The translations under genes were made by a program, and so were the position numbers. Below are positions 1 to 52,602 of a stretch of 52,602 nt of DNA, piece after piece. How positions within the stretch are numbered: the stretch's first letter is position 1; each line of letters starts with the position of its first letter. The notes under the pieces were generated by a model. It did not search any database. It was not told where the DNA came from and saw only the letters and a list, made by a program, of their open reading frames with translations. Origin of the DNA: Candidatus Zhuqueibacterota bacterium (GTDB lineage: Bacteria > Zhuqueibacterota > QNDG01 > JABMRT01); NCBI GenBank assembly GCA_013202295.1, contig JABMRT010000244.1, forward strand, positions 1-52,602, in the 5' to 3' direction.

Positions 1-80
1 GATAAGCTTTTTTTCAGCATCACAATCTTTGCAGTTAAAGGTACAATGAATCGATGAAAATAAACAATATTCCTGAACCA

Positions 81-110
81 TGCAAGCCCCTTTGGGGGTG
101 CACGTTTATT
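81..110 (+). terminator. Weak terminator-like hairpin
   Basis: A C-run and a G-run (GCCCC TTT GGGGG) are bracketed by TGCA on both sides and followed by a T-rich stretch. It would end a plus-strand transcript coming from outside the window. The stem is short and imperfect, so this is only a suggestion. Confidence 0.3.
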
Positions 111-118
111 TTGCCATC

Positions 119-152
119 AACCCCTAACCTCTAACCGCTTACCCCTAACCCT
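119..152. repeat. Degenerate CCCCTAACC-type tandem repeat
   Basis: About three or four imperfect copies of a CCCCTAACC/CTCTAACCG unit lie directly in front of larC. The stretch carries no open frame. It looks like a short slippage-prone intergenic repeat; no function can be assigned. Confidence 0.45.
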
Positions 153-197
153 GTTAATCTTGGAACAAGACATAGATTATCTGAAGGAGAATAAATC

Positions 198-1424
198 TTG
201 CGTATCGCCTATTTCGATTGCTTTGCCGGTGCCAGCGGTGACATGATTCTCGGCGCTTTGTTGGATGCCGGTCTGGATTTCGAAGCGCTTAAAAATGAAC
301 TTCAAAAAGTGCACTTGCATGGATATGGGCTCAAAGTCAGCAAGTCTGTAAAAAAGGGCATCACCGGTACCAAGTTTGATGTGCTGTTGGATGGAAAACC
401 GGACACTCCCCTTGCGGCACACAATCACGGTCATGTGCATCACGATCACAAACATGAACATCCACACCGTAATTTGAAGGACATCTCCGCCCTTATTCAG
501 GAGAGTCATCTTTCGGATAAAATCAAGAAAACCAGCATCCTGATCTTCACACGGCTGGCTGAAGCTGAGGCGAAGATTCATAATAAATCTGTGGATGAAA
601 TCCATTTTCATGAAGTCGGGGCCGTCGATTCGATTGTCGACATTGTCGGCGCGGCAATCGGATTGGAATTGCTTGGAATCGATCAGGTAGTTGTCTCCAA
701 GATCCATGTAGGTACAGGCACCGTGGAATGCACACACGGCACCCTTCCTGTACCGGCTCCAGCCACGATGGAACTGCTCAAAGACGTACCGGTCTATTCA
801 AAAGGAATTGAAAGCGAACTCATCACCCCCACTGGTGCAGCCATCCTCACTACCCTGGCGGATCACTTCGGAGCCATGCCGGCAATGAAGGTTGATCAAA
901 CCGGGTACGGCGCCGGATTCCACGATCTGCCCCTCGCCAATCTCTTGCGCGTTTCGATCGGAGAATCCCAGGATGTTGTGGAAACCGACACCATCCGTAT
1001 GATTGAAACCAGCATCGATGATATGAATCCCCAGTTTTATGATCACATCATGGAGAAACTCTTTGAGGCCGGCGCCAAGGATGTTTTCCTAAATCCCATC
1101 ATCATGAAAAAAAGTCGGCCTGGCGTAATTCTGAGTGTGATTGTAAGTGCGAATCATGTGGATGCCTGCACAAACATCATCTTCCGTGAAACCACAACGC
1201 TCGGTGTGCGTCTTTCAGAAATTAAGAAACGAATGATCCTGAAGCGTGAGTTTGTGCTAGTAAAGACACCCTGGGGTGAAGGCAAGGTCAAGGTGCGAGT
1301 GCTTGAAGATGGATCAAAAACCTATGAGCCTGAATTCGCGGATTGCAAACGATTTGCGCAGGAATCCGATATCCCGGTGCAGCAAGTGTTTGACACCATG
1401 AAAAACCTGGCTGCTAAGAAGTAG
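198..1424 (+). CDS. larC: Nickel-pincer cofactor biosynthesis protein LarC
   Basis: LarC-family protein (formerly UPF0272), 408 aa, the usual length for an unsplit LarC. In characterised members LarC is a CTP-dependent nickel insertase that completes the pyridinium-dithiocarboxylate nickel pincer cofactor of lactate racemase LarA and related racemases/epimerases. The N-terminus MRIAYFDCFAGASGDM is the family signature. A histidine-rich loop at about residues 75-90 (HNHGHVHHDHKHEHPH) is typical metal-handling sequence. The start is TTG at 198, set by an AAGGAGA ribosome site 7 nt upstream. The frame is continuous, unlike lactobacilli where larC is split and joined by frameshifting. larA, larB and larE are not in the window, so its client enzyme is unknown. 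Confidence 0.93.
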   Translation: MRIAYFDCFAGASGDMILGALLDAGLDFEALKNELQKVHLHGYGLKVSKSVKKGITGTKFDVLLDGKPDTPLAAHNHGHVHHDHKHEHPHRNLKDISALIQESHLSDKIKKTSILIFTRLAEAEAKIHNKSVDEIHFHEVGAVDSIVDIVGAAIGLELLGIDQVVVSKIHVGTGTVECTHGTLPVPAPATMELLKDVPVYSKGIESELITPTGAAILTTLADHFGAMPAMKVDQTGYGAGFHDLPLANLLRVSIGESQDVVETDTIRMIETSIDDMNPQFYDHIMEKLFEAGAKDVFLNPIIMKKSRPGVILSVIVSANHVDACTNIIFRETTTLGVRLSEIKKRMILKREFVLVKTPWGEGKVKVRVLEDGSKTYEPEFADCKRFAQESDIPVQQVFDTMKNLAAKK

Positions 1425-1541
1425 CATATACATCCCGTTATTTTCTGACAGGATTTCCGTTCGCTTTCTGAAATTTATCCCAAACAAATACATCTCCCTT
1501 ACGTATTCCATAATAATTGAAATCTTGGAGAGGAGAAAAAT

Positions 1542-2459
1542 ATGTTGAAAAAATCGTTATGGATCATCCCCCTGTTATTTTGCACTAACCTTCTGGCCCA
1601 AACCGCCGATTCATCATCAACACCACCCCCTTCATTTGCAATCAATCTAGGCATTAAAAATCACGGCATCAGTATCGGCAATTCGAGAAATTGGACTGGA
1701 ATTCGTCTGAATTTCAAAGATCAGTACGTGGAAGAAATTAATGGTCTGAATGTGACCTTGTGGAAAGCGGGCAAAAATCCGGACGCAGTGATAAACGGAG
1801 TTGCACTTGGGATCTTGGGGCCCGAGGCCAAAGAATTGAACGGATTCGCGTTGGGTTTCGGTGTGGCTGCCAGATCGATCTCTGGCACAAGTATCGGTAT
1901 ACTTGGTCTGGGTGCTGACAATATCAGCGGTTTCGCTTTCGGTGGCCTGGGAATTGGATGCAGCACCTTTCATGGGATCGGCATCGGCGGCCTCGGTATT
2001 GGCGGCAATGATATGCGCGGTTTGTTTATCGGCGGTCTTGGATTTGGCGGTGACACCATTCACGGTGTGGGCATCGCAGGTCTCGGCATGGGTGGTGAAG
2101 ATTTGAAAGGCATATTTCTGGCCGGTCTGGGATTGGGGGGGAATAAGGTCTCTGGATTCGCGGCCTCACTTCTGGGTATTGGGGGCAATAAGTTGAGTGG
2201 CGTGGCCATCAGCGGTTTCGGCATCGGTGGATCAAAACTCGAAGGAATTTTTCTTACCGGAGTTTTCTTAAAAGCAGATCAGCTGAAATATTTCGGAGCA
2301 GCGGGTTACGTAAAAGCGAAAGAAATGACAGGCGTATCAATTGGAATTCTTAATATCGCAAACAAGCTGAATGGCATTCAGATCGGTGCGATTAATATTG
2401 CCAAGAACAATCCCTGGCCGTTTAAGGTATTGCCATTCATGAATGTGCATTTGAAATAG
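1542..2459 (+). CDS. Secreted glycine-rich 15-residue repeat protein (LA_2272-like surface repeat)
   Basis: A 305-aa protein with an N-terminal signal peptide (cleavage near LLAQ-TAD, residue 20). From about residue 86 to 250 it consists of tandem units of about 15 residues with pattern G-[VIF]-x-[IFL]-[GA]-G-L-G-[IFLM]-G-G-x-x-[LIM]-x; G130, G145, G160, G175, G190, G205, G220 and G235 are spaced exactly 15 apart. The last three units shorten to 14 residues and read GxxIGILNIAxxLNGIQIGAIN, like the LA_2272 surface-repeat family known from Leptospira and other bacteria. The repeat probably folds as a stacked beta structure at or in the outer membrane (inference). Start ATG has a GGAGAGGAG site. 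It follows larC on the same strand by 117 bp. Molecular function unknown. Confidence 0.75.
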   Translation: MLKKSLWIIPLLFCTNLLAQTADSSSTPPPSFAINLGIKNHGISIGNSRNWTGIRLNFKDQYVEEINGLNVTLWKAGKNPDAVINGVALGILGPEAKELNGFALGFGVAARSISGTSIGILGLGADNISGFAFGGLGIGCSTFHGIGIGGLGIGGNDMRGLFIGGLGFGGDTIHGVGIAGLGMGGEDLKGIFLAGLGLGGNKVSGFAASLLGIGGNKLSGVAISGFGIGGSKLEGIFLTGVFLKADQLKYFGAAGYVKAKEMTGVSIGILNIANKLNGIQIGAINIAKNNPWPFKVLPFMNVHLK

Positions 2460-2481
2460 AAAAAACCTTATTTAATCTATA

Positions 2482-2506
2482 GTTGTAGGGTGCAGCTTGC
2501 TGCACC
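2482..2506. repeat. REP-like hairpin, copy 1
   Basis: GTTGTAGGGTG leads into an 8-bp perfect stem GGTGCAGC / GCTGCACC closed by TT. No T-tract follows, so it is not a standard terminator. The same lead-in and architecture recur at 2911-2936 in the same orientation, which marks it as a dispersed repeat. Confidence 0.6.
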
Positions 2507-2536
2507 ATTCATTCTGAACTCGATGAAATCTAAGAA

Positions 2537-2866
2537 TTAAAAGCCACCCAATTCACCTGATTGCATATCTATGAATAAATAGGTTTCACCTTGAATTATA
2601 CAACTTGTATCAATTATGGTGGAATCTCCTAAAAAATATCTAAACTTATGTCTTCCAGGTAGAAGATCGAGAAAAAATAAACTATCTGTATTTGATGTAC
2701 TATGTGATTTTAAAATAAAATCATTATAAGGCTTTCCATCTATTTGTAAATTACCACTTGAGTAGTTTTTAACAACAATACTTACTTCGTGTTTACCACA
2801 TGAGAATACAAGCAAAATTATTCCTACAATACTGAATAGCTTTTTATAGTTAATATTGAATAACAT
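2537..2866 (-). CDS. Small lipoprotein, function unknown
   Basis: A 109-aa protein with a lipoprotein signal: NINYKKLFSIVGIILLVFSC, lipobox VFSC with the acylated cysteine at residue 23. The mature part (about 86 aa) is beta-rich and polar with a DGKPY/LLPGRHKF pattern that faintly recalls PEGA-type surface domains, but I cannot assign a family. The start chosen is ATG at 2866, which has a GAGG site 8 nt upstream; an upstream in-frame GTG (2878) lacks one. The gene seems AT-rich by eye against its neighbours and is bracketed by two copies of a hairpin repeat, which hints at later acquisition. A TATAAT-like hexamer lies at 2959-2964 on the same strand. Confidence 0.7.
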   Translation of the reverse strand: MLFNINYKKLFSIVGIILLVFSCGKHEVSIVVKNYSSGNLQIDGKPYNDFILKSHSTSNTDSLFFLDLLPGRHKFRYFLGDSTIIDTSCIIQGETYLFIDMQSGELGGF

Positions 2867-2910
2867 GCCATACCTCACTGTTTAAAATCTTCAGATTAAT
2901 TGCACTCCAA

Positions 2911-2936
2911 GTTGCAGGGTGGACCTTGGTTCACCC
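2911..2936. repeat. REP-like hairpin, copy 2
   Basis: GTTGCAGGGTG leads into stem GGGTGGACC / GGTTCACCC (9 bp, one G-U pair) closed by TT. It shares lead-in, stem design and orientation with 2482-2506. It lies in the probable 5' leader of the small lipoprotein gene; on the plus strand it is followed by TTTT. Confidence 0.6.
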
Positions 2937-3033
2937 TTTTAATCTATACAAAACTCATATTATATGCTATACACAAAATATTTTCGATGTAATAATGATA
3001 GAAATCATCGGATAGAAGAGTGCTAAAATATAA

Positions 3034-3061
3034 CAGGCCCGACCGAAACCGGCCGGGCCTG
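3034..3061 (-). terminator. Rho-independent terminator of the uptake operon
   Basis: CAGGCCCGACCG / CGGCCGGGCCTG form an 11-bp GC-rich stem with one A-C mismatch and an AAAC loop. In the minus direction it is followed by TTATATTTTA. It sits 55 bp beyond the last gene of the LacI/TonB operon. Confidence 0.75.
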
Positions 3062-3116
3062 CAGGGGAGGTAGAACGATGAAGCAAGAATAACGGATCGA
3101 CCGTCATATCAACCCG

Positions 3117-4307
3117 TTAAAGCCCTCTTCCATAATAGGGAGCGCCAGCTTTATCAACGCTCACCTTAAACAAATCATCAACCATGTCTTCGGGACTGCC
3201 ATAGCGCGTGACATAAAGACTATTATCATTGTCCCACGTCATCCAGATAGAACTCGGAAAAAGGATACCCTTAAACAATGGTCCGATCAACTTACCATCG
3301 GTGTCGAACATCAACACCGTGTCACTGTGATCCGTACCTACATAGAGAATGCCATCTGCATCAAATGTGATGCAGAATGCTTCAGCACCTGTATAACCGG
3401 ATGTGGACCAATCCAGGAATAATTCTTTATCAGCAAGAGTACCCGCATCATCCAAGATTTCACTGCGCCATACATTCGATTCATCATCAAGCACATAAAG
3501 CGCATCATCAAACACACGTATACAAACAATACTCAAATCCTCGCAATTACCTACCACATAACTCGTATCGCCGACAATCACACCAATACCGGTTCCATCG
3601 CCACCAGCGAATATGTTTCCGTTTTCATCAAAATCAATATAACTCATGTTTTTCGGATAGGCGGCATATTCGACAGTCGTATCGTTCTGCGCAGAATCAA
3701 TCATGTAGAGAAGTGCGTGATCTTTCTTTTTCATAAACAAATAGCCATTGGGACCAATCTTTATATCTGAAGTTGAACCCCGGTACGTCTGCTGAGTAAT
3801 TTCAACAATATATTGATCGGGTAAAATTTTAAAAACTCTTTTACGAACCAGCATCCACATATTCCCCTCTGTATCAAAATCCATGAGGAATACCCCACCC
3901 GGAGTTACAAATTTCCCATAATTACTCACTACTGCAGTAATCTCATATCCCGAATGGGCTGCCAGAGCCACTGCGCCATCCACCTGAACAAGGATTGCTA
4001 TCGAATCACCGGAAATATTGGGCCGATACACAATAATCTCTGTGGGTGTCATGGATTGGATTTCACTCGGCACATCATCAAAGTATACTTTGGTGCTATC
4101 CACCTTGAATCCTTGCCCAATAATTTGGATGACAGAGGCACCCCCGGCACTCTCCGGTGGATCAATTGCCGTAATAGACGGCTGTACACCGAGATCAGCA
4201 TCTGCATTCCATATTGCGGCAGGACCATCATATTCACAACCCGTTATCCCAAAAAGGAGGGCTACTATGATGAGGCAGATAGTTAAATAAAGATGTTGTA
4301 TTTTCAT
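3117..4307 (-). CDS. Lipoprotein with IPT/TIG domain and beta-propeller
   Basis: A 396-aa exported lipoprotein: signal peptide with lipobox ITGC, acylated C24. Residues about 42-125 match an IPT/TIG immunoglobulin-like domain (PSITAIDPPESAGGASVIQI...GQGF...VYFDDVPSEI). The remainder has repeated blades such as FDTEGNMWML, IGPNGYLFM, FDENGNIFAGG, FDADGILYVGT and WDNDNSLYVTR, the NHL/SMP-30-like propeller pattern. It is the last of five genes spaced 36-43 bp apart behind the TonB receptor. Such proteins are often surface-exposed and bind ligands, so a role beside the receptor is likely but unproven. ATG with AAGGAG site. Confidence 0.8.
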   Translation of the reverse strand: MKIQHLYLTICLIIVALLFGITGCEYDGPAAIWNADADLGVQPSITAIDPPESAGGASVIQIIGQGFKVDSTKVYFDDVPSEIQSMTPTEIIVYRPNISGDSIAILVQVDGAVALAAHSGYEITAVVSNYGKFVTPGGVFLMDFDTEGNMWMLVRKRVFKILPDQYIVEITQQTYRGSTSDIKIGPNGYLFMKKKDHALLYMIDSAQNDTTVEYAAYPKNMSYIDFDENGNIFAGGDGTGIGVIVGDTSYVVGNCEDLSIVCIRVFDDALYVLDDESNVWRSEILDDAGTLADKELFLDWSTSGYTGAEAFCITFDADGILYVGTDHSDTVLMFDTDGKLIGPLFKGILFPSSIWMTWDNDNSLYVTRYGSPEDMVDDLFKVSVDKAGAPYYGRGL

Positions 4308-4348
4308 TCCGATTTCTCCTTTATTCGAATCTTTCTCAATAAACTTGT

Positions 4349-5350
4349 TTACATCGAGATCCGGGCTGTCACACGTTGCACGTTTTCAAATACACCAAAG
4401 GGTGTATATGCATAATCAAAAGCCACACCCATGACCGATACACCAAATCCGAACGCAGCGCCATATTCATCCTGACCTGAAATATAACCAGCTCGAAGAT
4501 TCAACATATTCATAAATTGATAGCACACACCCAAATTGAGATACTCCGCTTTTGAACGGGGATGGACCGCATCAATGCACACGAGCACCGATTGATTTTC
4601 AGGCTTCTCGTTCAGCAGATCCAGCACATCCATGGAGACACCGATCTTGAATGTTAAAGGAAGCTGAAAGCTCTCTTCTTCAAATTTAAATTCGCCTGAG
4701 AAATTCCGTACACTCATACCAAACGCAATGCCCTTAAAGCCGGTTTGATAAACCGTGCCGAAATCATAGGCATATGTGGATGCCACATTCTTTTTCACAG
4801 TGCCTGATGCCCAGGTGTGCTCAGAAGGAATCACGCTTTCACCCAGGGATTGAGCAACAATCTTGACCTGGCCACCCACGGCAAATTTATCATTCAGCAA
4901 CTTGCCGTATCCAATGCCGAGTGCAAGCGCGCTGGGAGAGAACTTATCCGTATCCAGATACCCCAACGAATTGTTCCAGACCATCGTGCCCTGCAACTCT
5001 CCATAATCGATCCACATGGCGCTGAGACCAAATGTGCCCCATGCACCATTCTCTGGCTTATATGCCAATGTGGCTGCGTAATGTTTAATGTCTGCAATCC
5101 AGTTATTCGCACTGAACGTCGCATCAAAACGCTTATCAAGTCGAGCCAGTCCAGCCGGGTTGTAGAACATCGCGTTGGATCCGCCTTCAATGGTTGTATA
5201 GGCTTCACCCATCCCAGTTGCCCCAGCGTCGGTTCCGACGCTTAGAAACTGGAATCCGGATTGTGCCAGTTTTTCGGCGGCAAAAACCGATGGACAACAA
5301 ATCCATATAGCCGCCAATATGATTAAAAGTATTGTTTTTCCTTTCAACAT
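4349..5350 (-). CDS. PorV/PorQ-family outer-membrane protein
   Basis: A 333-aa outer-membrane beta-barrel of the PorV/PorQ (FadL-like) family. After a signal peptide (cleavage near VFA-AEK) come the family hallmarks GFQFLSVGTDAGATGMGEAYTT cut short as FLxVGxDAxAxGMG, and NAMFYNPAGLA near residues 58-68. Alternating hydrophobic strands follow, with an aromatic C-terminal strand. In Bacteroidota PorV shuttles type IX secretion cargo at the outer membrane; paralogues in FCB genomes often sit in receptor or export operons, as here. Whether this copy serves T9SS or acts as a channel for the neighbouring receptor cannot be told from sequence. Start ATG with a GGAGGATGA site. Confidence 0.85.
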   Translation of the reverse strand: MLKGKTILLIILAAIWICCPSVFAAEKLAQSGFQFLSVGTDAGATGMGEAYTTIEGGSNAMFYNPAGLARLDKRFDATFSANNWIADIKHYAATLAYKPENGAWGTFGLSAMWIDYGELQGTMVWNNSLGYLDTDKFSPSALALGIGYGKLLNDKFAVGGQVKIVAQSLGESVIPSEHTWASGTVKKNVASTYAYDFGTVYQTGFKGIAFGMSVRNFSGEFKFEEESFQLPLTFKIGVSMDVLDLLNEKPENQSVLVCIDAVHPRSKAEYLNLGVCYQFMNMLNLRAGYISGQDEYGAAFGFGVSVMGVAFDYAYTPFGVFENVQRVTARISM

Positions 5351-5390
5351 GACTCATCCTCCAGAAAGTGGATTGTACTGATTCCTGAGT

Positions 5391-6185
5391 TTACTCACCT
5401 ATAGAAATAACCATTGGAAAATGCAGCTTGATTGTTTGCCCCTGTGCTTCAATCTGCATAAGAACCTTCTCCGGTGGCAGAACATATTCGAACCGGGTTT
5501 TCTTGAATTTGCAATCTGAAATCGCTTGCAGATTTTGTTCTTCGCTTGATTTCACAATAAGATCACCAGCCGCATTTTCTGTGATTTCCCAAATTTGCAT
5601 ATTTACATAATCATCAAAATAGAACGCAAACCGACCATCAGTACTATTTGAATTATCAAATATGAAACATCCTTTACCATCCAGTATTTGGATAACCAAA
5701 TGTGAATCCGCATCGGTGTTGCTTAGCAATTCGGGCACACCGGATAAATCATCCAGGGAAACCAGTGTATCAAGAGCCATGGGCTCTCCAAGATCACGAC
5801 TGGCCAAAATATCTTTGAATACTTCAACCGATTCAAGTTCTGTACTCTGTGTGATTGTATCAATATCAGTCGAGTCGAGATCTGTGTATGTGGTATCATA
5901 GACGATTTTCTCAACATCAATCATAGTAAAGGAAGTATCCAGGATCCAGCCTCTCTCAATCAACTCTGGAAGATGTGAATCCAGAGAATCACCAAATACG
6001 AGACTATCCGCTAAAAAATAACAGACACTCCCATAATCCAGATCCATGACTTGATAGATTTTCTTATCATATGTATCAAGTAAAATAATTTTTTCAGGGA
6101 TGAGTTTGTCGCATCCAATCATTCCGGCCAGAATAAGTACCGGCAGGATGCATGTCATCCATTTTTGTATAGAGTGATTGCGCAT
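5391..6185 (-). CDS. Hypothetical lipoprotein in the uptake operon
   Basis: A 264-aa lipoprotein with lipobox GMIGC (acylated C25). The mature region is acidic and beta-rich with several Thr/Asp runs (DTTYTDLDSTDIDTIT). I recognise no family. It is placed between the secreted FN3 protein and the PorV-like protein with short gaps (36 and 40 bp), so it is co-transcribed with the receptor. SusD is the usual lipoprotein partner of SusC receptors, but this protein is half SusD's length and lacks its TPR-rich look; it may play an analogous part (inference). ATG with AAGGAG. Confidence 0.75.
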   Translation of the reverse strand: MRNHSIQKWMTCILPVLILAGMIGCDKLIPEKIILLDTYDKKIYQVMDLDYGSVCYFLADSLVFGDSLDSHLPELIERGWILDTSFTMIDVEKIVYDTTYTDLDSTDIDTITQSTELESVEVFKDILASRDLGEPMALDTLVSLDDLSGVPELLSNTDADSHLVIQILDGKGCFIFDNSNSTDGRFAFYFDDYVNMQIWEITENAAGDLIVKSSEEQNLQAISDCKFKKTRFEYVLPPEKVLMQIEAQGQTIKLHFPMVISIGE

Positions 6186-6221
6186 CGCATTTCTCCTTAA
6201 TTTCAGTCTAGATGACCTGGG

Positions 6222-8399
6222 TTATCTAATCACGACAAATTTACGGAATGCATTGTCGCCCTTCTTGAAGATTAGCTGTCCTGTCTGTTCATCTACCACA
6301 TCCTCAGTCACTTCAAAAAATGCGATATATAAACCGCTAACCACAATCTGATTGTACATGGTATTTGAATCCCAGTAATCATCACCGGTACCATTGGCAT
6401 GGACAATGGTATTGATCAGGTCACCGCGTTCTGTATAAATTTTGATATCACAGAAAGGCGGAAGCCCGAAGAACGCGATTTGATCGGGAGCACCCACGCC
6501 AAACTGAATGTCACGCGCTTTGATATGAAATGGATTCGGTACGACACGGATGTCCTCAAGTCTTTCAGCTGCGGGCCGCTGTAAACGCGCCGGCTGATTG
6601 GTTATCGTATAGAACTTGCTGCTAACCAGCGGCACATCCGTCTGATATTCATTCTGAGTTCCGTCATCCTTGCTGACCACATAGTAATAATAATTAAATC
6701 CGCGCTTTGCCGACCGGTCTTCATAGCTGTGAGCTACGTTGGATTTGTCACAGGTATAAATCATCTCATACAATGTGTCTGCACGGTGGATCGCCCGGTA
6801 TACTTCATACCCGTTAAAATGAGCATCGGAAGTCGCATTGTCGGCCCAACTCAGGAAAATCCGATCACCGCCCGATTCAACCTGAAATGCCTCGGGGGGT
6901 GGAGGGGGCTGGGGAATATCGTAATTATTGGCAAAATTGTATCGCGCATGCTGCAGTGTTTTAATAATAGAATCAACACCCGTCTTTACCCAGGCTTCTT
7001 TGTAGGCATCCGGATCAGAAGAGGGAGACCCATCGGGCATAGGCGCGTCTGCACCCGTGATACCGTCGATCCAGTTCTGACCCACTTGGAGACTCAGCGC
7101 ACGATCTATTCCTGAAACACCTTCGGCAAGTACGATCTTGATACTGTCGCCAGGTGCCAGATCCCAGACACCGTACCCCACACTTTGCATGATACCGCCA
7201 GAATCCGATGTCCATTGATCGGCAAATCCGTCACCGACCTGATCTGCGTGCGATCCATTCGGCGGATGCCCCTCGGACATTGGCGGATCTCCAGGTGCAA
7301 TCACTTCCGTATATTTCTCAGTCATCAATTGGGGATCATACTGATTGATAGCAAAGGGATGTCCATCCGCCTCAAGATACCAGGTACATTTGGGTTGATA
7401 GAGATCATCCACACCACTGTTCGGTGTGTCATCACAGTGCAATGTAACGCCCCCCGGATATTGTACAGCGCCAAGCGTGCCAGTACGTTCATGTTCAGGT
7501 GCGCCCCAGTCATCCCAACTCGCCACAGAATGAGGACCATACCAGGCATAAAACGCGCGCATCTGATGAATCGGAGAATTGGGATCTGTGAATGACGCAG
7601 CAGTCGGATCTTCCCCCACTACTTGGTTCACTGTATTTAGGCCCCAGCTGATAGCTCCGGCCGCGGACCATCCTCGTTTGAAAGCCTCATTACCCGTTGC
7701 ATAGCGGAATTGAAGGCTAAATCCGACATCGGTCAAGGTTCTCGGTGTCTCAAATGTATTGCCATCAAGATCAATAATCCCGGTATTTTTAAGTGTATAC
7801 TCATAGACAAAATAATTGCCATGATTCTGCTGGCTGAAGGCCATGAGTTTGCGTGTGATATCAATGCCGATGGATGTGTGCATTTTATGCACAATCATAC
7901 GGTCCGGTTTTAAATCGGGATCAAGGACATCCACCACATCATTGAGTTTGTTATCCGTAGCACTCATGCCATCGACCGTTACAAGAGGTGCGGGAAACCG
8001 CCCGACCATATAAAATTCGTAGGGCATGATTTCTGTATCCGGATATCCCCGCTTGTATCCAACACAAGCTGTTTTATACGCATAGAGTTCGCCCGACACA
8101 GGATCCTGAAAATCTGTGGTTCCGATCATCATTCCTTTGGCTGCTGAACAGTCCTGCCACTTGAATTGGGCAGGCCAGCGCATACCATCTGATTGTTCGG
8201 GCAGGTTGCCGGTTCGGTGCATCTCAAATTCAGCACCTTCGATTGCGAATGTACTGTGTAAATCACTGACCCGGAGCCATTTTACGCCTAGGCTGATGAT
8301 ACGATCCTGGGCCCATCCCTCGGAAGTACCCATACAGATCAGCACAACGATCAGGGCAATTAGCCCCAATTGCTTGATTCTGCTTTGTTCTTTATGCAT
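6222..8399 (-). CDS. Secreted FN3 protein with degenerate T9SS-type C-terminal domain
   Basis: A 725-aa protein with signal peptide (cleavage near GWAQ-DR). The first 490 residues form a large unassigned domain rich in Trp, Tyr, Asp and Gly. A proline stretch (PQPPPPPE, 496-503) precedes a fibronectin type III domain (about 503-595; FLSWADN...YEVYRA...YYYYVVSKDDG). The last 107 residues (VVPNPF at about 622, ending KFVVIR) resemble the FCB sorting domain that follows a PNPF motif, but are longer than usual. It follows the TonB receptor by 43 bp, suggesting a surface partner that captures substrate. Start ATG has a GAGGAT site. Confidence 0.75.
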   Translation of the reverse strand: MHKEQSRIKQLGLIALIVVLICMGTSEGWAQDRIISLGVKWLRVSDLHSTFAIEGAEFEMHRTGNLPEQSDGMRWPAQFKWQDCSAAKGMMIGTTDFQDPVSGELYAYKTACVGYKRGYPDTEIMPYEFYMVGRFPAPLVTVDGMSATDNKLNDVVDVLDPDLKPDRMIVHKMHTSIGIDITRKLMAFSQQNHGNYFVYEYTLKNTGIIDLDGNTFETPRTLTDVGFSLQFRYATGNEAFKRGWSAAGAISWGLNTVNQVVGEDPTAASFTDPNSPIHQMRAFYAWYGPHSVASWDDWGAPEHERTGTLGAVQYPGGVTLHCDDTPNSGVDDLYQPKCTWYLEADGHPFAINQYDPQLMTEKYTEVIAPGDPPMSEGHPPNGSHADQVGDGFADQWTSDSGGIMQSVGYGVWDLAPGDSIKIVLAEGVSGIDRALSLQVGQNWIDGITGADAPMPDGSPSSDPDAYKEAWVKTGVDSIIKTLQHARYNFANNYDIPQPPPPPEAFQVESGGDRIFLSWADNATSDAHFNGYEVYRAIHRADTLYEMIYTCDKSNVAHSYEDRSAKRGFNYYYYVVSKDDGTQNEYQTDVPLVSSKFYTITNQPARLQRPAAERLEDIRVVPNPFHIKARDIQFGVGAPDQIAFFGLPPFCDIKIYTERGDLINTIVHANGTGDDYWDSNTMYNQIVVSGLYIAFFEVTEDVVDEQTGQLIFKKGDNAFRKFVVIR

Positions 8400-8442
8400 A
8401 AGTCATCCTCACCAATCTTTATTTTCACTTTGCGGAACAGGA

Positions 8443-11400
8443 TTAATTCAAATCAAAGGAGGTCCGAATACCAAAGAAGACCATCCGTGGATTCAGGAAA
8501 TTAAAAGACGATTGATTCGGCATATCGATATACGCCTTGTCATCGAGAATGGTATCCATAATTGAATCCGGTACGTGTGTCCATTCCCCTTCGTTGTAGG
8601 TCCAATAATCCTGATCCGTTTTATCATAGTAAATCACCGATTCATCAGGCAGAGAGACCCAGCTGTGGTTTCCAACCTGTTCAATCGGTTGGAAGTCTAT
8701 ATCATCATCCCTGAAATCACCGACTTGATCCTCTCCCGGAATATTGCTATAGGCATCATTCTCGGGCAAGTGCAAGGATTCCATATAATACCGTTCATCA
8801 TCGGGATTGTAGAAACTTGCCCCGGAAAGTCGTCGAGTGTTGAGCAAATTGCTGATATCAGCAAAGAATGAAACCTTCGCCCGTTTAAATGCAAACGTCT
8901 TGTTTAAGCGTAATGTGAAGTTGTAATAGTCACAGATTGTGACATTCCATGCAACAGCCCGAATTGCCTTCGGGTTCCAGGTGTACCATCCACCATCGCT
9001 CCAATTCGCGATCACAGTGGCAGACCAATTGCCGAGTAGATGATCGTCCATGAATGACGGACCAAAATTGGACGGTGTATAAAGCGACACATGCGCCCGC
9101 GCAAACGGTTGTGGAATGGGACGCTCCTGATACAGATTCTGTGTTTCCCTGTCATATTGCGCCTGTTCCGAAGGATCTTCATAAACAATGGCACTACCGA
9201 AATGTCCTGCAGTCTTGACTTGGTAGGTATAACTCATGAAAGCGGACCACCATTTTGAAGGCTGTTTTCTCAATGTGAGTTCAAATCCGCGAATATCTTC
9301 ATAACTGCGATTATCGGCCTGAAAGTAGTTCATGGAAGCATCTGCACTGATATATTGGGAAAAGGCTTGCTGATCACCGATATCGTGATAGAAGGCAGCC
9401 ACCTGAAGCAAATAGGTGTTCATGATGCCCCAGTCAAAACCCAGCTCGTAAGAAACTGTTTTTGCCAAAATCAGGTTGGGATCCCCGATATTGTTCACTC
9501 GTCCAGAGGACCCGCGACCAATCCGGAAGATCTGTTCGTACGTGGGAAGCTGTTTGAAATGGCCGTAATTGAAGAACAGTTTTGAGGTTTCTGTGATGGG
9601 GTGCGAAATGCCGAGCCGCGGACTGAAAGACCACTGCCATTTCGAATTAGTCATCGAGTAGGATGCAGTGGAATCATAATCCGCAGAGTAATAATCGCGA
9701 TAGAATGGATCTTGTCCAAGAATCCAGTCTGTATTGGAATTTGTGAAATCCAGTCGCAAACCGGCATTCATGATAAAACCATAAGCTTCCAGTTTGTCTT
9801 GAGCGTATATCGCACCTCGTATGGGTGTATCTTTTTGTTTCACCCAACTTGAAGCACCCTGTGAAAAATTGACCTCACCATACTGAAGGTCAAGTGTGTT
9901 CACCACAAACTCAAAACCGGCTTTAACCATATTGCTGTGATCAACCTGGCTGGTTAGATCTGCTTTCAATGTGGTGGCAGAGATCTTGCTGAAATCACGT
10001 GCCGTACTGGTATGCCCTCCGAAAAACATGCCGTCATTGCCAGATTCAATATCTTGATCAAATCCGAATGGCGCCGGATCGGCCCAGTACCCGCCGTAAT
10101 AGGATCCCTCTTCTTCAGGCCACCAGCCCTGATACGGTAAAGGTTCAGTCGGAGAAATAACCATGGTCAATTCACCAGTCCGTTGTTCAATCGGCTGGGT
10201 ATTGTAGGTTCGGTTAATATGTTCCAGGCTGACTTCATAAAAAGCCTTCGCACTCAGAACTCGTGTGAGTTTTGCTGCAAGTGAGAGATAACTGACTTCA
10301 GCAGGACAGTACCAGGAATCAGAAAAAATACGTCCTGGGCGCGTCTCATGTGTTACTCTCGCAATTTCAATCGGTGACCGCACATAATCTGTCGGATTCC
10401 AGAACTGAGCAGCACTCAGGCCCCAATCTGTGCCATAAAAATTATAATCCGTGGCATTGATCGCTACATTATAACTTTTACCCGTCATCATACTCAGTTT
10501 GAGTTTCGTAGCTTTATCAATATCACTCGTGATATTTAACGACCAGTCATAGTCTTTGTAATCATCGCGTGACAGAGGAATCATCAACATTTCACGCTGC
10601 GTTCTAAAACTCGTAAAGAATCGGGCATCACCCAATTGTTTACTCAAGAATGGAACCGGACCACCAAAACCGGCATCAATATTATAATCTGCCTGATCTG
10701 TGACAGCCGTTTTGCGATGCCGCCATTCCCACAATCGCTGGGCACCTTCCGGTGTCAAATCATTGTTTGGAATTCCATCTTCAAGTAGGCGTTGAGATAC
10801 CGTATTCCATCCATCAAATCGTGGATACTGCCTCTCTAAATAAGAATCATCGGCCCACGCTGTCTCCGTGCCGGTCCAGCAAACTGCATCGTTCAGATAA
10901 GGACGCATCCACATGGAATTGGCATCAAAAGGAGAAATACCGAAATGTTTGGCCTGCGGTGGTCCGTATTTTATGGTGGCAGATCCTGAATAACTTTCCC
11001 GGCTGCCTTCCTTGGTCACAATATTCACCACGCCGGAACGAACCTGACCATACTCAGCGTTAAATCCGCCACGTTCAATCGAAATTTCCTGAACAGCACT
11101 CAGTGCAATTCCTGTGATCGGTTTGTTGTTACGTGGATCCCGAAGTGTGATACCATCGACCTGAAAAAGGGCCTCATCGGCAGTACCGCCACGGATGATC
11201 AATCCATCATCCACACCAGCTTGTAAGGACGCCACTTCTTCAACCGATGTAATCGGCAGTTCAAGAGCCTCATCCCCTGAGACAGAAGCCACACTTGTGG
11301 CCACATCCTCTTTCACGATTTTTCGTTCGGCTGAAATCGTAACCGCTTCACCCTCAAGCACTTCTGATTCAAGTTGAAAATCAAGACGGGCAGTTTGATC

Positions 11401-11691
11401 GATGCGAACTCTCACTCCCTCGAGGATAATACGCGTATATCCGATCATCGTGACATGAACAACATAGGTTCCGGGAGGTACACCAAGAATCGTATAATTT
11501 CCTTGCATGTCCGTAGCTGCACCCATTGTGGTACCTGTTATAACCACATTGACTCCAGGCATCGGATTGCCCGTTTCCATTTCTGTGATGTTTCCTGCTA
11601 TCTTACCGGTAGTACTGGCCAATAGCGGATTTAAGACACACAGAATAACCAGGATGGATAGTACCCCACTTATCCATTGATGCATCTTCAT
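8443..11691 (-). CDS. TonB-dependent receptor with CarboxypepD_reg-like N-domain
   Basis: A 1082-aa outer-membrane transporter. After the signal peptide (…NPLLAS) residues about 29-112 are a carboxypeptidase-regulatory-like domain (GKIAGNITEMETGNPMPGVNV...GNYTILGVPPGTYVV). The plug follows (about 125-235; IIRGGTADEALFQVDGITLRD, ISIERGGFNAEYGQVRSGVVNI), then a 22-strand-type barrel with many aromatic strands, ending in TSFDLN. Such receptors import large substrates using TonB/ExbBD energy. It is 36 bp downstream of a LacI-type regulator, which favours a carbohydrate or nucleoside substrate (inference from regulator family). It resembles SusC in domain layout, but no SusD lies beside it. GGAGGAGGG ribosome site. 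Confidence 0.92.
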   Translation of the reverse strand: MKMHQWISGVLSILVILCVLNPLLASTTGKIAGNITEMETGNPMPGVNVVITGTTMGAATDMQGNYTILGVPPGTYVVHVTMIGYTRIILEGVRVRIDQTARLDFQLESEVLEGEAVTISAERKIVKEDVATSVASVSGDEALELPITSVEEVASLQAGVDDGLIIRGGTADEALFQVDGITLRDPRNNKPITGIALSAVQEISIERGGFNAEYGQVRSGVVNIVTKEGSRESYSGSATIKYGPPQAKHFGISPFDANSMWMRPYLNDAVCWTGTETAWADDSYLERQYPRFDGWNTVSQRLLEDGIPNNDLTPEGAQRLWEWRHRKTAVTDQADYNIDAGFGGPVPFLSKQLGDARFFTSFRTQREMLMIPLSRDDYKDYDWSLNITSDIDKATKLKLSMMTGKSYNVAINATDYNFYGTDWGLSAAQFWNPTDYVRSPIEIARVTHETRPGRIFSDSWYCPAEVSYLSLAAKLTRVLSAKAFYEVSLEHINRTYNTQPIEQRTGELTMVISPTEPLPYQGWWPEEEGSYYGGYWADPAPFGFDQDIESGNDGMFFGGHTSTARDFSKISATTLKADLTSQVDHSNMVKAGFEFVVNTLDLQYGEVNFSQGASSWVKQKDTPIRGAIYAQDKLEAYGFIMNAGLRLDFTNSNTDWILGQDPFYRDYYSADYDSTASYSMTNSKWQWSFSPRLGISHPITETSKLFFNYGHFKQLPTYEQIFRIGRGSSGRVNNIGDPNLILAKTVSYELGFDWGIMNTYLLQVAAFYHDIGDQQAFSQYISADASMNYFQADNRSYEDIRGFELTLRKQPSKWWSAFMSYTYQVKTAGHFGSAIVYEDPSEQAQYDRETQNLYQERPIPQPFARAHVSLYTPSNFGPSFMDDHLLGNWSATVIANWSDGGWYTWNPKAIRAVAWNVTICDYYNFTLRLNKTFAFKRAKVSFFADISNLLNTRRLSGASFYNPDDERYYMESLHLPENDAYSNIPGEDQVGDFRDDDIDFQPIEQVGNHSWVSLPDESVIYYDKTDQDYWTYNEGEWTHVPDSIMDTILDDKAYIDMPNQSSFNFLNPRMVFFGIRTSFDLN

Positions 11692-11727
11692 ATGAAACCC
11701 TCCTCCTCAATAAATGGTGCAAATTGA

Positions 11728-12738
11728 TTATGTGGATTGTCGAATTATTAATTCTGTTTTTAAAATTTCCCTGCGAGGATGCATGTCATTTCCATCATGT
11801 TCAATCTGTTCAAGCAACAACTCGGTAGACTGACGACCAATTTCATAGGCGGGCTGTCGGACTGTGGTTAAAGGCGGATCAACCAGTGAGGCGATAGGAT
11901 TGTCACTGAAACCGATCAGCGCAACGTCATCGGGTATTCGCAATCCCTTAGTACGTAGATGGCTATACGCACCAATTGCCACGGGATCGTCGACACAAAA
12001 AACAGCATCTGGTCTCACAGGTGCCTGCTCAAGCAGTCTGGCCATGCCCTCAGTGCCGTGCTCTTCGTTTAAACCGATGTGGATGACCATTCGATCATCA
12101 ATCGGTAAACCATGCTTTTTCAGAGCCGCCTTGTACCCTTTATAACGGTCCTGACTGATATTTAAGAAATCCGGTCCGCCAAGATGGGCAATGTTTCGAT
12201 ATCCCTTTTTTATGAGATATTCGACAGCCTCGAACGCGCCTTCGAAATCGTTCACAACCACCTTCGAAGCCTCAACCATTTCACACACCCGATCAAAAAA
12301 GACGAGAGGGATTCCGCGTTTGATAAGCTGGTTAAAGTGCGCGCAACCCTCTGTGGATTGAGAGATCGAAATCAGCAATCCGGCCACACGCTGCGAAATC
12401 AAGGCTTTGATATTCAGCTCTTCCCGTTTATAATCATCATTAGATTGGCAAATCATCACAGTGTATCCTGCGTCATAGGCAATATCCGTGATACCGGCCA
12501 TGATTTGCGCAAAAAATACATGTTTCACCTGGGGTACAACCACACCAATAATGTTCGATCGTTTGCTTTGAAGACTCTGAGCAATCGAATTGGGATGATA
12601 ATCAAGGGCGTCTGCTGTTTCTTGAACTCGCCGCTTGGTATCTTTGCTGATATCCGGATGATCATTCAAAGCACGGGATATAGTTGACGGAGAAAGCCCG
12701 AGTTTCTTAGCAATATCTTTAATCGTTGATTGAGCCAT
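11728..12738 (-). CDS. LacI-family transcriptional regulator
   Basis: A 336-aa LacI/GalR repressor. Residues about 2-50 hold the helix-turn-helix (STIKDIAKKLGLSPSTISRAL) and hinge helix (NSIAQSLQSKRSN); the rest is a periplasmic-binding-protein-like effector domain (IIGVVVPQ...FFAQIMAGI..., GYRNIAHLGG, PDAVFCVDDPVAIGAY, IGFSDNPIASLVDPPLTTVRQP). The start is ATG at 12738; an upstream in-frame TTG (12747) would add three residues only. It is the first gene of the operon with the TonB receptor. Directly upstream are a TTGACA/TAAATA promoter and two ACGT-centred operator sites, so it very likely represses itself and the uptake genes, released by a small sugar-like ligand (inference). Confidence 0.93.
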   Translation of the reverse strand: MAQSTIKDIAKKLGLSPSTISRALNDHPDISKDTKRRVQETADALDYHPNSIAQSLQSKRSNIIGVVVPQVKHVFFAQIMAGITDIAYDAGYTVMICQSNDDYKREELNIKALISQRVAGLLISISQSTEGCAHFNQLIKRGIPLVFFDRVCEMVEASKVVVNDFEGAFEAVEYLIKKGYRNIAHLGGPDFLNISQDRYKGYKAALKKHGLPIDDRMVIHIGLNEEHGTEGMARLLEQAPVRPDAVFCVDDPVAIGAYSHLRTKGLRIPDDVALIGFSDNPIASLVDPPLTTVRQPAYEIGRQSTELLLEQIEHDGNDMHPRREILKTELIIRQST

Positions 12739-12784
12739 TAAAATCAACCACTTATAACTATTTTGAGAATTGGACTGAAAGACC

Positions 12785-12808
12785 GGAAACGTTTGTGCAA
12801 ACGTTTCC
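12785..12808. promoter_or_regulatory. Double LacI-type operator
   Basis: Perfect inverted repeat GGAAACGTTTG - TG - CAAACGTTTCC. Each arm contains AAACGTTT, itself the palindromic core of LacI/PurR/CcpA-type operators, so two sites lie 12 bp apart centre to centre. It is at about +5 to +28 of the predicted start of the lacI transcript, a blocking position. Confidence 0.85.
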
Positions 12809-12819
12809 GAAACGCTAGA

Positions 12820-12848
12820 TATTTACGAAAAATTTTAACGGATGTCAA
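12820..12848 (-). promoter_or_regulatory. Sigma-70 promoter of the lacI-TonB operon
   Basis: On the minus strand TTGACA (12843-12848), a 17-bp spacer and TAAATA (12820-12825). The double operator begins just downstream, and the ATG of the regulator is about 75 nt from the predicted transcription start. Confidence 0.75.
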
Positions 12849-12926
12849 GTGAAAAATGCATGAAGCCTGAAAATATGTGATAAAAAGTGAAATTCCATAG
12901 ATTTTCCACAGTATTTCAGATGCATC

Positions 12927-15221
12927 CTATCGAATCATCATAGTATCTATCAATGTAACTTCAGTTCGATATCGTACATTCATTAAATCAGATTCCACTT
13001 CTAAAGGAACAGGCACAAACCCATATCTCCCTTTAATTTCTCGGATCAATCTAGCCCCCGATTCGATCACCAGACTGACCTGAACATCAATCTTTTCGGA
13101 AGGATCAGTTTGCCACTGTATTTGAATTCGATCCTGATTGAATGACATATTTAAATCTGACCATGCCGTATCAATCGAACTTGTGTCCGGTCGGATACTC
13201 ATACTAACTTCCTGCCAGGGTTGGCTACTCTTCATCTGCCACGATACAATAACCGTATCCTTCTTTCCGGGTTGTAAAATTTCTTTGCCGGATACAGAGA
13301 TCCATTCCGCAGTGAAAGGGATTGGAAGTGTATCTCGCAAGGTACGAGCGGATATTTCCTTTTCTAAAGAATCAGATTTAAAACGCACCCCTCTGAGATA
13401 CTCGGTTCCAATCAGTTGAATCTGGTTTTTCTGTGTCTGCATATCATAGGTTGCATTCACATGTAGAAACGGCTTCCAGATTTCATTGTATGAAGACCGC
13501 TGAATCAGAAACCATCCGACAGAGATTATCAGAATCAAAATCGGGATGCCGATAATCGGTTTTCGTAATCTCATCAGTAAATATCGGAAACCAGGAATCG
13601 TAACATATAGATAGAGTGTTCCAAACAATAATGGAAGCACAGGCAGCAATAAGATCAATTGTAATAATGAATGGATAAGATAAAGTTTCATGGACGAATC
13701 GGTCATGAATTGAGTGTATGGAACGAATCGCGCCGTCTCAATAAACGCTTCATTGAACACAAGCAGTAGAGGTGGAATGATAGCCAGAAAAAGAAATGCG
13801 ATTTTAAGAGATCCACGTCTTAACCACAACGCGAGACAAATGAGAAGGAGCATGAGCGCAGGATACATCGCCAGTCTGAGTCCTCCCAGAATGAATAGAA
13901 TCGTGGCCGCTCCTACCAGCAGAAGCAATCGGATCGCGTAAAATGAAGGATCTTCGCTAAACCGCCACCGACGCATGATTTGGGCGGCAAGCCACACCCC
14001 AGCAATGGTGAGAAGGACACCGAATCCGATATAGGGCCATACATTCACCACCCAGGGATGTCGTACTCCCTTGACCAACTGGATGATGAATTGCCCCGCT
14101 TGGTTGGTGAAAAGAATGATATTAAAGGCAGCTATCAGCTTCAATCCTGAAAACCGGACCGGCTTGCTTTGAGACGCAGATCTCCTTCGTTTTAGGTGGA
14201 CAATGAAGGTCAGACCAGCGAATCCGATCGTCGTACAACAGAACACAATCATTGCCCATAATGGGATGAAAAGGAGCAATCCGAAAACAGGCATCAGCAT
14301 GTACTGTTCGGTTGACGAGGACGGAATCCCATTTTCTTGATAATGTAAAAGGAGGTAATGGATCAACTTCCCATATTCACCCAGCATGGATTTACTGATC
14401 AGAGAGATGTCATCCTGCGGAGAATGAATGGGTGATTTGTTCAATCCGGCAGAGAAATCAATCGCCGGAATATCCTCCTTCAGAAACGACATATGATCTG
14501 ATCCGGCACCGGGGCCGATTGAATTAAAGGTCACAAAGTGCGGCCAGTAGACGAGACGATGGATCTCTTGTTCCCTGTCAATCCGCAATGCATCGCGTAT
14601 CAACCACTTCGGCGTCTGCTTGTCTTTTAGATCAGATAAGATCAGAATAGTATCATCGCATCCCGCCATATCCAGAGAGAACATGAGCGCAACAGAATCA
14701 ATCTGCGCGTATTGCTTGACGAAGAACTCTGATCCCAGCAATCCCTCTTCCTCTCCGCCAAATGCTACAAACACCAGCGTATAATGTCTCGGGCTATCGG
14801 ACCAGACACGTGCCAATTCCAACATGACCGCCACTCCGGAGGCGTTATCATTCGCACCTGGATTGTGCGGATTGGATGAATCAATGTGCCCTCCGAGTAC
14901 GATGGATGTATCGGTCTTGCCTTTAAATATACCCACAGCGATACCACTTTCAGTGTTGATAGGATATTCAGAATCTATTGTGGGCGTTAGTGGGATATAA
15001 AAAACTGAATCCGCGTCGAACCGGACAAACTGACTCATGGCCCACCGGAGCGCTTCCTTTTCATTGCTGGAACCGACCGGTCTGGGTCCAATGGTTACAC
15101 TGAGATGTTCAATGGTCGCGTATGCGCTGTCTGCATTAAATGGGAGGGAAGCAGCGGCAACGGGCAAGCACAGAAGAACGGTGAGTAAAATCGCAAGTCG
15201 TTTTTTCAAAGTAAGTTCCAT
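12927..15221 (-). CDS. Membrane-anchored M28-family zinc metallopeptidase
   Basis: A 764-aa M28 peptidase. A signal/anchor segment is at residues 8-25. The two-zinc catalytic domain spans about 35-290, with the expected ligands H112 (GGHIDSS), D125 (GANDNASG), E157/E158 (GGEEEGLLGS), D184 (SLDMAG) and H266 (IHSPQDD). SDHMSF at 241-246 is the usual substrate-side motif. About eight hydrophobic helices follow (about 305-570), then a beta-rich C-terminal part of about 170 aa outside the membrane. M28 enzymes remove N-terminal residues from peptides; the extra membrane half recalls Fxna/ERMP1-type members. Its ATG lies 5 bp after the stop of the preceding gene without a clear ribosome site, so translation is probably coupled. 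The catalytic side should face the periplasm. Confidence 0.88.
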   Translation of the reverse strand: MELTLKKRLAILLTVLLCLPVAAASLPFNADSAYATIEHLSVTIGPRPVGSSNEKEALRWAMSQFVRFDADSVFYIPLTPTIDSEYPINTESGIAVGIFKGKTDTSIVLGGHIDSSNPHNPGANDNASGVAVMLELARVWSDSPRHYTLVFVAFGGEEEGLLGSEFFVKQYAQIDSVALMFSLDMAGCDDTILILSDLKDKQTPKWLIRDALRIDREQEIHRLVYWPHFVTFNSIGPGAGSDHMSFLKEDIPAIDFSAGLNKSPIHSPQDDISLISKSMLGEYGKLIHYLLLHYQENGIPSSSTEQYMLMPVFGLLLFIPLWAMIVFCCTTIGFAGLTFIVHLKRRRSASQSKPVRFSGLKLIAAFNIILFTNQAGQFIIQLVKGVRHPWVVNVWPYIGFGVLLTIAGVWLAAQIMRRWRFSEDPSFYAIRLLLLVGAATILFILGGLRLAMYPALMLLLICLALWLRRGSLKIAFLFLAIIPPLLLVFNEAFIETARFVPYTQFMTDSSMKLYLIHSLLQLILLLPVLPLLFGTLYLYVTIPGFRYLLMRLRKPIIGIPILILIISVGWFLIQRSSYNEIWKPFLHVNATYDMQTQKNQIQLIGTEYLRGVRFKSDSLEKEISARTLRDTLPIPFTAEWISVSGKEILQPGKKDTVIVSWQMKSSQPWQEVSMSIRPDTSSIDTAWSDLNMSFNQDRIQIQWQTDPSEKIDVQVSLVIESGARLIREIKGRYGFVPVPLEVESDLMNVRYRTEVTLIDTMMIR

Positions 15222-15226
15222 TTCAT

Positions 15227-18200
15227 TTATCTGAGCAGCACCATTTTCTTTGTGGATCTAAAACCATCCATCTCGATCTGATAAATGTAGACGCCGGAAG
15301 AGAGAGCTCTGCCATCCAGAATTGCGGAATGAGAACCTGCATCTTGAATTGTATCCACAAGGCGAGTCACTTCCTGTCCCAGGGAATTATAAACCGTGAG
15401 TCGGACATGGCTCTGACGCCCCACATCAAAATGAATCTGGGTCACAGGATTAAATGGATTCGGATAATTTGAGTACAATTTGAATCCATGCGTTTGGATA
15501 GAAGGTGAAACACCGGATTGTGGATTCTCATTGGCCAGCACACGAATACCTTGCCAGTCTGAAAGATAGATCGCATGATTCGCCACAGCCACATCCGAAG
15601 TGAAATGGCTCTCATAATAATAAGTCTGTGTTCCGGACCAGGCATCGAATCCATACAGATCACTTCGATTGATTGTATAGACATTTCCATTCACGATGAA
15701 TGGCCGATCCACTCGCAATGTATCAAACACATGTTGCCACAGAAGATCACCGGAAAGCCGGTTGAATGTAAGCAGTTCACCGGGCTGTTCATTATTCCCG
15801 ATGATGGACAAACAAACCACTGAATCTGAGACTGCCAGATTGTTTCCTGACCAGCTGATGAGCCCATTATTTTCAATATACGCGGACCAGCGTCTGGAAC
15901 CATCACCAATCCGGCGGGCCATGAGACTGTCTTCACGAAGTACATAGATATAATCGTCATCAATAGCGATACTGTTATCATGTCCCGGATTGGATACGCG
16001 CCATTTCGATTCACCATCGCGTTTATCCAGGCAAAGCACGGAGTCATCAATCACCCAGTATGTATTGCGGCCATCCACCGCCGGCGTTTTTTGCGAACTG
16101 AATCCGCTGTTTCGACTAGACCAAACCGTGGAACCGTCTTTCTGATCCAGACAATACAGACTGTCGTCGCAGATGTAGACATACTCACCTTCGAGAATGG
16201 GATGCTTCACGTGAAGCGATCCGAACGGCCGCATCCATCGGACTGCGCCGGTCCAGCGATCGAGCGCGTATAGACCATCCCCCCCCTGCCCACCACAAAG
16301 GACGAGTGAGTCATTCACGGCCGGCTGACAACTCAGTGCGCCCCCGCTGCCCGGAATCTCGAAGGACCAGAGTACGGAATCCTGATCGAGGTCATACCCG
16401 TAAATCGTAATCGGATCTCCCCCCACACCGGCAATGAGCGTGGATCCATGCACTGAAAAATCCACTTGATTGTCCCAAGGAGTAATGGTCGTATCATATT
16501 CGAAAGGCGGCGCCAGTTGATTCTCATCCTCAGCCCAGCGATTGCGTTTCGGCCCCCCATCGAGCATGGGCCAGCTTAGGTTCGTTGTAGTGTCTGGTTC
16601 AGACGCAAGACGGTAATCCATAAGCGGGAGCGCTGCGTCCCACAAGGCCTCCCGCGGAATTTCGCCTGCATTTCCATAATAGGTAGAATAAAGATTGCCC
16701 GGATCTTTAATCCAAAATGCCATACCGATCGTTTCACCGGGCAGGGCCTGAAGCGCACTCTCCTCCAGATCGATCGCGATCTCGTATTGTACATATCCAT
16801 TCGTTAAAGTAATAGCGGATTCCACTCCTTCCGCGCCAATCATGGCTCCCAATCCAATATTCGGGTAATCACCATAGAAGGGGGTGAAATACGCGCCCGA
16901 AGGAACGACATCAAACCGCCCCTCCCCGATGAATCCGCTCGGATCCCATGTATTATCATTGTCTTCATCAAAGAGCATTCCGAAAGCATTGGTATTGTTC
17001 AACGTGGTATCGTTCAAATCTTGAACACCAAAATACAATGTGTATAAATCATTTTTAACATGCGCAATGACCGGTTTTTCGTGATATTGATAACCAATCA
17101 CAAAGGCGGGGCAATCTGCCCACTCATCCTCTTCAACCAAGCCATCAATTGTTGGCTTGTTTTGGCTCCAGAAACCGCCCACATCAACCGGCCAGCTGCC
17201 CACTCTTGCGGATACAGTTTCTGATCGCTTTGTGATATCAGGATTGTCACAATCCATCTTATAATAATAAGTCTCACCCGGTGTCACATCGGTATCAATC
17301 CAATCATGCATGAGAGCCGGATAGGGACGATCTGCCGTGTTGACCGTGGCAACCAGATCAAAATATCCTGTCGGATCTGTTCCGCGATAAATGTAATAGG
17401 TCCGGTGCTCAGTATCACCATAAATCGGATTCCAGGCAATTGGAACATGATTATTGAACCAACTCCCGGCTTGCACATCCATGGGCATACGTGGTCCGAG
17501 ATACTCACCATAAATATCAAAGTCCCCATCGCGGTTATCCTGCCAGATACACACAGCGATGCCACGCCCGTCTGCGGCCACAGCAGGGAAGAGCTGACCT
17601 CCTGCATCATCTGTGACCAGAACCGGTAAATCGACCGGCTGGCCCTCTGTATCAAATTCACGCGCATACACATTCATATCCGTCTCATTCATGCTCCACA
17701 CAACCATGTAGCTGCTATCCGGTATGGCAGTAATATCCGGATAATAACGGGCGCCCCATACCTCGGTACTGTTGACAAAAAACTGATCTCTCACAATCCC
17801 GCCCTGTGCGTCAAAACATTTACCAAAAACCTGGGGAAATCCGCCATCGTACCCAAACATCCAAACAGTCATAAAAGATCCGTCAGGCTGCATGGCCACG
17901 TGCTGCCAGAGTATGCTTGCATCTTGTGAAGGATGAGAATTCACCTTAAATGGCGGTTCGACCTCCTGGCCGGTAGTGTCAAACAGTGCGGCATATAGAT
18001 TCATGTATCCTGATTCATCCTGCTGAAGCCAGGTGATTACGAAATCACCGTTATCAGCCATGGCCGCATCAGGCCAGAAACACAGCTCATCCGGATCAGA
18101 TACGTCGATGACATTAGAACCACATCGCACACCATTCGAAGCAAATAATTGGAAGGCCACTTCCGGCAGGCTGTCTGCTCTTGTATCTAGCCAGCATACC

Positions 18201-18673
18201 ACATAATCGCCCTGAGCATTCATCGCGATTTTCGGATACCGCTGCGACATCACACCCGCATCATCATTGACACGAAATGCCGCGTGCTTGGCCTGCCCGT
18301 TCGGCTCAAACATGCGCGCGTAAATATCATAATGCCCGTCCCGTTTGTCATCCCAGACAAACGTCATATGACCGAACTGGTTGATGGCCACATTCGCCGA
18401 TGCTTGCGTGGAATCTGATGCTGCATGGACTCGAAAATTAACACCCTGAGGAAGACCCGCCCGGTTGAAGAGCTGCGCGTAAATATTGGAATTTCCATTG
18501 CGATTATCTTCCCAGCACATCACACTCATGCCGGAAGCAGTCATGGCAATCGCGGGATACACCTGATTCTCTGTTCCGGAGTCATCATTGATCAGCTCGC
18601 CCTGGGCGTACAATCCAAATGTGCTTACCAGGATGAGGAGTATCATCATTTTTCGGATGCGCTGGATCACCAT
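15227..18673 (-). CDS. T9SS-sorted surface protein with propeller repeats and CBM9-like domain
   Basis: A 1148-aa secreted protein. Signal peptide MVIQRIRKMMILLILVSTFG. About 20-400: repeated blades with MCWEDNRNGNSNIYAQLF, FVWDDKRDGHYDIYARMF, CIWQDNRDGDFDIYGEYL, a propeller of short Asp-rich units. An FN3-like stretch follows, then a CBM9/DOMON-like domain (PTIDGLVEEDEWADCPAF onward, about 500-690). A PQQ-type propeller (VLWSFEIPGSG, LYALDRWTGAVRW, LYCLDQKDGSTVW) fills about 730-1050. The last 81 residues are a textbook type A sorting domain (SNYPNPFNPVTQI ... SSGVYIYQIEMDG ... KKMVLLR). The start is ATG at 18673 with a GAGGAGGAG site; an upstream TTG extension to 18703 is unsupported. Exact ligand unknown. 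Confidence 0.85.
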   Translation of the reverse strand: MVIQRIRKMMILLILVSTFGLYAQGELINDDSGTENQVYPAIAMTASGMSVMCWEDNRNGNSNIYAQLFNRAGLPQGVNFRVHAASDSTQASANVAINQFGHMTFVWDDKRDGHYDIYARMFEPNGQAKHAAFRVNDDAGVMSQRYPKIAMNAQGDYVVCWLDTRADSLPEVAFQLFASNGVRCGSNVIDVSDPDELCFWPDAAMADNGDFVITWLQQDESGYMNLYAALFDTTGQEVEPPFKVNSHPSQDASILWQHVAMQPDGSFMTVWMFGYDGGFPQVFGKCFDAQGGIVRDQFFVNSTEVWGARYYPDITAIPDSSYMVVWSMNETDMNVYAREFDTEGQPVDLPVLVTDDAGGQLFPAVAADGRGIAVCIWQDNRDGDFDIYGEYLGPRMPMDVQAGSWFNNHVPIAWNPIYGDTEHRTYYIYRGTDPTGYFDLVATVNTADRPYPALMHDWIDTDVTPGETYYYKMDCDNPDITKRSETVSARVGSWPVDVGGFWSQNKPTIDGLVEEDEWADCPAFVIGYQYHEKPVIAHVKNDLYTLYFGVQDLNDTTLNNTNAFGMLFDEDNDNTWDPSGFIGEGRFDVVPSGAYFTPFYGDYPNIGLGAMIGAEGVESAITLTNGYVQYEIAIDLEESALQALPGETIGMAFWIKDPGNLYSTYYGNAGEIPREALWDAALPLMDYRLASEPDTTTNLSWPMLDGGPKRNRWAEDENQLAPPFEYDTTITPWDNQVDFSVHGSTLIAGVGGDPITIYGYDLDQDSVLWSFEIPGSGGALSCQPAVNDSLVLCGGQGGDGLYALDRWTGAVRWMRPFGSLHVKHPILEGEYVYICDDSLYCLDQKDGSTVWSSRNSGFSSQKTPAVDGRNTYWVIDDSVLCLDKRDGESKWRVSNPGHDNSIAIDDDYIYVLREDSLMARRIGDGSRRWSAYIENNGLISWSGNNLAVSDSVVCLSIIGNNEQPGELLTFNRLSGDLLWQHVFDTLRVDRPFIVNGNVYTINRSDLYGFDAWSGTQTYYYESHFTSDVAVANHAIYLSDWQGIRVLANENPQSGVSPSIQTHGFKLYSNYPNPFNPVTQIHFDVGRQSHVRLTVYNSLGQEVTRLVDTIQDAGSHSAILDGRALSSGVYIYQIEMDGFRSTKKMVLLR

Positions 18674-18721
18674 AATCTCCTCCTCAACATAACATTCACT
18701 CAAGTACGATCAATTTTCTAT

Positions 18722-18747
18722 CGTTCCCGAACTCCTGTTTGGGAACG
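18722..18747. repeat. Left palindrome of the RAYT element
   Basis: CGTTCCCGAAC - TCCT - GTTTGGGAACG: an 11-bp stem with one G-U pair and a TCCT loop, 46 bp beyond the transposase stop codon. Confidence 0.85.
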
Positions 18748-18793
18748 CACTAAACCATGAAATTCCGTTTCATCCAACTACTATAAAATAGAG

Positions 18794-19330
18794 TCAACAA
18801 AGCGAACAATCAACCTTTATAATCGAATGATCATCATTCACATAATTTCGAGCCGAGCTGTAACGCCAATGTTCCTGTTCATCCACATATCCTCGTGCTA
18901 CAGGATTTTTGTGTATATACTCAATTTTCTGCGATAACATCTCCGCATTCTGAATCAACTCAGGATGCATCCCTTCCTGCCAAACCTGATATTGACTTTC
19001 CTTCTTATGCCGCTTTTTGAAAAAAGTCAACTGATTCAGAAGCCAAGATTTATTATCCGCTTCAAGTTGTTCAATGATCCGTTTTGCTGTATACTTTCTC
19101 AAGGATGCCATTGTGGATGATAAGTCTGGAGAGGATGCAATCAGATGAAAATGATTGTCCAGAATTACATAGGCATATAGTTTAAAGGCTTTACTATCGA
19201 TGCAGAACTTGAGAGTCTCAACAACAATATCAAAGTAAGGCTGACTCGTAAACACAGGAAGCCATTCACTAACCGTTGACGTGAGAAAATGAACACCGTC
19301 TTGCTCAATTATTTTGTATCGATCTCTCAT
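18794..19330 (-). CDS. REP-associated tyrosine transposase (RAYT, Y1/IS200-like)
   Basis: A 178-aa Y1 HUH nuclease. The HUH pair is H60/H62 in LDNHFHLIASS and the catalytic tyrosine is Y80 in RKYTAKRI. The C-terminal IEYIHKNPVARGYV...WRYSSARNY is the RAYT (TnpA-REP) signature. These single-copy enzymes cut and move REP-type hairpins rather than whole insertion sequences. The start chosen is ATG at 19330. The open frame runs up to 19396, but the added residues are encoded by the flanking palindrome, so that start is unlikely. No good ribosome site precedes 19330, in line with low expression of such genes. Confidence 0.9.
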   Translation of the reverse strand: MRDRYKIIEQDGVHFLTSTVSEWLPVFTSQPYFDIVVETLKFCIDSKAFKLYAYVILDNHFHLIASSPDLSSTMASLRKYTAKRIIEQLEADNKSWLLNQLTFFKKRHKKESQYQVWQEGMHPELIQNAEMLSQKIEYIHKNPVARGYVDEQEHWRYSSARNYVNDDHSIIKVDCSLC

Positions 19331-19368
19331 AGGGGATAATTTTAAAAACAAAGTTTTTATAACAATGA

Positions 19369-19394
19369 GGTTCCCAAACAGGAGTTTGGGAACC
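19369..19394. repeat. Right palindrome of the RAYT element
   Basis: GGTTCCCAAAC - AGGA - GTTTGGGAACC: perfect 11-bp arms with a 4-nt loop. Its loop is the complement of the left copy's loop, so the two copies are inverted with respect to each other. Confidence 0.88.
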
Positions 19395-19438
19395 ATATTC
19401 TAACGATGTCAACCATGGCTAATTGAGAGATCAGGAGA

Positions 19439-19813
19439 TTAATGCCCACACCCACCCGCATGACCACTACACGCATGTTCGACTGTCATTTCAGTTATTG
19501 TGCTGTTTTCAAATGCCGTAACATTATCCTGGACTGTGCCCTTTAAGGCCCGATAAACCTTAATTCCCATCTGGTTTAACTTGTTGATCGCACCCGCACC
19601 AATGCCCCCAACCACAAGTGCATCCACCATTTTTCCATCCAATGCCTGTAAAGGATTGCACATACCATGTTCATGGCCCAGATCTTGATTGTTAATGGTA
19701 TCAATTGATTTTGCTTCTGAATCAAATACAACAAAAAGAGGTGCCGAACCAAAATGGCCGAATACATCACTTTCTAATCCCTGATCTGATTCAACCGGAA
19801 AACAGATTTTCAT
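19439..19813 (-). CDS. NifX/NifB-type iron-molybdenum cluster-binding family protein
   Basis: A 124-aa protein of the dinitrogenase iron-molybdenum cofactor (NifX/VnfY/NifB C-terminal) superfamily, single domain, like the archaeal MTH1175 group. Family features: MKICFPVESDQGLESDVFGHFGSA shortened here as KICFP...VFGHFGSAP, then ALVVGGIGAGAINKL and GIKVYRA. The C-terminus HACSGHAGGCGH is a Cys/His metal-binding tail. No nitrogenase genes are near, so a role in general Fe-S or metal-cluster handling is likelier than nitrogen fixation. The start is ATG at 19813 with an AAGGAG site; the frame is open to 19840 but without support. It lies 60 bp after the ywbE-like gene. Confidence 0.88.
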   Translation of the reverse strand: MKICFPVESDQGLESDVFGHFGSAPLFVVFDSEAKSIDTINNQDLGHEHGMCNPLQALDGKMVDALVVGGIGAGAINKLNQMGIKVYRALKGTVQDNVTAFENSTITEMTVEHACSGHAGGCGH

Positions 19814-19873
19814 ATTGTATCTCCTTGATTTTTTGGTCATTCACAAACAATACCTGGAACGATATGGAAATTT

Positions 19874-20068
19874 TCACTCACAAATCTCTTTAATTCGTCC
19901 GATGTTCCCACAAGTTAATCTCACTTTTATACCATGAGGGTGTGAAGATGAATTTGTCAAAATATCCTTGACAATCCCTTTGGTAAGTTTGTCTCTTTTT
20001 TGATCTACTTTTAATACGATCTTGACTTTTAGGCCTTGCTGTATACTCACTCTTTTTATTCCATCAAT
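19874..20068 (-). CDS. ywbE: YwbE-family protein with a non-ATG (ATT) start
   Basis: A 64-aa protein of the YwbE family (DUF2196), function unknown. The conserved body is complete: QQGLKVKIVLKVDQKRDKLT, GIVKDILTNSSSHPHGIKV, GNIGRIKEI. The family starts M-[ND]-G-x-x-R; here the same register reads I-D-G-I-K-R, with ATT where ATG is expected (20066-20068). Either ATT is used, or translation begins at the GTG six codons on (20048-20050), which has a weak GGA in front. An in-frame TAG lies 11 codons upstream of the ATT, so no longer version exists. The gene has no ATG and is easily missed. It sits between the two-TM protein and the NifX-like gene. Confidence 0.85.
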   Translation of the reverse strand: MDGIKRVSIQQGLKVKIVLKVDQKRDKLTKGIVKDILTNSSSHPHGIKVRLTCGNIGRIKEICE

Positions 20069-20156
20069 ACTAATATGATATACCCCTAACTGCTATCATT
20101 ATTTATACCCCATCATTCTTTCACAGAGTTTGGAAACTATGATTAATGCAAACAAA

Positions 20157-20816
20157 TTATGGCAGATTCACATGAGTATTTTCGGAAAATATTGCTTTCT
20201 TAGTTTCACCACTGACAGAATAAGTAATCCAAAGGGTCTTAAGACTACCTTTATCTGGATCACCAAAATTATCATTGCTAGCGATTATCGTTAATTTATT
20301 ATTCACAATAAGGCTATTAAGATAAACAGTAAGCTCAACCCCTGACTTATCTGTACCATATAAAGCATGTAATATTTTAAATTCCCTTACTTGCTTTACA
20401 TTAATTGATTGGCTAATATCAGAAGAAGAAGGTTTAGAAACTTTCTTTAATTCCGTTACAATATCATCTATTGATGGTGACTTTATTGATTTGTAAAATG
20501 CAATGATAAACCAAAAAAACATCACTATCCCTGTAATAATAAATATTGCCTGCCAAACAGAAGCATCAAAGATAAACCTTCTAAAATCAGAGGTTATTGC
20601 TGCAATGAAAATTGTGATAAAGATACCTGCCGGGATCAACCAATTATTTTTTAATTCAACTCTTTTTAAATACGATATTAAACACAATCGAATTCTATCT
20701 TCCGTAATAATTATTGTGTCTTGATCCAAATTCATGTACACATTCGTTTGTCTTACTATTTGGTCAGCTATCGCATCGGACATACCCTTCGAGCGTGGAG
20801 TATTTTGATCATTCAT
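20157..20816 (-). CDS. Two-TM membrane protein paired with a Zn-ribbon protein
   Basis: A 219-aa protein of no family I can name. An N-terminal cytosolic part (about 1-55; DQDTIIITEDRIRLCLISYL) is followed by two membrane helices (about 58-75 and 88-107) and a C-terminal cytosolic domain of about 110 aa that looks alpha/beta (HALYGTDKSGVELTVYLNSL...). Its ATG overlaps the stop of the Zn-ribbon gene by 4 bp and has an AAAGGAG site, so the two proteins are made together. By eye the pair is AT-rich against the flanking genes and lies in the RAYT patch, which suggests horizontal transfer. A sensor or defence-like membrane module is possible but not shown. Confidence 0.75.
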   Translation of the reverse strand: MNDQNTPRSKGMSDAIADQIVRQTNVYMNLDQDTIIITEDRIRLCLISYLKRVELKNNWLIPAGIFITIFIAAITSDFRRFIFDASVWQAIFIITGIVMFFWFIIAFYKSIKSPSIDDIVTELKKVSKPSSSDISQSINVKQVREFKILHALYGTDKSGVELTVYLNSLIVNNKLTIIASNDNFGDPDKGSLKTLWITYSVSGETKKAIFSENTHVNLP

Positions 20817-21097
20817 TTTTTACTCCTTTCGCTCTTATCTTCAATTTTTGGCAATATTCCTAACAATCCAAGTGCATGTTGTGACAGGTATCCACAATTT
20901 TTACAGAGAACAACCGCCGATGGAACATTGGGCCCACCTACTTTGACAGCTTTTAAATCAGTCTGAACAATATCCGAAAAATAAAACTCAAGTATGTCAA
21001 AATCTTTGTTCCCGCATCGTGGACAAGGTTTATTTGCACCAAGACGATTAAGTGCTAATCGAATTTGTTCAATAGTATCTGCTGATAATTTTTCCAT
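20813..21097 (-). CDS. Zinc-ribbon protein, partner of the two-TM protein
   Basis: A 94-aa protein with two CxxC knuckles, CPRCGN and CKNCGY, about 40 residues apart, forming a zinc ribbon. Between them is a beta stretch with VGGPNVPSAVVL; after the second knuckle comes a hydrophobic HALGLLGILPKI. The start is ATG at 21097, chosen for the AAGGAG site 9 nt upstream; the frame is open to an ATG at 21118 with weaker support. The 3' end overlaps the two-TM gene by 4 bp. Nucleic-acid binding or protein contact are both possible; function unknown. Confidence 0.75.
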   Translation of the reverse strand: MEKLSADTIEQIRLALNRLGANKPCPRCGNKDFDILEFYFSDIVQTDLKAVKVGGPNVPSAVVLCKNCGYLSQHALGLLGILPKIEDKSERSKK

Positions 21098-21212
21098 TTT
21101 TAATTTCTCCTTAACCATTTTTCCAAAACTTATGATTAGGAATACACTCTACTATAATAAAATAGATGGCAGTCCGAAGATGAAATATCTAGTAAAGAAT
21201 ATAACCTTATGA

Positions 21213-22697
21213 CTACCCCTGCATCTGAAAATAATCCCGCACCTGCGCTTCCCAAAGCCCTTTCAACCGCAGCATCAGCGCGTCAAATCTCTCGTCGCCT
21301 TTTAAACCGGAGAAGTTTGGGTCATTCGCAATCCAGGGATACTCCCTGTACCCAGCATCCACCGCTTTTTCAAGCCAGGTAATCGCCTCGCCATTTCGGC
21401 CAAGAAGCGTATAAATCGCGGCCACAGCAGTCATCATTGACGCATTACTCCCAACCGCAGGTTTGACCTCAAGCTCGACCTCACCCAGCGCATCATCCAT
21501 CCGGCCCGTTTTCGTAAACACCATGGCCTGGACCGCGTGTGAAAGTGGCTGATAATTCATATCCTGCAATCCGATTTGAAGTGAGGAAGAGGCCTTTTGA
21601 AAATCCCCGGAATAATAATGTGTGAGTGCAAGAAAAGTCTGAAGATATTGCGCGTTTACATCCTGCTGGATGGCCCGTTCAAGTACGGATTGGGACTCGA
21701 TGTATCGCTTCAAACCGATGAGTAGCATGGCATAATTTATAGAAAATTCTGTGGAGTTATTTTGGATAGCAAATGCATGTTCATACGCTTCGAGCGCTGC
21801 ATCATACAAACCATACCGGCTGAAAATCTGACCCAGTCCGGCCCAGCATAATGGAAGTCGTGGATGAATGGCCAGCGCCTTTCTGTAATAAAACTCGGCA
21901 TGTAAATCATCCCCGCGAAGTTGATAGACACGTCCCATTACCTGATAGGCGTCAACCTGAAGTGAATCCAGTTGGATAACTGTGATTGCCGATTGCTGGG
22001 CAAGCTGGAGCCAGATCAGATTCCGGCTCCAGCCCCGCTCATGAATTTGAAGATACGCATCCGCGAGACTGAGCCACGCCGGGATAAAATTAGGATCAAT
22101 ACGCACAACCTGCTTCAATCCTGAAATTGCTTGATCAGTACCCGCGTGCGTCTGCATGGACAAGAGTTCCTTGGATTGAAGATAAAGGGGAACCACATCC
22201 GCATCAGATTTTTGATCTCTGACGATTGGAGCCATTGCGCTTTCCGGATTCAGAGCCGCGATGGCGCGGGTGGCGATCTCTTCCGAAACCTGGATCAATC
22301 CCACCTCGTCGTTCAGATAATGCTGATCCGAGAACACCGTATTATCCTGATCCCGAAGCACAGTGATGATTTCCAGTTGACCATTCTGCTTCTCAATCTG
22401 ACCTTCAAGCACATAATCCGTTGAGGATTCGGACGCCTCCGGTGATGACACCCCATACAATCCTGCGTCTCGGGACAAACCGTTTCGGATGCTTTCCGCC
22501 ATGACATCTCGTTCGTTTTGGAGTCCCTCACCCGTGACTTTAATAAAAACCGACTTCCCCTTCTCAAATTCAGGGACCGTGACTTCAACGTCCATATTTT
22601 CGGGTCGGATGATCACTTCTTCGGTTTCCTTTTTGGCGCATTGGAGCAATATCCCGATCAGGACAATCAGAAGAAAAGTCATTGGCAGTCGTTTCAT
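21213..22697 (-). CDS. TPR-repeat lipoprotein
   Basis: A 494-aa lipoprotein: signal with lipobox ILLQC (acylated C20). About 40-150 resembles a domain that computes beta structure from an acidic region (VFIKVTGEGLQNERDVMAESI...). From about 165 on come tandem tetratricopeptide repeats (VRIDPNFIPAWLSLADAYL, AYQVMGRVYQLRGDDLHAEFYYRKALAI, CWAGLGQIFSRYGLYDAALEAYEHAF, TAVAAIYTLLGRNGEAITWLEKAV). The C-terminus ...AGYREYPWIANDPNFSGLKGDERFDALM is common in such proteins. It acts in the periplasm or at the outer membrane as a scaffold. Start ATG 22697 with a GGAGGAGGT site, not the longer frame to 22742. Separated by 89 bp from gcvPA, possibly its own unit. Confidence 0.85.
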   Translation of the reverse strand: MKRLPMTFLLIVLIGILLQCAKKETEEVIIRPENMDVEVTVPEFEKGKSVFIKVTGEGLQNERDVMAESIRNGLSRDAGLYGVSSPEASESSTDYVLEGQIEKQNGQLEIITVLRDQDNTVFSDQHYLNDEVGLIQVSEEIATRAIAALNPESAMAPIVRDQKSDADVVPLYLQSKELLSMQTHAGTDQAISGLKQVVRIDPNFIPAWLSLADAYLQIHERGWSRNLIWLQLAQQSAITVIQLDSLQVDAYQVMGRVYQLRGDDLHAEFYYRKALAIHPRLPLCWAGLGQIFSRYGLYDAALEAYEHAFAIQNNSTEFSINYAMLLIGLKRYIESQSVLERAIQQDVNAQYLQTFLALTHYYSGDFQKASSSLQIGLQDMNYQPLSHAVQAMVFTKTGRMDDALGEVELEVKPAVGSNASMMTAVAAIYTLLGRNGEAITWLEKAVDAGYREYPWIANDPNFSGLKGDERFDALMLRLKGLWEAQVRDYFQMQG

Positions 22698-22786
22698 GAT
22701 GTTACCTCCTCCGATCACAGAAAAGACAAAACGCCCCGGCACATGCGGAGCGCATCATTTTTTCGCACATTATTAGCAATTGAAAA

Positions 22787-24130
22787 TCAGGAGAGCATGT
22801 CTCGCAGGATTGAAACATAATGGTCCATTTCCTCGCGTTTGCGTTTTTCTGTAACAGCGATTAGCAGACTGTTTTGAATATCATAGTCAAACCGGCCCAG
22901 ATCAATACCGGCAAATATGTTTTCGGATCTCATACGGTCAATGACTTTTTGAGCGGGAATGGGTAATCGAAGAGCGAATTCTTTAAAAAAGGACCCTTTG
23001 AAAAGAAGTTCCACGCCGGATAGGGACTGGAGTTTTTCGGCCAGGTAATGGGCCTTCTGCAGACAGAGTTCTGCCACACGCGGCAACCCCTGCTTGCCCA
23101 TCAGAGCCATATAAATCGTGGCAGACAGCGCGCAGAGCTGCTGATTGGTGCAGATGGAGGAGGTGGCTTTTTCCCGTCGGATATGCTGTTCACGCGTTTG
23201 AAGAGTCAGGACAAATCCACGTTTGCCATCTGTATCCTGGGTCACGCCCACCAACCGGCCGGGCATGCGCCGGATCAGCGGTTGTTTCACCGCGAATACG
23301 CCCAGATACGGACCGCCAAAGTTCAAGGGGATGCCCAACACTTGTCCCTCACCCGTGACCACATCCGCGCCGGACTCGCCGGGCGGTTTTAAAATACCGA
23401 GAGAAATGGGATCTGTGGACACACTTACCAATCCACCAGTCGCGTGGACAACTTCCACCATCTCATCCACGGGCTCCAGCATCCCGAAAAAATTGGGGGA
23501 TTGAACAAGCAATCCCGCAGTGGTGTCTAAGCATTTTTCTTTGAGGACATCCAGGTCTGTGACGCCATCATGAAAAGGAATCTCTATCAGATCGATCCCC
23601 GCACGATTGCAATAGGTCTCCACAACCTTCCTGTAATAGGGATGCACGGATTTGGAAATCAACACTGTTTCCCGACGGGTTTGTCCTTGGATGAGAAGTG
23701 CGGACTCCGCAAGCGCAGATGCACCATCATACATGGAAGCGTTCGCAGCATCCATGCCCGTGAGACGACAGATCATGGTTTGGTATTCGTAAATGGCTTG
23801 CAGATTGCCCTGTGCCACTTCGGGCTGATAAGGTGTGTAAGCGGTATAAAATTCAGAGCGGGAGGTTAGATGACCTACAGCAGCGGGGATGAAATGGTCA
23901 TACGCACCGCCGCCCAGGAAACAGGCAAAATCACCCGCATGTTCATTTTTCGCAGCTAGAGATTGAAGCAGCCGTGTCACATCATATTCAGAAAGTGCTT
24001 CGGGAAGATTGAGATCTTTGGAGAGTCTTACTTCATCGGGAATGCAAGCGATCAGCTCTTCAAACTCGGAAATTCCAATAGCCGTCAGCATCTCCTGACG
24101 GTTACTCTCAGTCATGGGCAGAAACGGCAT
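22787..24130 (-). CDS. gcvPA: Glycine dehydrogenase (decarboxylating) subunit 1
   Basis: The N-terminal half-size P-protein of the two-gene glycine decarboxylase, 447 aa, the usual length. Together with GcvPB it decarboxylates glycine and passes the aminomethyl group to lipoyl-GcvH. Signatures: SEFYTAYTPYQPEVAQGNLQAIYEYQ, MDAANASMYDGASALAE, GGPYLGVFA, MPGRLVGVTQD. The PLP lysine belongs to the second subunit and is absent here, as expected. gcvPB and gcvT are not in the window. The start is ATG at 24130 with a GAGGG site; a GTG two codons upstream is in frame. The gene follows gcvH and a V4R-type gene in one operon. Confidence 0.95.
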   Translation of the reverse strand: MPFLPMTESNRQEMLTAIGISEFEELIACIPDEVRLSKDLNLPEALSEYDVTRLLQSLAAKNEHAGDFACFLGGGAYDHFIPAAVGHLTSRSEFYTAYTPYQPEVAQGNLQAIYEYQTMICRLTGMDAANASMYDGASALAESALLIQGQTRRETVLISKSVHPYYRKVVETYCNRAGIDLIEIPFHDGVTDLDVLKEKCLDTTAGLLVQSPNFFGMLEPVDEMVEVVHATGGLVSVSTDPISLGILKPPGESGADVVTGEGQVLGIPLNFGGPYLGVFAVKQPLIRRMPGRLVGVTQDTDGKRGFVLTLQTREQHIRREKATSSICTNQQLCALSATIYMALMGKQGLPRVAELCLQKAHYLAEKLQSLSGVELLFKGSFFKEFALRLPIPAQKVIDRMRSENIFAGIDLGRFDYDIQNSLLIAVTEKRKREEMDHYVSILRDMLS

Positions 24131-24174
24131 AGACACCCTCTTATATCGAAAGGCTTAAGAAATAGAGGAAAAAA

Positions 24175-24735
24175 TCAACCCCAATTAAAATGATATTCAC
24201 AAGCTGCATCGCCTTTTGCACGGCATTTTACTTCTTTGACACGGACATTTTTAGCACCGCACATTTCCAGCCCGGTTCTGTACCATCCAATCACGGTCAG
24301 GCAATCCACTGCAGAAAGCGTTTCTGCATTATGAGTAGTCATGACTCCAGAAGTTGGACCGGTCTGATCATACGTTCGTGAGCCGGTATCATAATAAAAT
24401 TTATATATGCTCCTGGCCTGTTTCATGAATGCTTGCGGATCACCAGGTGTAAGAAATGTTTGATGAATGCCGTTTAGATTATCTACCGCGGATTGCGCTC
24501 CGATTTCTTCGAATACGCGTGGATTTCCTTTGCCGAGAACCTTCACAATAATTTGATCGAGCTCCTCTCCCAGCTCAAACGGGTACCATCCTGCATGGAT
24601 GATCATACTGGAAAGCACTTGTTTCTCTTCCACGGGAATTGCGTCAAGCACTTTATTCCAGCCTTCTTCACCGAATTGGCGGATGACAAACGACTTGCGG
24701 GCAAGCAACACTGCCCCTCTGACCTTCATGGACAT
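24175..24735 (-). CDS. V4R/DUF2378-type heme-NO-binding-like domain protein
   Basis: A 186-aa soluble protein resembling the TIGR02265/DUF2378 group and the 4-vinyl-reductase (V4R) fold. The diagnostic end is VKCRAKGDAACEYHFNW (C-x6-C spacing with G-D). The N-terminal half is helical (KVRGAVLLARKSFVIRQFG, WNKVLDAIP). V4R domains bind small hydrophobic or tetrapyrrole-like ligands and are often sensory. It lies between gcvH and gcvPA, with short gaps, so it is co-transcribed with the glycine cleavage genes, an unusual place. A regulator or assembly role for that enzyme is conceivable, but only by position. ATG start at 24735 with a second ATG two codons on. Confidence 0.8.
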   Translation of the reverse strand: MSMKVRGAVLLARKSFVIRQFGEEGWNKVLDAIPVEEKQVLSSMIIHAGWYPFELGEELDQIIVKVLGKGNPRVFEEIGAQSAVDNLNGIHQTFLTPGDPQAFMKQARSIYKFYYDTGSRTYDQTGPTSGVMTTHNAETLSAVDCLTVIGWYRTGLEMCGAKNVRVKEVKCRAKGDAACEYHFNWG

Positions 24736-24794
24736 ATAGTTATAGCTCCAAACTTATAAATATGCTTCCCTAAAAAGTGGCTGACCAATCAAAA

Positions 24795-25172
24795 TTACAC
24801 AAGCATAGCCTTGTAATCCTCGGCAGTCAGCAAATTTTCGATCTCTGCGGGATCTGAAAATTTAACCTTAAAAATCCAGCCTTCTCCAAATGCACCTTGA
24901 TTGATGAGCTGTGGGTCGGATTCCAAAGCGTCATTGACATCAATGACTTCACCCGAGACAGGCGCATAAAGATCAGAAACCGCTTTCACTGCCTCAATAC
25001 TGCCGCATGTTTCAAACTGTGTTATGGACTCTCCAAATACGGGTGGCTCCACATACACGATGTCACCCAGCTCACCCTGGGCATAGTCCGTGATACCAAT
25101 CACCGCGGTATCGTCTTCAATCCTGACCCATTCATGATCCTTTGTGTATCGGAGATCTTCTGGTACGTTCAT
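24795..25172 (-). CDS. gcvH: Glycine cleavage system H protein
   Basis: A 125-aa lipoyl carrier protein that shuttles the aminomethyl group between P, T and L proteins. Signatures: LRYTKDHEWVRIED, GITDYAQGELGDIVYVE, GSIEAVKAVSDLYAPVSGEV with the lipoylated lysine K63, and INQGAFGEGWIFKV. Full length. It lies 39 bp downstream of accC, so the glycine cleavage genes read from the efp-acc promoter. Confidence 0.97.
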   Translation of the reverse strand: MNVPEDLRYTKDHEWVRIEDDTAVIGITDYAQGELGDIVYVEPPVFGESITQFETCGSIEAVKAVSDLYAPVSGEVIDVNDALESDPQLINQGAFGEGWIFKVKFSDPAEIENLLTAEDYKAMLV

Positions 25173-25211
25173 CTCAGCACCCTTTCATTAAAAGTATCGG
25201 GATAAACTGGT

Positions 25212-26564
25212 CTATTCTTCTTCCGGTTTAAAAACAAAATCATCAAGGAAATGGGTAGTGAAATCACCCTTCACGAAATCAGGATGCACCATCACCTGTT
25301 GATGAAACGGAATGGTGGTAGGAACTCCTTCAATGATAAATTCTTCCAATGCACGACCCATGCGGCTGAGCGCCTCGTCACGATCAAATCCATGCACGAT
25401 TAACTTGGCCATCAAGCTGTCATAAAAAGGCGGGATTTTGTAACCCGCGTACACATGGGTATCCACGCGAACGCCCAGCCCACCAGGTGCATGAAAACTG
25501 GTAATCGTTCCGGGTGTGGGACGAAATCCTTTAAATGGATCTTCAGAGTTGATTCTACACTCAATGGCATGTCCAATCGGTTCAGTAGTCGCATGTGTGT
25601 GACGAATATCATCACCGGATGCCACACGGATCTGTTCCTTGATCAGGTCCACACCATACACCATTTCGGTTACAGGGTGTTCAACCTGGATGCGTGTGTT
25701 CATTTCCATAAAGTAGAAACTGCCATCTTCATCCAGCAGGAACTCCACCGTGCCCGCACTGCGGTATCCGACCGCTTCTGCACCTGCTATCGCCGCGTTC
25801 ACCATCTTTGTACGCAATTCAGGATTCACAGCAGGGGAGGGAGATTCCTCAATCAGTTTCTGATGCTTGCGCTGAATGGAGCAATCCCTTTCGCCCAGCG
25901 CGATTACCTTGCCTTTGCCATTGCCAAGGAGTTGGACCTCGATATGTCTGGGACGTTCAAAGAATTTTTCCATATAAAGGGTGGGATTGCCGAATCCGAC
26001 TTCTGCTTCGGTTTGAGCCGCGGAGAAGGCCTTTTGAATTTCGGATTCTTCCCACACAACACGCATACCGCGCCCGCCACCACCCGCCGCCGCTTTAAGA
26101 ATCACAGGAAATCCCATGGCTTTCGCCATCTCAGTTGCTTCGTCCGCACTCTCCACGCCACCCTCGCTTCCTGGAATCACGGGACAACCCGCCTTTTTCA
26201 TCACATTCTTGGCGTATATCTTGTCACCCATGTGGCTGATCATCTCAGCGGAGGGTCCGATAAACGTGATCCCGTGTGATTCGCAGATATCCGCAAATTC
26301 CGCATTCTCAGCGAGAAAGCCGTATCCAGGATGCACACCATCCGCATTCGTAATCTCTGCCGCGCTAATGATTCGTGGAATATTCAGATAACTTTGTGCC
26401 GGAGAGGGCCCGCCAATGCATACCGCCTCATCTGCGAACCGGACATGCAAACATTCCGTATCCGCTGTGGAATAGACTGCCACGGTTTGCAGACCAAATT
26501 CCTTGCAGGCACGAATTACGCGTAAGGCAATTTCACCCCGATTGGCTATCAAGATCTTCTTCAT
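25212..26564 (-). CDS. accC: Acetyl-CoA carboxylase biotin carboxylase subunit
   Basis: A 450-aa biotin carboxylase, which carboxylates biotin on AccB using ATP and bicarbonate, the first step of fatty-acid synthesis. Landmarks: [20 protein letters not shown], the ATP-grasp glycine loop [41 protein letters not shown], and the active-site [14 protein letters not shown]. Full length. Its start is 11 bp after the accB stop. Confidence 0.98.
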
Positions 26565-26575
26565 GAATGCAAACC

Positions 26576-27031
26576 TTACGCCTTCTCAATGAGAAACAAA
26601 GGTTGATTAAATTCTACAGCCTGACCATTCTCGACAAGAATCTTGAGGATTTTACCTGAGACTTCAGATTCGATCTCATTCATCAATTTCATGGCCTCAA
26701 TAATACACAGCACCTGCCCGACTTGAATTGAATCACCCTCTTTGACGAACGCATTTGCATCCGGGGCGGGCGCTTGATAGAATGTACCGACCATGGGTGA
26801 TAGGATTTCCGATCCTCCCGCTGAAGCTGGAACCAAAACCGGTTCAGATACAGCGATTGGAGCCGGTTGCGCGGATTGGGGAATCTGAAACATCGGCTGT
26901 GATGCTGAAACCATCATGCCTGATTTTCCTTTGGATATCCTGATCTGTAATCCTTCATCCTGCACTTCAAGTTCGTCGATCTCACTGTTTTCAACCAGTT
27001 TCACCAACTTCTTTATCACATTTAAATCCAT
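26576..27031 (-). CDS. accB: Acetyl-CoA carboxylase biotin carboxyl carrier protein
   Basis: A 151-aa biotin carrier. An N-terminal helix ([22 protein letters not shown]) and a Pro/Ala-rich linker (about 45-75) lead to the biotinyl domain, with the biotinylated lysine K115 in [12 protein letters not shown]. It carries carboxybiotin from AccC to the carboxyltransferase, whose genes (accA/accD) are not in the window. Usual length, 12 bp upstream of accC. Confidence 0.97.
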
Positions 27032-27054
27032 GCCAGCTCTCCCATGATGGTCGA

Positions 27055-27615
27055 CTATTTGACGCGCTCTACATATTCACCGGTCCGTGTGTCTACTTTG
27101 ATTCTTTCGCCCTCCTCGATAAACAAAGGGATCTGAACCTCTGCGCCGGTTTCCAGTAAGGCTGGTTTTGTCACACCGGTAGCTGTATCACCCCGCACTC
27201 CGGGATCGGACTTGGTAATCAGAAGTTCCACAAAAATCGGGACTTCCACTTCCAGTGGCTCAGTTCCATGAAACAGAATATCCACATCCATTCCGTCTTT
27301 CAGAAATTTTGAGACGTTTTCGACCGGAGCGCCTGTAATCGATACTTGTTCATAGGATTCATTGTTCATAAAATGATACGAATCGCCTTCCCGGTACAGG
27401 AACTGGAACTGTTTTTTCTCAAGACGCACATCTTCAACCTTCTCACCGGATCGAAATGTTTTCTCAATAACACGGCCGGTTTTCACATTTTTAATTTTCG
27501 TTCTCACAAAGGCGCCGCCTTTTCCGGGTTTCACGTGCTGAAATTCCACAATCGCCCAGAGTTCACCATCCATTTTCATCACAAAGCCATTGCGAAATTC
27601 ACCTGTTGTTACCAT
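27055..27615 (-). CDS. efp: Elongation factor P
   Basis: A 186-aa EF-P, which relieves ribosome stalling at polyproline. KOW, central OB and C-terminal OB domains are present. The loop HVKPGKGGAFVR carries lysine (K32) at the modification site, so an EpmA-like lysylation or another lysine modification is expected rather than arginine rhamnosylation. Proline-rich secreted proteins in the window (for example PPPPP in the 6222-8399 product) are plausible clients. First gene of the efp-accB-accC-gcv operon, with a GAGGA site and a consensus promoter 47 bp upstream. Confidence 0.97.
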   Translation of the reverse strand: MVTTGEFRNGFVMKMDGELWAIVEFQHVKPGKGGAFVRTKIKNVKTGRVIEKTFRSGEKVEDVRLEKKQFQFLYREGDSYHFMNNESYEQVSITGAPVENVSKFLKDGMDVDILFHGTEPLEVEVPIFVELLITKSDPGVRGDTATGVTKPALLETGAEVQIPLFIEEGERIKVDTRTGEYVERVK

Positions 27616-27661
27616 ATAATCCTCATTTATTTACATAAATTACATTGCTCAAAGACGGTCT

Positions 27662-27690
27662 AATATAAACGTTTTGCCCGACTTTGTCAA
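27662..27690 (-). promoter_or_regulatory. Sigma-70 promoter of the efp-acc-gcv operon
   Basis: On the minus strand TTGACA (27685-27690), exactly 17 bp, TATATT (27662-27667). The predicted leader to the efp ATG is about 40 nt. Confidence 0.82.
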
Positions 27691-27774
27691 CCTGTGATTG
27701 TATGTAAAACAAACGTAATATTGAAACAAACAAAGCTTGATCAACTGTTAAGTCGGAATACAATGAGCCTGTTC

Positions 27775-27803
27775 TTGACATCGTCATCGGAATAATCTAT
27801 ATT
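27775..27803 (+). promoter_or_regulatory. Sigma-70 promoter of the ATP-grasp gene
   Basis: On the plus strand TTGACA (27775-27780), exactly 17 bp, TATATT (27798-27803), identical hexamers to the divergent efp promoter. Predicted leader to the ATG at 27858 is about 48 nt. Confidence 0.8.
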
Positions 27804-27857
27804 TACAAATGGCAATAAATATCAATCTCATGCAACAGAACAATTAAGATATCAAAC

Positions 27858-28730
27858 ATGATCAGCCAAATAACAGACACATTCGCCACGTGGCAGGACA
27901 ATCTTCGTTTCCTCCGAATCCGAAGAAAATACAAAATTACTCCACAAGGAGGAAGAACACTCCTCACCCTTCTTTTTACGCCGGATCACCCCGTCCCCTC
28001 CTCCATCGTGCACAAACTCTGCGCATTGAATGGATTTAGTATTATTTCGAATCAGAATCGGAAATACGATCTCGTCTTTCGATATCGGGACGCCACATTC
28101 TACGACAAGTCCGTGGAGGGTGTGCCAGATGACGCACCCATGATCAACCGGAATGCCACTGACATCAGTAAAAAAAACGTGGATAGAATCTTCAGCGAGG
28201 TGTTCGGATATTCCTTAATACTAGATCCGACTACACATCGAGGCAAGGCCGTCGAAAAGTCGGATGCCAACGCGCAGCATGACGGTCGCGTCATCCAGTG
28301 CCCGATACCTGAATCATCAATCCATCCTGATTGTGTTTATCAGCGGATCATCAATAATTCTGTCTGGGACAATCAGGTCCGCGATCTGCGTGTCGTGGTG
28401 CATGGCGATCAAATCCCGCTGGTGTATCAGAAATACCGTCCTGTAAAAACACGGTTTTCCAATACCAATACACATGTGGAACTGGGTGAACCTTCCAACT
28501 TGTTTTCAGAGGATGAGCTGGAAAAGACCTGCCAATTTGCGAAAGTATTGGGTTTGGATTACGGCGAACTGGACGTGCTACGCGACAAAGACAGCGGCCT
28601 GATTTATATCGTGGATGCCAATCTAACGCCCTGGGGCCCACCCAACGGATTGTCATTTTCCGACCAAAAGAAGGCGCTGGTAAAGTTAATTTTATCGTTT
28701 CGTGGTTTGATTGAGCAACATATCAACTGA
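27858..28730 (+). CDS. ATP-grasp-fold protein of unknown substrate
   Basis: A 290-aa soluble protein with the ATP-grasp layout. An N-terminal pre-ATP-grasp part (about 1-90) precedes likely nucleotide contacts around MINRNATDISKKN and GKAVEKSD. The metal/nucleotide end is LDYGELDVLRDKDSGLIYIVDANLTPWGPP (D and N of VDAN as metal ligands). In between, RVVVHGDQIPLVYQKYRPVKTRF resembles the peptide-ligase type. Most relatives join a carboxylate to an amine or thiol using ATP; the substrate cannot be guessed. It is the only plus-strand gene between 2.5 kb and about 37 kb, stands alone between its own consensus promoter and a bidirectional terminator, and has a weak ribosome site. Confidence 0.7.
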   Translation: MISQITDTFATWQDNLRFLRIRRKYKITPQGGRTLLTLLFTPDHPVPSSIVHKLCALNGFSIISNQNRKYDLVFRYRDATFYDKSVEGVPDDAPMINRNATDISKKNVDRIFSEVFGYSLILDPTTHRGKAVEKSDANAQHDGRVIQCPIPESSIHPDCVYQRIINNSVWDNQVRDLRVVVHGDQIPLVYQKYRPVKTRFSNTNTHVELGEPSNLFSEDELEKTCQFAKVLGLDYGELDVLRDKDSGLIYIVDANLTPWGPPNGLSFSDQKKALVKLILSFRGLIEQHIN

Positions 28731-28756
28731 ACATTTTCCATTTTGACAGAGCATAG

Positions 28757-28792
28757 AAAAACCCCCACCATTTGAAACCAGTGAGGGTTTTT
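28757..28792. terminator. Bidirectional terminator between convergent genes
   Basis: AAAAACCCCCAC / GTGAGGGTTTTT form a 12-bp stem with one mismatch. A-run and T-run on the two flanks let it end both the ATP-grasp gene and the convergent aldo/keto reductase. Confidence 0.85.
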
Positions 28793-28811
28793 TAGGAGAG
28801 AGAGGAAAAAA

Positions 28812-29681
28812 CTAATCCCGCACGCTCGCGGCGGGGATTCTTTTCAATAAATCTCGCATCTCGGCCTGATTTTCCTGACCGCTCGTAAACGCGTCTACAC
28901 TGCCCTGATTCATCACATATTGAAGGCTCTCATCCGCTTTATGAACGAGACGCCCTGCGCCAAACACTTTCATGCCAATCACACTTTTGCCGGATTTCTT
29001 CATACGGTTCAGCACCTTTTCTACCGTGGGCACATCCGCATCCATGATGACGCCGGCTGGATTGATCCGCGCCAGATCGACCTGCACCCAGTCGGAATCG
29101 GCCGCTGCTTCAAGCGCGCCTAAGGAATGGCAGGACACCCCATGCGCCCTGATAATGCCATCCTCTCTGGCCCGTGAGAGTACATCCATAGCACCTTGTT
29201 TGACTGTCGGCCAGTTCGGATCAGTCTGGAAGTGCAGCAACATAATATCAATATAATCCGTATTCAATTCCTTTAGGAATCGGTCCAGGTCCGCTTTCAT
29301 TTCATTTTCAGTGGTCGCATGTGTCTTTGTGAGGATGACAACCTTTTCCCTCGGCACTTGCGTTAACGTTTGCTTGAGATGAGAATGGGTTCCATACTGA
29401 TCCGCAGAGTCCCAGAAGTTGACGCCTTCATCATACGCCGCATGGAGCAAATCCGCAACTCCCTGAAGGCCAAGCCCACGGGTTTGATTAGAGCTTTTAT
29501 TAATGCCATGCGTGCCTGTGCCCATTGCCAGTCGGGATACCATGATTCCGGTGTTCCCAAGTGCGACCTGGTCATACGCGAATTTCTTGATCTCAGCAGC
29601 AAACAAATGATGCGGGAATGGATTCATCGCAATCGTGCCACCAACCAATCCGGCATGTTTTAGAAAATCTCTGCGTTTCAT
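28812..29681 (-). CDS. Tat-exported aldo/keto reductase
   Basis: A 289-aa aldo/keto reductase with a Tat signal (KRRDFLKHAGLVGG, twin Arg at 3-4). The catalytic tetrad is visible: D91 and Y96 (DSADQYG), K119 (ILTKTH), H150 (LLHFQ). The C-terminal part lacks the usual Cys/4Fe-4S motif and is short. NAD(P)H-dependent aldehyde or ketone reduction is the family reaction, yet Tat export of an enzyme needing NADPH is odd; many such FCB proteins are annotated so and their real substrate is unknown. ATG with GGGAG site. It is transcribed alone, convergent to the ATP-grasp gene. Confidence 0.88.
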   Translation of the reverse strand: MKRRDFLKHAGLVGGTIAMNPFPHHLFAAEIKKFAYDQVALGNTGIMVSRLAMGTGTHGINKSSNQTRGLGLQGVADLLHAAYDEGVNFWDSADQYGTHSHLKQTLTQVPREKVVILTKTHATTENEMKADLDRFLKELNTDYIDIMLLHFQTDPNWPTVKQGAMDVLSRAREDGIIRAHGVSCHSLGALEAAADSDWVQVDLARINPAGVIMDADVPTVEKVLNRMKKSGKSVIGMKVFGAGRLVHKADESLQYVMNQGSVDAFTSGQENQAEMRDLLKRIPAASVRD

Positions 29682-29774
29682 TGGTTTCTCCCCGTCCTGT
29701 GTAAGCTTTCATGTTATATGGTATCGATAAAAGAATGTTCCCCAAAAAAATAAATGGACCTCAAAGGCAGAAAA

Positions 29775-29807
29775 AGACCTCAGAGGTTTTCAAAACCTCT
29801 GAGGTCT
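29775..29807 (-). terminator. 33-bp palindrome, terminator of the efflux operon
   Basis: AGACCTCAGAGGTTTT - C - AAAACCTCTGAGGTCT: perfect 16-bp arms around a single base. On the minus strand it is followed by a T-run (TTTTTCTG). The same arms also make it look like a dispersed palindromic repeat used as a terminator. Confidence 0.8.
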
Positions 29808-29847
29808 AATTGTCATTTATGGACTTTAAATGGGATGGACTATTTAT

Positions 29848-32800
29848 CTAAATTGCGCCTGTCAATTTTTTCTGCCGTTTTTCTTCCTTTTTGGCTTTCC
29901 GCTTACCCGCATAAATTTCAATCCCGGCGTAAATCACAGGGACAACTACGAGGGTCAGAACCGTACCTACGATCAATCCTCCGATCACAGAACGTGCCAT
30001 GGGCGCCCAGTTCTCACCGCTTTCACCCAACCCAAGGGCCAGAGGAGTCATCGCAAGAATTGTGGTGAGCGCAGTCATAATCACGGGACGCATACGGGCC
30101 GACCCGGCTTCATGAATCGCCTCGAACAGAGACAATCCCTTTTCTCGTAATTGATTGATGTAATCAACCAACACGATCCCATTGTTTACGATAATCCCGA
30201 GGAGCATGATAATCCCAATTATTGACATCACGGAGAGTGTCGTACCTGTAACCACCAATCCAAATGCAACACCAATGATGGAAAGGGGTATGGTGAACAG
30301 AATAATAAATGGATCAAGCAGAGACTCAAATTGTGAAGCCATGACCATGTATGTGAGAATCATCGCGACCAGAAATGCCAGTCCGAGATACATGAAAGAT
30401 TCTATCATGTCTTCGGCAGTACCTCCGATCTCAATTCGGAAATCATTAGGCACGGCAACATTCTTAAGCGCTTTTTGTACATCGGATGTAGTCTTTCTCA
30501 AATCGCGCCCGACCACAGCTACGCTCACAGTCACCTTGCGTTCCTGATCTTCCCGAACGATTTCAGCGGGAGAGACTCCATAATCTATTGTAGCAATGGC
30601 ACGGAGCGGAATTTGCTTACCTAGTGGTGTCATAATAAGAATGTTTTCCAGGTCGGCCTTGCTCTCACGCGCCTCATCTTTCAACTGGACCCTCACATCA
30701 AACTCATCACCCCCATCTCTGAACTGGGTCACAACCCTGCCCAACACACTGCTTGAGATGACCTGGCCGATCTGGGCGGTGGAAAGTCCAAGATCCGCGA
30801 TTCGCTGACGATCCAAGTGGATCTTCAGTTCAGGGGCCGCTTCCTCAATACTGATTTCAGGATTCGAAACACCCTCAATATCCTCAATTTTACTGACCAC
30901 CTCATGCGCAAGGGCTTCACTTACCGCAAGATCATGGCCGAAAATTTCGATGGCAATATCCGCCCCGCTACCCATAAAGGCTTGTTCACCCCGATCCTCA
31001 AAACGGACATCCAGATCGGGGATTTTCTTCACTTTCTCACGCAATCCATCATTGATCTCATCCAGACTTCGATTACGCTTGCTTCGCGAACTGAGCCGAA
31101 TCATGACATCACCCTGATTTGAAGCGCTTGAGGAGAATGCAGCAAACACACCTTCGCCCTGCCCGAAATTGGTGTAAGTCATCTCACTTTCAGGAACATT
31201 CTCGATGAGCAACTGCTCCAATGCTTTCACACTTTCTTCCATTGATGCCAGACTGGTTCCGGGAGAGCGGTCAATCGCCAGTTGCACAAATCCCATATCA
31301 CTGTGTGGGATGAACTCACCACCCCGGGTAAACAGTAATACAAGTGAGATCGCCAACATTCCAACTGTGGACCAAACCACTGTTTTGCGATGCCCGAGGG
31401 ACCAGTCCAAAGCTTTAAGGTAGTTTGCCCGAAGACCGTCGATCCACCCACCGATGCGATCCCCCAATTTTTGGAGTTTGGAGTTTTTACTACTATCCCG
31501 ACTATCCCTTACTCTGAGAATCCGTGATGCGAGCAAAGGTACAAGGGTCAGAGCAACGGCCAAAGAGGCAATCAATGAGAAACAGATCGTAATGACCATA
31601 TCGTTGAACATCGCCCCCGCTAATCCGGGGACAAACAGAATCGGCACAAAAACGGATACGGTGGTTAAAGTGGACGCAGTGATCGCCATGGCCACTTCGT
31701 TGGCGCCAACGTCCGCAGCTTCACGGGCCTCTTTACCCATCTCCCGATGCCGGAATATGGATTCGAGCACCACAATGGAATTATCCACAAGCAATCCGAC
31801 AGCGAGCGCCAAACCGGCCATGGAAATCATGTTGAGTGTCAAACCCGCCTGATCCATAACTGCAAAAGTCACAATCATTGAGATGGGGATGGAGAGCGCC
31901 ACAATCACAGAACTCCGTATATTCCTCAAGAAAAAGAGCAGAACAAGAAATGCCAGAACAATCGCCTGAATGGCGGTTGTTCCAAGATTGGACATGGAGC
32001 GATTGATGAATTGCGCCTGCTCCCAGACCGCCTCAACGGATACCCCTTTTGGCAGCTCTTCAATAATATCCGGAAGCCTGCCATTTAACTCATGTGTCAC
32101 AGCCACAGTATTTGCGTCTGACTGCCGCTGGAGGATGAGGATCACCGCGGGTTGACTGTTCGTCCAAACACGGCTTCGAGCTTTGACAAATCCATCCTGC
32201 ACATCAGCCACGTCTTTGATTCGGATCACTGATCCGCCCATAGCCATCACGGCCGTGTTTTCCAGTTCGTCAAGCGATGTATACTCACCCAAAGTCTGGA
32301 TGGTGAATTCGCGAAGCTCATCCTCAATCCAGCCGGAGGGAAGCTGCAAATTATTCATTTGAAGCGCGACTTCCACCTGCTGGATCGAAATATTATGGGC
32401 ACGCATCCGAACCGGATCGACGAGTATCTTGATTTCGCGTTGCAACCCGCCCATCGTGGATGCGGATGCCACACCCGGGATTCGCTCAAGACGTGGTTCG
32501 AGTTCGAGTTCGGATATCCTGCGCAATTCAGCCAGCCCATGCACATTCGATCCAATCGTATAAAATCCAATGGGCTGCATGGCCGGGTCAAACGCAAAGA
32601 CAAGTGGATCCGACACATCTTCGGGAAGATAATCCTCCACCCAGTCCAACGCATTTCGGACATCAATCTCAGCTTGATCCATGTCCGTGCCCCACGCAAA
32701 TTCAAGCATAATCAGAGAAAGCCCTTGCCTGGACTGAGAATTTACAGTTTTAACACTTTGGACGGAAGCAACCGTCTCTTCAATCGGGCGTGTGATTACG

Positions 32801-32982
32801 GTTTCGATGTCAAATGGGCCGACGCCGGTGTATTGCGTAATCACTGCAATAACGGGAAAATCGAGTTTCGGCCATAAATCGACGCGGAGTCGTGAAAGTG
32901 AAAACAAACCGAATCCCACCGCGATGATATATACCATCATAAAAGTAACGCCGCGTTTGATCGCGGTTTTGGTAATAAACAT
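29848..32982 (-). CDS. RND-type efflux pump permease
   Basis: A 1044-aa inner-membrane proton-driven exporter of the HAE family (AcrB-like). Twelve membrane helices, one at the N-terminus (about 12-31), TM2-6 at about 335-490 and TM7-12 at about 535-555 and 865-1025; two large periplasmic loops lie between. The proton-relay motif in TM4 reads AVGLLVDNSIVVLES with D400 but Asn at 401, where AcrB has a second Asp. The C-terminal tail KRKAKKEEKRQKK is basic and cytosolic. Its ATG overlaps the adaptor stop by one base (TAATG). Substrate unknown: drugs, bile-like compounds or own metabolites. Confidence 0.95.
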   Translation of the reverse strand: MFITKTAIKRGVTFMMVYIIAVGFGLFSLSRLRVDLWPKLDFPVIAVITQYTGVGPFDIETVITRPIEETVASVQSVKTVNSQSRQGLSLIMLEFAWGTDMDQAEIDVRNALDWVEDYLPEDVSDPLVFAFDPAMQPIGFYTIGSNVHGLAELRRISELELEPRLERIPGVASASTMGGLQREIKILVDPVRMRAHNISIQQVEVALQMNNLQLPSGWIEDELREFTIQTLGEYTSLDELENTAVMAMGGSVIRIKDVADVQDGFVKARSRVWTNSQPAVILILQRQSDANTVAVTHELNGRLPDIIEELPKGVSVEAVWEQAQFINRSMSNLGTTAIQAIVLAFLVLLFFLRNIRSSVIVALSIPISMIVTFAVMDQAGLTLNMISMAGLALAVGLLVDNSIVVLESIFRHREMGKEAREAADVGANEVAMAITASTLTTVSVFVPILFVPGLAGAMFNDMVITICFSLIASLAVALTLVPLLASRILRVRDSRDSSKNSKLQKLGDRIGGWIDGLRANYLKALDWSLGHRKTVVWSTVGMLAISLVLLFTRGGEFIPHSDMGFVQLAIDRSPGTSLASMEESVKALEQLLIENVPESEMTYTNFGQGEGVFAAFSSSASNQGDVMIRLSSRSKRNRSLDEINDGLREKVKKIPDLDVRFEDRGEQAFMGSGADIAIEIFGHDLAVSEALAHEVVSKIEDIEGVSNPEISIEEAAPELKIHLDRQRIADLGLSTAQIGQVISSSVLGRVVTQFRDGGDEFDVRVQLKDEARESKADLENILIMTPLGKQIPLRAIATIDYGVSPAEIVREDQERKVTVSVAVVGRDLRKTTSDVQKALKNVAVPNDFRIEIGGTAEDMIESFMYLGLAFLVAMILTYMVMASQFESLLDPFIILFTIPLSIIGVAFGLVVTGTTLSVMSIIGIIMLLGIIVNNGIVLVDYINQLREKGLSLFEAIHEAGSARMRPVIMTALTTILAMTPLALGLGESGENWAPMARSVIGGLIVGTVLTLVVVPVIYAGIEIYAGKRKAKKEEKRQKKLTGAI

Positions 32983-34064
32983 TATTCAACCTCCTCCACT
33001 TCAGGAATCAGAACCGCCAATCCATCACGCAGATTATTTTGTCCGGAGATCACAAGTTTTTCACCCAACGCGACACCATCGCTTACAGCAAGAACACGAT
33101 GATTGACATAATCGACATTCAGCAGACGCTGCTCTGCGCGTAGGGAATCATTGACTACATAGACATAATAATTTTTGATGACCTTGTCTTTACCATCAAC
33201 CGTTTGAAGGGATGTGCTTTCAATCACAGCGTGACGAGGTACAACTATAACATCGTCAAGTGTACCTGTGGTAATCATCAGTTCTGCAAACATACCCGGT
33301 TTAAGCTTGTAACCGGGATTGGATAACAACACTTCAACAGCGACCATACGCGTCATGGGATCAAGTATCGGACTTATTTTTATCACTTTTCCGACAAAGA
33401 TTTCATCCGGATAGCTTCTGACCTGAACTTCTGCTTTCTGTCCAATTTCCAAACGTCCAAGATCCTGCTCAGTCGCTTCAAATTCAATTTTCACTTTATC
33501 CATTTGCACCACCGATGCAACCGGCATGGAAGGCGCTGCCATATCACCAGCTTCAAAATATCGTTTGCCAATGATTCCTGAAATCGGAGCAGTGAGCGTG
33601 GCATCCTTCAGCTGACTTTTTGCAGAAACGAGAGCCGCCTTCGCCTGAACCATCTGTGTTTGAATGGCATCGAATTGCTGCTGACTCATCACGTTTTCCC
33701 GGGAGAGCCGTTGCGCCCGGGAATATTCCATTTCCATGTTGTTTTTATAAGCCTCAGCCTGCAAGACAGTCTGCTCAATCTGGGTTGCTAAAATTTCTGC
33801 GATTGGATCTCCAGCCTGAACCACATCCCCGTCATCCACATAATACTTTTCAATCCGGTCGGGAATTTTTGAGAATACTTTCACTTCAAATTCCGCCCGG
33901 ATATCGCCATAGTAATCCAGAGATTGCTTGACCTGTCCCAATTCAATCTCTATCACCTGCACAGGAATCTTTGTTTCTTCCTCGTCCTGCCCACCCTGAT
34001 CACAACCCACAACCATCCCCAACATCAGAAGGGCGCTCAATACAACCATGTTTTTTTTCAACAT
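32982..34064 (-). CDS. RND efflux periplasmic adaptor (membrane fusion lipoprotein)
   Basis: A 360-aa MFP with lipobox MVVGC (acylated C21). Barrel-sandwich parts (VFSKIPDRIEKYYVDDGDVVQAGDPIAEI and TAPISGIIGKRYFEAGDMAAPSMPV, each partly quoted) enclose a helical hairpin (about 95-150; QQQFDAIQTQMVQAKAAL). The beta-barrel and membrane-proximal domains follow (KVGK...LKPGMFAELMI). It links the permease to the outer-membrane channel. Gap of 58 bp from the tolC-type gene upstream. Confidence 0.94.
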   Translation of the reverse strand: MLKKNMVVLSALLMLGMVVGCDQGGQDEEETKIPVQVIEIELGQVKQSLDYYGDIRAEFEVKVFSKIPDRIEKYYVDDGDVVQAGDPIAEILATQIEQTVLQAEAYKNNMEMEYSRAQRLSRENVMSQQQFDAIQTQMVQAKAALVSAKSQLKDATLTAPISGIIGKRYFEAGDMAAPSMPVASVVQMDKVKIEFEATEQDLGRLEIGQKAEVQVRSYPDEIFVGKVIKISPILDPMTRMVAVEVLLSNPGYKLKPGMFAELMITTGTLDDVIVVPRHAVIESTSLQTVDGKDKVIKNYYVYVVNDSLRAEQRLLNVDYVNHRVLAVSDGVALGEKLVISGQNNLRDGLAVLIPEVEEVE

Positions 34065-34122
34065 CGATTCTCTCCTATTTTCTATAATCTACTTTGTACT
34101 TTTGTATACTGTATACCTCTTT

Positions 34123-35511
34123 TTACAGGACTCCCTTTAATGTCCCACTCACTCGTCTCAAACCATACCGCGCCATCTGATATTCATAAAGCGCAGACAC
34201 ATAATTCAACCGAGCCCGTGTAAGCGCGAGCTGAGATCCCATGACATCGAGCTGTGTGCTCACACCTTCATCATACATGAGATTAGCCAGACGCATCGCC
34301 TCTTCAGCCAAACCCGTGGATTCTTTTGCCGCCTGATATTTTTCCTTCGCCACTTTGAACTGATTGTAAGCCAGTTCCACTTCAGCCGCGATCCCGTCAT
34401 GGATTTGTTTCTCGGCATCCAATGTGATTTTATAATCAAGCTGGGCTTTCTGATACTGCTTGTGATTTTTAAACGCATTAAACAGCGGTATTTGTAAACT
34501 GACAGCAGATGTGAATCCCTTGCTGAAATCATCCTGCGATAATTCATAATTATTGGTCATGGCCAGAAACGAATAATCTGTTGCGAAAAACACCTTCGGC
34601 ATAAACTGACTTCGCGCAATGGTGATTCCCTTTGAAGCAATCCTTTTCTGTGCTGAAAACGCAAACAGTTCGGGTCGATTTTCAACGGATGCGCCCTGTA
34701 AATCAGTTAGCACAATCCCATCCAATTCATCAACTTGGAATTCAAGTGAACCGTCAATTTCAATATGCGTTTCTTTGGGCAGACCCAATACGGTGCGTAA
34801 ACCTGTTAAAGCGGCCTGATAATTATGTTTTGCTGCGATCTCTTGCGGCAGAATATTCGCGACCTCAACCTCAGCCCGCATTTTATCGAATCCGGAAGCG
34901 CCACCTGCATTATATTTTTTTACAACCATATCAAGATTCGCCTTGGCCTGCTCAAGTGCTTCCGTCTGAACCTGTACAAGTTCTTTGGCGAGAAGACAAT
35001 TGTAAAAACCACCGGCAGTCTGATAAATTAGATTCTGCCGCGTGGATTCAAGGGAATACGCGCTGACATCTTTGGCAGCATTGGCCATCTGCACACCCGC
35101 GATGCCTGCACCACCGAGAAAAAGTGGCTGGGTCAGAGACGCGCCATAAATGAACGTATTCTCAAGACCGAAGGACAATTTCACAAAATCCGGCATGGCA
35201 CTCACACCCGGAAAATCGGGCCCCAGCATCACTTTAATAAAATTGGGAATTGTGTTTTCCTGAATTTCCCACGATTTCTGAAAACTGGCCGTTCCATTAA
35301 TGGAAGGCAGGATCGCCGCATAGGCCTCCCAGATACTGGCATGGGCTTTTGAGAGTCGTTTCTCGGCCATAAGAACTTCAGGATTATTCTCAAGTGCGAT
35401 ATCCACACTTTGATCGATTGTCAGAACAAGTTGATCCGGGGATTGAGCAAATACTTGTCCAACAATCAGGATCAGTATTAAATATCCGATGAAATATTTT
35501 CCTGCTTTCAT
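34123..35511 (-). CDS. TolC-family outer-membrane efflux channel
   Basis: A 462-aa TolC-like protein with signal peptide (cleavage near VFA-QSP). Two structurally repeated halves of long coiled-coil helices with family phrases LTIDQSVDIALENNPEVLMAEKRL (in part) and LMYDEGVSTQLDVMGSQLALTRARLNYVSALYEYQMA (in part). It forms the trimeric exit duct for the RND pump. Preceded by tetR by 76 bp; GGAGG site. Confidence 0.93.
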   Translation of the reverse strand: MKAGKYFIGYLILILIVGQVFAQSPDQLVLTIDQSVDIALENNPEVLMAEKRLSKAHASIWEAYAAILPSINGTASFQKSWEIQENTIPNFIKVMLGPDFPGVSAMPDFVKLSFGLENTFIYGASLTQPLFLGGAGIAGVQMANAAKDVSAYSLESTRQNLIYQTAGGFYNCLLAKELVQVQTEALEQAKANLDMVVKKYNAGGASGFDKMRAEVEVANILPQEIAAKHNYQAALTGLRTVLGLPKETHIEIDGSLEFQVDELDGIVLTDLQGASVENRPELFAFSAQKRIASKGITIARSQFMPKVFFATDYSFLAMTNNYELSQDDFSKGFTSAVSLQIPLFNAFKNHKQYQKAQLDYKITLDAEKQIHDGIAAEVELAYNQFKVAKEKYQAAKESTGLAEEAMRLANLMYDEGVSTQLDVMGSQLALTRARLNYVSALYEYQMARYGLRRVSGTLKGVL

Positions 35512-35587
35512 GCGTCCTCCATCATTGCAAAATATTAAAAATTAAGTTAGGTTATCAATTAAACCCTATCCAGCCATAAATATTCAT

Positions 35588-36214
35588 TTAATTGGATATC
35601 TTCGCACCATTTAAGAAATATTCTACCACTTCATTGACCTCTTCATTGTGTTTGCTCTTTTCGCCGAGGATGATTCGTTGAAATGTGTATACATTCAGCA
35701 ATGCGATTAAAATTTTACTCAACGTTCTTGGATCATCCTTTCTCAGTACTCCGTTTTTCTGTCCCTTTTGCATCAATTCAATGACGACTTTGAACAATGC
35801 TTTGAGCACTTCGCTGGAATAATCATGCATTTTATGATGTGTTTCCATATCCAATCTTGTTTTTTCCGAATGGATGATCTTGAAAAAAGCTTCATGGTCA
35901 CGGAAAAAACTCAAATACGTGGATACAAATTTGTGAAGGCAGTCTGGAAACTCTGTTTCACACTGGGATGCCTGTTCAAGTCGGGCGTAGAGAACCTTGG
36001 CCCGTTCGATTATAATAGAGAAAAACAAATTCTCTTTATTCTCATAATACAGATAGATTGTTCCCTTGGACAAACCCACACGTTCAGCAATATCATCAAC
36101 CTTCACAGCGTGATAATCCCGCTCAGAGAATAGACGGGAGGCTGCATCGATAATGTCTTTCTTTCGTGCCTCTTTCTCCAACTCTTTTCGATTCACCTTC
36201 AGCTGATCGTTCAA
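35588..36214 (-). CDS. TetR/AcrR-family regulator of the efflux operon
   Basis: A 208-aa regulator. The helix-turn-helix is at about 18-65 (IIDAASRLFSERDYHAVKVDDIA, RVGLSKGTIYLYYENKENLF). The C-terminal ligand domain is helical and resembles the AcrR_C groups. The start is TTG at 36214 with a GGGAG site; no ATG precedes the DNA-binding helix. First gene of the tetR-tolC-adaptor-RND run, and two overlapping palindromes lie 30-60 bp upstream, so it probably represses its own operon until an effector binds. Confidence 0.92.
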   Translation of the reverse strand: MNDQLKVNRKELEKEARKKDIIDAASRLFSERDYHAVKVDDIAERVGLSKGTIYLYYENKENLFFSIIIERAKVLYARLEQASQCETEFPDCLHKFVSTYLSFFRDHEAFFKIIHSEKTRLDMETHHKMHDYSSEVLKALFKVVIELMQKGQKNGVLRKDDPRTLSKILIALLNVYTFQRIILGEKSKHNEEVNEVVEYFLNGAKISN

Positions 36215-36245
36215 AGTTGCTTCTCCCTGCTTAGTTGAATAATGA

Positions 36246-36272
36246 GTCAGTTATTAACTGACTGGTCAGTCA
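36246..36272. promoter_or_regulatory. Overlapping TetR-type operators
   Basis: Two palindromes share the TGAC unit: GTCAGTTA-T-TAACTGAC (36246-36262) and TGACTG-GT-CAGTCA (36259-36272). The second is the form commonly bound by TetR/AcrR proteins. They lie 32-58 bp upstream of the tetR start. Confidence 0.8.
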
Positions 36273-36303
36273 ATGTAGTAAACGAATTAATGAATCGCAA
36301 GTT

Positions 36304-36726
36304 TCAAAGAAAATTCCCAGTCTGAAAAATCAGAAAAGTCCAGTTCCAGTCCGCACCCTGCACATCAGTCCCAGCCATCATGAAATGGGTGGTTCCGAAA
36401 AATCCATTGGTCACACCGAACATTTATCCAAAACCAATAAAGAAGAAAGCTATGGTGCCAATGGAAAAATCCATTAAATTCTTCATCATGATATTAATGG
36501 TATTTTTTGCTCGTGTAAATCCGCTCTCAACCATTGCGAATCCGGCCTGCATGAAGAAAACCAGAAACGCTGCCAGGCAGGTCCAAACAATATTAATATT
36601 ATTCTGTAAAACTTCAAGCGCGGCTACATTCGCAGCAGATGCATCGGCATCTTGCGCTAGAAGAGGGCTCGCTAAACCTAGAATCACTAGGACTAGAAAA
36701 ATCATGATATTTTTCTTGTTATTCAT
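36304..36726 (-). pseudogene. amt: Truncated ammonium transporter gene (amt)
   Basis: N-terminal remnant of an Amt/MEP/Rh ammonium channel. From ATG 36726 (GGAGG site) it encodes a signal peptide (…LGLASPLLAQ) and TM1-2 (NINIVWTCLAAFLVFFMQAG, FAMVESGFTRAKNTIN, MDFSIGTIAFFFIGFG). An in-frame TAA (36424-36426) stops it where Leu is usual. Beyond it the homology continues in frame: MFGVTNGFFGTTHFM, AGTDVQGADWNWTFLIFQT. It breaks off at about 36319; the remaining roughly 300 residues are gone and the tetR promoter region follows. Pseudogenisation by nonsense change plus 3' deletion. The frame is open upstream to 36864 within glnK but that is not coding. Confidence 0.88.
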
Positions 36727-36754
36727 ACTATACCTCCAATCATTTATAAAGGAT

Positions 36755-37096
36755 TTATCCAATTGCTTCATTGCCCGTTTCTTCGGTACGAATCCGGATA
36801 CATTCTTCAAGAGAATGAATAAAGATTTTTCCATCACCAATATTTCCCGTTTTTGCGCCGTCAATGATGCCCTCGACGACTGGTTTCACAAAATCTTCAT
36901 TCACTGCGATCTCCAGCCGAATTTTCTTAAGCAAATTCACTTCGATATCTGCACCACGATAAGTTTCATGATAGCCCATCTGCTGACCACAGCCCAATGC
37001 ATTTGTTACAGATATTTTGTACACTTCACGTGCATACAGCGCTTGTTTGACTGAATTCAGCTTCTCAGGCTGGATATAAGCAATGATTAATTTCAT
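36755..37096 (-). CDS. glnK: P-II family nitrogen regulator, GlnK-like
   Basis: A 113-aa P-II signalling protein, a trimer that reads ATP/ADP and 2-oxoglutarate and classically plugs AmtB. T-loop region [18 protein letters not shown] is followed by the B-loop [10 protein letters not shown] and C-loop IRIRTEETG; nucleotide-binding residues look intact. In the T-loop the usual Tyr51 (RGxEY) is replaced by Ile (RGADI), so GlnD-type uridylylation is not possible at that site. Its ATG has an AAAGGAG site. It is followed after 28 bp by the broken amt gene, its natural partner, and preceded by a sigma-54-like promoter. Confidence 0.94.
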
Positions 37097-37175
37097 ACCC
37101 GTTCTCCTTTCTTGTTTCTTGTATTTAAATCCATATTTTTTCTACCGTTTCGGATCCGGTACTGTATACCCTTCA

Positions 37176-37192
37176 GGCAAATCAGAGACCAA
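37176..37192 (-). promoter_or_regulatory. Candidate sigma-54 promoter of glnK
   Basis: The minus strand reads TTGGTCTCTGATTTGCC: GG and GC separated by exactly 10 bp, with the TTGG and TTGC halves of the -24/-12 consensus. It lies about 80 bp upstream of the glnK ATG. Such promoters are usual for nitrogen-controlled glnK-amt operons. Confidence 0.55.
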
Positions 37193-37236
37193 AACATTGT
37201 CATGTACTATAAGCTTTTAATTATGAATTACTTGAA

Positions 37237-37500
37237 ATGTTTTTGAATGGATACAGAGGAATGTCTATTTCCTACAATATCGTATTTTGTATTGATCCAA
37301 TATACACGATTGTTATGTTTAAAGGCAAACTGGCAGGATGCACAAAAACATCAGGGAAAATAATTACGATTAAGAACACATGGACAGGTGCAATCGTTCC
37401 AAATCCAGGATTTTATAAGCGATTGCAAAAGGATATTAGCGCAGAAGATCATGAAGCAATTCAACGTGGTACATCATTTTCACACTTTATTGTCGGTTAA
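37237..37500 (+). CDS. Doubtful small ORF
   Basis: An 87-aa frame between glnK and the polysaccharide genes. The translation looks protein-like in its second half (KGKLAGCTKTSGKIITI, NTWTGAIVPNPGFYKRLQ, DISAEDHEAIQRG), but no family is recognised. There is no ribosome site at the first ATG; GAGGA directly abuts the second one (37261). It could be a decayed gene fragment. Confidence 0.35.
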   Translation: MFLNGYRGMSISYNIVFCIDPIYTIVMFKGKLAGCTKTSGKIITIKNTWTGAIVPNPGFYKRLQKDISAEDHEAIQRGTSFSHFIVG

Positions 37501-37566
37501 TATATATGAAACAACAATATTGATATGACTCACAATTATACACCCTGAGAGGACACCATAAAAAAA

Positions 37567-37586
37567 CCCCGCGCTGTCGCGCGGGG
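37567..37586 (-). terminator. Strong second terminator of the polysaccharide operon
   Basis: CCCCGCGC - TGTC - GCGCGGGG, perfect 8-bp arms; the minus strand continues with TTTTTT. It lies behind the hairpin at 37593-37617, giving tandem terminators. Confidence 0.9.
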
Positions 37587-37592
37587 CAAAAA

Positions 37593-37617
37593 AGAACTCT
37601 GCTTAAAGCAGAATTCT
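37593..37617 (-). terminator. First terminator, adjoining the glycosyltransferase stop
   Basis: AGAACTCTGCTT / AAGCAGAATTCT (one mismatch), with a T-run on the minus strand. It begins directly at the stop codon at 37619-37621. Confidence 0.75.
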
Positions 37618-37618
37618 T

Positions 37619-38752
37619 TTAGAATGATTCACTATAGGAATTTGCATCGCCAACCACCCAGCGGAAGAATAGCTCATGATCCTCCCCAACCTTGTCCCAT
37701 GAGTAATAGGTTTTGATGCGGTCGATACAAAGCGATGGCAGTTCACTCTGATATTTATTATAGTTCGAGTGAACCTCTTCCAATTTGGCTTTCAAATCAC
37801 CGGGATCTTTTCCCCAAAGAATTCCATGTCCGCCTAGGACTTCACGATTAAACCGTACGTCATGAGCAATAATTACATTGCCGCAGGCCATACCCTTTAA
37901 CAAGGAAGGATTGGTTCCTCCTACTTCATGTCCGTGCACATAAGCAAAACACTGCAAATGAAGTTGTTCAATGTGCCCTTCTTCATAAACCGGTCCGAGA
38001 AAGATAACACGTTCATCTTTGGTTTTTTGGAGCTCATCAATCAGTTTGCTTTTGTAATTCGCACCGCCTGCAATTACCAGTTTTTTAGGTATTGAAGTCT
38101 GTTCGAATTCACGGAGTATAATATCGATATTGTTCTCAGGTTCGATCCGACAGGCCACGAGAAAATACTCCCCGGGTTCCAGTCCATATTTTTGGACAAT
38201 GGAAGGATTCTTGTGTTCCACAATCTCACCGCCATTGGTCAGAAAAACTGTCTCACGTTTCCATTGTTCCATGTAATATTTCTTGAGTTCAAAGGAGTCG
38301 GACACCAGGTGTTTTGCGATCCGGCGAGCTACCCAGTAGTTAAACTTCAGGAACTGTCGTGCAAAGCGACCCCATTTGCGCCGAATCCAGTCCAATCCAT
38401 CGGTATTGATAACCAACATGCGTCTGAGCCAGTGATGTGGCAGATAGACAACAGAGCTGCGACAACCAAGTACGTAATAAAGATCAAATTTCTTGAGACA
38501 GAACAGCGCGTACAAGCTGCTTAAAAATTCATGAAGAAACGTCTCTGTGAATTTACCATAGATCGTCGGCAGATAGATCAGTCGCACGCCTTCATAGGTC
38601 CCGGGTTTTTCAGGAAGTGAATATTTGGGCATACAGAACACGGTCACATCATGACCGCGCATAACAAGTCTGGGAGCCAGATTGGTGACAAACGTATCAA
38701 ATCCGCCCCATTTAGCCGGAATACCACGTGCCCCAAAAATCGCTATTTTCAT
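37619..38752 (-). CDS. DUF1972-type glycosyltransferase
   Basis: A 377-aa glycosyltransferase with the DUF1972 N-terminal domain (IAIFGARGIPAKWGGFDTFV, LAPRLVMRGHDVTVFC) seen in rhamnosyltransferases of surface polysaccharides, and a GT4-like C-terminal Rossmann domain (YFLVACRIEPENNIDIIL..., RVIFLGPVYEE, HEVGGTNPSLLKGMACG). GT-B fold, retaining, cytosolic side. It ends the epimerase-cupin-GT unit and is followed by two terminators. Donor sugar unknown; the neighbouring dTDP-sugar-like enzymes fit a deoxysugar. Confidence 0.88.
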   Translation of the reverse strand: MKIAIFGARGIPAKWGGFDTFVTNLAPRLVMRGHDVTVFCMPKYSLPEKPGTYEGVRLIYLPTIYGKFTETFLHEFLSSLYALFCLKKFDLYYVLGCRSSVVYLPHHWLRRMLVINTDGLDWIRRKWGRFARQFLKFNYWVARRIAKHLVSDSFELKKYYMEQWKRETVFLTNGGEIVEHKNPSIVQKYGLEPGEYFLVACRIEPENNIDIILREFEQTSIPKKLVIAGGANYKSKLIDELQKTKDERVIFLGPVYEEGHIEQLHLQCFAYVHGHEVGGTNPSLLKGMACGNVIIAHDVRFNREVLGGHGILWGKDPGDLKAKLEEVHSNYNKYQSELPSLCIDRIKTYYSWDKVGEDHELFFRWVVGDANSYSESF

Positions 38753-38798
38753 ATAGGGGTATCTCTCTTTTTATCAGTAGAAAATAATTACAAGCAGA

Positions 38799-39887
38799 TC
38801 AATCATCCGCTGGGGATGGTGATTTCTGCTCAGGCATTTCAAAAATTGAATTGGTTTTTTTGATAATTTCCTGAGCTTCTTCGAGCATACGCATCCATTT
38901 AATATTGTAATAGCGCGGATGATCAAAATCTGTGTACCCGTACTCTTCAATCATTTCAAGCATATTCAGAATGGATTCACTTAGAGTAATTTTTGGTCTG
39001 AATCCGAGTATATTTTCAGCCTTGTCTGTACGGACACGGTAACTGCGCACACCTTTATACCGGTAATCTGATCGAATCTTGACATCCACATTGTTATCAT
39101 TGAGTATCTGATAGACCTGCAGGGCCAGTTCTGAAACACGGTAATTTTTTGTGGCAATATTGAACACCTGACCTCTGACTTTCTCCTCTGAAGCTTCGAG
39201 AGACAGAATATAGGCGCTGGCTGCGTCACGAATATCTACAAGTGGCCGCCACATCTCACCCCCGTAGTGAAGGTTCAATTCACCTGTAGAGAATGCGCTT
39301 TTAAGAAACGTGTTCACCACAAGATCATATCGCATACGTGGTGAAAATCCGAAGATTGTACCTTTGCGAAGGATGACGGGACAGAAATTCTCATCCGCCA
39401 ATGCAATCAGCCGTTTCTCAGCCTCGTATTTGGATTTGGAATAAGCCGCCTTGGGATCAACAGGTGTATCCTCATCAAGTAATACATCTTCAGCATCCAC
39501 ACCAGCAGGCACATAATAGACCGAGCAGGAGGATGCGTACACATGCCGTTTGATGCCGCGCTCTTTGGCCATTATTGCCAACGTCTCGGTGGCAACCGTG
39601 TTCATCTCGAAATTGGCTTTGGGATTGTATTCAGCGGTCGGGTCATTTGAAAGTCCACTGAGGTTCACAATACTTTGCACATCATCCAGAACCGATGGAT
39701 CCACAGTGCGAACATCATCCACCACCAGTTCAATCCGATCGCGGACTTCTTTAATGCCCGAATCACCGAAGAACATGCGATCAAGCACCTTGACTGCATA
39801 TCCTTTTTCGAGCAGTTCACGGATCAGCACGGAACCGACATATCCGGCACCTCCGACCACCAGAATTTTATCTTTTTGATTAATCAC
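38799..39887 (-). CDS. NAD-dependent sugar epimerase/dehydratase (extended SDR)
   Basis: A 362-aa extended short-chain dehydrogenase. Dinucleotide loop GGAGYVGS (G12-G18), catalytic Y149 and K153 in AAYSKSKYEAEK with S120/S122 region ASSCSVY, and RPLVDIRDAASAY of nucleotide-sugar enzymes. It likely converts an NDP-hexose (epimerase, dehydratase or reductase). GTG start with an AAGGA site; no ATG comes before the nucleotide-binding loop. Next to an RmlC-like cupin, so a shared deoxysugar route is likely. Confidence 0.9.
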   Translation of the reverse strand: MINQKDKILVVGGAGYVGSVLIRELLEKGYAVKVLDRMFFGDSGIKEVRDRIELVVDDVRTVDPSVLDDVQSIVNLSGLSNDPTAEYNPKANFEMNTVATETLAIMAKERGIKRHVYASSCSVYYVPAGVDAEDVLLDEDTPVDPKAAYSKSKYEAEKRLIALADENFCPVILRKGTIFGFSPRMRYDLVVNTFLKSAFSTGELNLHYGGEMWRPLVDIRDAASAYILSLEASEEKVRGQVFNIATKNYRVSELALQVYQILNDNNVDVKIRSDYRYKGVRSYRVRTDKAENILGFRPKITLSESILNMLEMIEEYGYTDFDHPRYYNIKWMRMLEEAQEIIKKTNSIFEMPEQKSPSPADD

Positions 39888-39911
39888 GTATTGGAATCCT
39901 TGATTTAAATT

Positions 39912-40373
39912 TTATTTAAATTTAATGGCCCAGTCATACCCGAATGAATCATACGGCACACGCTCTTCATCCGGATTATCTGGATTATAAGTATGTGACG
40001 CGATAGAGAGCAACTGTGTATCATCTTCAAGAGACATCCAGCCGTGATATACGCCGGGAGGAACCACAAGCATCTTGCGCTGTTTATCTCCTGCAACAAG
40101 CGTATTGTTTTCCTTATAAGTGGGTGAGCCCTCTCGTCCATCATGAAGTCCAAACTTGGCACTTCCATGCATTACATAGAAGAAATCCCACAATTTCTGA
40201 TGCCGATGGAAAGCCCGTATGGTTCCCCGAACTGGATCTTCGACAATATATACTTGGTTAATCTGCCCTCCGAAAATGTGATGATATTCAGTGTCGGTAC
40301 GGTAGATTTCACTGAGATGACCTCGGTCATCACTGTGCGTGCTAATGGGTATTAATTTCACCCCTTCGATCAT
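39912..40373 (-). CDS. RmlC-like sugar 3,5-epimerase family cupin
   Basis: A 153-aa cupin of the dTDP-4-dehydrorhamnose 3,5-epimerase family. RmlC-like signature RAFHRHQKLWDFFYVMHG with H56/H58, DGREGSPTY and VPPGVYHGW (H110). It is shorter than RmlC (about 180) and the usual base Tyr near the C-terminus is not evident, so it could be a 3-epimerase or 3,4-ketoisomerase-like variant. First gene of the operon, GGAGG site. The 24 bp to the SDR gene suggest joint action. Confidence 0.85.
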   Translation of the reverse strand: MIEGVKLIPISTHSDDRGHLSEIYRTDTEYHHIFGGQINQVYIVEDPVRGTIRAFHRHQKLWDFFYVMHGSAKFGLHDGREGSPTYKENNTLVAGDKQRKMLVVPPGVYHGWMSLEDDTQLLSIASHTYNPDNPDEERVPYDSFGYDWAIKFK

Positions 40374-40548
40374 ATTTCCTCCAGATGCTAAAGTCTTGAA
40401 AATTCAATTCTTGTAAATTTGCAAATAGTATTCCAAAAATCCAAATATTTATTTTATTTATATCATAAAAACTAGATTATTGACGTACATATATGAAAAA
40501 TATAGCAGATAGCACCACAGTAAATACTGCATATATATTTTTGAATCA

Positions 40549-40581
40549 TGATCAATTAGAGTCTGTGATTCATAATTGATC
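40549..40581. repeat. Inverted repeat in the promoter region of the epimerase operon
   Basis: TGATCAATTA and TAATTGATC, 9-bp arms separated by 14 bp, in an AT-rich 230-bp stretch with no gene (40374-40603). It may be an operator or an RNA hairpin; no T-run flanks it. Confidence 0.5.
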
Positions 40582-40603
40582 GGATATGATCCAATCCATT
40601 AAA

Positions 40604-40635
40604 AACCCTCGCCCAAAAGAAGCCAAGCGAGGGTT
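40604..40635 (-). terminator. Terminator of the glycosidase-like gene
   Basis: AACCCTCGC / GCGAGGGTT, perfect 9-bp arms; the minus strand continues GGGTTTTTAATGG. It lies 24 bp past the stop codon at 40659 and shows that this gene is a transcription unit of its own. Confidence 0.85.
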
Positions 40636-40658
40636 ACATCTTGAAAATCATAATTGGT

Positions 40659-43532
40659 TCATTGACTTATCGTAATACCAGTGGGTGCCCCAGGTGGCGT
40701 ATAATCGCCCTCAAGACTAATTGAAAATCGAAAATAAGCATTATCATCTGCAACGTTATCGTTTGTCCAGATCCAGTGTACATTCGTGTTCGCGGAAATG
40801 TTTTCAACATTATTCCCTAAAGCCCACGGCTCTGCAGATCCATGAATGCCATATGATGCGGCACTCTCCCAATTCGTATCATTGAATACGACATTTTCCC
40901 ATCCTGTCTGCTCAATATTCGATGCCTTCCAGTATGTGTTTGACACATAATGCTCGCCCTTAAAATCTATCTCCACGAGAAGGCCGGCCAGTCCACCTAC
41001 ATCGGTATTATCAATCCCCTTTATTGCTATAACATTCTTGCCTGTAACAGCGGGCACTGAATAAGTTTGGGCGATTGGCCAGAAAGCATCGGATCCGATC
41101 AATGTGCCATTCACATAAAGCTCATAAGCATTATCTGCGGCAAGACGAATATCCATTGTATCGGCACTTGCAGAGTAGGAAGCATTCGAATTCGGATTGA
41201 TAATGTTATTGTTTGCTGAGCGATCCACAACATTAGTAATAGTCACCATATACTCTTCTTCGGGGATATGTTCACTTGTATTTAATTCTACTGTACTTAG
41301 ATCATCAAGCAGGTTTGCCGCAAGCACAGACACATTCTTGTTAATCTCGAAATTACTCTCTGTTTCTGCTGATAACTCTTCAACCGGCTCACTGAAATAT
41401 ACATGTACAGTTGTTACATTTCGTGCCTGAACCATCTCAAGGACTGGTGAAGTGATATCTGTACCCGTCGACAACGTTATACTTGCGGGAATCGCGCTTC
41501 TGTTTCCAGCCTTATCAACCGAATAAACTGCATACACATAACTTGTATTCTCATCCAGATTTACATCATTGTACTTCAGTTCAAATGTGGCTCCTATCAT
41601 TTCACCTGCTCTGTACACCTGATAAAACATGGCTGTATCACCATCAGGCGCAACCAGTGGTGGATCCCATGCAAAATCAATATGACTATCAGTTATATTC
41701 AAACCACGAATGTTGGTTGGTTCTACCGGAGGAATCTGATCTGATTCTCCGCCAATATAGTCAAATTTAAATGCATCAGCAATGACCACACCATCTGCCT
41801 CATTGGTAATAACAATCCTTGCATCTGTACCTTTACTGAAGAAAAAGGTTCCTAGGCTATTCCACTTCCCATAATTAATGGACTGATTAATTGTCATTTT
41901 AACGGTTCGTTGACTTCCCAGAGAAATCGTGCAGGGTACATTGGTTGCTTCTCTTACCTCATCAGCATTGCTACCATGAAATGCATGCCATTCGAACACT
42001 TCATAATTGCCAGAGACACCGATATTAGGTTCAAAAATTGCATAAGTGCTGCCGTTGCCAGGAAGGGCAAAAGCATATCCATAGATATCCATCCAGTTGG
42101 CTTCAGTAATTGCATAGCTGGCACCATAACTACGATTTGTCCATCCGCCGACAAGTGCGGCCGGTTCACTGCCAGGGGACGTGCTGGCATCATGCTCACC
42201 ATTTGCATTATCAATAGTAATTTCGGATATCACTTTTTGAGGCGAATTGGTGAGCAGCATACCCTCACCGATCACTCTTCCTGTTGATACATTGAGCATA
42301 ATCCCTTCCATGGTCATATCTGAAAATATTTCACCATTATTGAACGATGGATCCTGTCCCCCCTCAAAGTGATAATACGGTCCATCATATCCTACTAAAT
42401 TAGCCAAATCAGCATCAATTACCAGTTGGTTTTTACCTTTCGAATTGACTATGACTGCCCCATTATCGAAAAACCGAACCCAGACTGCCATCTCATTCCA
42501 TACGGGGCCTTCGATTAAAATTCTCTGGGGACCTGTTGTCGGATATCCCATCTTCACATCATATTCATCATACCAGCGTACATAAAAATGTTCGTTACCC
42601 TTATTGCGATTGTCATGATAATCATAGTATCCATCACCCAGCATGGTGGTGGTTAAAATAAATCGCATCAATTGAAAGTCATTTTTCTCTCTGGCCGGTC
42701 TGCCTGTCTCTCTGAATTCACTACAACCATCCATCAACATAATATGAGGACGCAAAGCTTGTTTCATCCAGGATTGGTATCTTCCCATAAAATAATTCCA
42801 TCCGGCCAATGCCCAGGTATGTTCAAGAATCATTCCGTTTGTTGTGGCCCACCCATAATCATGCATTCCTCCGGAGTTGACGAGAAACAGCTTGGAATCT
42901 CCATGTAATCGTCTATAATCATCCAATATTGTGTTGTTGCCGGCGATCCAAGCAGCACTAAGCCAAGCCTGGCCATGCTCATTCCAATCGTTTTGTCCAT
43001 TCTTATCCAAATCAATATCCGTCGAGGTCCAAGGACCCGGGGCCTCCATCATTCCGTCCGAGGAAATACCATCAAAAATGTTCAAATTACCGAGAGTTGA
43101 CAAATAACCAGATACAACTTGATTATATCGTTTTCCATTGACGAGCGGGCAAAACTCTGTAATATCCGCCAAAGGACGACCTCCCCCATAAATAGTCACA
43201 TCACTTCCATTGGATTGGTCAACAGTCCATTCATTATAATAAGGATCTGCACCCTGGCCTGCACCGATATCACGCGTATATAAAATATACGTTTCGGGAT
43301 CGATGTCTTTAATGGCTTGTGCAAAACCAGAATTATTACTAGCAGTTACTACTAAATCAAATTTGGCGAAATATGCTTTCGGTGCATGCGTCCCCCATAC
43401 AAAAATCGCAAGGCGCGGATAATCATGATCGTATCCAACTTGTGCAAATCCATTCATTTGCAACAACGCAAGCAGACACAGAATGAAAATGCGGAATGCA
43501 GTAAAACGATTATGTCTGAAACTTTCCCCCAT
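40659..43532 (-). CDS. Secreted glycosidase-like multidomain protein
   Basis: A 957-aa exported protein; signal peptide ends near NGFA-QVG. About 30-390 is a TIM-barrel-like domain of a putative glycoside-hydrolase family (FVWGTHAPKAYFAKFDLVV, FDGISSDGMMEAPG, GGMHDYGWATTNGMILEHT), acidic residues in the DGxxxD/E positions. A golvesin-type lectin-like domain follows (YEVFEWHAFHGSN...GVVIADAFKFDY), then FN3 (PTNIRGLNITDSHIDFAWDPP), a bacterial Ig-like domain (about 690-780) and a galactose-binding-like domain. It stops at PPGAPTGITISQ, the opening of another FN3, so the C-terminus looks cut; no sorting domain is present. ATG 43532 with AAAGGAG; the GTG at 43550 is less likely. Confidence 0.75.
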   Translation of the reverse strand: MGESFRHNRFTAFRIFILCLLALLQMNGFAQVGYDHDYPRLAIFVWGTHAPKAYFAKFDLVVTASNNSGFAQAIKDIDPETYILYTRDIGAGQGADPYYNEWTVDQSNGSDVTIYGGGRPLADITEFCPLVNGKRYNQVVSGYLSTLGNLNIFDGISSDGMMEAPGPWTSTDIDLDKNGQNDWNEHGQAWLSAAWIAGNNTILDDYRRLHGDSKLFLVNSGGMHDYGWATTNGMILEHTWALAGWNYFMGRYQSWMKQALRPHIMLMDGCSEFRETGRPAREKNDFQLMRFILTTTMLGDGYYDYHDNRNKGNEHFYVRWYDEYDVKMGYPTTGPQRILIEGPVWNEMAVWVRFFDNGAVIVNSKGKNQLVIDADLANLVGYDGPYYHFEGGQDPSFNNGEIFSDMTMEGIMLNVSTGRVIGEGMLLTNSPQKVISEITIDNANGEHDASTSPGSEPAALVGGWTNRSYGASYAITEANWMDIYGYAFALPGNGSTYAIFEPNIGVSGNYEVFEWHAFHGSNADEVREATNVPCTISLGSQRTVKMTINQSINYGKWNSLGTFFFSKGTDARIVITNEADGVVIADAFKFDYIGGESDQIPPVEPTNIRGLNITDSHIDFAWDPPLVAPDGDTAMFYQVYRAGEMIGATFELKYNDVNLDENTSYVYAVYSVDKAGNRSAIPASITLSTGTDITSPVLEMVQARNVTTVHVYFSEPVEELSAETESNFEINKNVSVLAANLLDDLSTVELNTSEHIPEEEYMVTITNVVDRSANNNIINPNSNASYSASADTMDIRLAADNAYELYVNGTLIGSDAFWPIAQTYSVPAVTGKNVIAIKGIDNTDVGGLAGLLVEIDFKGEHYVSNTYWKASNIEQTGWENVVFNDTNWESAASYGIHGSAEPWALGNNVENISANTNVHWIWTNDNVADDNAYFRFSISLEGDYTPPGAPTGITISQ

Positions 43533-43910
43533 TGTATCAACTCCTTTCACTGATGAGTCAACTGTGAAAGATTCCTTTAATTTATATGATAACTAAATTA
43601 AATCGGATCCGATTGCCTCCTGGCAAACTCATTCTTTGCATTATCTGCAAAACACGGACCAATCTCTTGTAACTCTCTGAGGATATAAGGATTGCCACTT
43701 GTCATTGGGACACTATTCGTTCTTTATTTGGAATTTCTTACTTGTATTAAGTGTTTTTTATCTTGAGATCGATTAAGGATAGAACACTTTTTATTTGTGA
43801 CTCCTGTTTTCTTTAAAAAGTCAGGGAATAATCGTCATGATTTGAGGTAATATACCGGAAAATTTCTCCTGTATAAATGGATCAATATTTTTTGGCATCC
43901 GAACGCTCAA
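43533..43910. other. AT-rich intergenic region without a gene
   Basis: 378 bp between the glycosidase-like gene and the GT4 gene. It contains a 14-bp palindrome at 43601-43614, a hairpin with arms AAGTGTT/AACACTT (43749-43789) followed by T-runs on the plus strand, and no open frame worth reporting. No clear minus-strand terminator is visible for the operon ending at 43911. Confidence 0.6.
43601..43614. promoter_or_regulatory. 14-bp perfect palindrome upstream of the glycosidase-like gene
   Basis: AATCGGATCCGATT, 69 bp upstream of the start codon at 43532. A possible operator; the cognate regulator is unknown. Confidence 0.45.
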
Positions 43911-45029
43911 CTAAAAATATCCAGTATAAAGATCAAGGAACCTTTTAAGTTGTATATCAAGTGAAAACTGTTGTTCTACCAGCAATCGGGACGATTCACC
44001 CATTTGTTTCCTTTTTTTACTGTCCCCTGCCAACACTTCAATTGCTTGATGAAGGGCGCTCTCGTTACGTGGAGGAATAAGGATTCCATTTTTTTTATCT
44101 TGAATCGCTTCCGGTATACCACCGACATGTGTTGCAACAATCGGCAGTGAACAGGCCATGGCCTCCAGGATACTATTGGGCAGTCCTTCAGAGAATGAAG
44201 GCAAGGCAAACAGATCAATCGAATTTAGGATATTGATAATATCTTTGCGAACACCCAGAAAATGAACTCGATCCTCAATACCCATATGACGGGCCTGTGT
44301 TTGTAAATCACCTTTAATTGTACCATCCCCGGCTAAAACAAGATGAATTGCAGGATCAAGCTTGCCAAAAACATTCAGGAGAACCTCATGCCCCTTGCCC
44401 GGCTCAAGCCGAGCTACCATCCCAATGACTGTTGCATTTTGGGGAAGGTTCAGATTCTGACGAATACTTAGCGTTCGATCTTTTCGATATTTCGCCAAAT
44501 CAACACCATAAGGAATCACCGAAACCCGATCTGGACTCACATGCCGCCACTGGATAATGGATTGACGACATTCTTCAGAAACCGCCACGATTTGATTCGC
44601 ATACTTCATCGCCAATCGATATCCAAGACGCCGCTGAATCTTGTTATGAAAAACATTGTCACGATGCGAGACCGTTTCCCATGAAATCTGAACGGGGACA
44701 CCGGCGATCTGAGTAGCCAGGGCACCGATAATATCGGCATAAAAAAGAGTTGTTTGAACCAGATTAATCTTCTCTTCACGCATCAACCTAGCAACTCCTA
44801 AAACCTGACCGATATCAAATGCGTGCTTCTTGTTGAATACCACAGTTCGGCAGCCCAAATCCTCAAAACGTTGTTGAAGTGGTCCACCCTGCCCCACACT
44901 GCAAATTACCTGATGAAAACGATCACAATGTTTTTCTTGTATCAATTGGCACAATTCAAGTAGTTTTAGTTCCGCCCCGCCCACATCGAATCCATTGACA
45001 AGTTGGAGAATATTTATCCTTTTTTTCAT
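43911..45029 (-). CDS. GT4-family glycosyltransferase
   Basis: A 372-aa GT-B retaining enzyme. N-terminal acceptor domain with INILQLVNGFDVGGAELKL; C-terminal donor domain with VARLEPGKGHEVLL, ALPSFSEGLPNSILEAMAC (E-x7-E motif of GT4) and GIPEAI. It adds a sugar to a lipid-linked chain on the cytosolic face. Last gene of the long run that starts past the right edge; 38 bp downstream of another GT4. Confidence 0.92.
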   Translation of the reverse strand: MKKRINILQLVNGFDVGGAELKLLELCQLIQEKHCDRFHQVICSVGQGGPLQQRFEDLGCRTVVFNKKHAFDIGQVLGVARLMREEKINLVQTTLFYADIIGALATQIAGVPVQISWETVSHRDNVFHNKIQRRLGYRLAMKYANQIVAVSEECRQSIIQWRHVSPDRVSVIPYGVDLAKYRKDRTLSIRQNLNLPQNATVIGMVARLEPGKGHEVLLNVFGKLDPAIHLVLAGDGTIKGDLQTQARHMGIEDRVHFLGVRKDIINILNSIDLFALPSFSEGLPNSILEAMACSLPIVATHVGGIPEAIQDKKNGILIPPRNESALHQAIEVLAGDSKKRKQMGESSRLLVEQQFSLDIQLKRFLDLYTGYF

Positions 45030-45067
45030 CGATCCTATCAGTTCATTATATATAATTTTTTTTAAAT

Positions 45068-46261
45068 TCAGAATTTAAAATCTTTTACAACCTTTTCACA
45101 AATGTCAGACCAAGCTTCACCCTTCTGTTTCCAACTGTGATATTGCTGAATGGTTTCATAGGCACGTTGACCCAACTGTTTTCGTAAATCTGGATTTTCG
45201 ATGAATGTGTTCAAATTCTGCACCATTCCATCAAAATCATCCGGATGACACAACAGGCCGTTTTCTTTATCCCTGACAAGTTCAGCAATCTGCCCAATCT
45301 GTGTTGCAACAACAGCCTTGCCCGCAGCCATATATTCAAAGACTTTCACTGGTGAATAATAAAAAAGTGGGAGATTGGGATACAGCGCAAGTACGATATC
45401 CATGGCCGCAATATGAATAGACATTTCCTCATATTTTACATATCCGGTAAGAATGACCCTGTCTTGTAAATCCTCTCTTTGGATATACTCCTCCAATCCA
45501 TGTCTCATCGGACCGCCCTGGCCCACAAGCAGAAACATCGCATTGGGATACTGTTTTAGTGTTTGCCTAATGAGCTGCAACAAATTATCAATTCCATGCC
45601 AGACATGAAATGACCCGATAAAACCAATCACGATTCGATCTTCAAGACCATACTTTTTTACAACCGAATCACCATTGATGTTTGGGTGGAATTGATCCAC
45701 ATCCGCGCCGTTTGTGATTACAGAAAGTTTTTCTGGATTCACTCCTTCTTGAGTAAAATACGATCTTGCGACATTGGAAACACAAATACTATGCTCAGCC
45801 TGGTTTAAATTCAGATTCTCAATCCATTTAGCCAACCATTTAATCTGATAAAATTCAGGGCAAAAGTTGTGCAACTCATACCTGTTTGGCGCATCCGCTT
45901 CAATGATCAGGGGAATTTTCTTGAGCCTGCAAAGCAGCAATGATGAAAAAAGATGGATCTCAAGCCGTGAAATAACAAGATCCGGCTTCTCACGACTCAG
46001 AATACGCCATTCTTTATAGATATATATAATATTCGTGAGTAATTGTCTCGGATCATGCAGATACTTTGAAAACCAGTGTTTGATCCGACTGCGTTCCTGC
46101 ATCTGTACATCATAGGTATATTTGTCTTGTTTCTTCATCCAGTAAATTTTTACATCATGGCCGATTTCAGAGAGAGCTCGCATCAACTGCTCAGCCTTTC
46201 GAGTCGAACCGATTGAGATGCCGAACAAATCATATAAGTAATTGAAATAGACAATTTTCAT
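45068..46261 (-). CDS. GT4-like glycosyltransferase
   Basis: A 397-aa GT-B glycosyltransferase. N-domain begins IVYFNYLYDLFGISIGSTRKAEQL; C-domain shows VIGFIGSFHVWHGIDNLLQL, VILTGYVKYEEMSIHIAAMD and YSPVKVFEYMAAGKAVVAT, where only the second Glu of the E-x7-E pair is kept. This variant is common among enzymes of surface polysaccharide loci. Gap of 22 bp to the upstream GT4 gene. Confidence 0.9.
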   Translation of the reverse strand: MKIVYFNYLYDLFGISIGSTRKAEQLMRALSEIGHDVKIYWMKKQDKYTYDVQMQERSRIKHWFSKYLHDPRQLLTNIIYIYKEWRILSREKPDLVISRLEIHLFSSLLLCRLKKIPLIIEADAPNRYELHNFCPEFYQIKWLAKWIENLNLNQAEHSICVSNVARSYFTQEGVNPEKLSVITNGADVDQFHPNINGDSVVKKYGLEDRIVIGFIGSFHVWHGIDNLLQLIRQTLKQYPNAMFLLVGQGGPMRHGLEEYIQREDLQDRVILTGYVKYEEMSIHIAAMDIVLALYPNLPLFYYSPVKVFEYMAAGKAVVATQIGQIAELVRDKENGLLCHPDDFDGMVQNLNTFIENPDLRKQLGQRAYETIQQYHSWKQKGEAWSDICEKVVKDFKF

Positions 46262-46283
46262 GAAATCAGCATACCGTTCATGT

Positions 46284-47540
46284 TTAATTTAAAAGCCTTT
46301 TATAAAATCCCATCATCTGCAAGTAATGGGGTTCAGGGTGAAACAGTTGCTCTGCTTTCTTGCGCGCATTCTGACCCATGATCTGAGTTGTCTCAGGCTC
46401 TTGCATCAATCGCCGGATTGCGTCTCGAAGCGATTCCACCTGCCCGGCAGGAAAGAGCAGACCCGTTTCGCCATGATCGACCAATTCTGGCATGCCACCC
46501 AGATTGGAGGCAATTACAGGCTTACCCATTGAGAAAGCTTCATAAATCACAAGCGGGGAGTTGTCGTGCCATTCAGAAGGAACCACTAAAAATCGAGCTT
46601 TACCGACAATTTTACGCAAAGCAGACTTGTCCAGCGTACCAGTCAATTCAATATTATGGAGTCCTTGATCCTGGATAATTCGTTCAATCTGATTACGCTG
46701 CGGCCCATCTCCAATAATTAAAAGTCGAAAATCTTTATTAAACCGGGCCGCCTCAATCAGTGTCAGAATGCCTTTTTCATCGGATAGCCGGCCCACATAC
46801 ACATAATAGGGTTCGGACCTGGAGGAGAAGGGAAAGGAATCCATATCAATCGTATAAAACGCGTGCGCCACTCGATCTTTCGGGATCCCGCCCTCAATCA
46901 ATTTCTGCCCCATAAAATGACTCGGAACATGAAATAAATTGATATGGCGATAGATCCGTATCGTACGATGAATGAAAGCTTCAAGCGCGACCATCCCACT
47001 GGCAACACGTGAGTTTCGGTGACATTTTTGAATGATTGGATGAATCAATGAACCACCCACACAACGGCTACAAATCTCTCTTTTCTGCGGGATATACAAC
47101 CGGTAATTCGGACAAACCAGTTTGTACTGATGCACAGTCTGGATTACCGGGATATTGTATTTCTTCAGTACGGGTAGAATGGATGGCGATATCTGATGAT
47201 CAATCATGTGCAGATGAGCGATATCCGGCCGGGTTTTCTGGATCAGGGCTTCGATTTGTTTCTGCGCATGGAGTGAGTAAATCATCTTGCCAGCCTGGTG
47301 CACCTGATCGATCCAACGTCGAAAGCCGGATGTGTTATATTCAGTATGCTCAACAAAATATTCACTGTATGGGGAAGCCACATTGTTTGGGTGATGCATC
47401 GCAAAAGGTATCACCGTATGCCCTTTGGATTCGAGTAGATGGCTCAGCTCAAAGAAATATCGCTCGGACCCGCCTTTAACATAAAAGAACTTGTTGACCA
47501 TGAGGATTTTAAGGGGACGAATCATGCACGGTTCATCCAT
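46284..47540 (-). CDS. GT4-family glycosyltransferase
   Basis: A 418-aa GT-B enzyme. N-domain MVNKFFYVKGGSERYFFELS; C-domain YYVYVGRLSDEKGILTLIEA, VVPSEWHDNSPLVIYEAFSMGKPVIASNLGG. The start may be ATG 47540 (AGGA site, 19-bp overlap with the flippase gene) or ATG 47525, which gives the ATGA overlap usual in this operon; the conserved part begins after both. Acceptor and donor unknown. Confidence 0.92.
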   Translation of the reverse strand: MDEPCMIRPLKILMVNKFFYVKGGSERYFFELSHLLESKGHTVIPFAMHHPNNVASPYSEYFVEHTEYNTSGFRRWIDQVHQAGKMIYSLHAQKQIEALIQKTRPDIAHLHMIDHQISPSILPVLKKYNIPVIQTVHQYKLVCPNYRLYIPQKREICSRCVGGSLIHPIIQKCHRNSRVASGMVALEAFIHRTIRIYRHINLFHVPSHFMGQKLIEGGIPKDRVAHAFYTIDMDSFPFSSRSEPYYVYVGRLSDEKGILTLIEAARFNKDFRLLIIGDGPQRNQIERIIQDQGLHNIELTGTLDKSALRKIVGKARFLVVPSEWHDNSPLVIYEAFSMGKPVIASNLGGMPELVDHGETGLLFPAGQVESLRDAIRRLMQEPETTQIMGQNARKKAEQLFHPEPHYLQMMGFYKRLLN

Positions 47541-48958
47541 TTTTGCATCCTGAATGGCACGATCTCCTGCAATGTAAAACCTTTAATTCCATACAGGATT
47601 AATGTATATGTAATAACACAGATCAGAATAAGGGGTAATATATGGATTGCCCGGGCAAGCAGAGCCACACCGATCATCCCGCAGGTAGCAATGAGAGTTT
47701 TACCAATGAATTGATATTCAGGCAGTCGCGCAACAAACCGGCTTGCAGCAATCAGACATGCGATAAAAATGAATCCTTCTGTGAGTACAGTGGCATAGGC
47801 TGCGCCTGTGAATGAATAGTACTGGATTAGAATTACATTCATGACCAGGTTGACAATAAGGCCCCAGACCTGAATTCGTACAAGTCGCTTCTGTGCATTC
47901 ATGGCTTTTAAAAACCCGCCCAGAAAATAATTATAAAAAATAAGAGCTGCTGCCCAGACCAGAATTCTTAAAATAACGATAGAATGCGTATAATCGACTC
48001 CGTAAACAAGATTGATAACGCCTGTTGAGAGTACTGTTGCCCCGGCTATGAGCGGCAGAGCCATGAAAGTCAGGTATTTCACGCATCGATACACCAAGTC
48101 CGTTTTCTGGGAGTTCGGTTCAGCTCCGAATCGTGACAGCGCCGGGTAAGTCGATCCGACAAGGATCATTGGTATAATTGTGGTTAGTGCGATCAGACGA
48201 AATGCCGCAGAATACCACCCGATTACCTCAGGACCTTCGAGAAATGACAGTACGAGAATACCGATATAGCTATAAACAGATGCAAGGATCAAGGATAAAC
48301 CGAACGGCATTCCTTCTACAAAAAGTCGGCGAACAAATGAGAGATCAAGGTGAAATGTGCCTAGACGAAATCTGAATACTCTGAAAAGAATCATTAAGCC
48401 CAAAGAAAGACTAAGAAATCCGCCTACTAAGAACGTACCACAAAATACGAGGAGTCCCCACTTCATAAGCAATGTGAAAACAGCCAATGCAGTGATAGCG
48501 GATTTCTCAATGGTATATATCAACGCCTCGTACTTCATCACTTCATGAGCCTGAAAAATGCCAATCACCAGTTGAATCATGGAGCTGAGAATGCCATAAC
48601 CAGAGAGAATTAAAATAGCTGTATCCGCTTGACCGGGATAATTAGTCAACTTTAAAAAAAGGAGCAAGAGCGGAATATTTATACCAATCATTAACAACTT
48701 GATAAGAAATGCGTGATAAAATGTGTTCTGGGCCTGGCTTCGATCTTTGGCAATCTCACGGGTGATATAATGATTGATCCCGATATCATTCATAAGCAGA
48801 ACAAAATACATAATCGCTCCGGCCAGTGAATAAATGCCGAAACCATCATCACCCAGTCCGCGGGCTGCCAGGGGTACCAGCGCAAATGCCAATACTTTTT
48901 GCGCGATCTGCCCGATAGCCACAAAATAGGTATTCTTTTTAATAGTCGCGGATTTCAT
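47522..48958 (-). CDS. Lipid-linked oligosaccharide flippase (Wzx-type, MOP superfamily)
   Basis: A 478-aa integral membrane protein with 12-14 helices. N-terminus TYFVAIGQIAQKVLAFALVPLAARGLGDDGFG is the polysaccharide-biosynthesis flippase hallmark. It moves undecaprenyl-linked repeat units to the periplasmic face, supplying the ligase/polymerase encoded two genes upstream. Six bp separate it from the methyltransferase gene. Confidence 0.93.
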   Translation of the reverse strand: MKSATIKKNTYFVAIGQIAQKVLAFALVPLAARGLGDDGFGIYSLAGAIMYFVLLMNDIGINHYITREIAKDRSQAQNTFYHAFLIKLLMIGINIPLLLLFLKLTNYPGQADTAILILSGYGILSSMIQLVIGIFQAHEVMKYEALIYTIEKSAITALAVFTLLMKWGLLVFCGTFLVGGFLSLSLGLMILFRVFRFRLGTFHLDLSFVRRLFVEGMPFGLSLILASVYSYIGILVLSFLEGPEVIGWYSAAFRLIALTTIIPMILVGSTYPALSRFGAEPNSQKTDLVYRCVKYLTFMALPLIAGATVLSTGVINLVYGVDYTHSIVILRILVWAAALIFYNYFLGGFLKAMNAQKRLVRIQVWGLIVNLVMNVILIQYYSFTGAAYATVLTEGFIFIACLIAASRFVARLPEYQFIGKTLIATCGMIGVALLARAIHILPLILICVITYTLILYGIKGFTLQEIVPFRMQKWMNRA

Positions 48959-48964
48959 TGATTC

Positions 48965-49744
48965 TCAGGAAATCCTCCAGATATTATGCAATCCAAACCA
49001 AGGCATAAGTTGACTGAAAATACGTCCGAATGGACGTTGGGCAATTTCGACCAGCCTTGCCACTTTACCCGGACATTTCGGATGCCAGACCCATGGCAAT
49101 GTACCCACATAGTAATTCTCGGGCAGACTGACCAAACGAAAGTTACTAAATCCGGCAACCTTGAATAATCGTTTGATTTTGCCAGGTGTAAAAAAATGCT
49201 CATAAACCTGAGGCTCCCATTGATCAAAGGGTGCCCAGCTGTCTGGATCCCACCCACCCACATTTTCAAGAATCTTTTTAACCAATCCACCCACGTTAAA
49301 ATAATTTGGAACCGACAGGAAAATCACTCCATCAGGTTTAAGGATGCGTTTAAATTCATCGGCTGCTTCATATGGATTCGGGAAATGTTCAAAACTGTCA
49401 ATCACGCTAATCAATTCAAAACATTGCTCCGGAAAAGGAAGTTTTTGAGAATCTGCCTGAAGATAAACACCATACCCATTGGATGAAGCGCGACGTAAAT
49501 TCTCAAACGTAATATCCAAACCGGTATAATCAGCACCCTGTTTCTTACAATAGTGTGAGAACAGACCCCCGCCACAACCCACATCTAAAATCTGTTTATT
49601 TTTAATTTCAATGTCTAGCTGTGAAAAAACACGATTATATAAATCGCTATTAATCTGTTCAAGATTGGAAAAAGGGGAACTCACCAAATTGGTATTCTTT
49701 GAATAATAGGATTGAATTTTTTCTGCGAAATGGTTTTGAATCAT
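48965..49744 (-). CDS. SAM-dependent class I methyltransferase
   Basis: A 259-aa methyltransferase. Motif I ILDVGCGGGLFSHYC (about 54-67), acidic strand TGLDITFENL, LISVIDSFEHFPNPYEAADEF and LKPDGVIFLSVPNYFN mark the UbiG/Methyltransf_11 type. Its place between flippase and ligase suggests methylation of a sugar or chain end, a common way to cap or set chain length (inference). Starts inside the ATGA overlap with the ligase gene. Confidence 0.92.
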   Translation of the reverse strand: MIQNHFAEKIQSYYSKNTNLVSSPFSNLEQINSDLYNRVFSQLDIEIKNKQILDVGCGGGLFSHYCKKQGADYTGLDITFENLRRASSNGYGVYLQADSQKLPFPEQCFELISVIDSFEHFPNPYEAADEFKRILKPDGVIFLSVPNYFNVGGLVKKILENVGGWDPDSWAPFDQWEPQVYEHFFTPGKIKRLFKVAGFSNFRLVSLPENYYVGTLPWVWHPKCPGKVARLVEIAQRPFGRIFSQLMPWFGLHNIWRIS

Positions 49745-51105
49745 GAATGCCTTTCTGATTGTATTTCAACATGATTAACATCCGAGCGATTACGGTTCAA
49801 ATTCTGCATTTCCCGACGATGTTGTTGGTCAATAATATATAGAGCAAATAAAAGGCCCGCCATCACACCTGCTTGTATCAACAGTTGCTCACTTCTGATA
49901 TCCGGTGCTGATAGCAGTGTTAAAAAAATCGCCAGGAAACCGGTTAAAATACCGATACCCAAATTTGAGATATACGTACTTTGAGACTTGATCACCTGAA
50001 ATCCTGCAGAAAAAAATTGAAAAATAGCCCAGAGTAAAAGAAGGCTACTTATTACTCCTGCTTGTGCAAGAAAATACAGATATGAATTATGTACCATTTC
50101 ATCGAACTGCCAGGATCTTGGATCAAGCCGCTCCTCTGGTGTCACATAGTTTGGAGATACCAACTCATAATTCTCAAGACCTGTTCCCATAATTGGATTT
50201 CCGAGTATGACTCGATAAGCCACGCGGAACTGATCAAAACGAATATCTCTTGATGTGTTGCGATCTTCTCCGAATTGATTAGTAATGGCAGTGCTGTACC
50301 GTATTATAAAAATAGCTCCAATGATAACCACCACGATCGTGGCCCATTGTACCTTTGGCCGCCATTTATTTTTCAGCATACTCACAAGAAACATTATTGC
50401 CGTTGAGATAATAAACGCAAGCCAGGGCCCTCTTGTGTATGTGGCAAGAAGTGCAACAGCACCAGACGCCGCCATAAATGTATAGACATATCCCCAAATC
50501 GGACGGGAGGATCTTTGAAAGACCAACATCCGAATTATTAAAGGCAAAAGAAAGATGATAAAATTTGAGAGATAATGAGGCACATAAAATGTGCCACTTG
50601 CACGCCATGGATCATGATTTTCCCCCAATGCCCATAATCCGGCATACCCAAATCTCAATTGCCACATTGCCACCAGACTTTCAAATACTAATGCGAAAAA
50701 CAATCCATAGAGAAGTGCATTTAAATGTGATCGCTCTCTCGCAAAGTTCACCACACAAATAAATACCAGGTAGGCTCTAAAGAATTTTGAAATCTCGGCA
50801 AAGGCCCATCCTGAATTGATAGCGAAAAATGAGGTGAAGGACATCCATAAAAAAAGCAATATCAGAGGTTTTCCAACTTTAGGTATGGCAAATCGTAACC
50901 GGGGTTTACTGAATAAGCCGGTTATAAGTAGAATGAGTATTGGGAAGTCAACCAGTAAAAATCCCGTATAATGATAAAACACCCATCCAACAGAAATGAC
51001 AATATAAAATCCCAACAGAAACAGCAGATTGCGCCTGAAATTTTTTCCTGATAGCAATTGAATAATCGCAATCAATCCGCCAATAATAAAAACGGCAACT
51101 CGCAT
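49741..51105 (-). CDS. O-antigen ligase/polymerase family membrane protein
   Basis: A 454-aa protein of the Wzy_C/WaaL family, about 11 membrane helices and a large periplasmic loop (about 275-345) with NPIMGTGLENYELVSP and the HNSYLYFLAQAGVIS signature. It joins or polymerises lipid-linked repeat units in the periplasm. From sequence alone ligase and polymerase cannot be separated. The 3' end overlaps the methyltransferase by 4 bp. Confidence 0.9.
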   Translation of the reverse strand: MRVAVFIIGGLIAIIQLLSGKNFRRNLLFLLGFYIVISVGWVFYHYTGFLLVDFPILILLITGLFSKPRLRFAIPKVGKPLILLFLWMSFTSFFAINSGWAFAEISKFFRAYLVFICVVNFARERSHLNALLYGLFFALVFESLVAMWQLRFGYAGLWALGENHDPWRASGTFYVPHYLSNFIIFLLPLIIRMLVFQRSSRPIWGYVYTFMAASGAVALLATYTRGPWLAFIISTAIMFLVSMLKNKWRPKVQWATIVVVIIGAIFIIRYSTAITNQFGEDRNTSRDIRFDQFRVAYRVILGNPIMGTGLENYELVSPNYVTPEERLDPRSWQFDEMVHNSYLYFLAQAGVISSLLLLWAIFQFFSAGFQVIKSQSTYISNLGIGILTGFLAIFLTLLSAPDIRSEQLLIQAGVMAGLLFALYIIDQQHRREMQNLNRNRSDVNHVEIQSERHS

Positions 51106-51159
51106 CTATTTAACCATTAAATATTTATGGGCATGAATCACAATAGTAACTCTTTGAAA

Positions 51160-52413
51160 TTAAATCTCATCTATGTTTTCCTTTGCTTTGCGCCCATGTA
51201 TAAATCGGACCTTCATATTGGATAGAATCACGCTAATCCCCAAGCTGGAAAAAATCAACACCAAAGGAATAAGGGGAAGACGGTAACGGGGCGTTGCCAA
51301 TGTGACCACATGGATGGCAGTATAATAGGCACCGAACAATACAGGTATCCATATATCCAGGCGCCGCCAATGGGTTCGAATCATACCGATGACTGCTGTG
51401 ATTAGAACCAGCAAATGAATGATGCCAAGACCAAGAGAGAACAAAAGACTGGGAGGACGATCATAACCGGTTGGCACATTCTTATACACCTGGAACCAAA
51501 ACCGATAAAACTTCTTCATCATTAATCGCATGATGGCCCATGGATTCTCAAGAATCATTTTTTTCGCTTCCTTTGCAAGAATGCGATTGCGTTCAATTAG
51601 CGACTTGCCTCCGGCCAGTTCGTCAATTTTGGCAATGGTTTCATCGTGCCTGTGTTCACCATCAAATGGTAGATAGTTACCTGTCCAAAGCACCTCGCCA
51701 GAACCCGTAGCTACCGGAAGGAACACATTAAAATGTATATAATTGCGAACAGTCCATGGTATTAAAACCATGCAGAATACCATAAAAAAGAGAAACCATT
51801 TTCTCCAATACCTGCGAAAGGCTGAAAAACAAAGCATGATCCCGAGAAGAAACAGAGGGAACATCTGTGTGCTCCCCTTCACCAGGGTAGAGACACCAAG
51901 AAAGAATCCCGCTAAAGCCCAATCCAGCCATTTATAGGGTTCTTGAAAAGCACGGATTAAAAACAGAATAGCGACACAGAGTAGCAAGATATTCAATGTT
52001 TCATTATATAGATAAGCCGGAATTGCTATAAGTGCAGGATGCAGGGCGAATAATACCAGCGTAATGAATCCGACTGTTTCATTATAAAGTCGTTTTGCAA
52101 TGTAAAATACGATCCAGGCAGTCAATCCTGATAACAATATCTGTATGACCTTCACCAGAATATAATGAACACCAAATAGTTTATAGATCCCGGCAAGGAA
52201 AAGAGGGTATAACGGCGCGACAAAAACAGTCGGTGTATGCCAAATGGCAAATCCATTGCCTATCATGATATTGTGCGCAATGCGATTGTAGTTTAAAGAA
52301 TCCATCCAGAGCGGATCACCAATTTCAGGTTTTATCAGAATAAATGCTATGCGCAGTGCGACAACGAATCCGCACAGAATAAGGATTGCCCATTTTGATG
52401 AAATACCTTTCAT
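51160..52413 (-). CDS. GT39/ArnT-like membrane glycosyltransferase
   Basis: A 417-aa polytopic protein of the PMT_2/GT39 (GT-C) group, 9-10 helices. The first periplasmic loop carries the acidic pair expected in the catalytic site (GDPLWMDSLNYNRIAHNIM, D at the WMD position). The enzyme uses a polyprenyl-phosphate sugar on the periplasmic side. It overlaps by 4 bp the DUF2304 gene, a usual companion of polyprenyl-phosphate sugar pathways. Confidence 0.87.
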   Translation of the reverse strand: MKGISSKWAILILCGFVVALRIAFILIKPEIGDPLWMDSLNYNRIAHNIMIGNGFAIWHTPTVFVAPLYPLFLAGIYKLFGVHYILVKVIQILLSGLTAWIVFYIAKRLYNETVGFITLVLFALHPALIAIPAYLYNETLNILLLCVAILFLIRAFQEPYKWLDWALAGFFLGVSTLVKGSTQMFPLFLLGIMLCFSAFRRYWRKWFLFFMVFCMVLIPWTVRNYIHFNVFLPVATGSGEVLWTGNYLPFDGEHRHDETIAKIDELAGGKSLIERNRILAKEAKKMILENPWAIMRLMMKKFYRFWFQVYKNVPTGYDRPPSLLFSLGLGIIHLLVLITAVIGMIRTHWRRLDIWIPVLFGAYYTAIHVVTLATPRYRLPLIPLVLIFSSLGISVILSNMKVRFIHGRKAKENIDEI

Positions 52414-52602
52414 GGATTGTTGCCGCCCTTTTTTTGAGATAGCTGATCTATTTTATTTTCAAGCAACGCCACTTTCTGAGCCAGAATCGCATTTTGTTCT
52501 GTGAGCTTTGATATGACAATCGTAACGTGGAGCATGACCAAAAGGCCGCAGAAGAAAGCGATTATAAACAGGGCGGAGGGTGCATAATACACTCCCATAA
52601 GC
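52410..52602 (-). CDS. DUF2304 small membrane protein (partial)
   Basis: The C-terminal 63 residues of a DUF2304 protein, cut by the window edge. A hydrophobic helix (YAPSALFIIAFFCGLLVMLH) is followed by a coiled coil (SKLTEQNAILAQKVALLENK). The frame is open beyond the ATG at 52598, and family members have an extra N-terminal pair of helices, so the true start lies outside. Often encoded beside dolichyl-phosphate-mannose synthase-like GT2 genes. Confidence 0.8.
   Translation of the reverse strand, partial: LMGVYYAPSALFIIAFFCGLLVMLHVTIVISKLTEQNAILAQKVALLENKIDQLSQKKGGNNP

Follow-up and report, generated by a model that had tools for sequence, protein, structure and literature searches.

A LacI-family gene and its putative operator

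The window, 52.6 kb of a Candidatus Zhuqueibacterota contig from a 5.1-Mb draft genome in 303 contigs, carries on its minus strand a gene for a LacI-family repressor, followed by five genes on the same strand at gaps of 36–43 bp (Table 1). The regulator passes the Pfam cut-offs for its two domains (LacI, 51.8 bits; Peripla_BP_3, 135.5 bits) and reaches no equivalog cut-off in NCBIfam; the closest proteins of known structure are CcpA, a ribose repressor and PurR. Upstream of this operon-like row, the minus strand also encodes a large protein (15227–18703) that combines a beta-propeller with a Por_Secre_tail sorting signal for type IX secretion, a PorV-family gene being present in the same genome, and a 200-aa open frame (18794–19396) that looks, by eye, like a REP-associated (Y1-type) transposase.

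Table 1. Features of the lacI locus, in positions of the window
Feature	Position	Strand	Basis
-35 box TTGACA	12843..12848	-	Perfect match
Weak -10 box TAAATA	12820..12825	-	17 bp from -35 box; 3/6 matches to TATAAT
Degenerate third core AACGCT	12811..12816	.	11 bp from core 12799–12806; significance uncertain
Putative two-centre LacI operator, perfect 12-2-12 inverted repeat	12784..12809	.	Repeat search and shuffles
Promoter-proximal operator core AAACGTTT	12799..12806	.	Sequence
Second operator core AAACGTTT	12787..12794	.	Centre 12 bp from first; pitch kept in homologs
LacI-family repressor gene, HPDI subfamily (SPSTISRALNDHPDIS)	11728..12738	-	Pfam LacI and Peripla_BP domains; ortholog alignment (best start, ATG at 12738; stop ends at 11728)
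SusC-like TonB-dependent receptor, carboxypeptidase-regulatory-like domain	8443..11691	-	Family match; same neighbour in related loci
Conserved receptor partner protein, 725 aa	6222..8399	-	No Pfam or NCBIfam match
Predicted protein, 264 aa, probably same operon	5391..6185	-	ORF; no family match
PorV/PorQ-family outer-membrane protein	4349..5350	-	NCBIfam NF033709 above cut-off
Predicted exported TIG-domain protein, end of row	3117..4307	-	ORF and family search

Between the promoter and the start codon of lacI lies a perfect inverted repeat, CGGAAACGTTTG-TG-CAAACGTTTCCG. The original prediction had described it as an 11-2-11 repeat behind a consensus promoter; on re-reading the window sequence, the repeat is indeed perfect, with arms one base longer, and the promoter retains its -35 box and 17-bp spacer, with a -10 box that falls well short of consensus. 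From these boxes the repeat is predicted to span about +4 to +29, in fair agreement with the +5 to +28 first proposed. Each arm contains its own core, as had been claimed. The two cores are identical, and both are canonical LacI-type operator centres, that is, even palindromes around a central CG (ANCGNT). Their centres stand 12 bp apart, near the single helical turn originally suggested, although at about 1.14 turns they are rotated by roughly 50–70 degrees. The 24-bp pattern, allowing up to three mismatches, occurs once in the 52.6 kb, against a shuffle expectation of 0.00. A further lone AAACGTTT core lies at 27667–27674, where about one is expected by chance.

A 12-bp pitch that follows one LacI subfamily

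We collected LacI homologs from relatives, from the phylum, from named genomes, from 20 genomes reached through those loci and from Bacteroidota; these sets overlap, and counts from them are not to be summed. Two ANCGNT cores stand exactly 12 bp apart in 24 of 81 close-homolog promoters, from KSB1, Ignavibacteria/Bacteroidota and Desulfobacterota, compared with a mean of 0.2 and a maximum of 2 in shuffles. Together with the shuffles of the window pattern, these controls rule out a chance origin of the repeat and its pitch. The pitch is strict: neighbouring distances in the 81 promoters are at background level, with cores 13 bp apart once, 22 and 32 bp apart never, and 24 bp apart in four promoters, which carry three-unit arrays. 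When 41 non-redundant promoters were centred on their best core, a second core fell at +12 in 17 and at -12 in 8, and only rarely at 11 or 13. Arrays reach four units at the same pitch. Of 51 12-bp arrays, 47 have TTGACA, matched at five or more of its six positions, no more than 45 bp upstream, most commonly 34–37 bp before the first CG, and the typical homolog layout is TTGACA, about 17 bp, TANNNT and then TGCAAACGTTTGCGGGAACGTTTGCA.

What the orthologs keep is the pitch of the two cores, not the palindrome. Conservation of the palindrome in orthologous upstream regions had been set out in advance as one result on which the original prediction would stand or fall, and it is not observed: most orthologs carry direct-repeat-like units, AACGTTTGCGGG AACGTTTGCA, and several relatives have a single canonical core, so that the palindrome as such is unsupported. 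The scan of these regions for twin cores, proposed at the same time, instead recovered a strongly conserved pair spaced by 12 bp. The closest member of the family (68% identity) has AAACGTTTGCGGAAACGTTTGCGACGCGTTTCC as its site, with units at 12 bp and the overall palindrome absent. Neomarinimicrobiota homologs mostly have one core, and the Calditrichota homologs L111 and L153 keep the pitch with a relaxed core, ACGTGT, that the strict ANCGNT count excludes.

The 12-bp pitch follows the PDI-type LacI subfamily and not other LacI genes. The mark of this subfamily, SRAL/SKAL..HPDI, follows the recognition helix. In a second sample of 139 promoters, 12-bp arrays were found in 37 of the 98 with a PDI-like signature and in 0 of the 41 without. 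Among 134 LacI promoters from the phylum that were picked by Pfam score alone, two carried arrays, one of four units and one of three, and these belonged to the sole KPDI-variant proteins (2/2, versus 0/132 without the signature). An alternative signature pattern, applied to the tree set, gave 38/112 versus 2/36, and the exact signature fractions throughout are soft because the pattern was picked after the first cases had been seen and was altered between analyses. The idea that a 12-bp habit is common to all LacI genes of the phylum was rejected, given its presence in 2 of 134 promoters.

Within the subfamily, half-sites vary with the protein. Proteins with an SKALRDHPDI helix have other half-sites, such as ACTTAACCGATAACTTTAACGGTTAAGT, at an unchanged pitch, and NKPDI proteins have a CG every 6 bp. 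The NKPDI-type promoters of L253 and of L027/L270 (G043:C127) extend this 6-bp spacing across 30–42 bp, for example ACCGGTTACGGAAACGGTAACGGAAACGTTTACGGTACCGGT. A fewest-changes count on a protein tree built with FastTree puts the changes of array state at 22 or more, some of the losses being homologs within operons that have no promoter of their own; this many changes suggests that the 12-bp pitch was probably regained rather than inherited once.

Occupancy of the overlapping centres

The original prediction of a LacI-type autoregulatory region before the first gene fits the two LacI cores found ahead of a row headed by lacI. We give roughly even weight to a specific form of this reading, in which the site is an autoregulatory operator of an HPDI-subfamily LacI and its two overlapping centres are bound cooperatively by adjacent dimers. 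The centres would overlap at their fixed pitch over the probable transcription start; dimers on the site would block RNA polymerase on the lacI–TonB-receptor operon, and an inducer would free them from the operator. Blocking of the promoter is the simplest reading by analogy with lac-type repression because the operator directly follows the -10 box. At 12 bp both sites would share an inner groove segment, and adjacent dimers would be bound together and touching, as on overlapping CodY sites. Because contact between dimers would demand a fixed pitch, the strictness with which the pitch is kept leads us to prefer simultaneous, cooperative binding, with moderate confidence. The 'cooperative, tight repression' first proposed is thus plausible, although not shown by spacing alone.

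Two observations count against a pair of docked dimers. First, many homologs have one core only. Second, the half-sites are unequal. Among 30 arrays of class A, to which the window belongs, three of the four half-sites conform to TTTGC, and the fourth is interrupted by a G, present in 25; both inner halves are at full consensus in none of the 30. The arrays were oriented with the better inner half-site on the left; this step makes some asymmetry inevitable but would not produce a conserved G. The window itself is atypical, with near-consensus inner halves (TTTGC/TTTGT) and TTTCC outer halves, and therefore its site is a perfect palindrome. Because one of four half-sites is systematically off-consensus in most class-A arrays, it is not obvious that another dimer could dock there fully.

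A less probable alternative is that the two registers are mutually exclusive: a single dimer would occupy one centre or the other, and the doubled site would raise the local chance of binding at most about twofold. Known LacI structures do not accommodate two fully docked dimers, an argument made for spacings of about 13 bp (PMC4052901) that also weighs against paired dimers in the window, since canonically docked dimers at 12 bp would both need the same inner groove segment; the single-core operators of homologs would mean that one dimer is enough there. Mutually exclusive binding does not require an exact pitch, however, yet 12 bp far exceeds 11 and 13, and a second register weakened by the off-consensus G of 25/30 class-A arrays would add little.

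A more tentative reading that retains simultaneous binding is that HPDI-type dimers form a staggered chain on DNA that advances 12 bp with each dimer; n dimers would use n+1 good half-sites, and added dimers would be held by one headpiece and a dimer–dimer contact. A headless LacI paralog of the same genome might supply one-headed heterodimers.

We consider it unlikely that the arrays arose by slippage alone, through tandem duplication of a 12-bp unit whose pitch is then kept by descent and mutation bias and not by function. Within three-unit arrays, adjacent units are identical and species-specific, as in L150 (TGCGGTAGCGTT twice) and L122 (TGCGGTATCGTT twice), which favours duplication. Against it, the pitch is common to operator classes whose half-sites differ and is missing from the other LacI subfamilies of those genomes, and two-unit arrays keep their inner bases from phylum to phylum.

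The remaining two alternatives are both highly improbable. A single dimer on one wide operator, centred at the midpoint of the 26-bp palindrome, would suit the perfect repeat in the window, but that midpoint, TTTGTGCAAA, lacks the usual ANCGNT centre, and the overall dyad is absent from the direct-repeat-like and single-core sites of relatives. Two different regulators, such as the local LacI and a paralog, could each take one centre in a genome with eight LacI-type HTH matches, where the paralog L054 is preceded by its own 12-bp pair; the window cores are identical, however, and the half-sites of paralog promoters differ from them.

Inducer, regulon and known systems

In Ignavibacteria, Neomarinimicrobiota and Desulfobacterota, homologs of the window repressor often adjoin galactokinase (galK), galT, a sodium-solute symporter and galactose mutarotase. 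These neighbours point to galactose or a galactoside as a possible inducer. This is only a fair guess because the neighbours in KSB1 are receptor genes and not galactose enzymes: in KSB1-type loci the homolog adjoins the TonB receptor and the 725-aa partner, and Leloir-pathway genes are not found beside the window lacI.

The palindrome, originally recommended as a search word for the rest of the regulon, matched only itself: a whole-genome search with AAACGTTTGNNCAAACGTTT at up to two mismatches returned no second full site. A looser word, AAACGTTTNNNNAAACGTTT, gave 4 matches per strand in the window's genome versus 9 for the reversed control. Because both words fail, we claim no regulon for this genome. 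Further pairs of cores at 12 bp, with the form CTTAAACGTTTTCGNNAACGTTTAAG, precede a TonB-receptor gene and exported-protein genes (G000:C82:1266-1285 (L421); L419, L424, L425 and L428 in G001) and probably belong to a paralogous regulator; G001 has 11 loose matches per strand, and its reversed control 3.

Several LacI paralogs depart from the usual form. L052 (G000:C138:15432-16427) has an in-frame TGA within the match and two ATCGAT cores 13 bp apart near its start, and is possibly a decayed gene. Headless paralogs, L070 (G000:C82:47396-48226), L074 (G007:C16:80863-81684) and L018 (G042:C38:4139-4960), are intact frames of about 280 aa in which the HTH is missing and the protein begins with the sugar-binding core; they come from three families of the phylum and share 53–74% mutual identity. 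All three have a divergent neighbour resembling a winged-helix regulator with a membrane segment, and in G007 a galactokinase gene comes next.

Each centre of the window site is an ordinary LacI operator, and overlap between such operators is already published. PurR/CcpA-type operators have the same kind of core with a central CG but stand alone, whereas the window centres repeat at 12 bp within one operator. Overlapping LacI-family sites at about 13 bp were reported before 110 operons and could not be squared with known structures (Ravcheev et al. 2014, PMC4052901); they were described as conserved and preferred in some orthologous groups, with the binding mode unexplained (PMC4052901). The GntR sites before E. 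coli gntKU are one example and place two overlapping LacI-type centres ahead of a sugar operon, and we measured 13 bp between those of gntK. The window site is a close variant of this published arrangement: the 2014 set, which covers 7 phyla with KSB1 absent, peaks at 13 bp, whereas the window's subfamily keeps 12 bp and builds arrays of up to four units.

CodY offers a likeness from an unrelated family. Its dimers bind overlapping sites, and their cooperativity is lost on insertion of 1–2 bp (PMC10415144); like the window's subfamily, with its 12 bp in 24/81 promoters, it keeps a strict pitch between overlapping sites, and it has cross-dimer contacts and three-dimer arrays (PMC10415144). CodY differs in being a global nutrient regulator with a 15-nt motif and a 6-nt overlap (9-bp pitch), and simultaneous binding is proven for CodY and inferred for the window site.

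In open-licence papers we found no 12-bp LacI operators and no LacI regulons that include Ignavibacterium. As far as these papers show, it is new that the pitch is held strictly at 12 bp, that three or four units are strung together at this pitch, and that the trait is tied to a single LacI subfamily in several phyla. The record of overlapping LacI operators goes back to 2014, and existing structures cannot explain them; the natural series, running from one unit to two, three and four with varied half-sites, provides ready pairs of DNA and protein that could settle whether two LacI dimers share a groove. The 12-bp pitch is also a sharper rule for locating this subfamily's sites in phyla that are poorly known.

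Follow-up and report, generated by a model that had tools for sequence, protein, structure and literature searches.

The complete RAYT (TnpA-REP) gene and the two inverted 26-nt hairpins that flank it (Table 1) very probably constitute a REPtron, i.e., a single-copy RAYT gene with cognate 11-bp hairpins that carry a pyrimidine loop and a two-base foot and whose spread by the RAYT is proposed here. The locus lies in the window, the 52,602-nt stretch of DNA analysed, which corresponds to contig G000:C237 of a genome of 5.15 Mb in 303 contigs. As in known REPtrons, the gene is located between REP-like hairpins that have further copies elsewhere in the genome. We directly observed the anatomy of the locus, the conservation, co-variation and strand asymmetry of the hairpins, their additional genomic copies, and the similarity of the predicted RAYT fold to E. 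coli TnpA-REP. That the RAYT binds the hairpins and cuts them at a particular site, that the repeats move, and that the host gains from this, is inferred.

Anatomy of the locus and the RAYT protein

The sequence-only reading had described a complete Y1 RAYT enclosed by two 26-nt hairpins inverted to each other, which was confirmed by an intact open reading frame and by both hairpins at the expected positions. It had also pointed to a hairpin arm that overlaps the naive start of the gene; this overlap arises because the naive ATG consists of the AT foot and the first stem G of the upstream hairpin. The downstream hairpin reads CG-TTCCCGAAC-TCCT-GTTTGGGAA-CG on the plus strand and contains one G.T pair, while the upstream hairpin reads GG-TTCCCAAAC-TCCT-GTTTGGGAA-CC on the minus strand and is perfectly paired. 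As the two are inverted, their loops appear as TCCT and AGGA on the plus strand, and both feet point away from the gene. The hairpin 24-mer occurred twice in the window when up to three mismatches were allowed and was not found in any of 100 shuffles. Folded as single-stranded DNA, the tag strands reached -10.3 kcal/mol (z -6.1, downstream) and -12.4 kcal/mol (z -6.6, upstream). The tag strand of the downstream hairpin folds better than its complement (-8.2 kcal/mol), and the two strands of the upstream hairpin fold equally well (complement -12.6 kcal/mol). The neighbours of the unit (window positions 15227-18703 and 19439-19840) encode a protein with PQQ repeats and a Por secretion tail, and a Nitro_FeMo-Co protein; both are open frames, and the unit thus sits intergenically.

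Table 1. Coordinates of the RAYT gene, its two hairpins and associated sites in the window.
Feature	Position	Strand	Remarks
RAYT / TnpA-REP HuH-Y1 transposase gene	18794..19330	-	178 aa + stop; ORF, NCBIfam, homologue alignment, predicted fold
Likely start codon	19328..19330	-	Homologue matches start near M23; naive ATG at 19396-19394
Upstream REP-like hairpin	19369..19394	-	11 bp, loop TCCT; tag strand is minus
Unpaired 5' foot AT of upstream hairpin	19395..19396	-	T at -3
Downstream REP-like hairpin	18722..18747	+	11 bp including one G.T, loop TCCT; tag strand is plus
Unpaired 5' foot AT of downstream hairpin	18720..18721	+	Unpaired
CA 3' of downstream hairpin (+3/+4)	18748..18749	+	Predicted cleavage site C|A
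CA 3' of upstream hairpin (+4/+5)	19366..19367	-	Possible cleavage site

The naive ORF (19396-18794) encodes 200 aa. Near-full-length homologue matches begin at its residues 19-34, mostly 20-26 and thus around M23, which makes the ATG at 19330-19328 the likely start and 178 aa the likely length of the protein. With 98.6 bits, the RAYT exceeds the cut-off of 80 for NCBIfam REP_Tyr_transpos; against Pfam Y1_Tnp it reached 22.3, slightly under the cut-off of 23. It has the catalytic HuH motif H60/H62 (NHFH), W117-Q118 and tyrosine Y138 within YIHKNP; an alignment of 30 sequences shows no variation at H60, H62, W117, H122, P123 and Y138, among other columns. All 30 aligned homologues matched REP_Tyr_transpos at E <= 0.001, four of which also matched transpos_IS200. 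Foldseek with an AlphaFold model (mean pLDDT 92.3) ranked E. coli TnpA-REP (4er8) first, and VIA-align of the model gave Z 14.8, rmsd 3.1 and 140 aligned residues for 4er8, followed by IS608 with Z 11.0. The protein is thus predicted to adopt a fold that resembles E. coli TnpA-REP and, with its HuH motif and a catalytic tyrosine in Y---NP, has the sequence features of RAYT / TnpA-REP class 2 (PMC6006769), as a member of which it would cut and rejoin single-stranded REP DNA. In a sequence alignment with 4er8, W94/Q95 are kept as W117/Q118 and the HuH-to-W spacing is 22 residues longer (55 vs 33). Residues E100, H101 and R104 of the E. coli enzyme, named as GTAG-contacting (PMC6006769), align to P123, E124 and Q127.

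The predicted Y1 HuH fold and a hairpin at each side of the gene would also suit an ordinary IS200/IS605-type insertion sequence that has the hairpins as its ends and moves as a whole. We regard this as very unlikely, given that the gene is present in a single genome copy with nearest paralogues just 39-45% identical, that YIHKNP stands in place of Y---Q, and that NCBIfam yielded REP_Tyr_transpos, with transpos_IS200 absent among the matches of the window RAYT up to E = 1. Moreover, the two hairpins are on opposite strands, whereas IS200/IS605 elements have both ends processed on the same strand; the process is described as strand-specific in PMC8266576.

A defence system was rejected as no PADLOC match was obtained up to E = 0.1, a known RNA family as the only Rfam match in 18500-19700 was at chance level (E 0.86), and a phage origin as 50,697 phage records contained no tblastn match and none was confirmed in viral contigs. 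Six viral contigs (L095-L100) carry exact CTCGTTCCCACGCTC-NN-GCGTGGGAATGCA hairpins. The region 18700-19410 had no blastn match among plasmids.

Hairpin consensus, foot and folding strand

From loci L001-L094 we collected 85 hairpins with at least 8/9 Watson-Crick pairs. The only selection criteria for these hairpins were TTCC/GGAA arms, pairing and a pyrimidine loop, and they were oriented by the loop alone. For the hairpins of L093 and L094, which were fetched by a pattern with CG before TTCC, positions -2/-1 are biased and positions -3/-4 are not. Position -3 is T in 84 of the 85, and position -4 is C in 75 and A in eight. The 5' feet are CTCG (n = 45), CTGG (n = 13), CTTG (n = 7), CTCA (n = 7), ATCG (n = 4), ATGG (n = 3) and six others (n = 1 each); neither a GT[AG]G foot nor a CGTC tag was found among the 85. 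Conservation is lower in the 3' flank (0.68 bit at most), where the consensus contains no T tract. As a control, the hairpins of a more distant Thiohalophilus RAYT are preceded by standard GTAG.

Positions -2/+2 are paired in 74 of the 85 hairpins (shuffle mean 42.8, maximum 57) and in 48 of 59 collapsed combinations (shuffle mean 26.1, maximum 37). The foot varies together with its 3' partners: CTCG is found with YG (42/45), CTGG with YC (11/13) and CTTG with CA (6/7); in hairpins with ATCG or ATGG feet, -2/+2 are paired in only three of seven. Positions -1/+1 are paired in 82/85 when G.T is counted, and -3 and -4 are unpaired. The stem is thus 11 bp long and leaves a free foot, which is AT in the window lineage and CT in most relatives. 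The 24 internal mismatches on the tag strand comprise 20 G.T and one A.C, and a G at -1 that does not face C faces T in 31 of 32 cases. The complementary strand would carry A.C mismatches instead, and the tag strand is therefore probably the one that folds. In a pattern-based set (150 of 209 matches listed), the G.T excess is a trend (14 vs 5, p = 0.06) and inner arms with at least 4/5 pairs are present in 84 of 108 (shuffle mean 29.7, maximum 44).

The strand-specific G.T excess is also compatible with G.U pairs in RNA, and the upstream hairpin is terminator-like on the strand of the gene (one found, 0.7 expected), as might be expected if the hairpins served as signals in RNA, be it as terminator, attenuator or mRNA stabiliser, and bordered the gene by chance. 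Such signals would, however, leave the lack of a T tract 3' of the hairpins unaccounted for, and the conserved foot T at -3 lies outside the stem and requires another reader. As the hairpins moreover follow one RAYT clade across phyla and the doublets in the own genome face each other (see below), we give this explanation very little credence.

Copies in the genome and association with related RAYTs

At E <= 1, the genome yields nine other Y1 matches, including the three RAYT paralogues of 39-45% identity. Paralogues on contigs C119 and C120 have related hairpins with different stems and CT feet, and no related hairpin was found near the paralogue on C193. Other Y1 genes of this genome (L009, L010, L011, L013, L014) are accompanied by quite different palindromes with ATCCTCCCGAAGGCT arms or AAACCTGCCAGGTTT arms, and L013 has a GTAG...CTAC double-foot hairpin. 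The pattern TTCCY-N4-TC-N(5,6)-RGGAA matched 30 times in the genome, vs three times for the reversed control, and a small number of these matches do not form hairpins. Four window-type hairpins were recovered as solitary copies outside the window (G000:C263, C290, C227 and C52), in a genome search for solitary and paired copies such as the sequence-only reading had proposed; paired window-type copies were absent from the genome stretches read, where doublets belong to the other two (sister) types. These doublets are inverted and REPIN-like. Of 11 adjacent hairpin pairs in the genome, 10 have their feet outwards, an arrangement also seen around the window gene; the two hairpins of a pair are 10-15, 25-26 or 53-58 nt apart. 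A stretch on G000:C82 (L079 977-1354) contains two identical inverted doublets, separated by 322 nt, that seem to stem from a local duplication. Of 27 hairpins in the genome, 18 fall outside ORFs that encode 100 aa or more, though ORFs make up 79% of those loci.

Position -4 is A or T in all six window-type hairpins of the genome, and C in none of them vs 30 of 31 others, a split that was drawn after viewing the data and that counts L079 461 (AT foot, similar stem, 3-nt loop) as other. The base at -4 thus follows hairpin type and perhaps the RAYT, in which case RAYTs that recognise different feet would coexist in one genome, perhaps with cuts at C|A. Hairpins of the wider kind, which are scattered through this and other genomes and have a recognition mark other than the standard one, look like a distinct family of tiny mobile DNA that has been little described.

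A single gene copy and few window-type hairpins are also what a domesticated RAYT with a host role would leave, its hairpins being passive relics or regulatory sites that are immobile now, and TnpA-REP is discussed as domesticated in PMC8266576. Yet the gene is intact and retains its catalytic residues, and the hairpins are near-perfect; the solitary copy on G000:C52 differs by a compensatory pair change (TTCCTAAAC/GTTTAGGAA, C-G to T-A). The hairpin structure therefore still seems to be selected, and we consider domestication unlikely, if less so than the insertion sequence or the RNA signals.

Relatives were drawn from 82 genomes of the window's phylum, 25 of which had a RAYT match at E <= 1e-20, and from an Ignavibacteria MAG, a KSB1 MAG, two Armatimonadota MAGs and Thiohalophilus; plasmid relatives were those of Salinivibrio (51%) and of Bernardetia and Persicobacter (31-38%). 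Hairpins were located within 400 nt of the gene at 25 of 31 related (near-clade) RAYT loci, one of 13 outer loci and none of five other Y1 loci, repeat fetches of the same DNA being excluded. Three of the six related RAYTs with no such hairpin nearby have less than 400 nt on one side. Hairpin density was 49 in 22,650 nt near genes vs four in 59,457 nt farther away; the counts take related hairpins as independent. The nearest flanking hairpins have their feet outwards in only 27 of 40 cases. Fragments (L012, L029, L030, L033, L035, L041, L042) were left out of the proximity count, among them the broken RAYT copy L030, which has hairpins on both sides. L058, which has one stop, was counted for proximity, and its feet-outward arrangement is identical on either strand.

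This hairpin type is found in the window's phylum, the Ignavibacteria MAG, Armatimonadota and on the Salinivibrio plasmid. In a protein tree of 46 rows, the 22 hairpin-labelled rows fall within one clade of 28 (support 88/94) in which phyla are mixed, which suggests horizontal spread. The hairpin label changes six times on the tree vs 15.7 times when shuffled; 'none' was assigned to L027 (outside the clade) despite one TTCC-armed hairpin and likewise to L017 and L054, which have weak ones. Backbone support of the tree is weak, branches outside the clade of interest are long, and L021, L024 and L058 are absent. In L018 and L029, CCGTCCC-type stems replace TTCC, which indicates that the arm sequence drifts between lineages. 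L026 and L027, from an outer RAYT branch with an MPTHxH motif, have other stems with an ATCG foot, inverted around the gene. On the Salinivibrio replicon, 12 of 13 pattern matches are hairpins and the control had no match. Besides RAYT-linked copies, the Salinivibrio kushneri plasmid (L071 / NZ_CP114587.1 9313-9530) carries five tandem hairpins with a 49-nt period. A Klebsiella, a Citrobacter and a Salmonella plasmid each carry a 28-nt near match (93%) to a Salinivibrio hairpin, and the 34-nt Salinivibrio hairpin had no match in E. coli genomes.

Across the 82 genomes of the phylum, the pattern with a CG prefix matched 209 times, vs 14 times for the control. RAYT-bearing genomes had a mean of 5.4 matches and others 1.3 (p = 1e-4), with no such difference for the control. 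Matches were present in 24 of 57 genomes with no RAYT match at E <= 1e-20 and absent in six of the 25 RAYT-bearing genomes, discrepancies that may stem from gene loss, incomplete genomes or chance matches; the matches include some that do not form hairpins. The sequence-only reading had named a lack of both further copies and conservation near orthologous transposases as evidence against a REPtron-like unit. Instead, the RAYT between inverted hairpins is accompanied by the four solitary copies and by similar hairpins at homologous genes. The placement of the unit outside the well-studied proteobacteria in that reading was borne out, with close relatives that have the same hairpins also on a gammaproteobacterial plasmid.

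Proposed working and comparison with known systems

We propose that the tag-bearing strand of the hairpins would fold in single-stranded DNA, e.g., the lagging-strand template, and that the RAYT would bind hairpin and foot. The HuH motif and Y138 could then cut beside the hairpin, at a predicted C|A, and rejoin the ends. Hairpins would spread singly or as inverted feet-outward pairs, the arrangement that also encloses the gene. The predicted site derives from the published guide rule in which T2G4 selects C|A (PMC8266576), applied to a CTCG or ATCG foot. CA is present at +3/+4 in 27 of the 85 hairpins, including the downstream copy of the window; because GC and AT are enriched there too, through a TGCAT shared by one subfamily, C|A stays a prediction.

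Detailed studies of REPs and RAYTs have dealt with GTAG types, for the most part gammaproteobacterial, and non-GTAG classes have been left as 'atypical'. For one non-GTAG class, an explicit hairpin, foot and strand are now available, together with natural enzyme/foot pairs within one genome. These would allow tests of the foot-reading residues, of cut-site choice and of whether repeats are spread across phyla by these single-strand nucleases. Searches with sequence strings in one literature library returned no paper that seemed relevant from its title and the start of its abstract among the matches listed.

Like TIRYTs and TIRtrons (PMC3733652; subclass 2.1 in PMC6006769), the locus has a Y1 transposase between possibly self-complementary inverted repeats. 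A TIRtron was nevertheless rejected because the hairpins have no GGGGWSAS motif and no HTH family, which TIRYTs would show as a C-terminal domain, was found among Pfam and NCBIfam matches of the 178-aa protein up to E = 1. Di Nocera et al. (2013, PMC3733652) assign most REPs to a GTAG or a CGTC type. CGTC REPs are likewise short tagged palindromes that occur across phyla, for which these authors describe finding no dedicated transposase; window-class repeats differ in their tag and are accompanied by one RAYT clade.

GTAG REPs with RAYT groups 2 and 3 (E. coli, Stenotrophomonas, Marinomonas; PMC8266576, PMC2817692) share with the locus an HuH-Y1 enzyme, a gene between inverted palindromes, inverted pairs (BIME/REPIN), a foot 5' of the hairpin and strand-specific recognition, the last of which we infer for the window class. 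Unlike in GTAG REPs, the foot of the window class is CT or AT and the next two bases are mostly paired, and the positions of E100/H101/R104 in the GTAG-reading E. coli TnpA-REP hold P123/E124/Q127. The hairpin type of its own that the sequence-only reading had claimed is thus distinct from the published GTAG and CGTC types; it is not unique to the locus and is common to most of one RAYT clade. We think it reasonably likely that this class, with its unpaired CT/AT foot, co-varying two-pair base, TTCC/GGAA arms and pyrimidine loop, represents a third superfamily of tagged REPs besides the GTAG and CGTC ones, driven by a RAYT clade of its own that has spread horizontally among several phyla.

The nearest published kind, compared here by its description, is TnpA-REP/RAYT subclass 2.6 (Quentin et al. 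2018, PMC6006769), which that paper equates with Bertels group 5. It is described there as having a median length of 179 aa and 'atypical secondary structures' without GT[AG]G, as showing weaker secondary structure and as occurring mostly in Bacteroidetes. Shared with this description are the length of 178 aa, NH-x-H, WQ, YIHxNP, serines after the core, extra residues before WQ relative to E. coli TnpA-REP, and atypical hairpins without GT[AG]G that have copies elsewhere in the genome. In its motifs and spacing (NHFH, WQ, YIHKNP, 55 residues from HuH to W), the window protein comes near to the published description of the subclass but does not coincide with it fully. The window class differs from subclass 2.6 as described in its near-perfect 11-bp stems with an explicit foot and consensus, and, set against a Bacteroidetes tendency that is not a strict criterion, in that it extends to the window's phylum, Armatimonadota and Gammaproteobacteria.
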